Shown here piece by piece: positions 1-56,998 of a stretch of DNA of 56,998 bases. The stretch lies in assembly GCA_937922045.1 (NCBI GenBank), contig CAKZXA010000071.1, positions 1-56,998 of the forward strand. The letters run 5' to 3'. The position numbers and the translations under genes were made by a program. Origin of the DNA: an uncultured Acidimicrobiales bacterium (GTDB taxonomy: Bacteria; Actinomycetota; Acidimicrobiia; Acidimicrobiales; SZUA-35). The notes beneath the pieces are model-generated. The model was given only the letters and a program-made list of their open reading frames with translations. It was not told the DNA's origin and made no database searches. Position 1 is the stretch's first letter. Each line of letters begins with the position of its first letter.

Positions 1-468
1 GGCGTTGAGGTCAGGGTGTTGAAGGTCGATGCCGGTGTCGATAACGGCAACATCGACATCGACCCGGAAGTCGTCGGAGCCGTCGATGTCAATCGCCGGG
101 TTGGTGTCGGCAAACACCCGCTCGATGCCGGTCGGGTTATCCTGGGCGGCCAGCTGTACCTCGGCGTCCACCTCGACGAAGCTGACGTTCGGAAGGTTGG
201 CAATGCGATCGGCGGCCTGCGACGGGACCGAAATCGAGAAACCCTTGAGTGCATTGGAGTAGATGTGCCCGACCCTTCCCCCGGTGGCATCGGTGGCTGC
301 TCTGGCCGACGCGTTGGCGTTGGCGTTGGCGTTGAGTACGACAATCAGGTTCACCTTCTCGCCGGGCTGGGCCTGATCGTCGAGTTGGGCCTGAGCGGGG
401 GAGCTCGCCAAGGAGGCGAAAAACATAGCGGCCGCGCCTAAGAGCGCGATTAAGTAGGACTTTTTCAT
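1..468 (-). CDS. Secreted S8 subtilase, N-terminal part (runs off the window)
   Basis: Reading the minus strand from an ATG at 468 gives 156 codons without a stop up to the window edge. The protein opens with a Sec signal (KK, then a hydrophobic stretch, then an SSPAQA-type cleavage site near residue 30). A propeptide of the inhibitor I9 type follows (KVNLIVVLN, then ALKGFSISVP and FVEVDAEV). The first catalytic motif of subtilisins, AVIDTGID, lies at about residues 144-151 and carries the catalytic Asp. AGGAAG sits about 9 nt before the start, which supports it. A run of alternating Ala-Asn (ANANANAS) near the propeptide start comes from a 6-bp tandem repeat at 311-334. The His and Ser motifs lie outside the window. 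The family assignment is firm; the substrate is unknown. Confidence 0.88.
   Translation of the reverse strand, partial: MKKSYLIALLGAAAMFFASLASSPAQAQLDDQAQPGEKVNLIVVLNANANANASARAATDATGGRVGHIYSNALKGFSISVPSQAADRIANLPNVSFVEVDAEVQLAAQDNPTGIERVFADTNPAIDIDGSDDFRVDVDVAVIDTGIDLQHPDLNA
311..334. repeat. Four copies of the 6-bp unit GCGTTG
   Basis: Perfect tandem hexamers inside the subtilase propeptide region. They encode the Ala-Asn repeat and keep the reading frame. Confidence 0.9.
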
Positions 469-729
469 TTGATGATTCTTCCTATCGTCTGTGGCGGTTT
501 GTGGTCGAAGCGCACTGGTTGGCGGCGCTCGGTCAGCGGTCCACCGGGGTGGTCCCCGACGAGCCGTTTCTCGGACTGTTCAAAGATGAACGGTCGACCG
601 GCAGCGTACCTTAGGTGACCTCACCTAGTCGATGGTCTTGGCCGACCCTTAACCAAGCGATGGGCCAGTGCTTGTGTGTAGTCGATGCGTGGCCAAGAAG
701 ACGCATGATGGTGTAACAAGAGCGATCGC
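469..729. other. Intergenic region upstream of the subtilase
   Basis: No convincing gene. It should hold the promoter of the minus-strand subtilase. It contains the inverted repeat at 611-628 and a 12-bp palindrome (GAGCGATCGCTC, 720-731) that touches the stop codon of the SDR remnant. Confidence 0.6.
611..628. promoter_or_regulatory. Inverted repeat, possible metalloregulator-like operator
   Basis: TTAGGT, six bases, then ACCTAG; the core TAGGTGA/TCACCTA is a perfect inverted repeat with a 2-nt centre. The half sites look like those of DtxR/IdeR boxes, but the spacing between half sites is 6 rather than the usual 7. It lies about 145 bp upstream of the subtilase start. Function is inferred only from the pattern. 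Confidence 0.35.
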
Positions 730-1032
730 TCAGAAGCGCATCTGCTGGATCTGAGCGGATAGGCCACCGTCGAGCACCCACAGTTGGCCGGTGGTGTAGC
801 GGGCTTCGTCCGAAACCAACCAGAACACCAGGTTGGCCATGTCGGTCGGCGTGCCGATGGTGCGCAGCGGGTGTACGTTCTCCGCTTCAGCCCGGGCGGT
901 GGCTTCGTCCACGCCGTGGGGGAAGAACTGGGTCAGCATCGGGGTGTCGATGTAGCCGTCGTAGGAGCCGAAGTTGACGACGGCAGCATGGTCGGAGGCC
1001 CGCAACATCGCAAGCCTGAGGGTCGTCGCCGA
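730..1032 (-). pseudogene. SDR-family oxidoreductase remnant with a central deletion
   Basis: The C-terminal half is classical SDR: GYIDTPML, then PLRTIGTPTDMANLV and a C-terminus like TTGQLWVLDGG, which matches the cofactor loop and the last strand of 3-oxoacyl-reductase-like enzymes. Just before GYIDTP, the sequence AVVNFGSYDG resembles the strand that normally precedes the catalytic Ser-Tyr-Lys region. About 50-60 residues that should hold YxxxK are missing, so the two parts are joined by an internal deletion. The N-terminal Rossmann TGxxxGIG part is also missing, and an in-frame TAA at 1033-1035 separates the remnant from the ISL3 fragment upstream. It cannot encode an active SDR. An ATG at 1008 would give a 92-residue product. 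Confidence 0.8.
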
Positions 1033-1338
1033 TTAACTGGTCGACATCGGGAGCCCAGTGGGCGATCTCGGCACAGACCCGGACCCGCAACAGCCCTTCC
1101 ACCGTCGCTTCCACCACATGAGACGTGTTGGCCGCCCAAAGCACGGTAAATCCACATAGGACACCCTGGAACGATCCTTCAACCGCAGCTGAGCATCACA
1201 GCGGCCACAAACCGGGGGTTCAGATCGTGATGACACCTCAATTTTCAAACCACTGGCCAGTCCATCATCAACCCGATGAACCGCGACCCCTTCAAGACCA
1301 ACGAGCAGTTCACACATTCGACGAGGATCTGATGACAC
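1033..1338 (-). pseudogene. ISL3-family transposase, N-terminal fragment
   Basis: A GTG at 1338 opens a 101-residue frame. It carries the usual N-terminal features of ISL3 transposases: LLVGLEGVAV, then a zinc-finger half CGRCDAQ, then VDLPCFGRPTRLMWWKRRW. After about residue 84 the family pattern stops and the frame reaches TAA at 1033. The helix-turn-helix and DDE domains are absent. The break falls directly beside the truncated SDR gene, so insertion and later deletion probably removed both the rest of the transposase and the 5' end of the SDR gene. Confidence 0.75.
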
Positions 1339-1393
1339 AGGGACTCCCCGAAACTGGTGACGTTAAGCATCTCCAGACTCGTCGAGTCCCTGT
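1337..1393. repeat. 10-bp inverted repeat at the transposase start
   Basis: ACAGGGACTC (1337-1346) and GAGTCCCTGT (1384-1393) are perfect inverted arms around a 37-nt spacer. On the transposase strand the hairpin ends at the GTG start codon. It may be part of the IS left end or a hairpin hiding the start region. No matching right end is visible. Confidence 0.5.
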
Positions 1394-1486
1394 CTCGCGT
1401 CACGCACCCATCACCAAATCTGCCCGCTCAGATCCGAAGACCCATTTTGATAGCAACTGATGCCTTCGAACCCGTCGGGGCGAAGC

Positions 1487-2434
1487 TCATACGGCTTTGG
1501 AAACGGCACCGGGCGGAGATGCTATGGCGGAAAAGACCGCCTCGGCCGGTCCGGTGTGGTCGCCCTGCGGCCGCAACGACAGACCGAGAACCGGAGCGCC
1601 TCCGGTCTCCTGCACGATCACAATCGTGACCGACAGATCCTCGAGGTCGATCGATGCCGCATAAAGCACCTCACATTGCGGCCTACAGGCGTTGGCCGCA
1701 GCACAGGCGATCGCGGCGACAATATCGCGTGCCCGGGCGGTGCCCGTCAGGGTCGACCCACCGCTTGGGTCCAAGGCGATCGTCACCTCAGCCGAAACCT
1801 CAGGACTTCTCGACGACACCGAAGCGGTGACGAGGGGGCGGTTCGTTGAGTCCTCGTCGTCCGAGCCGGAAACAACAGCGACCATGGCCCGAAGCGACCT
1901 CACCAGGGCCCGAGCCTCGACGGGGGTGAATTGCTGTTCACGGAACACAGCGGCAGCGCAGCGAATGGTACCTCCTGTTCCCGAAAGCTGAAGTGGAAAG
2001 AGGCTCACCCACTGGGCACCCATTCGATACTGCAGAAGCTCTAGATGACGGGGGGCAACGCCATCATCGTCGAGCTGGAGTTGCTGCCACAGCCGTCCGT
2101 ATATCTCAAAAAGTAGTGGAGACCCGCGCTGAACGCTCGGCGGCAGTTGTAGAGCGAGCGAGACTGGCGTGTCATCGCGGCCAAGACCGGCGGCAACCAC
2201 ACCATCGAGTCCGAATGCATCCATGATCGCCCCGAGGGCTGCATCGAGAACATACTGTCGCACGTGTCCGCCCGCCCGGTTTCGTTCGGTGCCAAACAGG
2301 GTGGTTAACCCGCTCGAGCCTGGAACCGCCGATATCTGGGACGGGGCGTCAAGGATGCCAGCAAGTCCACGCCCCAAGCCTGTTGCACCTTTCCGAACGA
2401 GCGCGCCTGGCTGCCTATGTTGGGCCGACGTCAA
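1487..2434 (-). CDS. Hypothetical protein, soluble, actinobacterial style
   Basis: This 315-residue frame is not recognised. It starts at TTG (2434), and no in-frame ATG lies just upstream. There is no signal peptide or membrane segment. The N-terminal part is Gly/Ala-rich (ATGLGRGLAGIL). The middle has aliphatic strands (LALQLPPSV, WVSLFPLQLSG, GTIRCAAAVF). The C-terminal half alternates strands and acidic turns (VTIALDPSGGS, SVTIVIVQETGG). The alternation is like a repeated alpha/beta sensor-type (GAF or Roadblock) fold, but I see no diagnostic motif. The length and codon-position bias support a real gene. It reads the same way as the ISL3 fragment downstream of it. Confidence 0.6.
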   Translation of the reverse strand: MTSAQHRQPGALVRKGATGLGRGLAGILDAPSQISAVPGSSGLTTLFGTERNRAGGHVRQYVLDAALGAIMDAFGLDGVVAAGLGRDDTPVSLALQLPPSVQRGSPLLFEIYGRLWQQLQLDDDGVAPRHLELLQYRMGAQWVSLFPLQLSGTGGTIRCAAAVFREQQFTPVEARALVRSLRAMVAVVSGSDDEDSTNRPLVTASVSSRSPEVSAEVTIALDPSGGSTLTGTARARDIVAAIACAAANACRPQCEVLYAASIDLEDLSVTIVIVQETGGAPVLGLSLRPQGDHTGPAEAVFSAIASPPGAVSKAV

Positions 2435-2557
2435 CCGTGTAGCTCGATCCCCATCGGCGGCGGGAGTTGAAGCTGGGTGGCGGATACAGAGACAGTATCA
2501 TCTGACTACGACCCAAGGCGCGCATCATTTAGTAATTAAACGGCAATATATGCGAAT

Positions 2558-3358
2558 CTATTGACACGTAGAACGAAAATCTTTGTTGTCTTTATTTGTA
2601 TCTGCTTCGACGTTCAGAGGGTGGGCGGGAAGTTCGTCGACAGGGATGGCGATCGAGAGTCCGGTTGTTTCATCGAAACCCTGGAGCATCGCGACCACCG
2701 TTCCATCTCGACCAACCACAGGCCCACCCGAGAACCCTGGTGCGGTCCCCACGTCGAGCAAGGCAATGCCACCTTCGACCCCGTAGGCAGAACCATCCTC
2801 GGTAACGAGTTGCACCAGGCCGTCCCGGGCCACCAGCCGGTCTCTGCCCTGGAAGCCAAAGACGACAACCGGTTCACCAGCATCAGGGGCGCTCTGTCGG
2901 ACATCGAGCGACGCTATCCCGTTGGGGCTCGCTAGCCAGGCCACGTCGCTCGTCGTCATCCGACCTACGACCTCGACGGTCGCCAGCGAATCTCCGTTGT
3001 CGACCTTGGCCAGATCGGCGCCCTCGATGACGTGACGGTTGGTAAAGAGTACACCGCTAGCCGCGAAGGCGGTGCCGTCGGTTCGCCCCTCGCATGTCCG
3101 AGCAACCACCCGAACAACCGACGGTTTTACGCGGGCAACCAGCGCCAGCTTCTCCCCCATCTCCATCCTTGCGAAGGCGGCAGGCTCCTCAGCAGTGTCG
3201 GCGCCGGTCCCGACGAGAGCGACAGCGCCCGCCGAGAGAAGGCCGAGGACCAGGGCGGTGCTGACAGCCAGCTTCGCTGCCAGGGCGAGAACCATCCTGG
3301 GACGGACCGCGCCGACGTAGTTCGCCGCCTCCACCCCTTGTTCGAAACCTTCAGTCAT
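2558..3358 (-). CDS. Membrane-anchored trypsin-like serine protease
   Basis: The 266-residue protein has one membrane segment at about 22-50, then an extracytoplasmic chymotrypsin-fold domain. The triad is visible: His109 in TNRHV, Asp138 in SDVAWL and Ser210 in APGFSGGP. Two cysteines (89 and near the C-terminus) could be structural. There is no PDZ domain, so it is shorter than HtrA/DegP and more like the protease half of MarP-type proteins or other degradative S1 proteases. GAGG lies about 9 nt before the ATG. The extreme C-terminus (TNKDNKDFRSTCQ) is polar and AT-richer than the rest of the gene. Role in envelope stress or processing is an inference. Confidence 0.85.
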   Translation of the reverse strand: MTEGFEQGVEAANYVGAVRPRMVLALAAKLAVSTALVLGLLSAGAVALVGTGADTAEEPAAFARMEMGEKLALVARVKPSVVRVVARTCEGRTDGTAFAASGVLFTNRHVIEGADLAKVDNGDSLATVEVVGRMTTSDVAWLASPNGIASLDVRQSAPDAGEPVVVFGFQGRDRLVARDGLVQLVTEDGSAYGVEGGIALLDVGTAPGFSGGPVVGRDGTVVAMLQGFDETTGLSIAIPVDELPAHPLNVEADTNKDNKDFRSTCQ

Positions 3359-3651
3359 ATCGACCTCGTTTCAACCACACCCATTAACCACACACCCACC
3401 AGCCACACGAACCAACCACGCCCCATCAACGAGACTGCAACCGTCAACGTCAACGGTAGGCCGAGCAGAGAAGATGGCTTTCGGTTCGGCATGAATCACC
3501 CAGCACAAGGAGACGCTCCGGGCCGATCGACCCGGCCAGCCAGCAGACAACTCAGTCGCCACAGGGTTCTCACGGCCCATGACAGCTAGAGACCGGGCGA
3601 ATTGGGCCGCTGACTTGAGGGGCTGGCGCTATCTCTGCTGAAGTTGACCGG
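3359..3651. other. Divergent intergenic region
   Basis: The region lies between the serine protease and the epoxide hydrolase. The first 100 bases are C/A-rich on the plus strand. I see no gene, hairpin or clear promoter pair in it. Confidence 0.4.
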
Positions 3652-4794
3652 ATGTCGACCACACTGCCCGAGCCGGTGCCATTCTCGATCTCCGTCACTG
3701 ACGACCAGCTCGATGATCTTCGTCAACGCCTAGCCGCCACCCGCTGGCCTGAGGCGTCGACCGTCGATGACTGGTCGCAAGGAACACCCCTAGGCTACCT
3801 CCAGGAACTTTGCCAGTACTGGCTCAACGAGTACGACTGGCGACAGACCGAGACACGGCTTAACCGTTCCGCCCATCAGCGGATAGCGATCGACGACCTG
3901 GATATCCACTACGTCCATCATCGATCACCCGAGCCCGGCGCCCTACCGCTCATCATTACCCACGGCTGGCCTGGCTCGTTTCTAGAGTTCGAGAAGGTTG
4001 TCGGACCCCTCTCTGACCCGGCTTCACACGGCGGCGATCCCAGTGATGCCTTTCATGTGGTGTGTCCGTCGCTCCCTGGGTTCGGCTTGTCTGGCAAACC
4101 GACCACGACGGGGTGGGGAGTCGAGAAAGTGGCGGAGACATGGTCGATCTTGATGGCGGCCTTGGGTTACGAACGCTACGGCGCCCAAGGTGGAGACTGG
4201 GGCTCAGCGGTCACCACCGCGGTGGGTGGCTTGGATGGCGAGCACTGCATCGGCATTCACACCAACATGCCGGTCGGCCGGGGTGCGCCCAGCGAACAGC
4301 CGGACGCGTCGGAGCAGAGGGCGCTGGACGCTCTCGCCCACTACGCCGACTGGGACTCGGGCTACTCAAAGCAGCAGGCGACCCGGCCCCAAACCATCGG
4401 CTACGCGCTCACCGACTCGCCCGTGGGTCAGGCGGCCTGGATCGTAGAGAAGTACTGGGCTTGGACAGACTGTGATGGCCACCCAGAGAATGCTCTGACC
4501 AAGGACGAGATGATCGACAACATCATGCTGTATTGGCTCAACGCCGCCGCTGCCTCCTCGGCCCGTCTTTATTGGGAAAGCTTCGGCCAGTTTCGGCCCA
4601 AGCCTGTGGAAATACCAACGGGAGTCGCCGCGTTCCCAAAGGAGATCCTGCCGAGCACTCGCTCCTGGGCGGAAAAGACCTATCGCAATATCGTGCAATG
4701 GACCGAGATGCCACGAGGCGGACATTTCGCTGCCTGGGAGCAACCCGATCTCTACGTCGACGACGTGCGATCCTTCTTCCGAGCCCTGAGGTAG
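3652..4794 (+). CDS. Epoxide hydrolase family alpha/beta hydrolase
   Basis: This 380-residue enzyme has the two-part structure of microsomal-type epoxide hydrolases: an N-terminal EHN domain (about 8-115, FSISVTDDQLDDLRQRL and RWP) and an alpha/beta hydrolase core. HGWPGS at 104-109 supplies the oxyanion hole. The nucleophile is Asp182 in QGGDWGS, and the base is His358 in RGGHFAAWEQP. Such enzymes open epoxides to diols through an alkyl-enzyme ester. Length matches the family. The substrate cannot be told; it may detoxify epoxides from oxygenase reactions. The start has no strong ribosome binding site (GAAG only). Confidence 0.9.
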   Translation: MSTTLPEPVPFSISVTDDQLDDLRQRLAATRWPEASTVDDWSQGTPLGYLQELCQYWLNEYDWRQTETRLNRSAHQRIAIDDLDIHYVHHRSPEPGALPLIITHGWPGSFLEFEKVVGPLSDPASHGGDPSDAFHVVCPSLPGFGLSGKPTTTGWGVEKVAETWSILMAALGYERYGAQGGDWGSAVTTAVGGLDGEHCIGIHTNMPVGRGAPSEQPDASEQRALDALAHYADWDSGYSKQQATRPQTIGYALTDSPVGQAAWIVEKYWAWTDCDGHPENALTKDEMIDNIMLYWLNAAAASSARLYWESFGQFRPKPVEIPTGVAAFPKEILPSTRSWAEKTYRNIVQWTEMPRGGHFAAWEQPDLYVDDVRSFFRALR

Positions 4795-4998
4795 CCGGGT
4801 GTCGGCGCCAAACCAAAGCAATACCTGACGAGGCGACGCTTTCATCATTGTCGGTTTTGATTCATTGATCGCGCTCCAACTAGATTCAGTTGGCGTCGCA
4901 GATCGCTCCAATGCGGCCCCTTAAACGACTACATCCCATCGGAATGTACATCTCCCCGTGTCCGAGCAACACAACTAACACAGAGGCAAACCAGCACT

Positions 4999-6237
4999 AT
5001 GAAACCCGACTTCGCCCGATTCCATCTCGACCATATGTCACGACGCGATGCTCTCAAGTTAGGAGCAGCCGGAGCTGCAGCAGCCACCGCTACCACCCTG
5101 GCTGGCGGCTCGGCGGCAGGTGCAAACAAGCCGAACAACGGGAAAGGGAAAGGGCGGTCCAGCAAGTCGTACGGGCCAGCCAGCGGCACCTACTCCGATG
5201 ACATGTTTGATGTTGACGCTGTCCTCGCTGGGGCGTGGGACAACGGCCCCTACGGCCCCGGCGACGAGCGCGGCACCTTCAACGAGCTAACAGCGGCCCG
5301 AACCGCCGCCGCCCTCGGCCAGTTCAACCCGGCCAAGCCCGTGAACACCTATCAGCTTGGCGAAGAGATGTTCAATGGCTTCCCCGCCTTCCCCAGCGAT
5401 CCACCTCGCCGTCACGACATGTTTCTCTATGTCCTCGGATTTGAGGCACCGGCTGGCTTCGTAGACGGCGGTGGTATCCAGTCGTCGCTCACCCCGATCG
5501 GCCCCAACAAGGTGGCAGCGTTGGAGGAGCGGTTCGGCGAGAACTTCACCTTCCAGATCGCGACCCAGATCGACGGGCTTAACCACATCGGCGTTGGCGA
5601 GGTCTTCTATAACGGCAACCGTGGTCCTGACATCGTCACCTCGACGGGCACCTCGGCCCTCGGCAACGAGAACATGGGACCGATCGTTGCCCGTGGCGTC
5701 ATCTACGACGTCGTTGGACTGAAGGTTGCGACCGGCAAGAGCGAAGACATCTTCGTGGCTCCCAACGGCAAGGCTGTTCTGAGAGACAACTACAGAGTTA
5801 CCCTCGATGATCTGCAGGCCTGCCTACGCCGCCAGGGTGTTCGTCAACCTGGCGCTGGCGATGTACCCCTCATCAACACCGGATGGACGCACCTAGCCCG
5901 CTCCGATGCCGAACGATATCTGGCCCAGCAGCCTGGTATTTACATGGAGGAAGCCCGCTATTTCGCCGACCGCAAGGTGGCACTCGTCGGTGCCGATACC
6001 TGGGGTCTTGAAGTCTTGGATCCCGCGGTCACCGGAGGCAACGCCTTCCCTTGCCATCAGCTCCTCATCACCAAAGAGGGAGTGCGGATCGGGGAGTCCA
6101 TGGTTGTCGACGAAGCCATAGCCGATCATTGTTACGAAGGCGTGTTCATCGCCACTCCTGAAAACGTTCCCGGAGCCACCTGTGGCTCGTCTGCTCCAGC
6201 CTTCCTTGGCCAGCCAGGACGCGCTCCACGCGACTGA
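4999..6237 (+). CDS. Tat-exported cyclase-family (kynurenine formamidase-like) metal hydrolase
   Basis: The 412-residue protein begins with a twin-arginine signal (SRRDALKLG at 14-22, then an Ala-rich stretch to about residue 43). The rest is the cyclase fold (PF04199-type). The longer branch of this family has TQxDGxxH in place of HxGTHxD; here TQIDGLNHIG (189-198) supplies probable metal ligands Asp192 and His196. FYNG, GRDVPLINTGW-like and ADTWGLE segments follow in family order. A second conserved ligand region is NAFPCHQLL near 345-355. It should act outside the cytoplasm on an amide or lactone. It converges on the proline racemase gene with a strong hairpin between them. The substrate is unknown. 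Confidence 0.85.
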   Translation: MKPDFARFHLDHMSRRDALKLGAAGAAAATATTLAGGSAAGANKPNNGKGKGRSSKSYGPASGTYSDDMFDVDAVLAGAWDNGPYGPGDERGTFNELTAARTAAALGQFNPAKPVNTYQLGEEMFNGFPAFPSDPPRRHDMFLYVLGFEAPAGFVDGGGIQSSLTPIGPNKVAALEERFGENFTFQIATQIDGLNHIGVGEVFYNGNRGPDIVTSTGTSALGNENMGPIVARGVIYDVVGLKVATGKSEDIFVAPNGKAVLRDNYRVTLDDLQACLRRQGVRQPGAGDVPLINTGWTHLARSDAERYLAQQPGIYMEEARYFADRKVALVGADTWGLEVLDPAVTGGNAFPCHQLLITKEGVRIGESMVVDEAIADHCYEGVFIATPENVPGATCGSSAPAFLGQPGRAPRD

Positions 6238-6253
6238 GAAATCGTCGACACAC

Positions 6254-6283
6254 GGGGCTGGCGAGCGCATGCTCGCCAGCCCC
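6254..6283. terminator. Strong bidirectional hairpin between convergent genes
   Basis: A perfect 13-bp stem (GGGGCTGGCGAGC and its complement) encloses a 4-nt loop. It lies 16 nt after the cyclase stop and 15 nt after the racemase stop on the other strand. There is no T-tract, so it is a GC-type terminator or a 3'-end stabiliser. Confidence 0.8.
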
Positions 6284-6298
6284 GAGTGGCATCACCTA

Positions 6299-7429
6299 CT
6301 AACGCAGCTGAAATCCGAGCCCTAGCGAGTCGTGGGGATCGAGATGGAACGCACAGTTTCCCGTTCGGTGGGCCCGGCCGCCGACCCACGTCAACAGTTC
6401 GTCGCGCCCGCCGCGCCCAACGACCTCATCGACACCACCGACAAACCTGGTAGCAACGATGCCGCGATTGCTGAAGCGCTGGCCGGGTTGAATCCGCCCC
6501 TGATGATGCAGTACAGCCAGCCTGGCAGAGGTCCCTGAGCCGCAGGGCGAACGATCCACCTGGCCATCGGCAAAGATCGTGACGTTCCGCTGATCGACCA
6601 CGATCTCACCTCGGCCGATGGCGTCGAGACTTTGGCCTGACCGCTCGACCGGAGCCTCCATCGACACATCGTGCTCTTCGTGAAAGATCACCCCATAGAG
6701 ACCCGAGAGGCGGTCGTCGACCGGATGCGAAAGGTCTGGATGCCCAACAAGCGACGCCTTGATCTCACGTCCGAGCGCTATGAACTTCGTCGTTGCGTTG
6801 GATGTCAGGTCGAGGCCGTCGAGCTCGCCGAGATCAACCGATAGGTAAAAGGCACCTCCAAATGAAATCTGTCCGGTCACAGAGCCCAGCGACGTATCGA
6901 TAATGAGCGGATCACCGCTAATGAAGGAACCGACGTTCCAGAACCGCACCGCCTCAACTATGGGGGCAGCTTCGTCGGCCTGATCGCCCAGGAAGACCTC
7001 GACGTTCAACCGTCCAGACGGCACATCGATCACCAACGAAAGAGTTGAAACGCCCGGTTTGGGTTGAACAAGCCCGCTTTCGACAGCCCAGGTCGCCAGC
7101 GCTATCGTTCCGTGCCCACAGGCGGTGCTAAAGCCGTCTTTGTGAAAGAAGAGCACACCGAAGTTCCCGTGCTCATCGTCAGCTGGCGTGATGAAGCCGC
7201 CATACATGTCCGCATGGCCCCGCGGTTCGTTGACCAGAAAGGCCCTGACCTCATCGAGGTGCTCTTGAGCCCAGGTTCGACGATCGAGCACTGTGGCGCC
7301 TTGGGCTACCGGCACGCCGCCGGTGACGATACGGAAAGGCTCGCCACCGGTGTGATAATCGACCGTCGTCAGCGGCTGATCCAAACGGAATGCTGCGCCT
7401 TGCTTCGATGCTCCAGACATCCGAAACAT
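6299..7429 (-). CDS. Proline racemase / 4-hydroxyproline epimerase family
   Basis: The 376-residue protein has both catalytic cysteines of proline racemases: Cys104 in STACGHGT and Cys296 in SPCGSGTSA. The two-cysteine set points to a racemase or epimerase. Trans-3-hydroxyproline dehydratases have lost one of the two. DYHTGGEP near the N-terminus and the acidic VDLG region also match the family. Its start lies 8 nt after the stop of the HNH gene, so the two may be co-transcribed, and translation may be coupled. It probably serves use of proline or hydroxyproline derivatives. Which of the two activities it has cannot be decided here. Confidence 0.9.
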   Translation of the reverse strand: MFRMSGASKQGAAFRLDQPLTTVDYHTGGEPFRIVTGGVPVAQGATVLDRRTWAQEHLDEVRAFLVNEPRGHADMYGGFITPADDEHGNFGVLFFHKDGFSTACGHGTIALATWAVESGLVQPKPGVSTLSLVIDVPSGRLNVEVFLGDQADEAAPIVEAVRFWNVGSFISGDPLIIDTSLGSVTGQISFGGAFYLSVDLGELDGLDLTSNATTKFIALGREIKASLVGHPDLSHPVDDRLSGLYGVIFHEEHDVSMEAPVERSGQSLDAIGRGEIVVDQRNVTIFADGQVDRSPCGSGTSARLAVLHHQGRIQPGQRFSNRGIVATRFVGGVDEVVGRGGRDELLTWVGGRAHRTGNCAFHLDPHDSLGLGFQLR

Positions 7430-7436
7430 CGTAGGC

Positions 7437-7940
7437 TCACTGGGCGGGAACCACCCAGCGTTCCCACTCGGAGCGAGTCCGCGCCCTGGTCGTCAGTATC
7501 ATCACCCGCGTCGGCTCTGTGGGCTCTCGTTTCAGCGACCACCCGAGTTCATCGAGCGTGCGGTCTCCCTTGACGGAATTGTGACGGCCGCACATCAGGG
7601 CAACGTTCGTCCAACGATGCTCGCCACCGCGGCTACGAGCGACCAGATGGTCGATGGTGTCACCTCGCCGCTCACACCCAGCCACCTGGCAACGACGACC
7701 ATCCCGGGCCACGAGGTACTGGCGGGTCAACGGTACACCGGAGCCACGGCGGGTCTTGACCATCGAAAGAAGTCGTACGACCGCCGGCCACGGTAGCTCT
7801 AGACCGCCACTGGACCGCACGATGCGATCACCATCCTGTTCGAGCAGCTCACCTCGTCCGGTGACGACGAGAGCCACCGCCCGCTGCCACGACACGAAGG
7901 TCAAGGGTTCATAGGATGCGTTCAGAATGAGAACCGTCAC
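7437..7940 (-). CDS. HNH endonuclease
   Basis: I place the start at GTG 7940, with GGGAGG 7 nt upstream; the protein then begins with VLILNASYEPL as in its relatives. A longer frame from 8054 exists but adds a poorly conserved tail. The 167-residue product belongs to the actinobacterial HNH family with an N-terminal NASYEPL..SWQRAVALV region. The nuclease motif follows: CxxxxC (CQVAGC), then the HNH core IDHLVARSRGGEHRWTNV, then CGRHN. These are small nicking or cutting enzymes of unknown biological role, often single genes outside restriction loci. The proline racemase gene follows directly. Confidence 0.85.
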   Translation of the reverse strand: MTVLILNASYEPLTFVSWQRAVALVVTGRGELLEQDGDRIVRSSGGLELPWPAVVRLLSMVKTRRGSGVPLTRQYLVARDGRRCQVAGCERRGDTIDHLVARSRGGEHRWTNVALMCGRHNSVKGDRTLDELGWSLKREPTEPTRVMILTTRARTRSEWERWVVPAQ

Positions 7941-8242
7941 CTCGACACCTCCCGGCTTGGGCCTAGACCTTCTCGCCAACAACGGATCTGTACGCGCTCC
8001 ACTATGGAACCGCGACTCGCTCTTCGCAAAAGAATATTGCTCGGCAAGCGACAAGCGCCAGTCCCCCGTCTACCGATTCACGTACGGCGCAAGCCTGATG
8101 GGGCCTGTGGCGGGAACAAGCGGTATCATTGTCGACGGACCAAGACCACCGGCCGCTCGCTAGGCGTCGGCCTGCCGAGGAATGACGATGTGACCGTGTC
8201 AACGGATCGGTACGGCGTACTTCCAGCCAGGAGCTTCGACTC

Positions 8243-8779
8243 GTGACCGATAAGACCGAGACCCAACATGGTTGGCTCAGCGAGGAAGACATTGCCACCG
8301 TACGCGAGCGGCTACCGATCGTTTACGTAGAGGCGGTTCCCGTTCGGGTGAGCGATGATGGCCGGGTCAGCGAAGTCGGCCTGTTGTTGAGGGCTATGCC
8401 CGACGGAACGATCAGCCGGGCCATAGTAAGCGGCCGTGTTCTGTGGGGTGAGCGTATTCGCGACGCCCTCATCCGCAACGTCGAAAAGGACCTGGGTTCA
8501 CTGGCCATGCCACGGATTCCTGCGTCGCCAGCACCTTTCACCGTCGTAGAGTACTTCCCCGATCCTTCCGTTTCAGGCTTTCACGATCCGCGCCAGCACG
8601 CCGTCAGTCTCGCCTATGTGGTGCCGGTTGAAGGTATCTGCGAACCATCTCAGGTCACACTCGACATAGCGTGGCTCACGCCGGAGGAAGCGAACAGCTC
8701 CGAGGTGAGCAAGGAAATGACCTCCGGTCAGGACCGACTGCTGCGAACGGCCCTCGCCCATCTCGGCTGCCTCCCCTAA
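8243..8779 (+). CDS. DUF4916 (Nudix-like) protein
   Basis: This GTG-started 178-residue protein has AGGAGC 8 nt upstream. It matches the actinobacterial DUF4916 family nearly end to end: GWLSEEDIATVRERLPIVYVEAVPVRV, LLLRAMPDGTISRAIVSGRVL, GFHDPRQHAVSLAYVVP and WLTPEEA. The fold is thought to be Nudix-like, but no standard Nudix box (GX5EX7REUXEEXGU) is present; RDALIRNVEKDLG takes its place. So hydrolase activity is not assured. It is followed 55 nt later by an MBL-fold gene that seems to have its own promoter. Confidence 0.85.
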   Translation: MTDKTETQHGWLSEEDIATVRERLPIVYVEAVPVRVSDDGRVSEVGLLLRAMPDGTISRAIVSGRVLWGERIRDALIRNVEKDLGSLAMPRIPASPAPFTVVEYFPDPSVSGFHDPRQHAVSLAYVVPVEGICEPSQVTLDIAWLTPEEANSSEVSKEMTSGQDRLLRTALAHLGCLP

Positions 8780-8822
8780 CGGCTTCGGCGGTCCTAGTTC
8801 TTCCCGGAGACCGTTCGGTCGC

Positions 8823-8828
8823 TAAGGT
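8823..8828 (+). promoter_or_regulatory. -10 hexamer for a leaderless start (8835)
   Basis: TAAGGT ends 6 nt before the ATG at 8835. The same bases could also act as a weak ribosome binding site. Confidence 0.5.
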
Positions 8829-8834
8829 GCCACA

Positions 8835-10004
8835 ATGGCCTGCGATCATTCCAACCAATCCCTGAACGCTGGTGCGATGGATCAGGCCGATCAGCACGGA
8901 CACGAGGCTGCTCCGGTCAAGGGGATGCGAGAAGAACGTCAGCCACCCCGACCCGACGTAGACGAGATGGCGCCCGGCATCGGTCGCATTCAGCTTCCGA
9001 TCAGCCTCCCTGGTCTTGGCCACGTCAATTGCTACGTCCTCGAAGACGATCGGGGTGTAACTCTGGTCGATCCGGGCCTTCCCGGGTATCGGACCTGGAG
9101 GCATCTCAACAAGATGCTCGCATCGGTTGATATACCGATTCAATGGGTCCATACCGTCGTCGTCACCCACTCCCATCCAGATCACTTCGGCCAGATTCCG
9201 CGCCTTCGTAAAGCCACAGGTGCCGAGGTAATCACGCACCGAAACTTCCGCACGTTCCTGGATCCCGAGGCGGAAGCCGACGAGGAGGACCTCGAGATCC
9301 GCCCGGCCGACGACACCACCGATCACGCCGATGCGGATGTTTTGCGCCCGATTGATCACGATGGCCCGGGCGCTCGCTCTACCCCGTGGGGCGGCAAGCC
9401 ATTCCAGCTTCCCATGCATCGGCGCCTCACCTACACCGCTATGCGCCATGTGGGCGGGCGGATCTGGGGAACGCCAACGCCAACCCGCCGCGTCGACGAT
9501 GCCGAAGTTCTCGTGCTCGGCGGCCGGGAATGGGTATCGGTCCACACCCCCGGCCACACCACCGACCATCTCTGCCTTTGGTCCCCCTCTGACGGACTCA
9601 TGATCAGCGGCGATCATGTTCTCCCAACGATCACCCCTCATATCTCCGGCACGAACGCCGACCGAGACCCTCTCGCTAGCTTCTTTGCCAGCCTGCAGAA
9701 GATGGAGAGCTACGACGGCGTATCGACTGTTCTGCCCGCTCATGGCTACGAATTCACCGACCTCTCTGGGCGAGCCGCCGCCATCGGGCGTCATCATCAC
9801 GAACGACTCGATGTTCTGCGGCGGGCAGGAGACGACCTCGGCAAAGGCACGGTTGAGCAATACATGAGGGTGCTCTTCAAGGAACGCTCCTGGGGTTCCA
9901 TGGCCGAGAGCGAGACCTTTGCCCACCTCAAGCATCTCGTGTTCGCCGACGATGCAGACGTGGATTCCTCTGGATCAGAGCTTCGATTCTCGATGCGAGG
10001 CTGA
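8835..10004 (+). CDS. MBL-fold metallo-hydrolase
   Basis: A 389-residue metallo-beta-lactamase-fold protein. The metal motif is THSHPDH near 111-117, with further ligands in VHTPGHTTDH and in SGDHVLP, and a last His in LPAHGYEF. The N-terminal 40 residues are charged and look like an extension; a later Met may be used. Compared with glyoxalase II-like members it has an insertion between the first and second metal motifs (about residues 140-205). The C-terminal region with HHHERLD and LKHLVF is typical of larger members acting on acyl-thioesters or lactones. Substrate is unknown. Confidence 0.85.
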   Translation: MACDHSNQSLNAGAMDQADQHGHEAAPVKGMREERQPPRPDVDEMAPGIGRIQLPISLPGLGHVNCYVLEDDRGVTLVDPGLPGYRTWRHLNKMLASVDIPIQWVHTVVVTHSHPDHFGQIPRLRKATGAEVITHRNFRTFLDPEAEADEEDLEIRPADDTTDHADADVLRPIDHDGPGARSTPWGGKPFQLPMHRRLTYTAMRHVGGRIWGTPTPTRRVDDAEVLVLGGREWVSVHTPGHTTDHLCLWSPSDGLMISGDHVLPTITPHISGTNADRDPLASFFASLQKMESYDGVSTVLPAHGYEFTDLSGRAAAIGRHHHERLDVLRRAGDDLGKGTVEQYMRVLFKERSWGSMAESETFAHLKHLVFADDADVDSSGSELRFSMRG

Positions 10005-10319
10005 CACGATTCTGCAATAAAGCAAGCTCACCTGCTTCTGTTGATTCTTGTTGATGGATACACTTGGTTTGCAGAGGAACACTGGCCTGCCCACACTCCG
10101 GCAGGTTGATCCGTTCTACAAATCGCTCTGACATCCAGCGATCTACTCCCCCGGCAGGCGCGGGCAACCCTCCGCTCGCGAGCAGATCGCCGAATATCGG
10201 CTTAGATCGGGGCGTGATCGATGCGCGGCGGCACGGTCACGCCCCTCTTTTCTTTCATCACCGACAAATGCCTGAAGCCCGGGCCGCGGTGATTGGACAC
10301 GTTGTTAGCGAAGTGCCGG
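10005..10319. other. 315-bp intergenic region with inverted repeats
   Basis: The region lies between two convergent genes and has no convincing coding frame. It holds a short hairpin, CCTGCC/GGCAGG (about 10088-10107), and a plus-strand terminator at 10209-10255. The 200 bases between the MBL stop and the terminator could be a long 3' UTR or a small RNA. Confidence 0.5.
10209..10255 (+). terminator. Rho-independent-type terminator
   Basis: GGGGCGTGA (10209-10217) pairs with TCACGCCCC (10237-10245) around a 19-nt loop. TCTTTTCTTT follows directly on the plus strand. Confidence 0.75.
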
Positions 10320-13300
10320 TCACAGGCCGCGTTCCATGCGCTGGCGGAAAATCGCAATGCGTTCCAGCTTGAGTTCTTCGTAGCCCCGCACGGCGAGCGC
10401 GGCGTTCGCCAGCTCCGTTGCAGCCTCAAGATTTTCGGTGGAGAGTTCCCGGTTGAGGCCGGTCACCATGCTCTCGTAGTCCTCAACCAGGCTACGTTCT
10501 TGACGACGAAGCTCGGTCCGCCCGAAGGGGTCGAGTGGCGTTCCCCGCAGTCGTTTGGCCTTTGCCAACGTCTTCATCATCGGCTTGCCAAGCTTGGCCG
10601 GGATCGTCATCTTGTCGGTTAGGCCAAGAGCCCGCAGCAGAGGTGGGTGGAGCTTCCAAGCGACCACAGCACCGGGGCCACCAACCGTTTCAGCGATCTG
10701 AGCTGCCTCCGGACCAACAAGAAGACGGGCAACCTCGTACTCGTCTTTGTAGGCCATCAGCTTGTGGAGGCCTCGGGCCACCGCCTCAACGTAGTTGCCG
10801 TCACCGCCGCCAGCGGTCCGTTCTGCACTCGCCGCCGCGTCCACGGTCAGGAGGAAGCGACCAGCGTACGCCTCGTCCTGATAGCTAACCAGGTCGGCGG
10901 CCAGCATTGAGACCAGCTCTTCGAGGGCAGGGCGAAGAGCGATGGCTGCAACCGTGCTGCGCAGCTCACCGGATAGTTCAACAACGTGGAGATCGGTCCC
11001 GGCCTTCGCCGCTCCATGTTCGAGCGGCGCCGTTCGGCCCGCCGCGCGCTCCACCTCAGGAGCATCGATCGCCCAGCGACGGCCCCACCGGAACGATGCA
11101 AGGTTGGCTTCGACCGCAACGCCGTTCAGATCGATGGCCCGCTCGACGTTGGCCGGGTCGAGCGGAAGATAGCCAGACTGCAACGCCACCCCGAGCAAGA
11201 AGACATTGCTGGTACTCGCATCGCCGAAGAGCCCGCTCGTGATCGCCGCCGCGTCGACAAACCTGTTGCCCGCGGCCTTGGTCATCTGGGCGACTCGGCT
11301 TTCGAGCCCGTCACGCGAGGGGTAGGCGGCGTCTGCATCACCGATCATGTCGCCCGTCGGCGTCTCGCTCGATGAGGCGACAAGAACAGTGCGATCGGGC
11401 GAGGCTGCTTTCAACGAGTTGCTGCTGGCCCCGACAAGAAGGTCGAAAGCGACCAGAACATCGGCTTCACCGTCTCCGAGGAGGTTCGACTGGGCCGGCT
11501 CACCACGAGACAACCGCAGGTCGCTGATAACGGGCCCAGCCTTTTGTGAGAGCCCGGTCTGGTCGAGGCCGCGAACCTGCCAGCCGTCCAGCATGGCTGC
11601 GGTGCCCAACATCTGGGCCACCGTTACGACGCCGGTGCCGCCAATGCCCGCGAGGCGGATACTAATCGTATCGGCATCGAGCACTTCGCTTGGCGGAGGC
11701 AGGTCGGATGTCGGGCCGCTAACACTGGCGGAACCGGACAACGAACGAAGGGTCAGGCCAGCCTTTTGCTTCAGTGATCGTTTGGTTTCCTCCGGCACCT
11801 CGATGGTCATAAAGCTTGGGCAGTCGCCCTCGAGACACGAGTAGTCGCGGTTGCACGAGGTCTGATCGATGGTGGTCTTTGGTCCGAGCGGGGTATCGAC
11901 ACTCTGGACAGAAAGGCAGTTGCTGGTCTCGCCACAATCACCACAGGCCTCACAGATCCGATGATTGATTGCAACCTTGAAGGTAGGGGTCGTGGCCAAG
12001 CCGCGCTTGCGGAGTCGGCGAGACTGAGCTGCGCAAGCCTGATCGTGGATGAGCACCGTGACGCCGTCGACGCTGGCAAGGTGTTCTTGAGCTTCGATGA
12101 TCCTCGTGCGGTTCCAGACCTTCACCCGTTCACCGCCGGGGTTGGCTGGCATGCCCAGACCGTCGTAGGCGGAGGTGTCATCGGTTGTGATCAAGACCTC
12201 GGTGACACCGTGAGCCAGTAGGATCTTGGCAATTTCCGGTACGCCGACCTCGCCGGTCGCGTCCTGCCCGCCGGTCATGGCCACGGTCCCGTTGTAGAGA
12301 AGTTTGTAGGTCATGTGAACCTTGGCCGCGACGGCAGCCTGAACGGCGAGCTGGCCTGAATGGAAGAACGTGCCGTCACCCAGATTCTGGATGAAATGAT
12401 CTCGCTCCAGGAAGGGCTCCATACCGATCCACTGGGTTCCCTCCGAGCCCATGCAGGTAATCCCCGCCTTCTCCCCGACACGGTCTTCGTCCATGAAGAG
12501 AGCCATGCCGCTACAGCCGATGCCGGCGCCGACGAGGGCCCCCTCAGGGGCCTTCGTGCCCCAGTTGTGTGGGCAGCCCGAGCAGAAGTACGGCGTTCGG
12601 TTCGTGGCTAGCGGGATGAGCTTCTTTTCCCGCTCTGGCGTTGGCTCAGGGGTCAGGCGGTCGTCGAGGCGGCGAGTAAGACGGCGACGAAGGGCGGGCA
12701 GCATCAGGTCGGCGGTCAGAAACCCGTGGCTCTGGATGAGTTCGGCACCTGTCTCGTCGGTGCTGCCAACGATCACCGGTTGCGACGGTCCACCGTAGAT
12801 GGCGTCCTTGATCAGCCACTCATAGGTTGGGCCCTTCTCTTCAACGACGATGATCTCCTCGAGACCATCGGCAAAGCCCCGAAGCGCGGCTCGGTCCATC
12901 GGGTACGGCATCTGCATCTGCATCAGTCGGATGCCTGCGTCCTCTATCTCGGCCATCGTGCCCAAACCGAGACGACGTAGAGCCTGGAGCATCTCGCGGT
13001 AGGTATAGCCTGTGGCCACCATGCCAAGCCATGGGCGAGAAGGATTGGTTGTGACCCTGTTCAGATCGTTGGCGGCACCGTAACGGCGAGCGATCTCGAG
13101 CCGTACGGTGACCAGTTCCTGTTCCATCTCGTTGGTCATCGGGCTGATCAGGTTCCCGTTCGGCGAAGGTTGAAACGGGATGCCGTCGAAGAGCAGATCG
13201 GGGCTGATCGGGTTGATCCGATCGGGCTGGAGATCGACTGATCCCGAACCATCGGCGACGGCGGTCACGATCTTGATCGATGTCCACATGCCAGCCAGAC

Positions 13301-13874
13301 GAGACAGCACCACCGAGTGCCGGGCTAGGTCGAGCACTTCCTGGAGGTCGCCCGGGTAGAACAGGGGCATCTTGAGGTTGATGATCGCCATGTCGGACGC
13401 GGAGGGCAGGGTCGAGCTCTTGCACGCCGGGTCGTCGCCGACGAGTGCTACCGCTCCCCCCGTTCGGCTGGCCCCGGCAAAGATGGCATGGCGCAAGGCA
13501 TCGGTAGCCCGGTCGAGACCTGGCGCTTTGCCGTACCAGATCCCGAGCACCCCGTCGTAGCGGGCATCGGCCTGGTTGACGGTGAGCTGGCTGCCCATGA
13601 TGGCGGTCGCACCTAGCTCTTCGTTGACCGCAGGCTGACACACGATGGGCAGGTCGGGGACCTGCTTGATGGCCCGCGCCATCTCCTGATCGAAGCCACC
13701 TAGCGGCGACCCCTGGTAGCCGGAAAGGAAGGCGGCGGTCGTCAAACCATTCGCTCGATCCACTCGCAACTGCTCGATCGGCATGCGGGCAAGAGCCTGA
13801 ACGCCGGTCATGAAAACCCGACCTTCGTCCTCGGTATAGCGATCGGAGAGCCGATAATTCTCAATCGTGGTCAC
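10320..13874 (-). CDS. Fused indolepyruvate ferredoxin oxidoreductase
   Basis: The 1184-residue protein fuses the alpha/beta and gamma parts of indolepyruvate:ferredoxin oxidoreductase, which decarboxylates aryl or other 2-oxo acids to acyl-CoA and passes electrons to ferredoxin. The N-terminal PP/pyrimidine domain has SGYQGSPLGG and NEELGATA. The TPP domain (about 425-620) has CSGCPHN and GDGTFFHSG. A ferredoxin-like cluster site follows: Cys641, 644, 647 and 653 (CEACGDCGETSNC), then CNRDYSCLEGDC at 674-685. The gamma domain starts at about 740 (LAGIGGTGVVTVAQML). GTG 13874 is a leaderless-type start. It is divergent from the methyltransferase. It probably serves amino-acid catabolism; the preferred oxo acid is unknown. 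Confidence 0.92.
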   Translation of the reverse strand: MTTIENYRLSDRYTEDEGRVFMTGVQALARMPIEQLRVDRANGLTTAAFLSGYQGSPLGGFDQEMARAIKQVPDLPIVCQPAVNEELGATAIMGSQLTVNQADARYDGVLGIWYGKAPGLDRATDALRHAIFAGASRTGGAVALVGDDPACKSSTLPSASDMAIINLKMPLFYPGDLQEVLDLARHSVVLSRLAGMWTSIKIVTAVADGSGSVDLQPDRINPISPDLLFDGIPFQPSPNGNLISPMTNEMEQELVTVRLEIARRYGAANDLNRVTTNPSRPWLGMVATGYTYREMLQALRRLGLGTMAEIEDAGIRLMQMQMPYPMDRAALRGFADGLEEIIVVEEKGPTYEWLIKDAIYGGPSQPVIVGSTDETGAELIQSHGFLTADLMLPALRRRLTRRLDDRLTPEPTPEREKKLIPLATNRTPYFCSGCPHNWGTKAPEGALVGAGIGCSGMALFMDEDRVGEKAGITCMGSEGTQWIGMEPFLERDHFIQNLGDGTFFHSGQLAVQAAVAAKVHMTYKLLYNGTVAMTGGQDATGEVGVPEIAKILLAHGVTEVLITTDDTSAYDGLGMPANPGGERVKVWNRTRIIEAQEHLASVDGVTVLIHDQACAAQSRRLRKRGLATTPTFKVAINHRICEACGDCGETSNCLSVQSVDTPLGPKTTIDQTSCNRDYSCLEGDCPSFMTIEVPEETKRSLKQKAGLTLRSLSGSASVSGPTSDLPPPSEVLDADTISIRLAGIGGTGVVTVAQMLGTAAMLDGWQVRGLDQTGLSQKAGPVISDLRLSRGEPAQSNLLGDGEADVLVAFDLLVGASSNSLKAASPDRTVLVASSSETPTGDMIGDADAAYPSRDGLESRVAQMTKAAGNRFVDAAAITSGLFGDASTSNVFLLGVALQSGYLPLDPANVERAIDLNGVAVEANLASFRWGRRWAIDAPEVERAAGRTAPLEHGAAKAGTDLHVVELSGELRSTVAAIALRPALEELVSMLAADLVSYQDEAYAGRFLLTVDAAASAERTAGGGDGNYVEAVARGLHKLMAYKDEYEVARLLVGPEAAQIAETVGGPGAVVAWKLHPPLLRALGLTDKMTIPAKLGKPMMKTLAKAKRLRGTPLDPFGRTELRRQERSLVEDYESMVTGLNRELSTENLEAATELANAALAVRGYEELKLERIAIFRQRMERGL

Positions 13875-13880
13875 CCTAAC

Positions 13881-13886
13881 AATCTA
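13881..13886 (-). promoter_or_regulatory. -10 hexamer for a leaderless start (13874)
   Basis: On the minus strand TAGATT ends 6 nt before the GTG start of the oxidoreductase. Confidence 0.65.
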
Positions 13887-13955
13887 GCTGGCGCTGCTCG
13901 GGGTGGCCGAATGGATCGACAGGGACGCCAACGTGACCCCGCATCAACCGACGGC

Positions 13956-13961
13956 TACGGT
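13956..13961 (+). promoter_or_regulatory. -10 hexamer for a leaderless start (13968)
   Basis: TACGGT ends 6 nt before the ATG at 13968. This favours that start over the in-frame ATG at 13911. Confidence 0.6.
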
Positions 13962-13967
13962 TGTCCG

Positions 13968-15056
13968 ATGGCCTCAGCTGATGACCCTGCGACGAAGACA
14001 GCACGAGATGATGTTGCCCTTTTCGCTCTCTCGGTGTGGACGTACCGAATGGGCGAAGCCGTCTCCTTGATGATCCATATCGGCGACCGGCTCGGCTTGT
14101 ACGAGGCACTTGCCAATGCCGGGCCTGTCTCCAGCGAACGTCTGGCCGAGATGACCCAGCTCGACGAACGTTTGCTTCGAGAGTGGCTCTATGGCCAAGC
14201 CGCAGCCAATCTCCTCGACTACCACGACGATGGCACGTTTGAACTGAACGCCGTACAGGCCGCCGTCTTGGCTCATGAGGAAACCTCACCTGCTTTCGCG
14301 CTCGGTGCCTTTCGCGGCGGCACCGAACCAGAGGTAGTCGACAAGGTCATCGAGTCGTTCCGAACAGGCCGAGGTATCACCTACGAGGAGCAGGGTTCGC
14401 GAGCGGCCGCTGGCCTGGCTCGCATGACGGGCCAGTCGAGCCGCCTCAACCTCACGTCGAGAGCCTTGCCCGCCCTCGGCGATGTGGAGAAGAAACTGGA
14501 CGCTGGCGGACTCGTGCTGGATGTCGGTTGTGGAGCCGGCGTCGCCCTGCTGGAGGTAGCCAAGCAGTTTCCGCAGGCCCAATGCATCGGCTACGACCCC
14601 TCGCCATCGGCGTTGGAGATCGGGCGAGCCAAGGCCGCTGAGCTCGGTCTCGGCAACGTCACCTTTATCGAAGCCTTCGCCGCTGACGTGCCGAGCGAAC
14701 CGAAGGCCGATCTGATCATGACCCTCGACGTGCTGCACGACATGCCCCGTCCCGACGAGGCAGCCGCCATCATCCGATCCGCCTTAGCTGACAATGGCAG
14801 CTGGCTCATTAAGGAGATCCGTTCAACCGGCGATTTCTCCTCGGATCGTCGTAACCCGATGTTGCCCTTGTTCTACGGCTTCTCGCTTTTCTCCTGCCTC
14901 CAATCGGCGATCTCCGAACCCGACGGCATGGGCCTCGGAACCCTGGGCCTCCATCCTGAACGGCTGGGTGAGCTCGTTGCCGACGCCGGTTTCAGCACCT
15001 TCAACATTCACGACCTCGATGAGCCGGGCAACGTGTACTACGAGGCCCGGATCTAA
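13968..15056 (+). CDS. Class I SAM-dependent methyltransferase with N-terminal winged helix
   Basis: The 362-residue product (from ATG 13968) has a dimerisation/winged-helix N-terminal part (LGLYEALANAGPVSSERLAEMTQLDERLLREWLYG), as in O-methyltransferases and the Rv2258c-like family. The SAM-binding core follows: LVLDVGCGAGVALLEVA, then GYDPSP (acidic ribose ligand) and IMTLDVLHDMPRP. SNPMLPLFYGFS-like and GTLGLHPERL segments are typical of the Rv2258c type. A longer frame from 13911 has a possible ribosome site, but the -10 hexamer at 13956 argues against it. The methyl acceptor is unknown. It is divergent from the oxidoreductase gene. Confidence 0.85.
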   Translation: MASADDPATKTARDDVALFALSVWTYRMGEAVSLMIHIGDRLGLYEALANAGPVSSERLAEMTQLDERLLREWLYGQAAANLLDYHDDGTFELNAVQAAVLAHEETSPAFALGAFRGGTEPEVVDKVIESFRTGRGITYEEQGSRAAAGLARMTGQSSRLNLTSRALPALGDVEKKLDAGGLVLDVGCGAGVALLEVAKQFPQAQCIGYDPSPSALEIGRAKAAELGLGNVTFIEAFAADVPSEPKADLIMTLDVLHDMPRPDEAAAIIRSALADNGSWLIKEIRSTGDFSSDRRNPMLPLFYGFSLFSCLQSAISEPDGMGLGTLGLHPERLGELVADAGFSTFNIHDLDEPGNVYYEARI

Positions 15057-15100
15057 ACCCGCACACTTCTCGTCCCCGTGCCTGGGTAGCCTCTGGTCAC

Positions 15101-15343
15101 ATGGCCGCATATTTCACAATCGACGCAGCCGGCTGGTTTGTTGGCTCGACGCTCGCACGCGGGCCTTGGAGCCCCGAGGCATGCCATGCCGGGCCTCCTG
15201 CTGGCCTCATCGCCTACTCCACCTGGCAGCCGAACGGCATCGGTCTCGCTGATGCCCTCTTGTTCGACGCCGTTGGAGCGGTCGGCAGAGCCTGTCAGAC
15301 ACTTCTCGTCCAGCCAACGACCACCAGCGATGAGGGCGCCTGA
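15101..15343 (+). pseudogene. TesB-like acyl-CoA thioesterase remnant with a large internal deletion
   Basis: The 80-codon frame joins the two ends of a roughly 260-residue double-hotdog thioesterase. Residues 1-38 match the family N-terminus (ARGPWSPEACHAGPPAGLIA). Residues 39-80 match the C-terminus (GIGLADALLFDAVGAVGRACQTLLV). Everything between is missing while the frame is kept. A -10-like TAGCCT lies 8 nt before the ATG, so it may still be expressed, and its stop codon is only a few bases before the helicase start. It may now serve only as an upstream cistron. Loss of both hotdog cores makes activity very unlikely. Confidence 0.7.
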
Positions 15344-15345
15344 AC

Positions 15346-18273
15346 ATGGCTCGAATTACCTGCGGCCATTGTGGCCTCACCCACGCATCGGTGGCCGAAG
15401 TCCGGGCTTGTTCATCAGACAACGCGCCAACACCGCCATCCGGCCAAGCCCCACCTTCTGATCGACCAACGCCTGATCAACCAACGCCTGATCAGAACAC
15501 TCCCTCAGGTTTACCGGTCTCCGTCGAACAACTCGCCGGGCCCGACTGGCTCGGGCGGTGTCTGCTCATCGAGCCTGATGGCGAGGTCGGTGAGCCCTGG
15601 CATTCCGCACGACGAATCTCGGTCGATGCCCGTGCATCCGGTGACGTAATCGACGAACTTCAACGCATCTGGCAGCTTCGCGAGCGGGTGGTGTTCGAGT
15701 GGACGGGGCAGCTCCCGTCCGCCTGGCCCGCCATCGACACGCCATTCCACGAGCTCGCCCCAGACTACGAAATTCCCGGCGAACGACTGCAGTTCTTTCT
15801 CACTGCTAACACCGTCTGGGCGCTCGACGACCTCCCCGTCTTTGAACCGGTGAGCCTGGCATTGAGCCTGAAGGCCACGCTCAGCGAGAATGCCAGTGAC
15901 ACCAACAACGAGAACAGCAACGAGAACAGCAACGACCGGGCAGATGGCGATGTCGTCCTCAGCGACGGCACGCAAGCCTGGGCCGATGGAGGCCCGCTCG
16001 ATCTCCAACTCCCGGCTCACGCCGGGCCCATCATCCCTCGGGTCCATCTGGTCGCCGGTTCGCTGAGACCAGTCCAGCCTCAACCGACATGCGCGGCCGA
16101 GCTAGCCTCCGACCAGCTCGAGGCGGTTACTCACCGTACGGGGCCAGCCCGCATTCTGGCGCCCGCCGGTTCGGGCAAGACCCGGGTTCTGACCGAACGT
16201 ACCCGCTACCTCGTGAACGACTGCGGCGTGACGCCAGCAGCGGTGACCCTCGTCGCCTACAACCGACGGGCCAAGGATGAGATGAGCGAACGCCTAGGCG
16301 ACGTTGGCCGTCTCGACATTCGCACCCTAAACAGTTTCGCCCTGGCTATCGCTAACGGATCCGGGCCTTTCATCGCTCGAAGAGGTGGAACGGCCACCAC
16401 CATCGACGAGCTGCAAGCGAGAAGGTTGGTGGGTGATCTTGTACCGGGGCGACGGCGGCGCCAACTCACCGATGCCCTCGAACCTTGGATCGATGCCCTG
16501 TCAGCCTGCCGGCTCGGCCTGCGCGACCCCCACGAGGTGGAGTCAGCGTATGGCGGAGACATCACCGGTTTCGTCGACGTGCTTCCGGCCTATCGGGCCG
16601 CCCTGGCCGATCGCAGGCTCTTTGATTTCGACGAACAAATCCTCAGTGCTATCGAACGCCTGCTACGTGAACCCGATGTCCGACGGATGGCCCGCCGGCT
16701 GGCGCCGATGCTTCTCGTCGACGAATTCCAGGACCTCACACCCGCCCATCTTCTCCTTCTCAAGCTGGTTGCAGGGCCGTCGCGCGAGGTGTTCGCGGTC
16801 GGCGATGACGACCAGACGATCTATGGCTACGCCGGAGCATCGCCCCAGTGGTTGGTCGACTTCGATCGCTTTGTCCCCGAGGCAACCGACCATCATCTCA
16901 CCGTCAATTACCGCTGCCCATCCGGCGTCGTCGATGCCGCCGTCTCGCTCCTCTCCTACAACCGCCACCGGGTTCCGAAGAAAATTACCGCTGGCGCTCC
17001 CGAGGCGGACCAGCGGTCGGATGGGTTTTCAGAGCAGCCAATCGTGCTGGAAGGCGACCCGCAGGCATCACTGCTCAACCGCGTCAAGGATCTTGTCGAC
17101 GTCGGCGTCGATCCGGCATCGATCGCTGTGCTTACACGAGTGCATGCTGCCCTGCTACCAGCTGCCGTTCACCTATGGTCGGCAGGCATCCCGGTCGTTC
17201 GGCCTCGCGGCCTCGATCGCCGGGTCCTGGAACGCTCAGGGGTCGCAGCAGCATTGGCCTGGTTGCGTCTTGCCACGGCCCCTGCCCAGCGTCTCGTAGG
17301 CGATGACATTCGCTTGGCACTGCGTCGCCCGCCCCGATCCCTCCACCCGCGTATAACCGATTGGGCCTGTGAGCAGGAATCGCTCCCCCATCTGCGAGCC
17401 TTGGCTCAAAGGCTCAACACCGAGCGGGACGCCGCCACTATCAATGCCTTCGCCGATGATCTCGAACAGGTTCGGACCTTGGCCGAGAGCGGCTCGACCG
17501 TCGACCTTCTTGAGATGATCTACCACGAGATCGGCCTGCTCGGGGCCGCAAGCCAGCTCGACCAATCCCAACGCACTGCCCGGCGGGCCGCCCACGCCGA
17601 CGAGCTTGCCGCATTGGTGGCAATCGCCGATCTTCAACCGGATGCGGCGAGCTTCGAACAGTGGCTCGTCGATCTCCTCGCCACCATGCCGACCGCCACC
17701 GGTGAACCCATCGACGATGCCGGCCCCAGCATCACCCTGGCCACGGTGCACACAACCAAGGGCCTGGAGTGGCCTCATGTCATCGTTCACGATGTGCGAG
17801 ACAATCTCTTTCCTCACCGGCTGGCCGAAGACATCGAAGAAGAGCGGCGAGTCTTTCACGTGGCCTTGACCAGAGCCCGCCACTCCTTGACGCTGACCCT
17901 CTCAGGACCACCGTCACGATTCGTGGCCGAACTCTTGGAACCTCGCGGCGACGAGCCTTGGCCCGAAGTGAGGTCTTCCGGTGCTCCACCGAACAAGGCC
18001 ACCGGGCCAGGCAAGCGACCCGCACCTGGCCGTAGCGAGGCAGCCGATCAAGACGAGGCGACCCGGCGAGAAGGCTTGACCCAGTGGCGCCGAAAACGAG
18101 CCAAAAAGGATGGCGTGCCTGCCTATGTCGTGCTCGACAACAAGACCCTCGACGCAATCGCCGCTCGCGTTCCCGCTGACCTGGCCGGGCTCGGTGCGAT
18201 TAGTGGCATCGGGCCGGTGAAGCTGGACCGCTACGGCGCCGACATTCTCGGCGTGTTGCACAGCTCAGGTTGA
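15346..18273 (+). CDS. UvrD/PcrA-like ATP-dependent helicase with unusual N-terminal domain and C-terminal HRDC
   Basis: This 975-residue superfamily 1A helicase starts 2 nt after the thioesterase remnant stop. Helicase motifs: APAGSGKT (272-279), LLVDEFQDLT (motif II), GDDDQTIYGYAGA (motif III), NYRCP (motif IV), TVHTTKGLEW (motif V) and VALTRAR (motif VI). The C-terminal 70 residues look like an HRDC domain (LDNKTLDAIAARVPADLAGLGAISGIGPVKLDRYG). The first 250 residues are not part of a normal UvrD: a CGHCG zinc-knuckle-like start, a Pro-rich linker with TPDQ repeats, then a possible globular domain (60-180) and an Asn/Glu-rich repeat (ENSNENSN). It is likely a DNA-repair helicase of the actinobacterial UvrD2 type, with an added sensing or targeting domain. 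Confidence 0.88.
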   Translation: MARITCGHCGLTHASVAEVRACSSDNAPTPPSGQAPPSDRPTPDQPTPDQNTPSGLPVSVEQLAGPDWLGRCLLIEPDGEVGEPWHSARRISVDARASGDVIDELQRIWQLRERVVFEWTGQLPSAWPAIDTPFHELAPDYEIPGERLQFFLTANTVWALDDLPVFEPVSLALSLKATLSENASDTNNENSNENSNDRADGDVVLSDGTQAWADGGPLDLQLPAHAGPIIPRVHLVAGSLRPVQPQPTCAAELASDQLEAVTHRTGPARILAPAGSGKTRVLTERTRYLVNDCGVTPAAVTLVAYNRRAKDEMSERLGDVGRLDIRTLNSFALAIANGSGPFIARRGGTATTIDELQARRLVGDLVPGRRRRQLTDALEPWIDALSACRLGLRDPHEVESAYGGDITGFVDVLPAYRAALADRRLFDFDEQILSAIERLLREPDVRRMARRLAPMLLVDEFQDLTPAHLLLLKLVAGPSREVFAVGDDDQTIYGYAGASPQWLVDFDRFVPEATDHHLTVNYRCPSGVVDAAVSLLSYNRHRVPKKITAGAPEADQRSDGFSEQPIVLEGDPQASLLNRVKDLVDVGVDPASIAVLTRVHAALLPAAVHLWSAGIPVVRPRGLDRRVLERSGVAAALAWLRLATAPAQRLVGDDIRLALRRPPRSLHPRITDWACEQESLPHLRALAQRLNTERDAATINAFADDLEQVRTLAESGSTVDLLEMIYHEIGLLGAASQLDQSQRTARRAAHADELAALVAIADLQPDAASFEQWLVDLLATMPTATGEPIDDAGPSITLATVHTTKGLEWPHVIVHDVRDNLFPHRLAEDIEEERRVFHVALTRARHSLTLTLSGPPSRFVAELLEPRGDEPWPEVRSSGAPPNKATGPGKRPAPGRSEAADQDEATRREGLTQWRRKRAKKDGVPAYVVLDNKTLDAIAARVPADLAGLGAISGIGPVKLDRYGADILGVLHSSG
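15463..15492. repeat. 15-bp tandem duplication in the helicase gene
   Basis: Two copies of a 15-bp unit differing at one base encode the TPDQ repeat in the Pro-rich linker. A second, 12-bp perfect duplication lies at 15907-15930 and encodes NENS twice. Confidence 0.85.
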
Positions 18274-18326
18274 CCACCGTTCGAGCTCCTGGCGAGACTG
18301 TCACACCTCGCGGTCATGATGGCAGC

Positions 18327-18587
18327 ATGAGCAGAAGACGTAATCTCAACCCTCCAACTCCGCCAAGCACACGTTCACCAAGCACACGTTCACCGATCGA
18401 TGTAGCTCGGGTTATCGCCACAATCTCCGAAACGCGGGTTGATCGTATCGAACGAGCCATCGAGCTTGGCGTCGACAAAGAAGATTTCGCCTTTGCCTCG
18501 GGATCGGAGCGCGTGCTTTGGGACGAGGTCGTCAACGAATTCGAGGATCGCTTGGCCAAGCACGGGCCGACCTGGCTTGCTGAGTGA
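18327..18587 (+). CDS. Small hypothetical protein
   Basis: An 86-residue protein that I do not recognise. The N-terminal 25 residues are a Pro/Ser/Arg-rich tail with a 5-residue repeat (STRSP twice) caused by a 15-bp perfect tandem duplication at 18363-18392. The rest is a helical acidic domain (VARVIATISETRVDRIERAIELGVDKEDF and LWDEVVNEFEDRLAKHG). It sits between the helicase and fumarase on the same strand. A TTG at 18270 overlaps the helicase stop and would lengthen it; the ATG at 18327 looks better. Confidence 0.6.
   Translation: MSRRRNLNPPTPPSTRSPSTRSPIDVARVIATISETRVDRIERAIELGVDKEDFAFASGSERVLWDEVVNEFEDRLAKHGPTWLAE
18363..18392. repeat. Perfect 15-bp tandem duplication
   Basis: CCAAGCACACGTTCA occurs twice head to tail, in frame within the small gene. 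Confidence 0.9.
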
Positions 18588-18613
18588 CCAGCCATGCGCC
18601 ACATGAATATTGG

Positions 18614-18619
18614 TAGCGT
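18614..18619 (+). promoter_or_regulatory. -10 hexamer for a leaderless start (18626)
   Basis: TAGCGT ends 6 nt before the fumarase ATG. Confidence 0.65.
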
Positions 18620-18625
18620 GAAGCT

Positions 18626-20269
18626 ATGGCTTCGTCTCCCGAGTTTGCATTCACCGACCTCCTGCCCATCGGCGAGGACACAACCTCGTACCGAAAGCTA
18701 ACCGACGAGGGCGTCGACGTTCTCGATCTCGGCGGCCGCCGGTTCCTCAATGTCTCGGCGGATGCGATACGACTGCTCTCGGCAGCAGCGATTCGAGACA
18801 TCTCGCACCTCCTTCGAACAAGCCATCTCCAGCAACTACGTATGATCCTCGACGATCCAGAAGCGTCGGCCAACGACCGTTTTGTGGCAACCGAGTTGCT
18901 GAGCAACGCCAACATCGCATCGGGCTTCGTGCTCCCGGGCTGTCAAGACACGGGCACGGTGATCATCAAGGGTAAGAAAGGCCAGTATGTCCTGACCGAG
19001 GGCAACGACAAAGTCCCACTGGCCCAGGGTGCCTACGAGACGTTCCAGACGTCCAATCTTCGCTACTCCCAGATGGCACCTCTTACCATGTGGGAGGAAA
19101 AGAACACTCGCACCAACCTGCCAGCTGAGATCAAGATCGAGGCGATCGAGGGCGACGAATACAAGTTCATGTTCATGACGAAAGGCGGAGGCTCGGCCAA
19201 CAAGAGCTACCTCTTTCAGGAAACAAAGGCGTTACTTAACCCCCAGAGCCTGCGAGCCTTCCTGAATGAGAAACTCCGCCTGATCGGCACCTCAGCCTGC
19301 CCGCCGTACCACCTCGGTCTCGTCATCGGCGGCACCTCGGCCGAGATGGCGGTCGAGACAGCAAAATTGGCCTCCACCCGCTATCTAGACTCGCTTCCGA
19401 AAGATGGCAGCGAGTCTGGGCATGGCTTCCGGGATCTTGAGTTGGAGGCTGAAGTCCTCAAGCTGACACAGGAATTTGGTATCGGCGCCCAGTTCGGTGG
19501 CAAGTACTTCTGCCACGACGTACGCGTCATCCGCCTGCCCCGTCACGGAGCATCCCTTCCTGTCGGTCTTGCCGTAAGCTGCTCGGCCGATCGCCAGGCC
19601 TTGGCCAAGATCACGGCCGAAGGTGTCTTCCTCGAGCAGCTCGAACGAGACCCAGCCCAGTTCCTGCCCGAGATCACCGATGAGACCTTGTCCGAAGAGG
19701 TCGTTCGGATCGATCTCAACCAGCCGATGGAAGCCATTCGTTCGCAGCTGTCGGCGCTCCCGGTGAAAACCAGAATCTCCCTGACTGGAACTCTCGTTGT
19801 GGGGCGCGACATCGCTCATGCCAAGATCAAGGAACGGCTCGACGCTGGTGAGCCGATGCCGGAATATCTCAAAGACAACCCCATCTACTACGCCGGACCG
19901 GCCAAGACGCCCGAAGGCTACGCCTCCGGATCTTTCGGCCCCACCACTGCGGGACGGATGGATTCCTACATCGAACAGTTCCAGGCCGCTGGCGGCTCGC
20001 TCGTCATGCTGGCCAAAGGTAATCGGTCCCAAGATGTCACCGACGCCTGCAAACGGCATGGTGGTTTCTACCTGGGCAGCATCGGTGGACCGGCAGCCCG
20101 GCTGGCCAAGGACTCAATCCGCCACGTCGAGGTTCTGGAGTATCCCGAGCTCGGTATGGAAGCGATCTGGAAGATCGAGGTCGAAGACTTCCCAGCCTTT
20201 GTCGTCATCGACGACAAGGGCAACGACTTCTACGCCCAGACCTCTCGCCCGGTCGATCTTTCGCTCTAG
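18626..20269 (+). CDS. fum: Fumarate hydratase, class I (iron-sulfur)
   Basis: The 547-residue protein covers both halves of class I fumarase, the N-terminal 4Fe-4S domain and the C-terminal beta domain. The cluster ligands are visible: Cys106 in LPGCQDTGT, Cys225 in GTSACPPYH and Cys319 in AVSCSADR. Their spacing (119 and 94 residues) equals that of the structurally known Leishmania enzyme. KGGGSANKS and [13 protein letters not shown] are substrate-site motifs. It interconverts fumarate and malate in the citric acid cycle. It is oxygen-sensitive, unlike FumC; a nickel superoxide dismutase is encoded 15 kb away. It converges on an SDR gene. Confidence 0.95.
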
Positions 20270-20282
20270 CCAGACCCGGCCT

Positions 20283-21050
20283 CTAGGTGGCGATAGTGAG
20301 GCCGCCGTCGACGACAACGACCTGGCCGGTGGCGTAGCTCATACGCAGGAGCGCAAGAACCGCTTCGGCGCAATCGTCGGCTGTCGCCGAACGAGCCAGA
20401 GGCGCCGCCTTCGCTACCGCGGCGTGTTGGGCGTCCCACGACTCGGTCCATGGTGTAGCCACGAGGCCGGGAGCTACCGCATTGAAGCGGATCGGCCCAT
20501 ACGACTTCGCCAGGAGTGTTGTCATCTGGTTGAGGGCTGCTTTGGCCATCGAGTACGCAATCGAGGAGCCGACGGGGCGCACACCGGCGACCGAGGTAAT
20601 GGTGACAACGTTCGGATCGCTCGACTGACGCAGAAGCGGGATGGCCTGCTTGGTCAGCCACCAGGTTCCGAAGATATTGACGTCAAAGGTTTTGGTGAAG
20701 ATCTCGTCGGTAAGAGCATCGAGGTCGTCGTGTGGAACCACGGTGGTCCAACCAGCGTTGTTGACCAGGATGTCGAGCTGTCCGAACCGCTCCATCGTCG
20801 CATCGAGCAGATGCTTGCCCTGACCTTGGTCTGAGATGTCGGCTTGCACGTAGAGGCTCTCACCAGGGAGTGACTCAGCAACAGCCTGACCGGCCTCAAC
20901 CGACGACGCCGAGTTGACCACCACAGTGGCGCCAAGTTCGGAAAGGCGGTGAGCGGTGGCGGCGCCGATACCGCTCGAAGATCCGGTGACCACAGCCACT
21001 CGTCCATCCAGTTCGGTGCTCTGCGCTACCGCGTCACGTTCTGTCGTCAT
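20283..21050 (-). CDS. SDR-family oxidoreductase
   Basis: The start is set at the ATG at 21050, with AGGAGG 6 nt upstream; this gives 255 residues. TGSSSGIG is the NAD(P)-binding motif, NNAG is present, and the catalytic set is Ser in TSVAGV with YSMAK (Tyr and Lys). The C-terminus VVVDGGL is typical. Asn-Ser after strand 2 (VVNSASS) suggests NADP(H) preference, but only weakly. It follows the M20 peptidase gene by 40 nt on the same strand. Substrate is unknown. Confidence 0.88.
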   Translation of the reverse strand: MTTERDAVAQSTELDGRVAVVTGSSSGIGAATAHRLSELGATVVVNSASSVEAGQAVAESLPGESLYVQADISDQGQGKHLLDATMERFGQLDILVNNAGWTTVVPHDDLDALTDEIFTKTFDVNIFGTWWLTKQAIPLLRQSSDPNVVTITSVAGVRPVGSSIAYSMAKAALNQMTTLLAKSYGPIRFNAVAPGLVATPWTESWDAQHAAVAKAAPLARSATADDCAEAVLALLRMSYATGQVVVVDGGLTIAT

Positions 21051-21089
21051 TGGGACCTCCTGGAGGCGATTCGTGAAGAGGCCCAACCA

Positions 21090-22532
21090 CTAGCGGCGAG
21101 CTCCAGCGTGCAGCACATGGGCGAGGCAACCCGTCAGCTTCTCCGCATAGGCTACGTCAAGGAATTCATTCGGGCCGTGAGCGTTTGATTCTGGCCCAAG
21201 CACGCCGGTGACCACAAACTGGGCTTTGGGAAACTTCTCTCCCAGCATCCCCATAAAGGGAATGGTCCCGCCCTCGCCGAAAAGCTGCATCGAGAGGCCA
21301 AAGGCCTCTACCGAAGCCTCCTCAAGCGCGGTCCGTAACCATGGCTCCAAATCGGGGGCGTTCCACCCGCCGGCAGCTTCAGTACCAGAGATCTCGACCT
21401 GGGCCCCGTAGGGAGGGTCTGCCTCTAAGGTTGCGACCAGTTCAGCGGCCACCGCCTCCGGATCGGCCGAGGGTGGTAGCCGCAGCGAAAGCTTGAGCGA
21501 GGTTCTCGGACGAAGAACGTTTCCGGCCTGAGCCGTAGGCGGCATACCGTCCAGGCCCACATAGGCCAACGACGGCATCCACGTCCGGGCGATGAGCGCC
21601 GCGGCCGGATCGGCAACCACCGGTCCCGCCCCCTCGACGAAGGTGACTTTCTCCACGGGGCGACCGGCCAGGGCAGCCGCCGTTTTGTCTGCCTCTGCGC
21701 GCCGATACGACGGAATCTCCACATTGGCGCTGTCTAGGAGCACCTTGCCGCTCGCAGCATCCTCAAGCCGGTCCATCAGGATACGCATGATGCGAAAGGT
21801 CGAAGGCACGATGCCACCGGCGCCACCCGAATGCAGCCCCTCAGACATGATCTCCACCGAGACGGTCGCGCCCACCAGGCCGCGCAACGAGGTGGTCAAC
21901 CAGAGGGTGTCGTAGGTGGCGCATCCCGAGTCGAGGCACAAGACAAGGCTGACATCCCCGAGGCGATCGAGGAGCGCATCGACGTGGGCCGGAAGGTCAG
22001 GGCTTCCTGACTCCTCGGAGGCTTCGATCAACAGTATGCAGCGGCCGTGGCTTCCACCTGCCTGCTGGAGCGCTTCGATCGCGGTAAGGCTGGCGAAAGC
22101 CGCATAGCCGTCGTCAGCTCCTCCCCGGCCATAGAGCCGGTCCCCAACCCGTACCGGCTTCCAGGGACCAAGGTCGTCTCGCCAACCTTCCATCTCGGGC
22201 TGCTTGTCGACGTGGCCGTAGAGTACGGTCGTCGAGCCGTTCTGAGAAGCTTGCGAGCCGAAAGCATCGATTTCCACCACGATCAATGGCGAGAGGCCAT
22301 CGAGACGTTGGATATCGACGGTCATGCCCTCAACCGGCCGGGACCGAATCCAGTTGAACACCAGCTGAACGGCGGCCTCAAGGTGGCCTGATGCCTGCCA
22401 GTCAGCGTCAAAGGCGGCCGATAGGGCCGGGATCTCGATGTAGCGTTCCAACTCGGGAATGATCTGGTCACTCCATTGGCCGGCAATGAAGCGTTGCGCG
22501 GCCTGGGTGTCGTAGACGCTGCTGTTGCTCAT
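21090..22532 (-). CDS. M20-family metallopeptidase (dipeptidase type)
   Basis: A 480-residue two-zinc peptidase. Ligands: His107 and Asp109 in YGHVDKQP, Asp141 in GRGGADDGY, Glu173/Glu174 in ASEESGS, and a later Asp in CLDSGC and His in AHGPNEFL. The lid/dimerisation domain lies at about 200-370. The motif set is that of PepV/CNDP-like dipeptidases. The ATG overlaps the stop of the upstream lipoprotein gene by 4 nt (ATGA), so translation is coupled. The longer frame from 22550 lies inside the lipoprotein gene and is less likely. Confidence 0.9.
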   Translation of the reverse strand: MSNSSVYDTQAAQRFIAGQWSDQIIPELERYIEIPALSAAFDADWQASGHLEAAVQLVFNWIRSRPVEGMTVDIQRLDGLSPLIVVEIDAFGSQASQNGSTTVLYGHVDKQPEMEGWRDDLGPWKPVRVGDRLYGRGGADDGYAAFASLTAIEALQQAGGSHGRCILLIEASEESGSPDLPAHVDALLDRLGDVSLVLCLDSGCATYDTLWLTTSLRGLVGATVSVEIMSEGLHSGGAGGIVPSTFRIMRILMDRLEDAASGKVLLDSANVEIPSYRRAEADKTAAALAGRPVEKVTFVEGAGPVVADPAAALIARTWMPSLAYVGLDGMPPTAQAGNVLRPRTSLKLSLRLPPSADPEAVAAELVATLEADPPYGAQVEISGTEAAGGWNAPDLEPWLRTALEEASVEAFGLSMQLFGEGGTIPFMGMLGEKFPKAQFVVTGVLGPESNAHGPNEFLDVAYAEKLTGCLAHVLHAGARR

Positions 22533-23017
22533 TCGTTCACCGCTCCGCACGATTCCATTGCCACAAAGAACTTCTCGTAGAACGCATCCGTTATCTCACC
22601 CGACAAAAGAACGTCGATATCAGCATCATCAAGATCCTCGACCAGGGCATCGGCCACGCATGGGGCTTCTTCGGCTTTGAGCCCTGTCGATTCCAGCTCG
22701 GTAGCGATCTGATCTCGTACGTCTCCTTCTAGACCACAAGCGAACATGTCGCGAAACTGCGCTTCCTCAAAGCCGGGCTCCATCGGATCGGACGCCAATT
22801 TGGCTTCGAGATCTTCGAGCGCATAGCGATCGAGAAGCCTGTCGACGACGCACTCGGCTTGTTCGGTGGTGGCATCAGGGTGCGTTTCGGCGAAGCCAAG
22901 CACGGCACCATTGCGATCAAAGCCCTGAGCGCAGCCAGCGAGCGCTGCGGTCAGGGCCAAGAAAATCGACCAGCTCAAAATCTGATTGGAAAGCGTTCGC
23001 TCGTTGGCAGAAAACAC
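22529..23017 (-). CDS. Predicted lipoprotein with two Cys-containing repeats
   Basis: A 162-residue protein with a lipobox (ALAGC, Cys about 29) after a hydrophobic signal. The mature part holds two similar units, each starting at Cys-Val (ECVVDRLLDRYALEDLEAKLAS and PCVADALVEDLDDADIDVLLSG), each ending at a second Cys (FACGLEG, MESCGAVNE). This suggests two disulfide-bridged helical repeats. The overall charge is strongly acidic. GTG 23017 has TAGGAT 6 nt upstream, a leaderless layout. It is translationally coupled to the M20 peptidase downstream. Function is unknown; a surface partner of the peptidase is possible, although the peptidase has no export signal. Confidence 0.7.
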   Translation of the reverse strand: MFSANERTLSNQILSWSIFLALTAALAGCAQGFDRNGAVLGFAETHPDATTEQAECVVDRLLDRYALEDLEAKLASDPMEPGFEEAQFRDMFACGLEGDVRDQIATELESTGLKAEEAPCVADALVEDLDDADIDVLLSGEITDAFYEKFFVAMESCGAVNE

Positions 23018-23023
23018 CCTGTG

Positions 23024-23029
23024 ATCCTA
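23024..23029 (-). promoter_or_regulatory. -10 hexamer for a leaderless start (23017)
   Basis: On the minus strand TAGGAT ends 6 nt before the GTG. Imperfect GGTGATC-containing repeats (about 14-bp period) follow at 23030-23060. Confidence 0.6.
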
Positions 23030-23083
23030 GCTGGGTGATCCCAGCTCGGTGATCTCAGCTAGGGCCCGCGATCCTCGATGGAG

Positions 23084-24619
23084 CTAGTTCACCAACTTCT
23101 CGCGTCCCTCCCAATAAGGGGCACGCAGTTTGAACTTCTGAAGCTTGCCGGTGGCCGTACGGGCCAGCTCATCGCGAAACTCAACCGATGTCGGGCATTT
23201 GTAGTGCGCCATCTTCTCCCGGCAATAGTCGATCAAGCCTTGCTCGGTGAGATCCGAACCCTCGGCGATAACCACCAAGGCCGTCACCGTTTCGCCCCAC
23301 TTCTCGTGAGGAATCCCGATAACGGCTGCCTCGTTCACATCGGGGTGAGAGAAGAGGACGTCTTCAACCTCGATAGACGAGACGTTCTCACCACCGGAGA
23401 TAATCACGTCCTTCTTGCGATCTGTGATCGAGTAGTAGCCCTCGTCGTCGGCGTAGCCGCCGTCACCCGTGTGGAACCAGCCTCCGGCAAGGGCCTCGGA
23501 TGTAGCATCCGGGTTGGCCCAATAGCTCTTCAGAACATGGTTGCCCTGAGCGAGCAGCTCGCCTTCAGCATTGACCGACATCTTGATACCGATGGCGGGA
23601 GCGCCGGCCCGGCCCAGCTTTTTGGCCCGCTCGGTCGGCGTGAGGTCGTCCCACTCCGAACGGCAGCGGCTCATGGTTAGCAGGGGTGACGTTTCGGTCA
23701 GGCCGTAGATTTGAATGAACTCCCAGCCCAGTTCTGTCTCCATCCGCTCGATGATGTCGGTAGGGGGCGGCGCTCCAGCAACAATCATGCGGACTCGGTC
23801 TCGACCCGGAATCTCGCCTTCCCAAGCCTTGGCCGCTTCGAGCACGGCGGCACAAACAGCGGGGGCGCCACACATCAGGGTGACGCCGTGGGCATCAACC
23901 CGGCGCAGAATCTCGGCCCCGTCAACCTTGCGGAGCACGATGTGTTTAACGCCCATTCCGGTAACGGAGTACAGCATGCCCCAACCATCACAGTGAAACA
24001 TCGGCAGGGTATGGAGGTAGACGTCGCGGTCGCTGACCCCGGCCTGCCAACCAAAGGTGACAGCGTTGGTCCATCGGGCCCGGTGTGTTTGTTCAACCCC
24101 TTTAGGGCGAGCCGTCGTACCGGATGTGTAGTTGATTGAACCGGTTGCGTCCTCGTCGGGTGTCCATGGTCTTGGCTCTCCAGCTTGTCCATACCAGATG
24201 GCATCAGACTCGGGTCCCATGATCCACTTGTGTTTGCACTCGATATGACCGAGACTCTCAGCCAACTCCGGGTCGATTAGTAAGGCTTCGGCCCCGCTGT
24301 GCTCAACGATGTAGCTGACCTCGTCGGCGCTCAGACGGAAGTTGATCGGGACGAAGACACGCCCGTTGCCGCTCACACCGAAGAACGAGGTGAGGAGCCG
24401 GGCCGAGTTGTGTGACACCATGGCCACTCGAGCCCCGAAATCCAGGCCAAGGTTGTCCATAGCGACACCCATCTGGCGTCTGATCTCACCGAGCTGACCG
24501 AAGGTGATGTCGGGCAAAGGCGTTGCGACCTGACTGGGCTCGTCGACGATCGCTACCCGGTCGGGGTAGACCGAAACCGCCCGATCCAAGAAATCGTTGA
24601 TTGTTAGTGGGACTTTCAT
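23084..24619 (-). CDS. Acyl-CoA synthetase (AMP-forming)
   Basis: I start it at the ATG at 24619, with GGGAGG 5 nt upstream; the longer frame from 24649 adds only 10 residues. The 511-residue adenylating enzyme has the P-loop YTSGTTARPKG, the ATP motif YGLTET, GWFHTGDGGYADDEGY, the hinge DRKKDVIISGGENVSSIEVE, and the C-terminal Lys in TATGKLQK. This order is that of fatty or aryl acyl-CoA ligases (FadD type). The acid substrate is unknown. With the epoxide hydrolase, thiolase, thioesterase and P450 nearby it fits a strain that degrades lipids or aromatic acids, although they are not in one operon. Confidence 0.92.
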   Translation of the reverse strand: MKVPLTINDFLDRAVSVYPDRVAIVDEPSQVATPLPDITFGQLGEIRRQMGVAMDNLGLDFGARVAMVSHNSARLLTSFFGVSGNGRVFVPINFRLSADEVSYIVEHSGAEALLIDPELAESLGHIECKHKWIMGPESDAIWYGQAGEPRPWTPDEDATGSINYTSGTTARPKGVEQTHRARWTNAVTFGWQAGVSDRDVYLHTLPMFHCDGWGMLYSVTGMGVKHIVLRKVDGAEILRRVDAHGVTLMCGAPAVCAAVLEAAKAWEGEIPGRDRVRMIVAGAPPPTDIIERMETELGWEFIQIYGLTETSPLLTMSRCRSEWDDLTPTERAKKLGRAGAPAIGIKMSVNAEGELLAQGNHVLKSYWANPDATSEALAGGWFHTGDGGYADDEGYYSITDRKKDVIISGGENVSSIEVEDVLFSHPDVNEAAVIGIPHEKWGETVTALVVIAEGSDLTEQGLIDYCREKMAHYKCPTSVEFRDELARTATGKLQKFKLRAPYWEGREKLVN

Positions 24620-24855
24620 AGCGCCTCCCGTTCCTGCGCCACGTCTCAAGCCGACGAGAGCGCTACGTCATATCCTGCTCAACCTATTCGCAGTAACTTC
24701 AAACTAGCGCCTTAAACGTAGTAGGTGTAGAGGCTTCAAATCCAGATCGGGATCAGGGCCGGCCAACCTCGATCCCTACGCCGGTGCTAACCGATGACCA
24801 TTCGAAAGATGCCGTTTGTAGTTAATACGGCCTAGGTGGTGCCGACCACTATGTC
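24620..24855. other. Divergent intergenic region
   Basis: The region is AT-richer than its surroundings, between the synthetase and the NHL-protein gene. It should hold both promoters. I see no gene, hairpin or repeat. Confidence 0.4.
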
Positions 24856-26436
24856 ATGACCGCTACCGCTCCCCCGCTCGAGGGATCCTCATGGCTGACG
24901 TCCCCGGCGATCGACTGGCGAAACACCGACGGGCGAATCGTCGTTGGCGTTTTCTGGTCGGCGGGATGCGAAGCCTCCTTGCTGCACCTTCGTCGAACAC
25001 TGAACACCGTGGAAGCGCTCGACCCGACAAACGAGTCCATCACCTTGATCGCCGTCCACTCCCCACGGTTCCCCTATACCGAAGATCAAGATGTAGCGGC
25101 CGAAACGCTGGTTCGCCATGGCCTCGACGTGCTCGCCGTCCACGACTCAAGCTTTATCTCCTGGAATCGGTACAACCCCCCGGGCTGGCCGTCGACGGTC
25201 GTCATCGACGGCGCCGGCCGAGTGCGCGGGATGTTGGCCGGGCCGGCCGATCCCACGATGCTTCAAGACATCCTTCAGACCGAACTATCCCGGCCCCGAT
25301 CGCCACGAAGATTCCACCGTCCACGACGCCGCAAGGACGACCGAGACCGAACGATTCCCACCCCTACTCTCTCGCAACTGACCACAATGTTGCAGGATGG
25401 AACGGTGGAGCCGGATCCGTCTCACGTCGATCTTGGACTCGCGTACCCGAGTGGCTTGTCGATCTCCGAATCCGGCCAAGTCGCAATCGCCGATCAGGGA
25501 AACGGTCGAGTGCTCATCGGCCGCTTGTCTGCCGACGATTGCACGCTGAGGGTTGACACGGTGTTGGACGGTCTCGACCGGCCGGGCGATGTTGCTTGGG
25601 CATCCGAGAGTGCTCTCTATGTAGCTGAGCCTTCGGCGGGGCGAGTCATCGGCATCGACCTTGACCCTGGCGACCCCGTTGACCCCAATCACCGTGACCC
25701 CAATCACCGTGACGCCGATCGACTGCATGGCGGCTCTGACGTCCGGTACGTGCTGGCCGATGACTTGGATCGGCCGACGGGTCTCGCTGTTGATCGTGAT
25801 GGCTCCCTCGTTGTCGCCGATGCCGGTCGTGAGCAGCTACTCCGCGTCGTGTTCGCCCCAGATGGCTCGCCCGATGTTGGCGTAATCGCTGGCAGCGGCC
25901 TTTCGGGGTCCAGAGATGGCCCTGCCCATCGCGCCTCGCTCGCCCAACCGGTGGCCGTTGCCCGCGGCCAGCAAGGACTCTTGTTCTGCGATGCCGCCAC
26001 CAGCAACCTGCGGGTCCTCACCGATCGCAGCACGGTGAAGACGATCACGGCCAGCGGCTACTTCACCTTCGGCCTCGTCGATGGTTTGGCTTCACGAGCA
26101 CGGCTGCAGCGACCCAGCTCGCTCTGCATTCTCGGCGACGGATCGGTGCTCTTCGCCGATACCGGCAACGACCGTCTCCGCCTCCTCACCCGGCGCAGGA
26201 TCGAGACCCTAAGCTTGAGCGGCCTTCGTCGACCTGAAGCGGTAGCCACAATCGCTGGGCATCAGGCGCTCGTAGCCGACACCGCAAACCATCGTTTAGT
26301 GCTCATCGACGTGGTACGCAACAATGCGTGGCCCCTTCAGATCGAGGCGTCACCCCGTCTACCGCGAACGCTCGCTGATCAAGATTCGAGCGGTTTCACG
26401 ATGGACGCCACCTCTTCAAGCTCCTCATCCCAATGA
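24856..26436 (+). CDS. Thioredoxin-fold plus NHL beta-propeller protein (NHLRC2-like)
   Basis: A 526-residue soluble protein in two parts. Residues 15-145 form a thioredoxin-like domain with FWSAGCEASL in the active-site place and a cis-Pro loop (GWPSTVVID); only one Cys (38) is present where CxxC is usual. From about 185 on there are NHL-type repeats (LAYPSGLSISESGQVAIADQGNGRV; RPTGLAVDRDGSLVVADAGREQLL; QRPSSLCILGDGSVLFADTGNDRLRLL). NHLRC2-type proteins have the same order. A DPNHR repeat comes from a 15-bp tandem duplication at 25681-25710. Its 3' end overlaps the convergent LLM gene by 58 bp. Function is unknown. Confidence 0.82.
   Translation: MTATAPPLEGSSWLTSPAIDWRNTDGRIVVGVFWSAGCEASLLHLRRTLNTVEALDPTNESITLIAVHSPRFPYTEDQDVAAETLVRHGLDVLAVHDSSFISWNRYNPPGWPSTVVIDGAGRVRGMLAGPADPTMLQDILQTELSRPRSPRRFHRPRRRKDDRDRTIPTPTLSQLTTMLQDGTVEPDPSHVDLGLAYPSGLSISESGQVAIADQGNGRVLIGRLSADDCTLRVDTVLDGLDRPGDVAWASESALYVAEPSAGRVIGIDLDPGDPVDPNHRDPNHRDADRLHGGSDVRYVLADDLDRPTGLAVDRDGSLVVADAGREQLLRVVFAPDGSPDVGVIAGSGLSGSRDGPAHRASLAQPVAVARGQQGLLFCDAATSNLRVLTDRSTVKTITASGYFTFGLVDGLASRARLQRPSSLCILGDGSVLFADTGNDRLRLLTRRRIETLSLSGLRRPEAVATIAGHQALVADTANHRLVLIDVVRNNAWPLQIEASPRLPRTLADQDSSGFTMDATSSSSSSQ
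25681..25710. repeat. Perfect 15-bp tandem duplication
   Basis: GACCCCAATCACCGT occurs twice in frame in the NHL-protein gene. Confidence 0.9.
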
Positions 26437-27278
26437 TCGGGTTCGTTGGTCGGAACGAGCACAAACTTGGTGAACCCAACGTCGACGAAGGCCTCGATTA
26501 CCGACGCCAACCTCTGCTTGGATGGAATGATGCGTTCGGGAGCAACATCTGGATTACGTCTGGCTAGCAACGCCTTGGTCGGCGCGGGCAGTTCGGAATC
26601 ATCGGATCGATAGGGAATCAGAGCGCCGAAATGCCCCGGATCGATCCAGCGCCCATGCTCCTCAGCAATCGCCTCAATCGTGGTCCGTGCCTCTGCCACC
26701 TGTTCTGGCAAGCAAAACGAGGGGAGCCAGCCATCGGCTAGACGGCCGACCCGTTTCAACTCGAGCGGGCTGATCCCACCGAGCCACACCTCAAGCGGTT
26801 GCTGATGAGGTTTCGGTCGAATGGTTACCCCACGGACCGTGAAGCGCTTGCCATCGTGGTCGACGTCGTCTTCGCTCCAAAGGCGCTGCATGAGCGGTAG
26901 CGCTTCGTTGAACCAGGCACCTCGCTCCTTGCGATGCACACCAAAGGCTTGGTGCTCAGCCGAGTCGGCGATGCCAAGCCCGAAGGCTGGGAGCACCCGC
27001 CCCTTCGACAAGCGGTCGAGGCTCGCAATCGACTTGGCCAGAACGACAGGGTTGCGGCCTGGCAACACCATCACCGACATCCCTACCTTCAACCTGGTCG
27101 TACGGGCGATGGCGTAGGACATGCCGACCAGTGGATCGGGGCAGTCGCCGCCGATCCGCTCCGAGAGCCAGAGCGAATCAAACGACAATCGCTCAAGAGA
27201 GTCGACCAGCAGATCGAATCGATCTGGGTCGGTTGTGGCGTTACGAGTTCCAAGACCGTAACCAATGCGAACCTTCAT
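26379..27278 (-). CDS. LLM-class (F420 or FMN-dependent) oxidoreductase
   Basis: A 299-residue luciferase-like monooxygenase-fold protein. Family signs: SLWLSERIGGDCPDPL, MSVMVLPGRNPVVLAKSIASLDRLSKGRVLPAFGLG, and KPHQQPLEVWLGGISP. The actinobacterial context makes coenzyme F420 a reasonable cofactor, but the sequence alone does not separate F420 from FMN use. The last 19 codons overlap the last codons of the convergent NHL-protein gene. Substrate is unknown. Confidence 0.88.
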   Translation of the reverse strand: MKVRIGYGLGTRNATTDPDRFDLLVDSLERLSFDSLWLSERIGGDCPDPLVGMSYAIARTTRLKVGMSVMVLPGRNPVVLAKSIASLDRLSKGRVLPAFGLGIADSAEHQAFGVHRKERGAWFNEALPLMQRLWSEDDVDHDGKRFTVRGVTIRPKPHQQPLEVWLGGISPLELKRVGRLADGWLPSFCLPEQVAEARTTIEAIAEEHGRWIDPGHFGALIPYRSDDSELPAPTKALLARRNPDVAPERIIPSKQRLASVIEAFVDVGFTKFVLVPTNEPDHWDEELEEVASIVKPLES

Positions 27279-27414
27279 GGTCTAAGGGTGCCATCTCTAC
27301 CCCGGTCTCGGCCAACTGCCGAACGCTCAGCTGACCGCCGAACGGCCCAGTTGACTGCCGAACGGCCCCGGCCAGCGGCAACCCTTCAGTGAGGCCCGGC
27401 CAGATGTGGTCACC

Positions 27415-27420
27415 TATGCT
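27415..27420 (+). promoter_or_regulatory. -10 hexamer for a leaderless start (27427)
   Basis: TATGCT ends 6 nt before the P450 ATG. It favours this start over the in-frame codon at 27406. Confidence 0.65.
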
Positions 27421-27426
27421 GAGCCG

Positions 27427-28689
27427 ATGGCAACCTCAGATCCCTCGAATGACCCAGCGGCCGAGAGGGTCGCGGCTGAGGCTCTCAGCGGCATCTTTCT
27501 GAGCGACGAGGGTCTCGCCGACCCCAAGCCCTTCTTCAAGCAACTCCGCAACGCACGCCCGATCTACAGTTCGCCCATCGGTGTGGTTCTGAGCCGATTC
27601 GAAGACTGCCGCCATTTGTTGCGGGATAACCGTTTCGGCAACGGAACTCGACAACCAGGATCAGATCTCGCTGGCCCAGAAGCCGTGGCCTACCGACGCG
27701 AGATGCTGAAGCGCCGTGCTGATGAACCCCGATCGATGCTGTTCCTCGACCCACCCGATCATACGCGCCAGCGAAGTCTGGTCTCGCGGGCCTTTACCCC
27801 TCGCCGGATCGCCGAACTTCGTCCCGCGATCGCCACGCTTCTGGACGAGTCCCTCGATGAGGTGGCAGAAGCCGGAGGTGGCGATCTGATGCAGCTCGTG
27901 GCCCAACCATTTCCCGTGTCGGTCATAAGCCATATGCTCGGGGTGCCTTCCGCCGATTGGCCCCGCATCCGCGAGCTTGTGCACGACGCCTCCATGTCGC
28001 TTGAGCCGACGGCCAATGTCGAGGAGCTAACAGCGGCTGAGGCCGCCAGCATCCAGATGTCGAGCTACTTCACTGAGCTCTTGGCCGAGCGGAGGCGCCG
28101 ACCAACCGACGACCTGATCTCGGCGCTCGTCGAGGCCCGAGAACAAGACGACCGTTTGGACGACGGGGAGATCCTGGCTGTGGCGTCTCTGTTGTTTGGG
28201 GCCGGAGCGGAGACCACAACGAACCTGATCGGCAACGGCATGAACGCTCTGTTCACTCATCCCGAGCAGATGGCGAACCTGAGGACCGAGCCCGATCTCG
28301 TTTCGTCGGCGATTGAGGAAATGCTTCGGTTCGATTCGCCGGTACAGATCGATGGGCGATCCTGCTTGGAGCCTGCCGACGCGTTTGGACGCTCCTTTCA
28401 GCCCGGTGATCGGGTCATCGCTCTTCTTGGGGCAGCCAACCATGATCCCGAAGTGTTCGAAGACCCTGGCAACTTCGACATTCGCAGGCCGAATCCTTCG
28501 ATCATGAGTTTCGCCTCAGGGATTCACTACTGCCTCGGCGCCAACCTAGCCCGGGTGGAAGGCGAGGAGTTCTTCAGCGCCCTGTTCCGCCGATTCTCAT
28601 CGATCGAACCCGCTGGCGAACGCATCTACCGACGTCGAACCGTTCTTCGTGGGCTTGCGGAGTGCCCGATCTCGGTGACAGCGGTGTAG
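27427..28689 (+). CDS. Cytochrome P450
   Basis: A 420-residue bacterial class I P450. The heme ligand is Cys369 in FASGIHYCLGANLAR. The I-helix oxygen motif is GAGAETT (about 258-264) and the K-helix ExxR is EEMLR (297-301). DPPDHTRQRSLVSRAFTPRRI is the C-helix/heme-propionate region. A ferredoxin and reductase are not encoded nearby, so redox partners must come from elsewhere. It lies divergent from the LLM oxidoreductase. The substrate is unknown; relatives oxidise fatty acids, terpenes or steroids. Confidence 0.93.
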   Translation: MATSDPSNDPAAERVAAEALSGIFLSDEGLADPKPFFKQLRNARPIYSSPIGVVLSRFEDCRHLLRDNRFGNGTRQPGSDLAGPEAVAYRREMLKRRADEPRSMLFLDPPDHTRQRSLVSRAFTPRRIAELRPAIATLLDESLDEVAEAGGGDLMQLVAQPFPVSVISHMLGVPSADWPRIRELVHDASMSLEPTANVEELTAAEAASIQMSSYFTELLAERRRRPTDDLISALVEAREQDDRLDDGEILAVASLLFGAGAETTTNLIGNGMNALFTHPEQMANLRTEPDLVSSAIEEMLRFDSPVQIDGRSCLEPADAFGRSFQPGDRVIALLGAANHDPEVFEDPGNFDIRRPNPSIMSFASGIHYCLGANLARVEGEEFFSALFRRFSSIEPAGERIYRRRTVLRGLAECPISVTAV

Positions 28690-28705
28690 GTAGCGGATCG
28701 AGCGT

Positions 28706-30079
28706 TTAGCGGTAGCAGCCTTCGGCTGTAAGCGCCTCGACGGTTCCAACGTCGGCTTCGATATTCCCTCGCTCAACGGTCCGACCGTCTGCTTGGCCAA
28801 CCCAACCATCGAGGGCGTCCTCAAGTTCGTCGAGGTCGGTGTCGCTGTCGGCGCTGATGCGTACGGTCGTGCAAATCGTGCCGCCTTGTTCGGAGACCCG
28901 ATAGGTGTCGTCGCCCCAGCCTGCGGCGGCGCGCTCTCCCAGCCAGAGGCTTATCAGAAATTCACCGAGCTGGCCCTCGCCGCGGTCGGTACCTTCAACC
29001 GGAGCTGCGGGTAACTCATTTCGGTTCAGAACCTCGGGGTCTGCCGTCGGGTGAAGGATCTGCTCGCTTGTCTCTGGCGGCGTGTCGAGAAGCTCGTTGG
29101 CGGCTGCTTCGCCCCCGTTGCTGGCCTGCACAAGCATGAAGGCTTTGCCATCGACGTAGGGCGAAATCTGCATTTCCAGAAGAACAGGAGGTAGAGCCAT
29201 CATCCGGGCGAAGTCATCTGGCGACAAGGCCGACAGCTCCTGTTGGGACAGTAAGGCTTGATCGCCTGCGCTCAACGAGTTGCGCCAGGCGTCCTCGACT
29301 CGGCTGGCGTTGCCCTCGACAACAGCCGCGTAGGCGTACTCCGCATCGAGGTGAGGAAAGTCATCGCGATTGAGATCGTGCCATTGGTCATCGAAAGCGT
29401 GAGCCAACTCATGCACCAGCACGAGCTGTCCGTAGAGGTTGAACTCTTCGCCTCTCACCACCATGCGGTCTGACTCGGGCTCATAGAAGCCGACAACCCC
29501 TATTTCAAGCAGATCGAGGTAGAGCTGAAAAAGATCCATGTCGGCATCGACCAATCCGAGCGACTTGAGAACGCGACCTTCAGCCCGAATAGCTTCTTCC
29601 TCTTCCTCGACCAGGGCGAGCAACTCATCGTCGAACGCACCATCGGACAGGAGTTCGACGGTAGGAAACTGTTTGAACGGACGTTGTCGGGCCTGCTGCA
29701 CGAACTCAACAGCCTCGCAGATTTCTTGCTGGGTCCCAGCGGGGCACGGGACGGTCTCAACGTCCACACCGCTTGTCGTTGGTGTCTCGCCGTCTGTTCC
29801 CGACGATCGCTCAGCATCGTCGGTGGTGGTTGGCGTAGTGTCCGCATCATCAGCTGAGGCCGAGGCCTCGTCGTCTTGACCGAGCGTCGAGGTCGTGGGT
29901 TCGGCCTCGGCCGTGATGCTGTCGTCCGTTGAACCGATCCCGATCGATCGACCGGAAGCCAGCCAAAGGCCGGCGAGAACGACAAGTGCGCCCAGGACTG
30001 CGGCAAGGCCGAGCCAGAGGCCCTCACGCCTTTGGCCGGGCTGGTGGATTGGTTGCTGTGACGGGGTGGTCGACTCCAT
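28706..30079 (-). CDS. Membrane-anchored HExxH protein, probable metallopeptidase
   Basis: The start is at ATG 30079 (GGAGG just upstream), giving 457 residues. A cytoplasmic tail is followed by a membrane segment at about 19-41, a Thr/Asp/Glu-rich linker (about 50-110) and an extracytoplasmic domain. VLVHELAHAFDDQW (His223-His227) is a zinc-peptidase motif; a downstream Glu could be the third ligand (for example in VEGNASRVEDAW). Cys pairs (VPC, EIC and GTIC, EGC) could form disulfides. The family looks like the actinobacterial DUF with HELAHA known from several uncharacterised membrane proteins. Target is unknown. It converges on the P450 gene with a 16-bp gap. Confidence 0.75.
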   Translation of the reverse strand: MESTTPSQQPIHQPGQRREGLWLGLAAVLGALVVLAGLWLASGRSIGIGSTDDSITAEAEPTTSTLGQDDEASASADDADTTPTTTDDAERSSGTDGETPTTSGVDVETVPCPAGTQQEICEAVEFVQQARQRPFKQFPTVELLSDGAFDDELLALVEEEEEAIRAEGRVLKSLGLVDADMDLFQLYLDLLEIGVVGFYEPESDRMVVRGEEFNLYGQLVLVHELAHAFDDQWHDLNRDDFPHLDAEYAYAAVVEGNASRVEDAWRNSLSAGDQALLSQQELSALSPDDFARMMALPPVLLEMQISPYVDGKAFMLVQASNGGEAAANELLDTPPETSEQILHPTADPEVLNRNELPAAPVEGTDRGEGQLGEFLISLWLGERAAAGWGDDTYRVSEQGGTICTTVRISADSDTDLDELEDALDGWVGQADGRTVERGNIEADVGTVEALTAEGCYR

Positions 30080-30374
30080 GTCACCTCCAGAATCGCCCTC
30101 AAACCTACCCGTGTCTGGAGCCGCTCCTCGCAAACCTCACCGGTGTCAGGGGAATCGGCACAGAGTTCTCGATCGTTAGGTAACATCGAGGCGTCAAGTC
30201 GCGTTCAACAAGGCCGATAGAACTTCCACCATCCCGTTCGCCTCGGCCGGCGGACAACAACCGGGTGACATCTCGTCTGAATACCAAAAGCCAAATCTCG
30301 GATCGAGCGAAGCCTGACAAGGTCTGGGGAACCGTCCCCAGCTAGTTTGTTTAGTACGCGGCCAAGGGAAACAC
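30080..30374. other. Divergent intergenic region upstream of OtsB-GH15
   Basis: It has no gene. It holds the hairpin CTGGGGA/TCCCCAG at 30324-30341, followed by a T-rich stretch and an AAGGGA ribosome binding site 7 nt before ATG 30375. Confidence 0.5.
30324..30341 (+). promoter_or_regulatory. 7-bp hairpin in the leader of OtsB-GH15
   Basis: CTGGGGA, ACCG, TCCCCAG, then CTAGTTTGTTTAG. It could be an attenuator, an operator or the terminator of an upstream transcript. The sequence does not decide between them. Confidence 0.4.
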
Positions 30375-32921
30375 ATGACCACCGACAACCTGGGAGAGTT
30401 GGCAGAACGAATCCGCCACCTCGCCAGAGTCCCCAATCTACTTGTGGCGTCCGACTACGACGGTGTGCTCGCCCCGCTCGTCGATGACCCTATGGATGCT
30501 CGACCGAACCGAGATTCGGTGGCCGCCATGCGCTCTTTGGCTGAGCAAGCAAACACATGGGTAACGGTCGTCTCGGGACGAAGCCTGCGCGACCTGGCCA
30601 GCCTCTCTAGACTACCGGAGGAGGTTCGTCTCGTCGGCAGTCACGGCAGCGAGTTCGACCTCGGATTTGCCTCACAACTTGAGCCGCCGCTCGTCGAACT
30701 TCGACAACGACTAACCGAGGAAGTCAAGGCGTTGGGCGAAACCTACAACGCAATTGTCGAGGAGAAACCGACCGGAGCGACCTTCCACTTTCGTGGCATG
30801 GAGGAAACGACGCGAGACGCAGCCCGCGAGGCCCTCGTTCGGGGCCCGGCTGGCCGCGATGGCATCCATATACGCAATGGTCACGACATTATCGAGTTCT
30901 CGGTGATCGACACCAACAAGGGCACCGCTCTAGAAACGATTCGCCACCAGGTCGGGGCGTCAGCGGTAATCTTTCTCGGTGACGACGTCACCGACGAAGA
31001 CGCTTTTAGGACACTCAGTGGGCCCGACGTAGGCATCAAGGTTGGCGAGGGCGCAACCGCAGCCCAGTACCGAATCGCTGATACGACAACGGTCTCTCAG
31101 ATTCTCGCTCTTCTCTCAGAGTTTCGGAGTCGCTGGCTGCGCGGCGAAGGGCTAACCCCGATCCAGGACTACTCGATTCTCTCGGACCTTCGCACCGTCG
31201 CTGTCCTCGACCCGAAAGCCACCGTCTCGTGGATGTGTGCGCCGCGGATCGATTCAGCCGCCGTCTTCGCCTCGCTCCTCGGCGGTTCCGGAGCCGGGCA
31301 TTTCAGCATCAGCGACCCAGACCCTTCGACTACGCCAACGGGTCAACGGTACGCGGCCGACACCATGGTTTTAGAGACTCGCTACCCCAACTTCACCATC
31401 ACCGACTTCCTCGATTCCTCTAGTGGCCGCACCCGACGCATGGCAGGCAGATCAGATCTCATTCGCGTGCTCGAAGGCGAGGGCGAGGTTCACGTGGAGT
31501 TCGCACCGCGCATCGACTTCGGGCGGGTTCCAACCCAACTCGAAGCACGACCTGATGGCGTCGTTGTTCAGGGGACTGCGGATCTCATGGTGGTACGAGC
31601 CCCAAACGTCGAGTGGGAAGTCGTTCAAGACGGAAAACATCAAACAGCGAAGGGCCGGGTTTCACTCGTGCCTGGAACCCCCGTTACCCTCGAGCTTCGC
31701 GCCGGTACAGGCACTCTCCGCCCGGATGCCCGGACAGAGGCTGACCGGCTGACCGACACCGCTCACTACTGGACCAACTGGGTTAGCAAGCTAAACCTAC
31801 CGACGACCCACGTCGAGCAGGTCACCCGTAGCGCCCTGATGCTGAAGAGCCTTTGTCACGGGCCGACCGGTGCAATCGTGGCGGCGGCGACAACGAGCCT
31901 TCCGGAACACCTCGGCGGCGTCCGAAACTGGGACTACCGGTACTGCTGGCTCCGAGACGCGGCGATGGCCGCCCAAGCGCTGGCCAGATTGGGCTCCCGC
32001 GCCGAGGCCATGGCGTTCCTCGATTGGCTGCTCCGCATTCTCGAGACGAGAACCGACCCCGAGCGACTCGCTCCGCTCTACAACGTCACCGGTCGCCACC
32101 TTCCGCCCGAAGCCGAGATCGCCGACCTGCCCGGCTATGGCGGAAGCCGACCAGTCCGAGTTGGCAACGCGGCCGATGGGCAAGTCCAGCTCGATGTCTT
32201 CGGCCCCGTCGTCGAACTCGTGTCATTGCTGCTCCGCGAAGGCGAAGCGCTCTCCGCTGAACATTGGCGACTTGTCGAAGCGATGGTTCTCGCTGTCTCC
32301 CGACGATGGCATGAGCCCGATCATGGGATTTGGGAGATCCGCAAGCCTCCTCGCCATCACGTGTATTCAAAGATCATGTGTTGGGTCACGGTTGACCGAG
32401 CCATCGCCATCGCCGACCAGTTCCTCGACCGTGAACCGGCGGCCTGGGTCGATCTTCGAGACCAGATCGCAGCCGACGTGCTCGACAATGGCTGGAACGA
32501 TGATCTCCAGACATTCACCGCCGCCTACGACGGTGAAGACCTCGACGCCTCCGTGCTTGCGGTCGGTTTGTCAGGCCTGCTCAACCCAACCGACCCGCGG
32601 TTCATAGCGACCGTCGCCGCTATCGAACGATCGCTCAAGGTCGGCCCAACCGTCTACCGCTACATAGAGGATGATGGGTGGCCAGGGCGCGAAGGCGGCT
32701 TCAACCTGATGACATCGTGGTTCATCGACGCACTCTGCATGATCGATCGCCAAGACGAGGCCGCCACGCTGTTCAACGATCTGTGTGACCTGATGGGTCA
32801 GACCGGCATGATGTCTGAGCAGTACGACCCTGAACACAGCAAGGCACTCGGCAACATACCGCGGGTCTATTCTCACCTCGGCCTAATCAACAACGCCGTC
32901 ACACTCGACGCCGCTCTCTAG
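30375..32921 (+). CDS. otsB: Fusion of trehalose-6-phosphate phosphatase and GH15 hydrolase
   Basis: An 848-residue two-enzyme protein. Residues 1-235 are a HAD phosphatase of the OtsB type: DYDGVL (Asp27/Asp29), VSGRS (66-70), KGTAL and LGDDVTDEDAF (201-211). Residues 250-848 are a GH15 enzyme of the glucoamylase/trehalase type: IQDYSILSDLRTVAVLDP, WDYRYCWLRDAAM, the acid Glu in GIWEIRKPPRHHVYSK, and SEQYDP near the C-terminus. Actinobacterial GH15 members include trehalases. The enzyme may therefore dephosphorylate trehalose-6-phosphate and also hydrolyse an alpha-glucoside, perhaps trehalose itself. OtsA, the matching synthase, lies at 44.4 kb. No signal peptide is seen, so both domains are cytoplasmic. 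Confidence 0.9.
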   Translation: MTTDNLGELAERIRHLARVPNLLVASDYDGVLAPLVDDPMDARPNRDSVAAMRSLAEQANTWVTVVSGRSLRDLASLSRLPEEVRLVGSHGSEFDLGFASQLEPPLVELRQRLTEEVKALGETYNAIVEEKPTGATFHFRGMEETTRDAAREALVRGPAGRDGIHIRNGHDIIEFSVIDTNKGTALETIRHQVGASAVIFLGDDVTDEDAFRTLSGPDVGIKVGEGATAAQYRIADTTTVSQILALLSEFRSRWLRGEGLTPIQDYSILSDLRTVAVLDPKATVSWMCAPRIDSAAVFASLLGGSGAGHFSISDPDPSTTPTGQRYAADTMVLETRYPNFTITDFLDSSSGRTRRMAGRSDLIRVLEGEGEVHVEFAPRIDFGRVPTQLEARPDGVVVQGTADLMVVRAPNVEWEVVQDGKHQTAKGRVSLVPGTPVTLELRAGTGTLRPDARTEADRLTDTAHYWTNWVSKLNLPTTHVEQVTRSALMLKSLCHGPTGAIVAAATTSLPEHLGGVRNWDYRYCWLRDAAMAAQALARLGSRAEAMAFLDWLLRILETRTDPERLAPLYNVTGRHLPPEAEIADLPGYGGSRPVRVGNAADGQVQLDVFGPVVELVSLLLREGEALSAEHWRLVEAMVLAVSRRWHEPDHGIWEIRKPPRHHVYSKIMCWVTVDRAIAIADQFLDREPAAWVDLRDQIAADVLDNGWNDDLQTFTAAYDGEDLDASVLAVGLSGLLNPTDPRFIATVAAIERSLKVGPTVYRYIEDDGWPGREGGFNLMTSWFIDALCMIDRQDEAATLFNDLCDLMGQTGMMSEQYDPEHSKALGNIPRVYSHLGLINNAVTLDAAL

Positions 32922-32943
32922 ACGCAGTCTCGATACCGGTTGC

Positions 32944-34935
32944 TTAGCTGCCACGCTCCGCTTGTTCGAGCTTTAACCCGACCTCTTCCCATTCGGCCAT
33001 GTACCGGGTGGCCCGCCGTCGGACGGTCTCATGTTCACTGATGAGTTCGTTCATCAAGGCCTTGTCGGCGTAGACCTCAGGCTCAGCCAATCGGCGTTCG
33101 AGTTCCCGCACCTTCTCCTCGGCCTCGGCTGACTGCTTCTCCAGCCGATTAAGACGCTTACGTAGATCTCGCGTCCGACGACTGAGCTCGTTACGAACCT
33201 CAGCGCTTTGGCGCTTCTCGGCCTTGCGGGAGGGCTTACCGCTCCCGTTTGCCGCCCCGTCGGCGGCCGACGCAGCCGCCTTTCCACGAGTTTGGCCACG
33301 GGTTCCGGTCGAAAGAGTGGAGCTTGCTCCGGCCGAGGCCGATCTCGGTGCGAGCACAGCCTCTTCGACATCGAGGTGGGAGGTTACCTTCCCGTCTCGC
33401 ACCTCGACCAGCCGATCGACCGTGTTGCGAATCAGGTACCGATCGTGGCTCACAAGCAAGACGGTGCCCGGGTAGGCGATGAGTGCATCTTCCAGCAGAT
33501 CGCAGCTCGGCAGATCGAGGTGATTGGTTGGCTCGTCGAGGATCAGCAGGTTCACGGTGTTGCACATGATCTCGGCCAAGGCCAGGCGGGTTCTCTCGCC
33601 ACCGGACAGAGCACCGACCCGTCTATCGACCGCATCGCCCGAGAAGCCAAACGAGCCAAGAACGGTCCGGTAGTTTCGGTTCTTCGGTTGTTCACCAACC
33701 GTGTGGCGAAATTCTTGTTCAACCGTTCGATTGAGATCGAGAGCGTCTACCTGGTGCTGAGCGAAATAGGCGATGTCGACATTTGCACCGAGCTTGGCCG
33801 ATCCGCTGAGTGGTGCGAGCTGGTCCATGATTACCTTGAGCAAGGTCGATTTACCGGCGCCGTTAGGTCCGACGAGTGCCAGCTTCTGGCCTCGTTCCAC
33901 CACGAGGTTGACGTCGGTCAGTAATGCTTCACCGTCGTACCCGATGGAAGCATCGTCGATCTCAACCACCAGACGGGACGATCTTGGTGGATCGGGAAAT
34001 CCGAACTTGAGTTTGAGTTCGTCCTCTTTCGGTACCTCGATTCGCTCCAACTTCTCAAGCGTCTTGATTCTCGATTGCACCTGGCGTGACTTCGTGGCCT
34101 TGTAGCGAAAGCGCTCGATGAAGCGTTCGACCCGCTCTATCTCCTTCGCTTGACGGGCAGCCGTCGCCTCCAACGTTGCCAGTCGCTCCTCACGGGCGAC
34201 GACAAACTCGGCGAAACCTCCCACGTACTCGAGAGCCTGGTTCCAGGCCACCTCGATGATGCGTTCAGCCACCGTGTCGATGAAGTCTCGATCGTGAGAG
34301 ACGAAGAGCAACGCTCCTGGCCAATTAACGAGCTGCTGCTCAAGCCAGCTCACCGAGTCGACGTCGAGGTGATTCGTCGGCTCGTCGAGAATGAGAACAT
34401 CCGGCTTCTGGAGCAGGAGTCGAGCCAGAGCGGCACGCATCTGCCAGCCGCCAGACATCTCTTTAAGGGGCCGGTCCATATCGACTGTGTCGAATCCTAG
34501 CCCGCCCAGAATTCGTCGAGCGTCGGCCTCAAGCTGGTAGCCACCGAGCGTTTCGTACCTGCTCTGTACATCTCCATAGCGTTCGATGAGATCATCGGAG
34601 ATCGACTCGCTCGATGCCATCTCCGCATCAAGCTCGCGAAGTTTCATCTCGAGTTCGACGATAGGTCCGGCGCCTCGCATCACCTCTTCGAGTACGGTCC
34701 CAGACCATGACTCGAGGAGTTCCTGTGGCAGGTAGCCGATGAGGTAGTCGTTCGGCTTCGACACCGAGCCCGAATCGGCCTCCTGGATACCCATGAGGAT
34801 CTCGAGGATGGTCGTCTTGCCAACACCGTTTCCGCCGATGAGCGCCACCCGCCGTCCGGCGGACAGTTGAAACGTGACGTCGCGAAAGAGCATTCGATCG
34901 CCGTGTGTTTTAGCAAGCCCCGATACGGTCAGCAC
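32944..34935 (-). CDS. ABC-F family ATPase
   Basis: The 663-residue protein has two ABC ATPase domains and no membrane segment, the pattern of ribosome-associated ABC-F proteins. Walker A motifs are GGNGVGKTT (34-42) and GPNGAGKST (second domain); both have LSGGE/MSGG signatures and LDEPTNHLD. The linker between domains (about 240-300) is charged, with a helical [17 protein letters not shown]-terminal coiled-coil ([20 protein letters not shown]) is Uup-like and may bind nucleic acid. GTG 34935 is a leaderless-type start (TAGCCT, 7 nt). It may help translation or give resistance to ribosome-targeting drugs; which is unknown. Confidence 0.9.
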
Positions 34936-34942
34936 CGCACTG

Positions 34943-34948
34943 AGGCTA
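34943..34948 (-). promoter_or_regulatory. -10 hexamer for a leaderless start (34935)
   Basis: On the minus strand TAGCCT ends 7 nt before the GTG start of the ABC-F gene. Confidence 0.55.
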
Positions 34949-34963
34949 CCGGCGGCAGTTCGC

Positions 34964-35362
34964 TCAACGCACCGCGGGCGGCCGGTGATGTGGTGGATTC
35001 TTGTCGAGGGCGCCCGGTTTACCGAAGACCAAGGTCACGGTGCCCAGTAGCGAATCAGCGTCGACGGGGCCCCAGCTGCGGCTATCGGTGCCTTCGGCCG
35101 GGTTGTCGCTCGCCAACACGATGTGTCCTTCGACGAAGGCGGCTATTCGCTTCACGATGAGCAGCGAGCTCCGATCCGGGTGATTGGCCACAACGATGTC
35201 GCCGACTGACGGCCTCAACGAGGCGTCGATCAGAACCTGGTCGCCCTGCTCCAACGTGGGCAGCATCGATGCGCCATCGACGCGAATGCGCCGCCGCCGG
35301 CCAATCATCCATGCCGGGATCTCACGAAAAGCAACGAGGGTGGACCGATCGAGCAGAAGCAT
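34964..35362 (-). CDS. sodX: Nickel superoxide dismutase maturation protease
   Basis: A 132-residue S24/S26 signal-peptidase-like protein. [10 protein letters not shown] holds the catalytic Ser and LLIVKRI the general-base Lys. Strands like [16 protein letters not shown] and [10 protein letters not shown] match LexA/signal peptidase folds. There is no membrane segment, which fits a cytoplasmic protease that trims the SodN leader. It lies 59 nt downstream of sodN on the same strand, the usual gene order of Ni-SOD loci. Confidence 0.9.
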
Positions 35363-35421
35363 CGGATCAGCCCACCCTCGTGGAAGAATGCAGTTTGCCT
35401 ACGGTGACAGCCGGTCTTGCG

Positions 35422-35880
35422 TCAGCTGGCCGTGTACCAGGGGATGTCGCGGCCCTTAGAGGCCCAGAACATGTTGTGGATAGCTTCGATCTGCGTCATC
35501 AGCTCATTGGCGGCGTCGAGGCTCACGGAGGTCTTGCAGGCAGATGCCTGCTTCGCTCCGTTCCAGAACGTGGTGTGAAGCTCTGGGAACTGTTCGAGAT
35601 GCTGTGGCTTGAAGTAGTCGTGCCACAAGATGTTCAGTTCCCGCTTGACCTTCTCAGCCTCTTCTTCCTTGATGGCCACGAAGCGGCTATAGGTGTTGTG
35701 TGCACCTTCGGCCGACATATCGAGGTCAAGCAGCTTCTTGGTCATCGATAGCACGGCCTCGCCGGCGATCCGAGCACTCGCTGGATCATAGACGCCGCAA
35801 GGGCCGTCACAGTGCGCTGAGGCAACCGGAGCGGGGCGCAGGGCGTCGAGGCTACGGAGCAGGTGAGCAGTTAGATTCAT
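35422..35880 (-). CDS. sodN: Nickel-type superoxide dismutase
   Basis: The 152-residue precursor carries the nickel hook HCDGPCG; after removal of the 22-residue leader (ending PVASA) the mature enzyme starts with His23-Cys24, and Cys28 is the second thiolate ligand. The body is four-helix, as in Streptomyces SodN (LDMSAEGAHNTYSRFVAIKEEEAEKVKREL, ILWHDYF). AGGAGG lies 5 nt before the ATG. It removes superoxide in the cytoplasm. In Streptomyces, nickel and the Nur regulator control the SOD genes. An inverted repeat lies 66-104 bp upstream here. Confidence 0.96.
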   Translation of the reverse strand: MNLTAHLLRSLDALRPAPVASAHCDGPCGVYDPASARIAGEAVLSMTKKLLDLDMSAEGAHNTYSRFVAIKEEEAEKVKRELNILWHDYFKPQHLEQFPELHTTFWNGAKQASACKTSVSLDAANELMTQIEAIHNMFWASKGRDIPWYTAS

Positions 35881-35945
35881 GGATCCTCCTGAGTACCAGT
35901 CGCTCGGTCGCCGTTGGCAGGCCCCCTACGAGAGGTGACCACATG

Positions 35946-35984
35946 GCGAAGCAAAGCGCTGGAGGCGGTGTTCGGTTGCTTCGC
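35946..35984. promoter_or_regulatory. 9-bp inverted repeat upstream of sodN
   Basis: GCGAAGCAA (35946-35954) and TTGCTTCGC (35976-35984) are perfect inverted arms, 21 nt apart. They lie between sodN and the divergent thioesterase gene and could be a dimer binding site. It is unlike a standard Nur box in spacing. Confidence 0.45.
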
Positions 35985-36114
35985 AGCGTATCCCAAGCCC
36001 TTGGCTGAACCCCAACTTTCGCTCAAGAGTTGATCGATGGCAGTGAACGGCCCATGGCGGAGACGACCGATGACCGGTTCGAAACGAAAACAGGGCGCAG
36101 CGGCGGCGAGTCGC

Positions 36115-36120
36115 TAGTGT
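36115..36120 (+). promoter_or_regulatory. -10 hexamer for a leaderless start (36127)
   Basis: TAGTGT ends 6 nt before the ATG at 36127. Confidence 0.6.
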
Positions 36121-36126
36121 TTGGCC

Positions 36127-36564
36127 ATGGTTTCACCAAGCGTTTCACCGGGCGAGGCTGCAAAGGCGATGTATGACCGAGACGGCGCCTCTCAAGCCCT
36201 CGGTATCAAGATCGAGGACGTCGGTCCCGGAACGGCGATCGTCTCGATGATCGTACGCGACGACATGGTCAACGGGCTCGATGTCTGTCATGGCGGTCTG
36301 ATCTTCTCACTCGCCGATTCGGCGATGGCGTTCGCATCGAACTCCTACAATCAGTTCGCCATCGCGGTTCACGCCGACATCGATTGGATCAGTCCGGGGC
36401 GGCGAGGCACCACGCTCACCGCCACCGCCACCGAGCGTTCCAAGCGGGGTCGCAACGCCATCACCGATGTCGTCGTCGAAGATACCGAAGGCACGGTGAT
36501 CGCTCACTTTCGAGGCCGGACGCGTCTCATCGAGGGACAGCACGTGCCCGACGCTACGAACTAA
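36127..36564 (+). CDS. paaI: PaaI-type hotdog thioesterase
   Basis: A 145-residue single hotdog protein. The helix-start motif VCHGGLIFSLADSAMAFASNSYN is the PaaI signature: HGG binds the thioester and Asp in LADS is catalytic. Relatives hydrolyse hydroxyphenylacetyl-CoA made from phenylacetate. No other paa gene is present in this window, so it may be a general aryl-CoA or acyl-CoA housekeeping thioesterase. The leaderless hexamer supports ATG 36127 over an upstream in-frame start at 36121. It converges on a 2-hydroxyacid dehydrogenase gene. Confidence 0.88.
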   Translation: MVSPSVSPGEAAKAMYDRDGASQALGIKIEDVGPGTAIVSMIVRDDMVNGLDVCHGGLIFSLADSAMAFASNSYNQFAIAVHADIDWISPGRRGTTLTATATERSKRGRNAITDVVVEDTEGTVIAHFRGRTRLIEGQHVPDATN

Positions 36565-36575
36565 TCGCCAGCGTC

Positions 36576-37496
36576 CTAATAGCCAGCGTCGACGTCGACC
36601 ACGCCTTCGAGCGTTGAACCTTGGCCGAAAAGCCCGACGTTCCGCCGTATGTGGGCGGCGAGAAGCGGGATACCCATCTCTGGCGTGTTCCCGACATGAG
36701 GCGTGATCAGCACCCGTTGATGGGCCCACAAGGGGTGGCCGTCGGGAAGTGGCTCCGGCTCGGTCACATCGAGGCAGGCGCCACCCAACTGGCCGTCATC
36801 GAGGGCGGGGAGGAGGGCGGCAACGTCGACATGGCCACCTCGAGCGACATTGACCAGCCAGGCATGGTCTGCCATGGCCTGGAACTCAGCAGCACCAATG
36901 ATGTTCTCGGTCTCGCTGGTAAGAGCCAGCGCTAGAACGACGAGGTCTGCTCCTTCGAGCGCCTCCAGGCGCTGGTCGAAGGTAAAAGTGCGCTCGACGC
37001 CCTCCATCGGTTCATTCCGCCGGCGCACAACGCTTATTCGGCAGCCAAAGCCCTGCAGCAAGGTGACAAGCTCCTCAGCGATGCCGCCAGCGCCGAAAAT
37101 GGTGACACGACCATCAACGAGGTTGTGTCCTTCCGGCGGCTGCCAGCTCGACGCTCGGGCATAGGTCGAAAGACCGCGCAAGCCGGCCAGACCGAGGGCG
37201 AGTACGTGCTCGGCTACCGGCCTGGCGTAGACGCCACGGGCACAAGTCCAGGTTCGGCCATGGTCGAGGAACGGTACATAGGGTTCGATTCCGGCAAACG
37301 GTAGAGCCACCCATGAGACGTTTGGACCGCTGGCCACCGCGGCCGGAAGTTCGTGGGGTAGAGCTGGGTCAGCCCAGACGAGGGCCTCGGCATCGGCAAG
37401 CGCCACCACCTCTCCCCCACCCTCGCGAACCGCCTCCTCCAACGACTCGTAGCGACCCGACTTCGGCTCGACGGCTATTCGAGGCTTCGCATGCAT
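36576..37496 (-). CDS. D-2-hydroxyacid dehydrogenase
   Basis: A 306-residue NAD-binding member of the D-isomer family. GAGGIAEELVTLL is the dinucleotide-binding loop (one Gly replaced in the usual GxGxxG), NVARGGHVDVAALLPAL holds the conserved Arg, VTEPEPLPDGHPLW holds the Glu, and ITPHVGNT holds the catalytic His. ATG 37496 lies 8 nt after the stop of the metB-like gene, so it probably ends that operon. It likely reduces a keto acid to a D-hydroxy acid or the reverse. Substrate is unknown; glyoxylate/hydroxypyruvate activity is common in the family. Confidence 0.88.
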   Translation of the reverse strand: MHAKPRIAVEPKSGRYESLEEAVREGGGEVVALADAEALVWADPALPHELPAAVASGPNVSWVALPFAGIEPYVPFLDHGRTWTCARGVYARPVAEHVLALGLAGLRGLSTYARASSWQPPEGHNLVDGRVTIFGAGGIAEELVTLLQGFGCRISVVRRRNEPMEGVERTFTFDQRLEALEGADLVVLALALTSETENIIGAAEFQAMADHAWLVNVARGGHVDVAALLPALDDGQLGGACLDVTEPEPLPDGHPLWAHQRVLITPHVGNTPEMGIPLLAAHIRRNVGLFGQGSTLEGVVDVDAGY

Positions 37497-37504
37497 TGGC
37501 GCTC

Positions 37505-38680
37505 CTATCCAAGCGAGTCGAGAGCTGTCACCAGATCGGCGAGCAGATCATCGATGTCTTCGATACCGACCGAGAGGCGGACAAGATCGTCTGGCACCTC
37601 GAGGGGTGACCCGGCCGCCGACAGGTGGGTCATGGCCCCGGGATGCTCGATCAAGGACTCAACAGCTCCCAACGATTCAGCCAGCGTGAAAAGTTCGGTT
37701 CGTTCAGAGACTTGGAGGGCAGTGTCGCGAGATCCTGTCTGGAAGCTAACCATGCCCCCGAAACCGCTCATCTGTTCAACCGCCGCCTTGTGCCCAGGGT
37801 GATCGCTCAAACCTGGCCACAAGACCTTGGTCACGTTCCGGTGACCCTGAAGCATCTCGACGATTTGGGCCGCGTTCTCGTTGTGTCGGTCCATGCGAAC
37901 ACCGAGCGTCTTGACCCCGCGCAGGGTCAGGTAGCAATCCCAGGGACCGGGAACGGCACCCACCGCGTTCTGGATGAATGTGAGGTGATCATGGACCTCG
38001 GCCTCATTGGTGGCGACAAAGCCACCGACGACATCGGAGTGTCCACCGATGTACTTCGTGGTCGAGTGGACGACGATGTCTGCACCATGTGATAGCGGCT
38101 GCTGAAGGTAGGGCGTAGCAAACGTGTTGTCGACCACCAGGCGAGCCTCAGGATGAGCTCCGACCACTGCAGCGACAGCCGCTATGTCGACCACGGTAAG
38201 CAGCGGGTTGGTCGGGGTCTCGACCCACACCAGTTTTGTGTTGGCGGGCCATGCCCCGGCCAGTTCGCTCGGATCGGTCAGGTCGTGGGCCGACCAGGTG
38301 ATGCCAGCACGGGCGAAGACCTTCGCTATGAGGCGAAAAGTTCCGCCATACGCATCGTTGCCCATCACCACATGATCGCCGGGCTCCAACAGCCGAAGAA
38401 CCGCGTCTTCTGCGGCCAGGCCGCTCGCGAACGAAACCCCGAATGACGCCCCTTCGAGCGCGGCGAGCGCTGTCTGGAGAGCCGTCCTGGTCGGGTTGCC
38501 GGTGCGTGCGTACTCATAGCCGGAGTGCTTGCCCACCGCCTCCTGGGCGAAGGTGGACGTTTGGAACACAGGTACGGTCACGGCGCCCGTAACAGATTCT
38601 GGATCCTGGCCGCTGTGAATTGCCTTGGTGGCGAATCCCCATGCCTCCTCGCCTTGAGGCTCAGTGGTGTGGTCATTCAT
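37505..38680 (-). CDS. metB: Cystathionine gamma-lyase / gamma-synthase family
   Basis: A 391-residue PLP enzyme of the Cys/Met metabolism family. The cofactor Lys is K209 in HSTTKYIGGHSD. YEYARTGNPTR and the FASGLAAEDAVLR region bind substrate and cofactor. The family holds both gamma-synthases (MetB) and gamma-lyases, and the sequence alone does not separate them. Its 5' end overlaps the cbs gene by 8 nt, and cbs plus a gamma-lyase is the reverse transsulfuration route (homocysteine to cysteine). The mycobacterial gene of this neighbourhood is named metB, hence the symbol. Confidence 0.88.
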   Translation of the reverse strand: MNDHTTEPQGEEAWGFATKAIHSGQDPESVTGAVTVPVFQTSTFAQEAVGKHSGYEYARTGNPTRTALQTALAALEGASFGVSFASGLAAEDAVLRLLEPGDHVVMGNDAYGGTFRLIAKVFARAGITWSAHDLTDPSELAGAWPANTKLVWVETPTNPLLTVVDIAAVAAVVGAHPEARLVVDNTFATPYLQQPLSHGADIVVHSTTKYIGGHSDVVGGFVATNEAEVHDHLTFIQNAVGAVPGPWDCYLTLRGVKTLGVRMDRHNENAAQIVEMLQGHRNVTKVLWPGLSDHPGHKAAVEQMSGFGGMVSFQTGSRDTALQVSERTELFTLAESLGAVESLIEHPGAMTHLSAAGSPLEVPDDLVRLSVGIEDIDDLLADLVTALDSLG

Positions 38681-40064
38681 GGCGTGCTCCCGTAGTGGTC
38701 TGCGACTGGTCGGAAAGGAAAGACAAAAGATCGGCTCTGGCTACGACCGTTCGCGGACGGCCACCGTCGAGCACCAGAAGCGCAGGGGCCATATCAAGAA
38801 GCTGGACCGCCATTTCAACCGACTGCCCAACGCCGATTGTTGGCATCCGCGGGCTCATGACTTCCTCGACGGACTGCGACATGACCGCGCCCGATCCGAA
38901 GGCAGACTCCATGATCCGCAGCTCATCGATCGAGCCCATGACCTCGGCCGCGGCCAAGGGCATCTCCCCCTTGGCCACCGGGAGCTGGGAAACATCGTGT
39001 TCGTGCATCAGGGCTACCGCCTTGCGCACATCGTCGGCCGGTTGCACGTAGACCATGCCGGGAACATCCCCCTCTTTCGAGGCGAGGACATCGGCCACGG
39101 TCGGGCCATCGGCGGTAAGAAAGCCATAGTTGGCCATCCACTCGTCGTTGAAGACACGGCTGAGATACCCACGCCCGGAGTCGGGGATCAGGACCACCAC
39201 AAGATCGTCTGGTGTGAGCTCAGCGGCCAAGCGCAGCGAGGCAGCCACCGCTGTTCCACCCGAACCTCCGATGAGGAGCCCTTCTCGTTCACTCACCAGA
39301 CGAGCGGTGAGGAATGATTCCTGATCCGACACGGCGATTACCCGATCGACGATCGAAGGATCGTAGGTCGTCGGCCAGAAGTCTTCACCAACGCCCTCGA
39401 CGAGGTAGGGCCGACCAGACCCGCCGGAGTACACCGACCCTTCTGGATCGGCGGCCACGATCTGGACCGAAGGATCCTGCGATTTGAGATACCGGCCAAC
39501 ACCACTCAACGTGCCACCCGTGCCAGCTCCTGCCACAAAGTGGGTCACCTTCTTGGCAGTTTGTGTCCAGATCTCCGGACCGGTGCTCTCGAAATGGGAA
39601 AGCGGATTGGCTGGATTGGCGTACTGGTTAGGTCGATAAGCGTTCGGCCGTTCGGACACAAGACGTTCGGCCGTCGAGTAGTACGAGGCGGGGTCGTCTG
39701 GCGGCACCGCGACCGAGCACACCACCACTTCGGCTCCATAGGCTCGGAGGAGATCGATCTTCTCGGGAGCGACCTTGTCGGTGACGACGAAGACGCAGTC
39801 GTAGCCACGCTGGGCGGCGACGATGGCTAGGCCAACGCCCGTGTTGCCAGACGTTGGTTCCACGATCGTCCCGCCGGGCTTCAGCAGACCATCACGCTCG
39901 GCCTGATCGATCATCCAGACGGCAGCGCGATCCTTCGAACTCCCGCCCGGGTTCGTTGTCTCCAACTTGGCCACGACCGGACAAGGCAAACTGGCCCCGA
40001 CCTGTTTCAGGCGCACGATGGGTGTATTGCCGATCAGGTCAAGAACTGAGTCTGCAATCTCCAT
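38673..40064 (-). CDS. cbs: Cystathionine beta-synthase
   Basis: The start is at ATG 40064, with AGGAGA upstream; 463 residues. The PLP-binding Lys is K44 in SSKDRAA; the phosphate loop is GTGGTLSGVG, and SGNTGVG is present. After about 330 come two CBS-type nucleotide-binding domains (MVYVQPADDVRKAVALMHEHDVSQLPV; MPTIGVGQSVEMAVQLLD), the layout of cystathionine beta-synthases and not of cysteine synthases. There is no heme domain. It condenses serine or an activated serine with homocysteine. Regulation by an adenylate or SAM through the CBS pair is likely. Its 3' end overlaps the metB-like gene. Confidence 0.92.
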   Translation of the reverse strand: MEIADSVLDLIGNTPIVRLKQVGASLPCPVVAKLETTNPGGSSKDRAAVWMIDQAERDGLLKPGGTIVEPTSGNTGVGLAIVAAQRGYDCVFVVTDKVAPEKIDLLRAYGAEVVVCSVAVPPDDPASYYSTAERLVSERPNAYRPNQYANPANPLSHFESTGPEIWTQTAKKVTHFVAGAGTGGTLSGVGRYLKSQDPSVQIVAADPEGSVYSGGSGRPYLVEGVGEDFWPTTYDPSIVDRVIAVSDQESFLTARLVSEREGLLIGGSGGTAVAASLRLAAELTPDDLVVVLIPDSGRGYLSRVFNDEWMANYGFLTADGPTVADVLASKEGDVPGMVYVQPADDVRKAVALMHEHDVSQLPVAKGEMPLAAAEVMGSIDELRIMESAFGSGAVMSQSVEEVMSPRMPTIGVGQSVEMAVQLLDMAPALLVLDGGRPRTVVARADLLSFLSDQSQTTTGARHE

Positions 40065-40124
40065 GGGCTGTCTCCTAATCGTCGGGCCGACCACTAGGCA
40101 CTCTACCCACGCGACTCCCGATGT

Positions 40125-42737
40125 TCAGCTATCGGCCTGGTCGGCCTCAGCCATAACCGAATCACGGCTGGCGTCGATCTCCAGCTCGATGACCGAGGAC
40201 CTGTTGTCGAGCGTCGACGCATTCAGATCGACCACGGGAACATCACCGCTCGAGCCGATCGGTTTGCTCGAACGCTCGATGGATTCCACCACCCGCCAGC
40301 CCTCGTCGGGACCGACGACAAGCCACAGAACCCCGGTCTTTCGCTCACCGACTCGGCGTCCTAGCAAGCGGCCATTCTCGTCGATCAACGACCGATCGGG
40401 CTGATCGGTGATGACGAGAACCTTCGACACCACATTCTCGGCGAGCGGTCGAACGGAGACCAGGCGAGGCGCTTCTCCCTCAACCTGCACACCAGCATCG
40501 ATCATCGTTTGTTGCCGCTCTTCCGCCTGACTATAAACGGCGGTCTCGGCATGGAAGACGTTGTCCAACGGCAGCTTGCCAGGGCTCCGCTCAAGATCGT
40601 GTTCGGCAGCAATGACCGTCGAGATGATTCTGCTCCATCGCGGGTCGAGCTCTTCGATCGGCTCAGCCGCCGACCGACGGTCAAGACCTGAATGCTGATA
40701 GATCCTCAGTGGCCGAGCAAGGCGATGGAACTGCCAACGTTGGGCGAGTAGAGCGGGCCGCAAGGCCAACACGCCGGCGATGAGCACGACCACCGCCGAG
40801 ACGGCTAAACAAATCCCGAGCCGGGAGGTCAGCGGGCCACCACCGAGTCGGGCGATGGGGGGCAAGGCCACGGCCGCAGCGAGCAGCGTGGCCAGTCCTA
40901 GGGTGGCGTCCAGAGCGTGAGCCTGATCGCTCCAGCGCAGCTCCGGCCGTTGTGTCAGCTCAGTGACCAGCTCAACACTGATAAGCATCGTCGCCACCGA
41001 GATGACGCCGAGTCCCGTGAGAAGTTCAGCTTCGGTGATCGATGGCACCAGCAGCCGGAAAATGCCAACGACCGCAGCCCCCTCAAGCAGCTGGAGTACG
41101 AGACCGGTCAAGGCCACGCCGAGGCCGCCGGTCGCCATGTAGAGGGCAAGGCCGATCGCGGCCGCAAGCGCCAGAATGGCGCTCAAAACCCGGGCGGTTG
41201 ATCGAGTGGGAGGTCTCGGCAACTCGATCGCAGCAAGCGACTGATCACCCACTCGGGTTTCGGCTAGCTGATCGGCGAGGTCGACCCGTGCCGATGAGCC
41301 CAGAGCGACGTTCTCTTTCGACGGCACGACGATAGCCAGGCGATCCAAGGCCGCATTATCGGAACGGTCGAGAAGTGCTGGACCAATCAAGGAATGAGCG
41401 TCGTCGACATCGATAGCCGATCCGCTGAGGAATCGCTTGGTCCCGATGTCAACCCATGCGACGGAGGGCTCAGAGACCAGATCGGCGACCCAACGGTCTC
41501 GCTCCACAGGTGAGGCCTCGGCGGGTAAGACCACGGCCAGCGCCTCGGTTGGATCGGCTCCCTGAGACAGGAGGAATCGCTCGGCGGTGGCTACTCGTGA
41601 GTCTCGATCGAGGTCGGTTGGGCGTAGCAGGCCACCAGACCCGGTTCCCCATCCAAAGCCAGCAAGAATGGTGAGCACCAGAACGAACAAGCCGAGCAGT
41701 CCGATACCGAAGTTTCGGCCGTCAATCGACGCTAACCACTGGCTCGCAGGTTCAACCGACAAGGGCGTTGTTCGGCTTCCGTCTAAGACGAACGGCACGA
41801 TGGCGCAGGTCAGGATCAGGGCGGTTATCGCACCGATGCTCACCGTCAAGAGAGCTGAACGTCCGCCACCGGCAATTTCGGCCACACCTGCGCCTACCAG
41901 CACCGCCATGAGCGGAAGACCGAATCTGGATGCAACATCAAAGATTGAGGTGGTTATCCGATCGGACCCAACCGTAGCTTCCGTGGATTCTGCCGCTGCC
42001 TCCTCAAACCACCGGATGAAGGCCAGAGTGGCTGAGACCACCACGACCAGAGCGGCGAGAGCGCCCGGGAGGATGGTCGTCGCCAGTGTCCCATCGAAGG
42101 GACCGACGAGACGGGCAGCCAACTCGCTGGACAGCGGGACCGACACCACGGCGCCGATCCCCACCGCGGCGAAACCACGCCAGCCAAAGCGGACGAGGGC
42201 GTAGGCAGCTGCGAGCAGGCCCACGAGGACAATGCCGAGGAGGCTCCGACGGTAGCTGGAGATAATCGACCGTTCGAAGGCGGCGCGACCGCCGAAGGTA
42301 ACGGTGTGCTCGCTGTCGTCGAGGAACTCATTAATGGATGCTTCGATATCATCTCCGAGCCAGCTATTTCCCACGTCGTCGTCGACGTTCGTTACATAGA
42401 CGACGAAACCGCCCGATCGCCCTTCGCCAGCGGCTCGCACCACACCAGGCACTCGTTCGATCTCGGAAAGCAGACCGGGCAAGGCGGCCTTAGCCTCAGT
42501 CTCGTCGATCTCGGCCTCTACGAGGGCTACAAGCGACGGCACGACGTTGCTGACGTCGACGAGATCTTCGATCTGATCGGATCCATCGCCGTCGGACTGC
42601 CCCTGGGCAGCAGCCGCCACGCCGAACACCAGACCAAGCGTCAAAAAGGCGAACACCATCAAGCGAGCTGCCTGAGCAGCCCGTCCCCCACCCCGCCAGG
42701 GCGTTTCCGATGCCTCGATCACTGCAAGATGATCCAC
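40125..42737 (-). CDS. MMPL/RND-like integral membrane protein with C-terminal soluble domain
   Basis: The 870-residue protein has the RND two-repeat plan: one membrane helix (26-46), an outer domain (about 47-163), five helices (about 166-320), then a helix (343-363), a second outer domain (364-512) and five more helices (513-663). Both outer domains carry short conserved strands (FVVYVTNVDDDVG; AVVLPAEASPVERDRWV) as in MMPL-type exporters. A cytoplasmic 200-residue tail follows (about 664-870), with a beta-rich TGVLWLVVGPDEGWRVVESIE stretch resembling NTF2/Tim44-like sensors. It may export a lipid or small molecule. GTG 42737 has TACCCT 7 nt upstream. It lies 60 nt upstream of cbs. Confidence 0.75.
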   Translation of the reverse strand: MDHLAVIEASETPWRGGGRAAQAARLMVFAFLTLGLVFGVAAAAQGQSDGDGSDQIEDLVDVSNVVPSLVALVEAEIDETEAKAALPGLLSEIERVPGVVRAAGEGRSGGFVVYVTNVDDDVGNSWLGDDIEASINEFLDDSEHTVTFGGRAAFERSIISSYRRSLLGIVLVGLLAAAYALVRFGWRGFAAVGIGAVVSVPLSSELAARLVGPFDGTLATTILPGALAALVVVVSATLAFIRWFEEAAAESTEATVGSDRITTSIFDVASRFGLPLMAVLVGAGVAEIAGGGRSALLTVSIGAITALILTCAIVPFVLDGSRTTPLSVEPASQWLASIDGRNFGIGLLGLFVLVLTILAGFGWGTGSGGLLRPTDLDRDSRVATAERFLLSQGADPTEALAVVLPAEASPVERDRWVADLVSEPSVAWVDIGTKRFLSGSAIDVDDAHSLIGPALLDRSDNAALDRLAIVVPSKENVALGSSARVDLADQLAETRVGDQSLAAIELPRPPTRSTARVLSAILALAAAIGLALYMATGGLGVALTGLVLQLLEGAAVVGIFRLLVPSITEAELLTGLGVISVATMLISVELVTELTQRPELRWSDQAHALDATLGLATLLAAAVALPPIARLGGGPLTSRLGICLAVSAVVVLIAGVLALRPALLAQRWQFHRLARPLRIYQHSGLDRRSAAEPIEELDPRWSRIISTVIAAEHDLERSPGKLPLDNVFHAETAVYSQAEERQQTMIDAGVQVEGEAPRLVSVRPLAENVVSKVLVITDQPDRSLIDENGRLLGRRVGERKTGVLWLVVGPDEGWRVVESIERSSKPIGSSGDVPVVDLNASTLDNRSSVIELEIDASRDSVMAEADQADS

Positions 42738-42744
42738 TACTCAC

Positions 42745-42750
42745 AGGGTA
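42745..42750 (-). promoter_or_regulatory. -10 hexamer for a leaderless start (42737)
   Basis: On the minus strand TACCCT ends 7 nt before the GTG start of the membrane protein. Confidence 0.55.
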
Positions 42751-42841
42751 GCGGACGACATCAACTCACCATCTTCGCTACAACCGGCCGATCAGTCCGT
42801 TGAAGTCGACACCCATGTAGGTTGGTCGCTACCGGCCTGTC

Positions 42842-42847
42842 TATCTT
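42842..42847 (+). promoter_or_regulatory. -10 hexamer for a leaderless start (42855)
   Basis: TATCTT ends 7 nt before the ATG at 42855 and favours it over an in-frame start at 42822. Confidence 0.6.
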
Positions 42848-42854
42848 GGGCACC

Positions 42855-44336
42855 ATGACCCTCGATCCTAGAACGCCGGTCATCGTCGGCGTCGCACAAG
42901 TCAAGCAGCAGCCGACCGATCTCACGACCACCGTCGAACCGCTCGATCTCATGGCCCAGGCAATGGAGTCAGCCCAACGTGACGCTGGCAACGGCAGCCT
43001 GCTCAACACCATTGATCAGTTGGCTGTCGTCCAAGGGGCATGGAGCTATAGCGACCCAGCCCGGCTGCTGGCAGAACGCTTCGGTTCGGCATCGACCCGT
43101 ACCCTGCTCTCCGGCGTCGGCGGTCAGACACCCCAAGCGCTCGTGAACCTCCTCAGCCGCCGGATCGAGGCCGGTGAAGCCGACGTTGCCGTCATCGTTG
43201 GCGCCGAGACCATCTGGAGCCGACGTCGCCGAAAGCGAGCCGGCCTCGACGTGCCCAAGACCGAGCAAAAAGACATCGAGCCCGATGAGCGTGCTGGTGC
43301 CGACGTCGAGATGTCCACCAGTTTCGAGATCGAGCGCGGTCTGGCGAATCCGATCAACTTTTACCCGGTCTTCGAGTCGGCCATCAGAGCCTCGCGCCAC
43401 GAGTCGATCGAAGACCACCGGTCGAGGATCTCGCAGCTTTGGGCGGGTTTCAATCAGGTCGCGGTGGGCAACGAGCAGGCATGGAACCGCACCGCTCTCA
43501 GTCCATCGGAGATTCGAAACGCTTCTCCTTCGAATCGTATGGTCGGGTTTCCCTATACCAAGGCGATGAACTCAAACTGGGACCTCGATCAGGGTGCAGC
43601 GATCGTTCTCTGCTCAGCTGAGCGAGCCGAAGCGCTCGGCATCGATCGAGACCGCTGGATATTCCCCTGGGCTGGCGCCGAAGCCCACGATACCTATGCC
43701 GTCTCTAACCGTCGCGACCTACACTCGTCGCCAGCGATTGAGGAAGCGGGCAAGGCCCTGTTCGCGATGGCCGACGTTGGGGTCGATGATCTTGACCACC
43801 TCGACCTCTATTCCTGCTTTCCTTCAGCGGTTCAGGTGGCGGCTGATGCTCTCGGCCTCGATCAGAGCAGGCGTTTGACACTCACCGGCGGCCTCACCTT
43901 CGCCGGCGGTCCCTTGAACAACTATGTCAGCCACTCGATCGCGTCGATGGCCTCGACCTTGCGGGCCGAGCCGGATCAGTCGCTTGGCCTTGTTACCGCC
44001 AACGGCGGTTATCTCACGAAGCACGCGTTGGGTCTCTATTCGAATCGTCCGCCTGAAGCATCGTTTCGGTTTGCCGATGTTCAGGAGACGGTCGATGCCG
44101 TCGAGGGTGTCGAGTGCGACGAGACCTATCACGGCAATGTCTCGATCGAGGCCTATACCGTCATGCATGATCGAGAGGGCCCTGAGGTTGGACTGTGCGC
44201 CTTGCGGACCCCGACGAACCAGCGAACCTGGGGCCGTGTGGAAGAGCGCGAGACGCTGGAGTCGATGATGTCTGACGAAGCGATCGGCTCATCCGGCGTC
44301 TTGCTCGAGAACGGACGGCTTGAGCTCACAAGCTGA
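42855..44336 (+). CDS. Thiolase-family acetyl-CoA acetyltransferase-like protein
   Basis: A 493-residue thiolase-fold protein. TPVIVGVAQV opens the fold, GEADVAVIVGAETIWS is the region of the nucleophilic-Cys turn, and the C-terminal half has DHLDLYSCFPSAVQVAADAL, then LTGGLTFAGGPLNNYVSHSIASM, as in the type of acetyltransferases close to sterol carrier protein X thiolases. The usual N-terminal CSSG nucleophile motif is not evident in my reading, and the middle has a long insertion (about 110-165), so the catalytic competence is uncertain. It is probably an acyl-CoA ligase/thiolase pathway member. It is followed by otsA on the same strand. Confidence 0.8.
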   Translation: MTLDPRTPVIVGVAQVKQQPTDLTTTVEPLDLMAQAMESAQRDAGNGSLLNTIDQLAVVQGAWSYSDPARLLAERFGSASTRTLLSGVGGQTPQALVNLLSRRIEAGEADVAVIVGAETIWSRRRRKRAGLDVPKTEQKDIEPDERAGADVEMSTSFEIERGLANPINFYPVFESAIRASRHESIEDHRSRISQLWAGFNQVAVGNEQAWNRTALSPSEIRNASPSNRMVGFPYTKAMNSNWDLDQGAAIVLCSAERAEALGIDRDRWIFPWAGAEAHDTYAVSNRRDLHSSPAIEEAGKALFAMADVGVDDLDHLDLYSCFPSAVQVAADALGLDQSRRLTLTGGLTFAGGPLNNYVSHSIASMASTLRAEPDQSLGLVTANGGYLTKHALGLYSNRPPEASFRFADVQETVDAVEGVECDETYHGNVSIEAYTVMHDREGPEVGLCALRTPTNQRTWGRVEERETLESMMSDEAIGSSGVLLENGRLELTS

Positions 44337-44400
44337 TCGAGAACGTCGCAACCACTAGGCACAGCGGGCATCGGACAACCGCCAAGGCCGCGCCATGAGT

Positions 44401-44406
44401 TACGGT
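44401..44406 (+). promoter_or_regulatory. -10 hexamer for a leaderless start (44414)
   Basis: TACGGT ends 7 nt before the otsA ATG. An in-frame GTG at 44405 overlaps the hexamer itself and is unlikely to be the start. Confidence 0.6.
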
Positions 44407-44413
44407 GGTCGAA

Positions 44414-45850
44414 ATGACTAGATCGACCACACGACAGTTCGTGATCGTGGCCAACCGCCTCCCGGTCAGGCAGGTTCCCAACGAGGACGGCACGATGTCC
44501 TGGGAAACCAGCCCCGGCGGCTTGGTGTCCGCATTGGCACCAGCGATGGCCTCAGAGTCAGCTGACATGTGCTGGGTTGGTTGGGCGGGCGTCGATGCAG
44601 AGGGTATTGAGCAACCGTTCATCTCTGACGGCATCAAGCTGGTGCCAGTCCCGCTGACACCTGAAGAGATCGAAGCCCACTACGACGGCATGTCAAACGG
44701 CACGCTGTGGCCGCTTTTTCACGACAAGATTGGGCCGGTCGAGTTTCACCGCACCTGGTTCGATGGCTACCTCCGAGCCAATAGGCGCTTCGCCGATGCG
44801 GTAGCTGAACAGGCAGAGCAGGGAGCCACCGTTTGGGTTCATGACTATCAACTCATGCTCGTTCCCCAACTCCTTCGAGCCGCCAGGCCCGATCTGAGAA
44901 TTGGGTTCTTTCTCCACATCCCCTTTCCCCCTGGGGAGTTGTTCATGCAGCTCCCCTGGCGCCATCGCCTCGCCGAAGGGGTCCTGGGAGCCGACCTCAT
45001 CGGCTTTCAGACACCGTACGGTGCAGCCAACTTCAAGCGACTCGCCACTCGGCTCGAACTGGCGGCGCTCGACGGGTCCCATCATCTCAAGGTCGGCGAC
45101 CGGCTTGCCCACGTCGACTCCTTTCCCATCGGCATCGACGTCGCTCGTTCAGAGGCGCTGGCCCGGTCGCCCGAGGTGGGCGAGGCCAGTCGTGACCTGC
45201 GGGCCCATCTTGGGCGTCCCCAGACAATTATTCTCGGTGTCGACCGCCTCGACTACACCAAGGGAATCGATATGCGGCTGAGGGCATTCAAGGAACTCCT
45301 GGCCGAAGGCCGACTGGATGCCAATCAGGTCACGATGGTTCAAGTAGCGGAGCCGAGCCGTGACAAGGTCGATGCCTACGTCACCATGAGAGCCCGTATC
45401 GAGCATCTGGTGAGCGAGATCAATGGCGATTTCGGCCGCGTCGGCTTTCCGGTTATCCACTACATCCACCAGACGCAGGATTTCGAGACGATCATGGCCC
45501 TCTACCGGGCGGCCGATGTCATGCTGGTCACCCCCTTCCGCGATGGCATGAACCTCGTCGCCAAGGAGTATGTGGCCTCCCGATTCGACGATGATGGTGT
45601 TCTCATTCTCTCCGAATTCGCAGGCGCCGCTCACCAGCTGAGCGAAGCTGTCATCGTGAACCCACACGACATCGATGGCCTGAAGAATGCGATCGTCTTG
45701 GCCATCGAGATGCCGGAAGCGGACAAACGCAGACGGATGAGTGCGATGCGCGCTTCGGTGACCGCAAACGACGTAAACCAATGGACTCGCCAGTTCCTGA
45801 AAGCCTTAAGCGACGAGGTCCAGCACGACTCGGCTGCTTCGCCAACCTAA
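44414..45850 (+). CDS. otsA: Trehalose-6-phosphate synthase
   Basis: The 478-residue GT20 enzyme makes trehalose-6-phosphate from a nucleotide-glucose and glucose-6-phosphate. Motifs: [52 protein letters not shown] and HYIHQTQ, then [12 protein letters not shown] and LSEFAGAA. Length matches OtsA without added domains. The phosphatase step would be done by OtsB-GH15 at 30.4 kb. Its stop codon overlaps the stop of the convergent alcohol dehydrogenase gene (CTAA). Confidence 0.95.
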
Positions 45851-46896
45851 CGCGAAGGGTCGACCAAGACCTTGGTCAATATCTCGGCGGCGCCCGCCGG
45901 CCGATCTGCGGCCAGCCTGCGCATCATCTCAGCCAACTCCCCCAACCCGATCACCGTGTCGTGGAGAGCCTCGACCCGAAAGCGGTCATAGGCCATCAGC
46001 TCCATGGCTCGGTGAACATCAGCGATGCCATACCCGAGCGAGGCGGTAACCGTCGCTTCTTTGGCCATCAAGGGTTGGACATCGAACACGGCGGGCTCAC
46101 CAGCTCGGCCCACGATGACGATCGTTCCGCCTCGCCGAACCAGATCGACTGCTGTGGCCAGCGATGCCGATGTGCCGGCGCAATCGAAGACAACGTCGGC
46201 TCCGAGGCCGTGGCCTTGCTCTTCCAGCCAGCCAAGGAGCTGACGCCCTGGCATGAAGGCGGCATCGGCCCCGAGGCTGCAAGCGAGCTCCCGTCGACCG
46301 GCTTCGACGTCGACGGCGACAACCCGGCTAGCACCAGCTAGCCGAGCTAGTTCGGCCGTCAGAATACCGATGGTTCCGACGCCAACAACAGCGACGACAT
46401 CGCCGAGCGACTGATCGGCTCGACGGACGGCATGAGCCGCAACCGAAGCCGGTTCGGCCAGGGCTGCATCTGCGTCGTCAACGCCTTCATGAACGCGATA
46501 GAGCCGTGAGGCGTCGACCCGAATGACCTCGGCGAAAGCACCGTGATCGCTGGCCAGCGCATCGGTACCAAGGATCAGGGAAAGGCTCCGGTCGCATACC
46601 GAGGGGATACCAGCATGACACGAGCGACAGTTCCCACAGTTCGGCGGTACGGCCCCGATGACGCGCTCACCTTCAAACCGCCCCTCGACCTCGTCGCCAA
46701 TAGCGACAACGCGACCAACCCATTCGTGCCCGAACCAGGCCGGAGACGGAAGCGATGCTGTACGGTAGGCGGCCAAATCCGACCCCCCGACTCCGCACCG
46801 AACGACCTCGACGAGCACCGAGCCAGCCAGCAACGCTGGCCGCTCACGATTCTCGATGATGACTTCGCCTGGGCTGACGATTCGGGCCGCACGCAT
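45847..46896 (-). CDS. Zinc-dependent alcohol dehydrogenase (MDR superfamily)
   Basis: A 349-residue MDR enzyme. The catalytic zinc site starts with Cys in VRCGVGGSD and continues with GHEWVGRVV. The structural zinc site is CGNCRSCHAGIPSVC, with all four Cys. The Rossmann loop is VVGVGTIGILTAELA, and VDVEAGRREL suggests NAD(H). It resembles sorbitol/threonine dehydrogenase-like members. A leaderless hexamer precedes ATG 46896. Substrate is unknown. It follows aroA by 20 nt on the opposite side of a promoter, so it is likely its own transcript. Confidence 0.9.
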   Translation of the reverse strand: MRAARIVSPGEVIIENRERPALLAGSVLVEVVRCGVGGSDLAAYRTASLPSPAWFGHEWVGRVVAIGDEVEGRFEGERVIGAVPPNCGNCRSCHAGIPSVCDRSLSLILGTDALASDHGAFAEVIRVDASRLYRVHEGVDDADAALAEPASVAAHAVRRADQSLGDVVAVVGVGTIGILTAELARLAGASRVVAVDVEAGRRELACSLGADAAFMPGRQLLGWLEEQGHGLGADVVFDCAGTSASLATAVDLVRRGGTIVIVGRAGEPAVFDVQPLMAKEATVTASLGYGIADVHRAMELMAYDRFRVEALHDTVIGLGELAEMMRRLAADRPAGAAEILTKVLVDPSR

Positions 46897-46902
46897 CCTA
46901 GA

Positions 46903-46908
46903 ACCCTA
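46903..46908 (-). promoter_or_regulatory. -10 hexamer for a leaderless start (46896)
   Basis: On the minus strand TAGGGT ends 6 nt before the ATG of the alcohol dehydrogenase. It lies inside the last bases between this gene and the aroA stop. Confidence 0.6.
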
Positions 46909-46916
46909 GCTTCAGC

Positions 46917-48242
46917 TCACGCCGGAGGGTTCGATCTGAGCTGCTCTAGTACGGTGAAATAGGTGGGGAACGTCTTGTTTACACACCGTGGACCGGCGAT
47001 CTCGATGCCATCGTGAACCAGGCCTAGCAGGGCAAAGCTCATCGCCATTCGGTGGTCGTCATAGGTCTGTACGACACCCGGCCGGGCGACTCCTGGGTAC
47101 ACGATCAAGCCGTCGTCGGTCGCTGTTGCTTCGATGCCCCGTCGATTCAACTCAGCCACGGTGGCTGCGATTCGATCGGTCTCCTTCCGCCGAATAAAGC
47201 CAATCCCCGTCATTTCGGTCGGGGTGCTGGCGAATGAGGCCACAACGGCGAGGGTCTGGGCGGTGTCGGAGATGTCGCTCATGTCGACCGAGGTCCCTCT
47301 CAGTTCACCGGTACCAGCAAGGCTTGTCCAGCCCGGTCCTGTCTCTACGGTTGCGCCCATCTGTTCGAGAACCCGGGTGAACGCCAGATCGCCTTGGACG
47401 GTCGATGAGTCGAGGCCGTTGATCCGCACCGTGCCTCCGGTTATGGCGGCAGCAGCAAAGAAGTAGGACGCCGCTGAAGCATCGGGCTCGATTGAGAACT
47501 CGGCGGCCTGGTAGCGTCCAGGACGGCACTCGAACCGCTGGAAGTCGCCTACCACCTCAACGTGTTGACCGAACCTGGCCATCGTGTCGATAGTCAATGC
47601 AACGTAGGGTTTCGACACCAGGTGCCCATCGACCTCGATCGAAAGCGGCCCGCTCATGAGAGGCGCGGCCAGCAGAAGCCCGGAGAGGAACTGTGAGGAT
47701 GTCGAACCCTCAATCTTGATCTTGCCGCCGGACAGCACATGTCCATCGATCAAGAGGGGGAGACCGCTGCCTTCTATGGCGGCACCCAGTTGACGCAAGG
47801 CGTCGAGCTGAGGACCGAACGGGCGAGATCGGAGTTGGGGATCACCATCGAGCCGGAAATGACCAGCCAGCGTCGCCAGGACAGGGAGCACAAAACGGCT
47901 GGTGGTCCCCGATTGGCGGGTTCGTACATCGACTATCTGACGGGAAACATGCTCTGGGCTGTCTAGCGGCCCATTCGATGCAGCGCCGCCTGATAGGCCA
48001 TCGGATCGCGGCCCATGCGGAGCAGAGCCATCGATCACCACCGTGCCGCCAGGTCGCCGATCCACGCCAACTCCTAATGATCCGATCACACCTAGCATGG
48101 CCTCGGTGTCATCGGCGATCAGCACCCGATCTAGTACCGATTCTCCATCGGCCAGTGCGGCGCAAAGCAAGGCGCGGTTGGTATGGCTCTTTGAGCCCGG
48201 CAACTCGATAACGGCGACCGGTGGCCGCTCAAGAGGGTTCAT
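46917..48242 (-). CDS. aroA: 3-phosphoshikimate 1-carboxyvinyltransferase (EPSP synthase)
   Basis: The enzyme joins phosphoenolpyruvate to shikimate-3-phosphate in aromatic amino-acid synthesis. Visible: GSKSHTNRALL with the PEP-binding Lys, the region RQSGTTSRFVLPVLA, SSQFLSGLLLAAPL, and DDHRMAMSFAL near the end. The choice of ATG 48242 (441 residues) rests on AGGAA 9 nt upstream; an in-frame GTG at 48263 would add 7 residues. The gene lies alone here, without other shikimate genes. Confidence 0.94.
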   Translation of the reverse strand: MNPLERPPVAVIELPGSKSHTNRALLCAALADGESVLDRVLIADDTEAMLGVIGSLGVGVDRRPGGTVVIDGSAPHGPRSDGLSGGAASNGPLDSPEHVSRQIVDVRTRQSGTTSRFVLPVLATLAGHFRLDGDPQLRSRPFGPQLDALRQLGAAIEGSGLPLLIDGHVLSGGKIKIEGSTSSQFLSGLLLAAPLMSGPLSIEVDGHLVSKPYVALTIDTMARFGQHVEVVGDFQRFECRPGRYQAAEFSIEPDASAASYFFAAAAITGGTVRINGLDSSTVQGDLAFTRVLEQMGATVETGPGWTSLAGTGELRGTSVDMSDISDTAQTLAVVASFASTPTEMTGIGFIRRKETDRIAATVAELNRRGIEATATDDGLIVYPGVARPGVVQTYDDHRMAMSFALLGLVHDGIEIAGPRCVNKTFPTYFTVLEQLRSNPPA

Positions 48243-48338
48243 CCTCAGTGATTCCTGCGTCACCAGACAATGGTGCCAGACAACCGGCGACTTTGCTCCG
48301 ACTTCCGCCGCCTATTGGCGAGCGTTCGCCGGCGAAGG

Positions 48339-49022
48339 CTAGGCGATAATCGGACGAGCGGTGATGACCACGTTGGCCTCGTAGGACCGCTTGTTTGGAT
48401 CGAACGTTCCGCCACACGTGATGAGCTGGAGAACCGGTTCTCCCTCCTTGCGGAAGAGCTCCTCCGCTGGAAGCTCGCTCTTGTCATATTGCGTGTTCCC
48501 AGTGACCTGGTAGACCAGCGTCGAACCATCGCTCATGTCCACCTCGAGGCGGTCGCCTTCGCGGAGTTCTCGAAGATTGAAGAACGCCCCAGGGCGACCT
48601 CCATAATCGACGTGGGCTGCGAGGACCGTAGCCCCTGCGGTGCCGGGAAGAGAGCTGTACTTGTACCAGCCGACCGTGTCGGCCGCTGGCACAGCAAATC
48701 GGTTCTCCTGATCCACCCCAACCGACAGGACGGGAGCGTCAACGTTGATATCGCCAATGCGAACCGAGACGGGCCGAGCAGCTTCCGCTGACTCGGAGCT
48801 GCCCTGTGTTTGCTCCGACAAAAGACCGGAGCGAACCGGCACCTTCGCCTCGACAGCATTCTCGGTGCCAAGAGCGTCCAGGCTGCCATCCTCGATGACC
48901 TCTGAAGCCAAGGTGGCCGCATCCGAAGACGAGGAAGTATCGCCCTCAGCGTTGACCGCGGCGCCAACCGTAGCAAGCGCCATGCTCAGCAGCAGGACAC
49001 CCGAGAGGATGCGTTGGTTCAC
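48339..49022 (-). CDS. Class F sortase
   Basis: A 227-residue sortase with an N-terminal signal or anchor (residues 7-25) and a Ser/Glu-rich linker. The catalytic set is complete: His137 in AAHVDY, Cys203 in ITCGG and Arg212 in KRSYEANVV. The spacing and the IGDINVDAPV start of the barrel fit class F, the actinobacterial group that anchors proteins to the cell wall. Its ATG overlaps the stop of the pseudokinase/DUF4397 gene by 4 nt (ATGA), so they are co-translated. That partner ends in a sorting-signal-like tail and is the obvious first substrate. Confidence 0.9.
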   Translation of the reverse strand: MNQRILSGVLLLSMALATVGAAVNAEGDTSSSSDAATLASEVIEDGSLDALGTENAVEAKVPVRSGLLSEQTQGSSESAEAARPVSVRIGDINVDAPVLSVGVDQENRFAVPAADTVGWYKYSSLPGTAGATVLAAHVDYGGRPGAFFNLRELREGDRLEVDMSDGSTLVYQVTGNTQYDKSELPAEELFRKEGEPVLQLITCGGTFDPNKRSYEANVVITARPIIA

Positions 49023-51295
49023 AACACCTGACTGCGGCGATTGAGTAGAACACCACCACCGGCTGCCATGAAGGCTGCGAGCAGACCCAACATGATCAGA
49101 CCAGTCTGGTCATCGTCCATATCGAGCAGGCCGCCGGTTCCGGTCGGTACGTCGACCGGAGCCGTCGCCAGACCGGTGTAGCGCTGGATGACCGAATCGA
49201 TCGTGTCACCCGTTCCAATGATCGTCATCGACGCCATCTCGCCATCACCGAGGTTGATTACTGCCTCTTGGACCACGTTGCCGTCGCCATCGCTAGCGAC
49301 GAGCGTGTGGGAACCAGCAGCCAACGATGTGGTGAAGGTAGAGCCCGGTTGAACCGTGCCGCCGGCAACGGTTTCGCCGTCGATAGCAAGATTGACAGCC
49401 GATGCTCCAGCGAGGTGGCGAATGACCAGTCGACCCTTACCGGGGTCGACGAGATCGAAGTTCTCGACAAAGGCAGACAGCATTGGATTGCCATCAGCGT
49501 CGTAGTGGGCAACGATTGTCGACGGCTTCGAGCCGACGCTGATCGATCCGCTGACGACCGGAGAATCGGTACGGTCGGCGGCTGCGGCAGCGGCTGTTTC
49601 AGCTGCAGCGTAGAGGTCGACCTGATGCGTTCCCGCTGTCAGATTGGCGGGACCAGCAATGGCGCCCGGGGTAAACCCTGGTACGAGGGCCTCACCATCG
49701 ACGTAGAGATCGACAGGAACACCTGGGACGCCGTGCACGAGCTGGAAGCCAGCCTCATCGGTAGAGAGAGGACCCTCGACGAACGTGGCTTGTGGAGCAG
49801 CTTCGACCTCGGGCTCCGCCTCTGTTGTGGTCGTTGCTTGCTCGGAAGTCGTCGTTGCTTGCTCGGAAGTCGTGGTTGCTTGGTCGGTGGTGACCGTCGA
49901 TGCTGATGCAACATCCTCGCCGTTGTTCTCGTCAGCCTGGTCAGTAGCCTGTTCGACTACAGCAGAGGCGACATCGGGCGTATCATCGCTACCGCTGAGG
50001 AGGTTCCAAGCGATCACGGCGAGACCGGCAGCCAGAATGGCGCCGAGAAGGAGCCCAGCTCGGTTCGAGCTTTTCTGGGGCTGATACGTGCGATCCAGAT
50101 CGACGGTCTGAGCTGCCGCAGGCACCTCGTACTCCTCGTCGAGCTCAACGTCTCGCGCTGCCTGGGAGTATTGCGTTGAATCGAAGTTTGATGCCTCTTC
50201 GACGTCTTGAGCGTCAACTTCCTGGGTGATCTGACGGGTCACCGATGCATCGTCGACCAGGTCGGCGGCCTCGGCTTCGGTCAGTTCGTCGACGATCGGC
50301 GACTCTTGTTCGAGATCGACCCCGGCCGCAACAAAGTCGGCATTTTCGAGATCGAGGTCAGCGTCGGCATCAACATCATCGAGTTCGAGCCCAGCGTCGG
50401 GACCCAGATCGTCGACGTCATCGGTGAGGGCTGAAGCAGCACCGGCTGCGACACCGACTCCGGCAACACCAGCCACGCCAAGGCCAGCGGCTCCAAGACC
50501 AAGCGACGAGTCGCCGGTTACTTCAGAACGGGTGTGACCAGCAACGGCGCTGGAAGCGGTTGAGCCAACATCGTTGGCCTCTGCCGTCGGGATAAAGGCT
50601 GGTCCGTACGTGCGCCGATTCTCGCCGAGGGCTTCAGCCAGGATGCTGGCGAACTCTAGGGCGGACGGAGGGCGAGCTTCGGGAGTGTCCGAACCTGACC
50701 ACATAATAAGGCGTCGCACCGAACGCGGTACGTCCTCAAGGGCATCGCCAAGGGAAGCCTCAAGGATCTTGCCGAGAGAGTACACATCCGAACGCTCGGT
50801 GGCATCGCCACCGTTGCGAACCTCGGGTGCCACCCAATGGGAGTACTCGACGCGAGGGCTGCCACCGAGTCCAAGACCGATACCGCTAACCGCGACATCG
50901 TCGTCGACGACAAAGATCTGGTCGGGAGACAGAGCACCGTGGAATAAGCCACGGAGATGGGCTTCGTGTGTTGCCCGGGCTGCGGCTTCGGCCACACCGG
51001 CAACATCAGACCAGTCGGAGCCGGCCGGGATACGGTCGCCTAGAGTCGGCGCATTAACCGCGGGCGTAACGGCGAAAGGCTTGCCGTCGCTCGAAACATC
51101 AGCATCGATGACAGGTACAAGACCTGGCAGGTCCGCCGACTGGCGGAGCCTTCGTAGATGGGCACGATCCCATCGATCATCGGAGCCGACCGTGACATCA
51201 ACAACAGCGACGTCATCGGCAAGCCGTAAGCGATCAAAGCCATACCAGGCCGACGCCGCTACCGAGTCTTCCGCTGTCTCGTCTTGTGTGTTCAC
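49019..51295 (-). CDS. Pseudokinase membrane protein with DUF4397-like outer domains
   Basis: The 758-residue protein has an N-terminal kinase-fold domain (about 18-225) that keeps APE (156-158) and SDVYSLG (169-175) but has lost catalysis: no VAIK lysine, HGALSPDQ (119-126) in place of HRDLKPxN, and SGIG in place of DFG. Then come a Gly/Ala-rich stretch (265-290), an acidic linker (292-400), a membrane helix (413-434), a Thr/Glu repeat linker and one or two DUF4397-type domains (about 515-700). The end is VPTGTGG, a hydrophobic helix (731-751) and NRRSQVL, which resembles a sortase signal. GGAGG precedes GTG 51295. It probably links the wall and the cytoplasm; the ligand is unknown. Confidence 0.78.
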   Translation of the reverse strand: MNTQDETAEDSVAASAWYGFDRLRLADDVAVVDVTVGSDDRWDRAHLRRLRQSADLPGLVPVIDADVSSDGKPFAVTPAVNAPTLGDRIPAGSDWSDVAGVAEAAARATHEAHLRGLFHGALSPDQIFVVDDDVAVSGIGLGLGGSPRVEYSHWVAPEVRNGGDATERSDVYSLGKILEASLGDALEDVPRSVRRLIMWSGSDTPEARPPSALEFASILAEALGENRRTYGPAFIPTAEANDVGSTASSAVAGHTRSEVTGDSSLGLGAAGLGVAGVAGVGVAAGAASALTDDVDDLGPDAGLELDDVDADADLDLENADFVAAGVDLEQESPIVDELTEAEAADLVDDASVTRQITQEVDAQDVEEASNFDSTQYSQAARDVELDEEYEVPAAAQTVDLDRTYQPQKSSNRAGLLLGAILAAGLAVIAWNLLSGSDDTPDVASAVVEQATDQADENNGEDVASASTVTTDQATTTSEQATTTSEQATTTTEAEPEVEAAPQATFVEGPLSTDEAGFQLVHGVPGVPVDLYVDGEALVPGFTPGAIAGPANLTAGTHQVDLYAAAETAAAAAADRTDSPVVSGSISVGSKPSTIVAHYDADGNPMLSAFVENFDLVDPGKGRLVIRHLAGASAVNLAIDGETVAGGTVQPGSTFTTSLAAGSHTLVASDGDGNVVQEAVINLGDGEMASMTIIGTGDTIDSVIQRYTGLATAPVDVPTGTGGLLDMDDDQTGLIMLGLLAAFMAAGGGVLLNRRSQVL
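49833..49888. repeat. 21-bp tandem repeats
   Basis: Two full copies and a partial third copy of a 21-bp unit encode the TTTSEQA repeats in the linker. Confidence 0.88.
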
Positions 51296-51692
51296 CCTTT
51301 AACCTCCGCCGACAAATCGCAGCGATGTAGTACCACCCACGCCGAAGCTATCAGCTTAGAGCAGGATTGCATCTGCTCTTGTAGTTTGTTCATGGAAACA
51401 CGACCGTCACCAAGCACCCAACGGTCGATACCGGACCAAAGGTAGCAAGCTTGACCCCGCCGAGTCGAGGACCACAAGAGATTTCGCGTTCAAGGCCGTC
51501 AGATTCTGCCGCTTCTTGAAGCGGCGCGATGCCACACCTTGTTCCCACTCCCCTTGCAGTCACATGTGCAAGGGTAGCGCTCCTAGCTACCGCTCAAGGC
51601 CATACGCACTGCACCTAGGCGAAATTCTTACCTTCATGACCAGACGCGTGGTTCGAATGACCTATGGGGAACCCATGACGACACCTTTTGGG
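51296..51692. other. 397-bp intergenic region with three hairpins
   Basis: No convincing gene. Perfect inverted repeats lie at 51358-51379 (AGAGCAG/CTGCTCT), 51508-51525 (GCCGCTTC/GAAGCGGC, 2-nt loop) and 51551-51574 (CCCTTGCA/TGCAAGGG). It follows the 52358 gene and precedes the pseudokinase gene, both on the minus strand. It should hold the terminator of one and the promoter of the other. Confidence 0.6.
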
Positions 51693-52358
51693 TCAGCGAC
51701 GCTCGTAATGATGGCCAGCCCGTGTGTGGTCGACAAGCTGAATGCGCTCAAGCGCTCGCAGACAATAGGTCAGCTTCTGCGCTTCGCCCCGAGATAGATC
51801 GGAGGCGCCAGCTATGTCGGCGGTCGTGAAGCGTTCGCCGACATCAACCGGCAGCCACGCAAGCAGGTCATCGGCCCCCTCCAGACGGAAACGATCCTCG
51901 AGCGTGCGGAGACGGCGATCGACGACACGCCAACCCCCTCGACCTCGTCTCGCCTTAGGATCCTCGACCTGCACCGCGTCGACAGTGACCAGCACAACCT
52001 CAAGCGTGAAGTTCGGATGGTCGAGTAAGGACGGAATGCTCACAAGCTCATCCAGAACACTATAGCGACTGCCCCTCTTGGGAGACTTTCGAGGACGACG
52101 CCCTTCCTTGTGAAGATAGGTAGCAACCGCAACCGGATGAACCACCTCAACCGGATAGCGCCCGAGCAAGGTATCTAGCTTGCGACCCATGGCCGCGAAG
52201 GAGCGCGTCTGGATCTCGATTAGTCGCTCACCTCGACGTATGTCGACGACAAAACCTTCGAGGTCGTGTTCGAAGACATCCCCCGGTTCGGCGACGATCA
52301 GCTTGAGTTCAGCGTGGAGTGAACTTTCGTTGAGGGTGCCGATACCGCTAGAAACCAT
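51693..52358 (-). CDS. Hypothetical protein, possible nuclease-like fold with C-terminal winged helix
   Basis: A 221-residue protein not recognised by name. The first 80 residues (HAELK, then HDLEGFVVDI, then RLIEIQTRSFAAMGRKL) have the spacing of a PD-(D/E)xK nuclease core: Asp32, then Glu48-x-Gln50, with Glu17 in the first helix. This is only a fold guess. A basic loop follows (GRRPRKSPKRGSR). The C-terminal 60 residues (FTTADIAGASDLSRGEAQKLTYCLRALERIQLVDHT) look like a winged helix. Related frames occur in other actinobacteria as single genes of unknown role. It is divergent from nudC with 84 bp between them. Confidence 0.6.
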   Translation of the reverse strand: MVSSGIGTLNESSLHAELKLIVAEPGDVFEHDLEGFVVDIRRGERLIEIQTRSFAAMGRKLDTLLGRYPVEVVHPVAVATYLHKEGRRPRKSPKRGSRYSVLDELVSIPSLLDHPNFTLEVVLVTVDAVQVEDPKARRGRGGWRVVDRRLRTLEDRFRLEGADDLLAWLPVDVGERFTTADIAGASDLSRGEAQKLTYCLRALERIQLVDHTRAGHHYERR

Positions 52359-52442
52359 GGAGAACCTGTCAAGATGGGTAGGGCGACAAGGCGCCGATCA
52401 CGGTTGCCACGCTAGCCCATCGGCACTCTAGAGGAGAGCACC

Positions 52443-53336
52443 TTGTCCCCGACCCAACCATCCGGCCTCCAGCCCGAGGACCGGCCGGTCCCCTTCGAGC
52501 CAGCGGTCGCCCTCGACGACACCGGTTCCAACGACAGTGGCCGAGTCTTCGTCCTGGATGCGCAACATCAGCTACTGCTTCTCGACGGACGCGTTCCCCA
52601 CCTCGATGATCTCGATGACCCCAACGAGGCGGTGCCCTTCGAGGACCGCCATCTTCTTGGGTTCTCCCAGGGGGTCGCCCAATGGGCGGCCCATGTACCG
52701 TCGGAGGCTGGCGGCGACGAGGCCACGGCCTTCGTCGCCGACGGCAACGTTGAGTGGGTCAATCTGCGAGCGGCCTTTGGCGCTCTACCAGAGCACGATT
52801 GGGTGCTCGCCGGCCGGGCATCTCAGATTCTCCGCTGGGATGCAGAACATCGTTTCTGCGGACGCTGCGGCTCGGCCACCTCGCATCACGCCAACGACCG
52901 AGCCCGCAAGTGCGAACGCTGCCGGCTCATGGCCTTTCCCCGTCTCAACCCTGCCGTCATCATGTTGGTCGAGCGCTCCGATGGGCATGCCCTGCTCGCA
53001 TGGGGTCGCCAGTTCCCCCAACGGTTCTATAGCGCCCTCGCCGGATTCGTCGAACCGGGCGAAAGCCTGGAACAGACCGTGGTCAGAGAGGTCAAGGAAG
53101 AGGTTGGGGTTGACGTTGGCAATGTTCGCTACTTCGGTTCCCAGCCCTGGCCCTTCCCCCATTCTCTAATGGTCGGCTTCCAGGCCGACTATCTCGACGG
53201 CAACATCGTCTTGCAGGAGGAAGAGATCTGCGATGCCGGGTGGTTCGCCCCCGATCGCCTACCACCAGTGCCGCGGGGCAAGATGTCCATCGCCGGTTGG
53301 TTGATCGAAGATTGGATTCAACGAACCGGGAGCTAA
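52443..53336 (+). CDS. nudC: NAD(+)/NADH diphosphatase (NudC)
   Basis: The 297-residue protein starts at TTG 52443 (GAGGAG 7 nt upstream). It has a zinc ribbon (Cys139, 142, 157 and 160 in CGRCG and CERC), then the Nudix box at 201-222 (GFVEPGESLEQTVVREVKEEVG) and the NudC-specific SQPWPFPHSLM (233-243), which reads the NAD substrate. The enzyme splits NADH to NMNH and AMP, and can decap NAD-capped RNA in other bacteria. Its N-terminal domain is divergent as usual. It is divergent from the unknown gene upstream. Confidence 0.95.
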   Translation: MSPTQPSGLQPEDRPVPFEPAVALDDTGSNDSGRVFVLDAQHQLLLLDGRVPHLDDLDDPNEAVPFEDRHLLGFSQGVAQWAAHVPSEAGGDEATAFVADGNVEWVNLRAAFGALPEHDWVLAGRASQILRWDAEHRFCGRCGSATSHHANDRARKCERCRLMAFPRLNPAVIMLVERSDGHALLAWGRQFPQRFYSALAGFVEPGESLEQTVVREVKEEVGVDVGNVRYFGSQPWPFPHSLMVGFQADYLDGNIVLQEEEICDAGWFAPDRLPPVPRGKMSIAGWLIEDWIQRTGS

Positions 53337-53364
53337 CAACCGCGTTCGCTTCTCAACCGATCTG

Positions 53365-53598
53365 TTAGTCCTTGGTCGCGATCGCGTTTGGCGTCACGTT
53401 CATCTTCGGTTCGTATTCTGCGGCCTCAACAGCACTGGACTCGGCCTGAAAGTTGGCGCGGAGGTCACGTGAGCAGCTCTCGCACGGCCCGTAGTACCTG
53501 GCCTCGACAGTCGACGCGCAGCGGGGGCATTCAAAGTGCAGCGAGCCCTCGACGGCTGCGTTGGCTTCATCGCCTTCGAAATTCATCGCCGTGTTCAT
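53365..53598 (-). CDS. Small zinc-ribbon protein
   Basis: The 77-residue protein has one zinc ribbon: CPRC, then CESC (FECPRCASTVEARYYGPCESC). Both flanks are polar. No known name. It converges on nudC with a gap of 28 bp and is divergent from the sugar ATPase gene. Codon use and the paired cysteines support a real gene. It may bind a nucleic acid or a partner protein. Confidence 0.6.
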   Translation of the reverse strand: MNTAMNFEGDEANAAVEGSLHFECPRCASTVEARYYGPCESCSRDLRANFQAESSAVEAAEYEPKMNVTPNAIATKD

Positions 53599-53651
53599 CC
53601 TCTAGTAGTAGCCGAAGCTGTACCGAAGGTGGGCGATCAAGGCCGGGCAAA

Positions 53652-53688
53652 ATTGGTCAACCACTGTCCACCAAATTGGTTGACCAAT
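53652..53688. promoter_or_regulatory. Paired palindromic sites, FadR/GntR-type operator candidate
   Basis: ATTGGTCAACC (53652-53662) and GGTTGACCAAT (53678-53688) are perfect 11-bp inverted arms. Each arm lies in its own smaller palindrome, TGGTCAACCA and TTGGTTGACCAA. A -10-like TAGGGT lies just downstream (53691-53696). The half-sites fit the TGGTnnACCA type used by FadR-like GntR regulators. The arms sit in the -35 area of the sugar ATPase promoter. Confidence 0.55.
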
Positions 53689-53753
53689 GCTAGGGTGCGG
53701 GAACAACGCATTGCCACAGCACAGAACCCTCAATCGGAAGGCGCCCGACCGAC

Positions 53754-54944
<1,191 letters not shown>

Positions 54945-55256
54945 CGGACATGCGCAACCAACGCCGCTCCATATGCTGTGGCCAACAGTCCGCAGCACGA
55001 TACCTGAGCGTGTGTTGGCCGATGAGAAGGTCTACCCATATGCGAACCGAAAGGGGCGAAACAACTCTTGTTTCGCCCCTTTTCGATAGTGGTCTAGGTA
55101 GTAGCCACGTGACGATGTGACCCGAAAGTCGCCGATCTATCACAGCCTGCGGTATCTTCGTTGTCAGTGGTCCAGCGGTTTCGCACGCGATACCTTCGAT
55201 GGAGCACCCTATGGCGGCAGTGAGTTCCTGAACTCTCGCAACAGGAGGAGGCGTGA
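54945..55256. other. 312-bp intergenic region
   Basis: It holds the strong terminator at 55048-55085 and the AGGAGG ribosome site of the next gene. I see nothing else. Confidence 0.5.
55048..55085 (+). terminator. Strong terminator after ugpC
   Basis: A 17-bp stem, CGAAAGGGGCGAAACAA with its complement (one extra T bulges), encloses a 3-nt loop. The right arm ends in a TTTT run. It lies 104 nt after the ugpC stop. Confidence 0.85.
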
Positions 55257-55739
55257 ATGGAAGACCCGGTTGTTTCCTTGGTCCTTGGTTTCGTGGTCGG
55301 CATAGCCGCCATGAGCATCCTTCTCGCTGTGGTCCTTCGTAAGAATCGGCAAGCCCACGATTATGAGATGGAAAGCACTCGCACCGATCTCATAGACCTC
55401 CGTGAGGAATTGTCTGTCGACAAGGAGACGAATCGCCACCTGCGCCACCAGCTGGCACAGGCCGCTCCCGGCTACCTTGCCTCAAACGCGGCTGAAGCCG
55501 GCCACGATCGCGACGCTGCAGTCAGCGAACGGGATCAGATGCTGGATCAGCTTCGATTGGCTCAAGAAGATCTCCAACATGTCCGCGACCGCCTCGCCGA
55601 CCGCGAGTCGAAACTACGCGAGTACCGCGAAGCCTTAAAGGAAATCCGGCTGTCGCTCGAGGCTTCCGGCGTGCAATCCCGGCTTGGAACCATCACCGGA
55701 GACGTTCCGCCCTCCACCGGAGTGTCCGCCGCCGAGTAG
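55257..55739 (+). CDS. Membrane-anchored coiled-coil protein
   Basis: The 160-residue protein has an N-terminal membrane helix (about 5-27, VVSLVLGFVVGIAAMSILLAVV), then a long charged coiled-coil (about 35-140) with repeated Leu/Arg/Glu heptads (DQMLDQLRLAQEDLQHVRDRLADRESKLREYREALKEI). AGGAGG lies 8 nt before the ATG. I know no exact family. This design is common in division or envelope scaffolds. The next small gene starts 5 nt after its stop, so they probably share an mRNA. Confidence 0.7.
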   Translation: MEDPVVSLVLGFVVGIAAMSILLAVVLRKNRQAHDYEMESTRTDLIDLREELSVDKETNRHLRHQLAQAAPGYLASNAAEAGHDRDAAVSERDQMLDQLRLAQEDLQHVRDRLADRESKLREYREALKEIRLSLEASGVQSRLGTITGDVPPSTGVSAAE

Positions 55740-55744
55740 AAGCG

Positions 55745-55972
55745 GTGGTGGTAATCGCTGCGATGGGGCCAGTATCTTTCGAGCCGATCGCTCGTGGTCT
55801 CGAACGAACCGAGGCGCTACGTTTAGCAGCCTTGCTCACCGCAGCAGGGATTCGGGCCCGTATCACCGATGGTGGTTCGACGATTCTGGTCGGCTCGGCC
55901 GATGCGTCGCGCTCCAGGGAGCTACTGGCTGACCAACCACCGTCCTCTGAGACGCCAGACAGACCCGATTAG
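55745..55972 (+). CDS. DUF2007-like small protein
   Basis: A 75-residue protein with RTEALRLAALLTAAGIRARITDGGSTILVGSADASRSRELLAD, the usual pattern of DUF2007/signal-transduction-like small proteins that recognise an aliphatic helix plus strand. GTG 55745 lies 5 nt after the previous stop; an ATG at 55763 is possible. Its close spacing suggests it is translated with the coiled-coil protein. Confidence 0.6.
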   Translation: MVVIAAMGPVSFEPIARGLERTEALRLAALLTAAGIRARITDGGSTILVGSADASRSRELLADQPPSSETPDRPD

Positions 55973-56002
55973 CTGGCAACGGACGAGGTCGAAGGTCGCC
56001 GA

Positions 56003-56998
56003 CTAGCTCGTGAGAATCCGCCGTGGACCGTCGGATGGTTCGCCGCAGTCGAGACGATCGATCGACGCCTCCCACATGTCCACGACCCGCAGCGCTGCGC
56101 TGGTACGACCCGAGTCGATATGGACCTTCGTCAACATCGACACCAGCTGTTCATCCAAGGGAGACGCCACCAGTCCACGCTCACAGGCCTTCTGAGCCAA
56201 ATCCAGCGTGCCGTTGCCGTGGTGCAGGACGGCCAGGCGCAGGGCCGCGTCGGCGGCCATCGCCTCGGACCTCGCCGCCTGATGGCTGTGGTCGCCGACC
56301 CATGTCCAGAAGCGTCTGGCCGGGGTTGAAAACGGAACGCCGCGTATCAGGTCCACCGCTTCTTGGAGCAAGGCGATTTCCTCGTCCTCGGCGTCGGCAG
56401 CCTGCGACCGGGTATACAACGCCTCAAAGTCGTCGAGATCACAGCTGACGCCAGACAAGCTGTAGCTTCCCTGGCTCGCCTCGGGTAGATGATGACGACC
56501 AATCCTCGCTCGCAACTCGGCGAGGAGGTTTGGAAATCGGCTGCGGGAGATCGCTCGCCCGTCCCACAGAGCATCGATGATTCGGTCGCGCGATGCTTGT
56601 CGGGAGGCAGCCAAAAAGGCGACGAGCGACAACTGCTGCGAGGTGAGAGCGGCGCCTTCAAGGCCTTCCACCCTCACCTCGCCCAGCAGGAGGACGCTCA
56701 ACGGGCGCGAGGAGGCCGGCTCGTCGGCCTGCCCCACCTCATCAGGATCAGTCGGTGCCGGTTCAGCCACTCGCAGCATGCGGGCCGGCGGGGGAAGGGG
56801 TGGAGATTCGCCCTCATCGATTCGGGCGCTGGCAGGCGGCAACGGTGGAAGCGACACCACATCGAGCGACCCGTCTCTTCCGACCGGCGGGCCGGCTCCC
56901 ACACCCTCACCTTCGACGTCTTTATCACCAACGATGCGAGCGGTGGGCGCTGTTATCGGGACTTGTGAAGGCAACGGAGGTCGCGGCCGGACAGGTTC
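56003..56998 (-). CDS. SARP/BTAD-type regulator, C-terminal part (runs off the window)
   Basis: The frame is open to the window edge, so the true start is outside; a TTG at 56974 is only the first possible codon here. The visible part starts with a Pro-rich acidic linker (to about residue 90). A winged-helix domain of the OmpR/SARP type follows (LSVLLLGEVRVEGLEGAALTSQQLSLVAFLA, then RDRIIDALWDGRAIS), then a bacterial transcriptional activation (BTAD) TPR-like domain (YTRSQAADAEDEEIALLQEAVDLIRGVPF, AADAALRLAVLHHGNGTLDLAQKACERGL). Larger BTAD proteins may carry membrane or LysM parts in the missing region. It probably controls secondary or envelope metabolism. Confidence 0.8.
   Translation of the reverse strand, partial: EPVRPRPPLPSQVPITAPTARIVGDKDVEGEGVGAGPPVGRDGSLDVVSLPPLPPASARIDEGESPPLPPPARMLRVAEPAPTDPDEVGQADEPASSRPLSVLLLGEVRVEGLEGAALTSQQLSLVAFLAASRQASRDRIIDALWDGRAISRSRFPNLLAELRARIGRHHLPEASQGSYSLSGVSCDLDDFEALYTRSQAADAEDEEIALLQEAVDLIRGVPFSTPARRFWTWVGDHSHQAARSEAMAADAALRLAVLHHGNGTLDLAQKACERGLVASPLDEQLVSMLTKVHIDSGRTSAALRVVDMWEASIDRLDCGEPSDGPRRILTS

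Follow-up and report, generated by a model that had tools for sequence, protein, structure and literature searches.

We identified, within a 56,998-nt stretch of DNA from an uncultured Acidimicrobiales bacterium (contig CAKZXA010000071.1 of assembly GCA_937922045.1; hereafter the window), a gene pair in which a 758-residue pseudokinase-DUF4397 membrane protein with a sortase-signal-like tail is followed directly by a class F-like sortase. The two genes are inherited together in 33 of 39 genomes of the bacterial family, and their interpretation as a dedicated sortase-substrate pair is well supported by sequence. A dedicated two-gene anchoring system, in which the pseudokinase would serve as an inner docking platform, is the best explanation of the locus and in our judgement a probable one.

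Gene order and distribution of the fusion-sortase pair

The larger ORF encodes, in order, a kinase-fold domain, a linker, a transmembrane helix, a stalk rich in Thr and Glu, a pair of Ig-like domains (DUF4397) and a tail composed of VPTGTGGL, a helix and Arg-Arg. Its stop is overlapped by 4 nt by the start of the sortase ORF. Both ORFs and their overlap, as well as the sortase residues His137, Cys203 and Arg212, lie where a sequence-only reading of the window had placed them. The features of the locus are as follows, residue numbers being those of the 758-aa protein:

49019-51295, minus strand, pseudokinase-DUF4397 fusion ORF, 758 aa, GTG start
50591..51295, minus strand, pseudokinase domain, residues 1-235 (alignment to kinases over 5-228)
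50054..50590, minus strand, low-complexity linker, residues 236-414, predicted cytoplasmic, length variable among relatives
49997..50053, minus strand, central transmembrane helix, residues 415-433
49748..49996, minus strand, Thr/Ser/Pro/Glu/Asp/Ala-rich stalk, residues 434-516
49466..49747, minus strand, first Ig-like beta-sandwich (DUF4397), residues 517-610
49175..49438, minus strand, second Ig-like beta-sandwich, residues 620-707
49127..49150, minus strand, predicted sorting motif VPTGTGGL, residues 716-723
49022..49126, minus strand, remainder of the predicted sorting signal (C-terminal hydrophobic helix, then the basic end NRRSQVL), residues 724-758
48339..49022, minus strand, class F-like sortase ORF, 227 aa, GTG start, hydrophobic N-terminal stretch, His137/Cys203/Arg212

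The sequence-only reading had described the locus as a sortase operon and proposed a search for the two-gene order in other actinobacteria. The order recurs within the same family (uncultured Acidimicrobiales), where the fusion gene is found in 33 of 39 genomes, as a single frame in 29 and with its halves at contig ends in four, and the sortase adjoins it downstream in all 33. ORF-to-ORF distances, computed from the first possible start codon, are exactly -4 in 24 of these 33 pairs. With gene order and tail type shared by 33 genomes, the arrangement is more than chance. Homologues lacking both the nearby sortase and the tail, which would have spoken against the reading, were absent among the 33 family C-terminal parts, all of which have both when the variant tails VDSG (G191) and IPAG (G323) are counted. 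The named relatives are all metagenome-assembled. No described system with the order pseudokinase, membrane helix, DUF4397 and sortase was found in the open-access literature, in agreement with the earlier statement that none was known.

A scan of the genome contigs with the single 758-aa sequence returned no relatives, and a repeat with the family alignment as query returned 14. A search of 298 genomes of the order with the pseudokinase profile (E<=1e-22) hit 8 of the 12 sampled genomes of the family and one remote case. The latter (G171, 7.1e-24) lies at a contig end and keeps a Lys and a DFD, but has HGA. Ectodomain profile matches are wider, occurring in 70 of 397 genomes of the order. At the level of the phylum a sortase lies within the flank of 12 of 27 loci; this set derives from the 29 best loci of the 47 matching genomes among 346, two of the 29 having given no ORF by profile. 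A screen for fusions outside the family scored only three candidates per genome, and its negatives, which hold among the matches listed, are weak. Outside the family G250 contains one long, very GC-rich frame of 1463 aa, of which only the ends were read.

Pseudokinase domain, central helix and ectodomain

The N-terminal domain retains the kinase marks APE (156-158) and SDVYSLG (169-175), while HGA (119-121) stands at the HRD position, GIG (138-140) at the DFG position and the VAIK Lys is not seen. The catalytic Asp of HRD and the DFG are lost in all 32 family rows with letters at these positions, with HG[AGS] instead; this count was read by eye, independently of the string-based picking of segments, and leaves out G303, which is gapped there. 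His-Gly invariance in the segment alignment is partly by construction, as segments were located by the string HG[AGS][LIF]. The window protein alone scores below the Pfam kinase cut-off (11.2 vs 23.1 bits) and is not among the 12 of 33 members matched by PF00069 at E<=0.01. Against PknB the family profile reaches an E-value of 2.6e-13, and the structure prediction that the earlier reading had suggested as a check gave a kinase fold (pLDDT 91.3, pTM 0.88) which aligns with PknA over 217 residues (Z 21.5, rmsd 3.4). A kinase fold by model and profile, together with family-wide loss of the catalytic and metal-binding Asp, identifies the domain as a Hanks-type pseudokinase, as had been claimed, and with these residues gone it would presumably be unable to phosphorylate in the usual way. 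Purifying selection acts on the domain, with dN/dS of 0.024-0.164 in eight pairs, lower than that of the ectodomain in seven of the eight and lower than that of the linker in all of them, although the ratios are rough since dS exceeds 1 in several pairs. Thr237, within PAFIPT just behind the domain, was considered as an MviN-like phosphosite; it is invariant in the 15 nearest members but lost in more distant ones, and for this reason no phosphosite is claimed.

The predicted membrane crossing, with the DUF4397 region on its far side, agrees with the distribution of charge around the central helix, which in the window protein has three Lys/Arg among the 17 residues leading up to it and none among the 15 behind it. 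A central hydrophobic peak ahead of the stalk is present in all 29 full-length members (hydropathy 1.59-2.78, the lowest value being that of G300 and G302), and one to five Lys/Arg precede and none or one follow it in the 24 correctly measured members. In a first hydropathy scan the central helix of G302 was wrongly placed and the stalk is missing for G308, G304, G300 and G306; a second scan, whose lower threshold hides some linker patches listed by the first, shows the central peaks of all five. The stalk spans 78-212 aa in 24 measured fusion members, compared with 10-21 residues at this position in 28 of 29 measured secreted relatives and 76 in the other.

DUF4397-like outer domains had also been proposed from the sequence, and PF14344 matches residues 518-636 above the Pfam gathering cut-off (48.9 vs 30.6 bits), with two Ig-like domains in the structure model. 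The DUF4397 match stops at residue 636, and in the second Ig-like domain a weak BiPBP_C match (619-676) falls under the cut-off. Structure matches of the ectodomain include the outer domains of PepT1/2 (E 3.5e-6), which we read as reflecting the Ig-like fold only and from which no function is drawn. The C-terminal 258 residues of relatives are only 26-54 % identical to the window protein.

Predicted sorting signal and adjoining sortase

The window tail (716-758), likened to a sortase signal in the sequence-only reading, has a helix at 731-757 and then the NRR end behind its motif, a layout common to the relatives. The family motif has the consensus [VI]P[TS]GxS[GN]L, in which x, behind the fourth position, stands for [DNT]; Pro is found in 32 of 33 members while Gly (Gly719) and Leu (Leu723) are found in all, and the motif starts 39-46 residues from the C-terminus throughout the 33 members. 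The anatomy of a sorting signal (motif, hydrophobic helix, basic residues) is therefore present, with a weak C-terminal helix (<1.6 in both hydropathy scans) in G302 and G303. There is no LPXTG in the window tail, which reaches 20.8 bits against the 29-bit cut-off of the NCBIfam model NF058571 (GVDTG_CTERM), and the GVDTG sorting-domain model matches just three of the 33 tails at E<=0.01. Searched as a DNA pattern, the motif gives 29 matches in the genome and 27 in a reversed control, so that at this chance level the motif alone has no discriminating power. It is the anatomy behind the motif that discriminates: one of the 29 matches, the fusion tail, has a strongly hydrophobic stretch and Arg-Arg near the stop (mean hydropathy 2.15, next 1.49), hydropathy having been computed for the seven tails of 25-70 residues, as the other 22 matches lie nearer to or farther from the stop or have no stop in the sequence read around them. 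Substrates with variants such as VDSG or IPAG are missed by the pattern.

The sortase had been assigned to class F, which is by far its best NCBIfam class (NF033748: E 3.5e-44; next family 4.6e-8; class C 1.2e-5), and the catalytic residues are present; the score of 150.2 bits lies however under the curated cut-off of 166, and for this reason we use the term class F-like. NF033748 matches all 33 partner sortases, none with a better E-value than the window sortase. The catalytic His137 and Cys203, the latter within LITCGG, are found in all 33, and Arg212 in 31. The fusion-partner sortases form one clade, whose SH-aLRT support of 85 stays under the starred level (95).

Finding a class F-like sortase next to a DUF4397 gene is nothing unusual, as one adjoins 33 of the 40 standalone DUF4397 loci examined (two being repeats), and the window genome also encodes a secreted DUF4397 protein, with the motif VNTGDSPI, and a sortase belonging to it. 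These secreted pairs of actinobacteria are like the fusion pair in having DUF4397 domains, a TG-type motif followed by a hydrophobic helix and a basic end, and a sortase alongside; they have, however, a signal-peptide-like start, and the pseudokinase, the central helix and the long stalk are missing. In the order the motif of such pairs is mostly VNTG[ND]SP[VI] (VNTGNSPV), differing from the fusion motif by N at position 2 in 18 of 30 and P at position 7 in 22 of 30, a set containing one mis-picked row (L017 TISGLGPA, whose tail reads AVVTGNTDP), and the sortases of these pairs do not group within the fusion-partner clade. The sortase tree and the motif counts leave out L055 and L056, which repeat L025 and L020, and also L029, whose ORF distance is -131. 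What is new is the front end of pseudokinase, TM helix and stalk, combined with a sortase clade and a motif of its own. A joint treatment of class F sortases and DUF4397 was not found in the open-access literature.

In the consulted part of PMC13251363 class F sortases are said to have unknown physiological roles, deletion of all four class F sortases of Actinoplanes missouriensis gave no phenotype and two srtF neighbours were set aside for want of a known pentapeptide. The family identified here supplies natural partner substrates, a predicted recognition motif and a predicted cleavage site for class F-like sortases, and a class F role therefore becomes testable with one peptide and one enzyme.

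Proposed mechanism and comparison with known systems

We propose that the N-terminus of the larger protein stays inside on insertion, which would leave the pseudokinase in the cytoplasm and the stalk and Ig-like domains outside. The adjoining sortase would recognise [VI]P[TS]GxS[GN]L right ahead of the C-terminal helix, probably cut after Thr718 (between T and G) and attach the C-terminus so exposed to the wall itself or to one of its precursors. Provided that the central helix is retained, a single chain would span the membrane and connect the cytoplasm with a covalent bond in the wall; the covalent tether thus depends on the helix being kept. The pseudokinase would most likely act as an inner-side docking platform, in a role comparable to that of the MviN pseudokinase, and docking could report wall attachment or wall state, or hold a wall-synthesis factor at the anchoring site. 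A covalent wall-to-cytoplasm receptor, in which the outer end is bonded by the sortase and attachment, tension or loss is read inside through the pseudokinase platform, is a tentative extension to which we give slightly less than an even chance. With the central helix kept, the protein would form a built-in covalent strut from the wall to the cytoplasmic pseudokinase. Bacterial pseudokinase families are described as having unknown functions in the consulted part of PMC12599244, and such a strut would offer them a concrete, testable job; wall bond and kept helix together would connect the wall directly and physically with the inside of the cell.

An unlikely course of events, although one deserving some weight, is that the ectodomain becomes wall-linked while a further cut, in the central helix or close to it, frees the pseudokinase fragment, which would report secretion and anchoring. 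The secreted relatives, themselves wall-type proteins, have a signal-peptide-like start at the same place, signalling by a cut within the transmembrane helix is known for RsgI factors (PMC12203970, consulted in part) and the long stalk would be a plausible protease target; in a 6-row alignment, however, conservation within the stalk and central helix goes no further than composition. The absence of LPXTG, the score under the curated sorting-domain cut-off and the chance-level motif pattern could also suit a tail that is a mere second membrane anchor beside a sortase acting on other substrates. We consider this improbable in view of the linkage in 33 of 33 members, the invariant Gly and Leu within an otherwise divergent C-terminus, a motif type that tracks the sortase clade and the lack of any other pattern match with sorting-signal anatomy in the genome, although variant motifs would escape. 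There is a similarly small chance that another surface protein, and not peptidoglycan, serves as acceptor, DUF4397 proteins being cross-linked to each other or to a partner in the manner of pili: class C sortases have a part in pilus assembly (PMC13251363, consulted in part) and the genome has its secreted DUF4397 protein with a sortase, but the window sortase scores as class F and not C (3.5e-44 vs 1.2e-5). A kinase-like domain lying outside is very improbable: an Ala/Gly-rich linker patch at 265-283 (hydropathy 1.81 over 19 residues) and patches >=1.6 in 9 of 29 full-length members allow for a second helix in the linker, but the patch is weaker than the central helix (2.29), the remaining members (e.g. 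G214, G071, G139, G273) have a single middle peak >1.6 and no signal peptide is visible in the window protein, as no 19-residue peak >1.6 precedes residue 265.

No bacterial receptor built as a covalent wall-to-cytoplasm chain was found described in the open-access literature. For the preferred docking platform the parallel is the MviN pseudokinase of Mycobacterium, of the ActPs3 family, which is marked by PknB and bound by FhaA (PMC12599244, consulted in part). The shared traits are an actinobacterial kinase fold without catalytic residues, a short activation segment and a link to wall metabolism, whereas MviN's pseudokinase is part of the MurJ/MviN protein and the consulted part of the source mentions no sortase. 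By the MviN motif pattern printed in Table 1 of that paper (VALT / Lsidhpsr / Y--), the window protein with its HGALSPDQ and GIG does not fit ActPs3, and the MviN pseudokinase is absent from the best 50 structure matches of the pseudokinase model. The MurJ parallel drawn in the sequence-only reading holds only as a likeness of role: the two clear MurJ ORFs of the window genome are without a fused pseudokinase, being too short (548 and 565 aa) and showing none on reading. Two further, weaker MurJ matches are present in the genome. The 758-aa gene as a replacement for the MurJ pseudokinase would be compatible with MurJ ORFs lacking one, but there is no evidence for it.

RsgI-type anti-sigma factors of Clostridium thermocellum likewise combine an inside regulatory part, one helix and an outside sensor part. 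They differ in signalling via proteolysis and in being without sortase and kinase fold (PMC12203970, consulted in part). The PASTA kinases PknB, StkP and Stk1 are among the nearest solved relatives of the pseudokinase fold. They too place a kinase fold inside, one helix and further domains outside, but are active and bind wall fragments non-covalently via their PASTA domains. The window protein has no PASTA match in Pfam at E<=1, scores 26.5 against 450 bits with the NCBIfam PASTA-kinase model and lacks the catalytic residues; in contrast to these kinases it would be inactive and is predicted to be held to the wall by a covalent bond.

Conservation of the pair and loss of catalytic residues

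The sequence-only reading had proposed two adjacent ORFs, and both were recovered where it placed them, overlapping by 4 nt:

49019-51295, minus strand: fusion ORF of 758 aa (pseudokinase, linker, transmembrane helix, stalk, two Ig-like domains (DUF4397), sorting-signal-like tail)
48339-49022, minus strand: class F-like sortase ORF of 227 aa

The fusion was identified in one frame in 29 of the 39 family genomes searched and as halves at contig ends in four (G107, G235, G310, G319), while none was found in the remaining six (G017, G166, G254, G291, G311, G312). A sortase ORF follows next on the same strand behind all 33 C-terminal parts. The distance between the two ORFs is -4 in 24 of these cases; the remaining nine range from -56 to +45. 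The source assembly of the window measures 4.88 Mb (97 % complete), and the 14 named relatives obtained by family-alignment search are all metagenome-assembled genomes, titled Acidimicrobiales, Acidimicrobiia or Acidimicrobiaceae in 13 cases and actinobacterium in one, with no isolate in culture by title among them.

Residues 1-238 yielded a protein kinase model (mean pLDDT 91.3, pTM 0.88; 33-row alignment). PknA (Z 21.5, rmsd 3.4, 217 residues), PknI and PknB are among the solved structures closest to it, and PknB is also matched by the model in Foldseek (3.3e-11) and by the sequence profile of the family (2.6e-13). A single-sequence Pfam scan of the window's domain returned no kinase family at E 0.01, and 12 of the 33 fusion members matched Pkinase. 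All 32 members with letters at the catalytic Asp position read HG[AGS] there and lack DFG; APE and the helix-F Asp are retained. Two other kinases encoded by the window's genome, L116 and L117, retain both the motif Asp and DFG, and Pkinase has 24 further matches elsewhere in it; the loss of activity is therefore a trait of the pseudokinase family and not a general one of the organism's kinases. The same genome apparently encodes a second, different pseudokinase, a kinase-like protein of 989 aa with THGAVMP where HRD is expected (L174, G000:C128, 1860-4829, plus strand).

Across eight pairs of relatives dN/dS of the pseudokinase ranged from 0.024 to 0.164, lower than the linker in all eight and lower than the ectodomain in seven (the exception being G300-G302), although these values are rough, since dS approaches or exceeds 1 in several pairs. 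Plain identity ranks the parts in the same order, the pseudokinase being 60-81 % identical to the window's within a 15-row clade and the C-terminal region 26-54 % over the family. By these comparisons the pseudokinase domain is not decaying.

Topology and the sorting tail

The window's fusion has a single strong hydrophobic segment at 415-433 (hydropathy 2.29) between linker and stalk, with three Lys/Arg before it and none after. A central peak is present in 29 of 29 full-length members (hydropathy 1.59-2.78), and in the 24 where the correct helix was measured Lys/Arg number 1-5 before and 0-1 after. Ala/Gly-rich linker patches with hydropathy ≥ 1.6 in nine of the 29, including the window, tell against a simple topology. 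The stalk, rich in Thr, Ser, Pro, Glu, Asp and Ala, spans 78 aa in the window (script-defined borders) and 78-212 aa in the same 24 members; 28 of the 29 secreted relatives measured have only 10-21 residues between the signal-peptide-like core and the beginning of DUF4397, and the other has 76. Behind the stalk the model places two Ig-like domains; a stretch of low confidence, which contains the motif, and a helix of 27 residues come next.

The motif starts 39-46 residues before the C-terminal end in 33 fusion tails, reading by position V/I (33), P (32), T/S/A (24/8/1), G (33), D/N/T (16/11/6), S (30), G/N (22/11) and L (33). In 30 standalone pairs of the order it is mostly VNTG[ND]SP[VI] (N in 18, T in 26, G in 30, P at position 7 in 22), and 12 pairs from the wider phylum have VP in eight and G at positions 4 and 7 in all. 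One branch (SH-aLRT 85) separates the fusion-partner sortases from 42 others, and thus sortase type and motif type change together. Both types occur in the window's genome, the fusion on C71 and a secreted pair with VNTGDSPI on C4. The third sortase match of this genome (L050, G000:C32:87000-98000) lies in a 482-aa open frame.

A search of the genome with the motif written as a degenerate DNA pattern gave 29 matches versus 27 for a reversed control, which is chance level. When all 29 were read, only the window's own tail, 43 codons before a stop, had a strongly hydrophobic segment and then Arg-Arg behind the motif; with this sorting-signal anatomy found there alone, one substrate is visible for the fusion-partner sortase, in a search that variant motifs would escape.

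At L167 (G299:C53, 2349-5021, minus strand) a single 890-aa ORF joins a DUF4397 part that carries VPSGNSGL and a hydrophobic helix to an in-frame class F-like sortase domain (TLITCGG) followed by masked bases; this may be a Rosetta-stone hint of their link, separate starts being possible. Four DUF4397 proteins of 556-619 aa (L107, L108, L109, L115) carry another C-terminal domain (YW...RL type ends) in place of the sorting tail, and no sortase ORF was found in their fetched flanks.

Origin of the fusion

The secreted pair is the widespread form: the 40 standalone loci inspected, which include two repeats, have a sortase next to the DUF4397 gene in 33 cases. In a search of 298 genomes of the order the pseudokinase profile matched eight of the 12 family genomes in the sample and a single remote locus. 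The simplest history would be a single fusion in the ancestor of the family, with the sortase carried along. The remote locus (L212, G171:C250, 1-747, minus strand) is a kinase-like ORF cut by a contig end, with HGALSP for HRD and the IK Lys and DFD kept; from its residues it looks like a possible intermediate between kinase and pseudokinase. A gene we take to be aroA from the string GSKSHTNRA (46917-48263, minus strand, in the window) is found close to the pair in 12 of the 21 loci scanned, some apparently the same place twice, and this probably reflects common descent of the site and not a functional tie.

Proposed mechanism and known systems

Recognition of the tail by the adjacent class F-like sortase is well supported and very probable. 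Sortases generally join their substrates to the wall, and for this reason the wall is the predicted acceptor. A tether from wall to cytoplasm would require the central helix to stay in place; nothing seen suggests cutting, and we somewhat favour a retained helix and hence a standing tether. Docking is the default role of inactive kinase folds, and inside the cell the pseudokinase would act as a docking platform.

The literature searched, mainly open-access articles and no bioRxiv preprints, contained no report of class F sortase and DUF4397 together. By titles and abstract starts it contained no pseudokinase-sortase system, and no system of this construction turned up among the matches listed in further searches. 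The word 'sortase' is absent from a 2025 review of bacterial pseudokinase families (PMC12599244). That review offers a precedent for docking in wall control, the MurJ-type pseudokinase MviN of Mycobacterium (ActPs3 family), but the motif of the fusion pseudokinase is unlike the one printed there for MviN, and we therefore make no claim of ActPs3 membership. Sortase-substrate pairs and transmembrane pseudokinases are already known; there is a real chance that their combination here constitutes a new kind of receptor.
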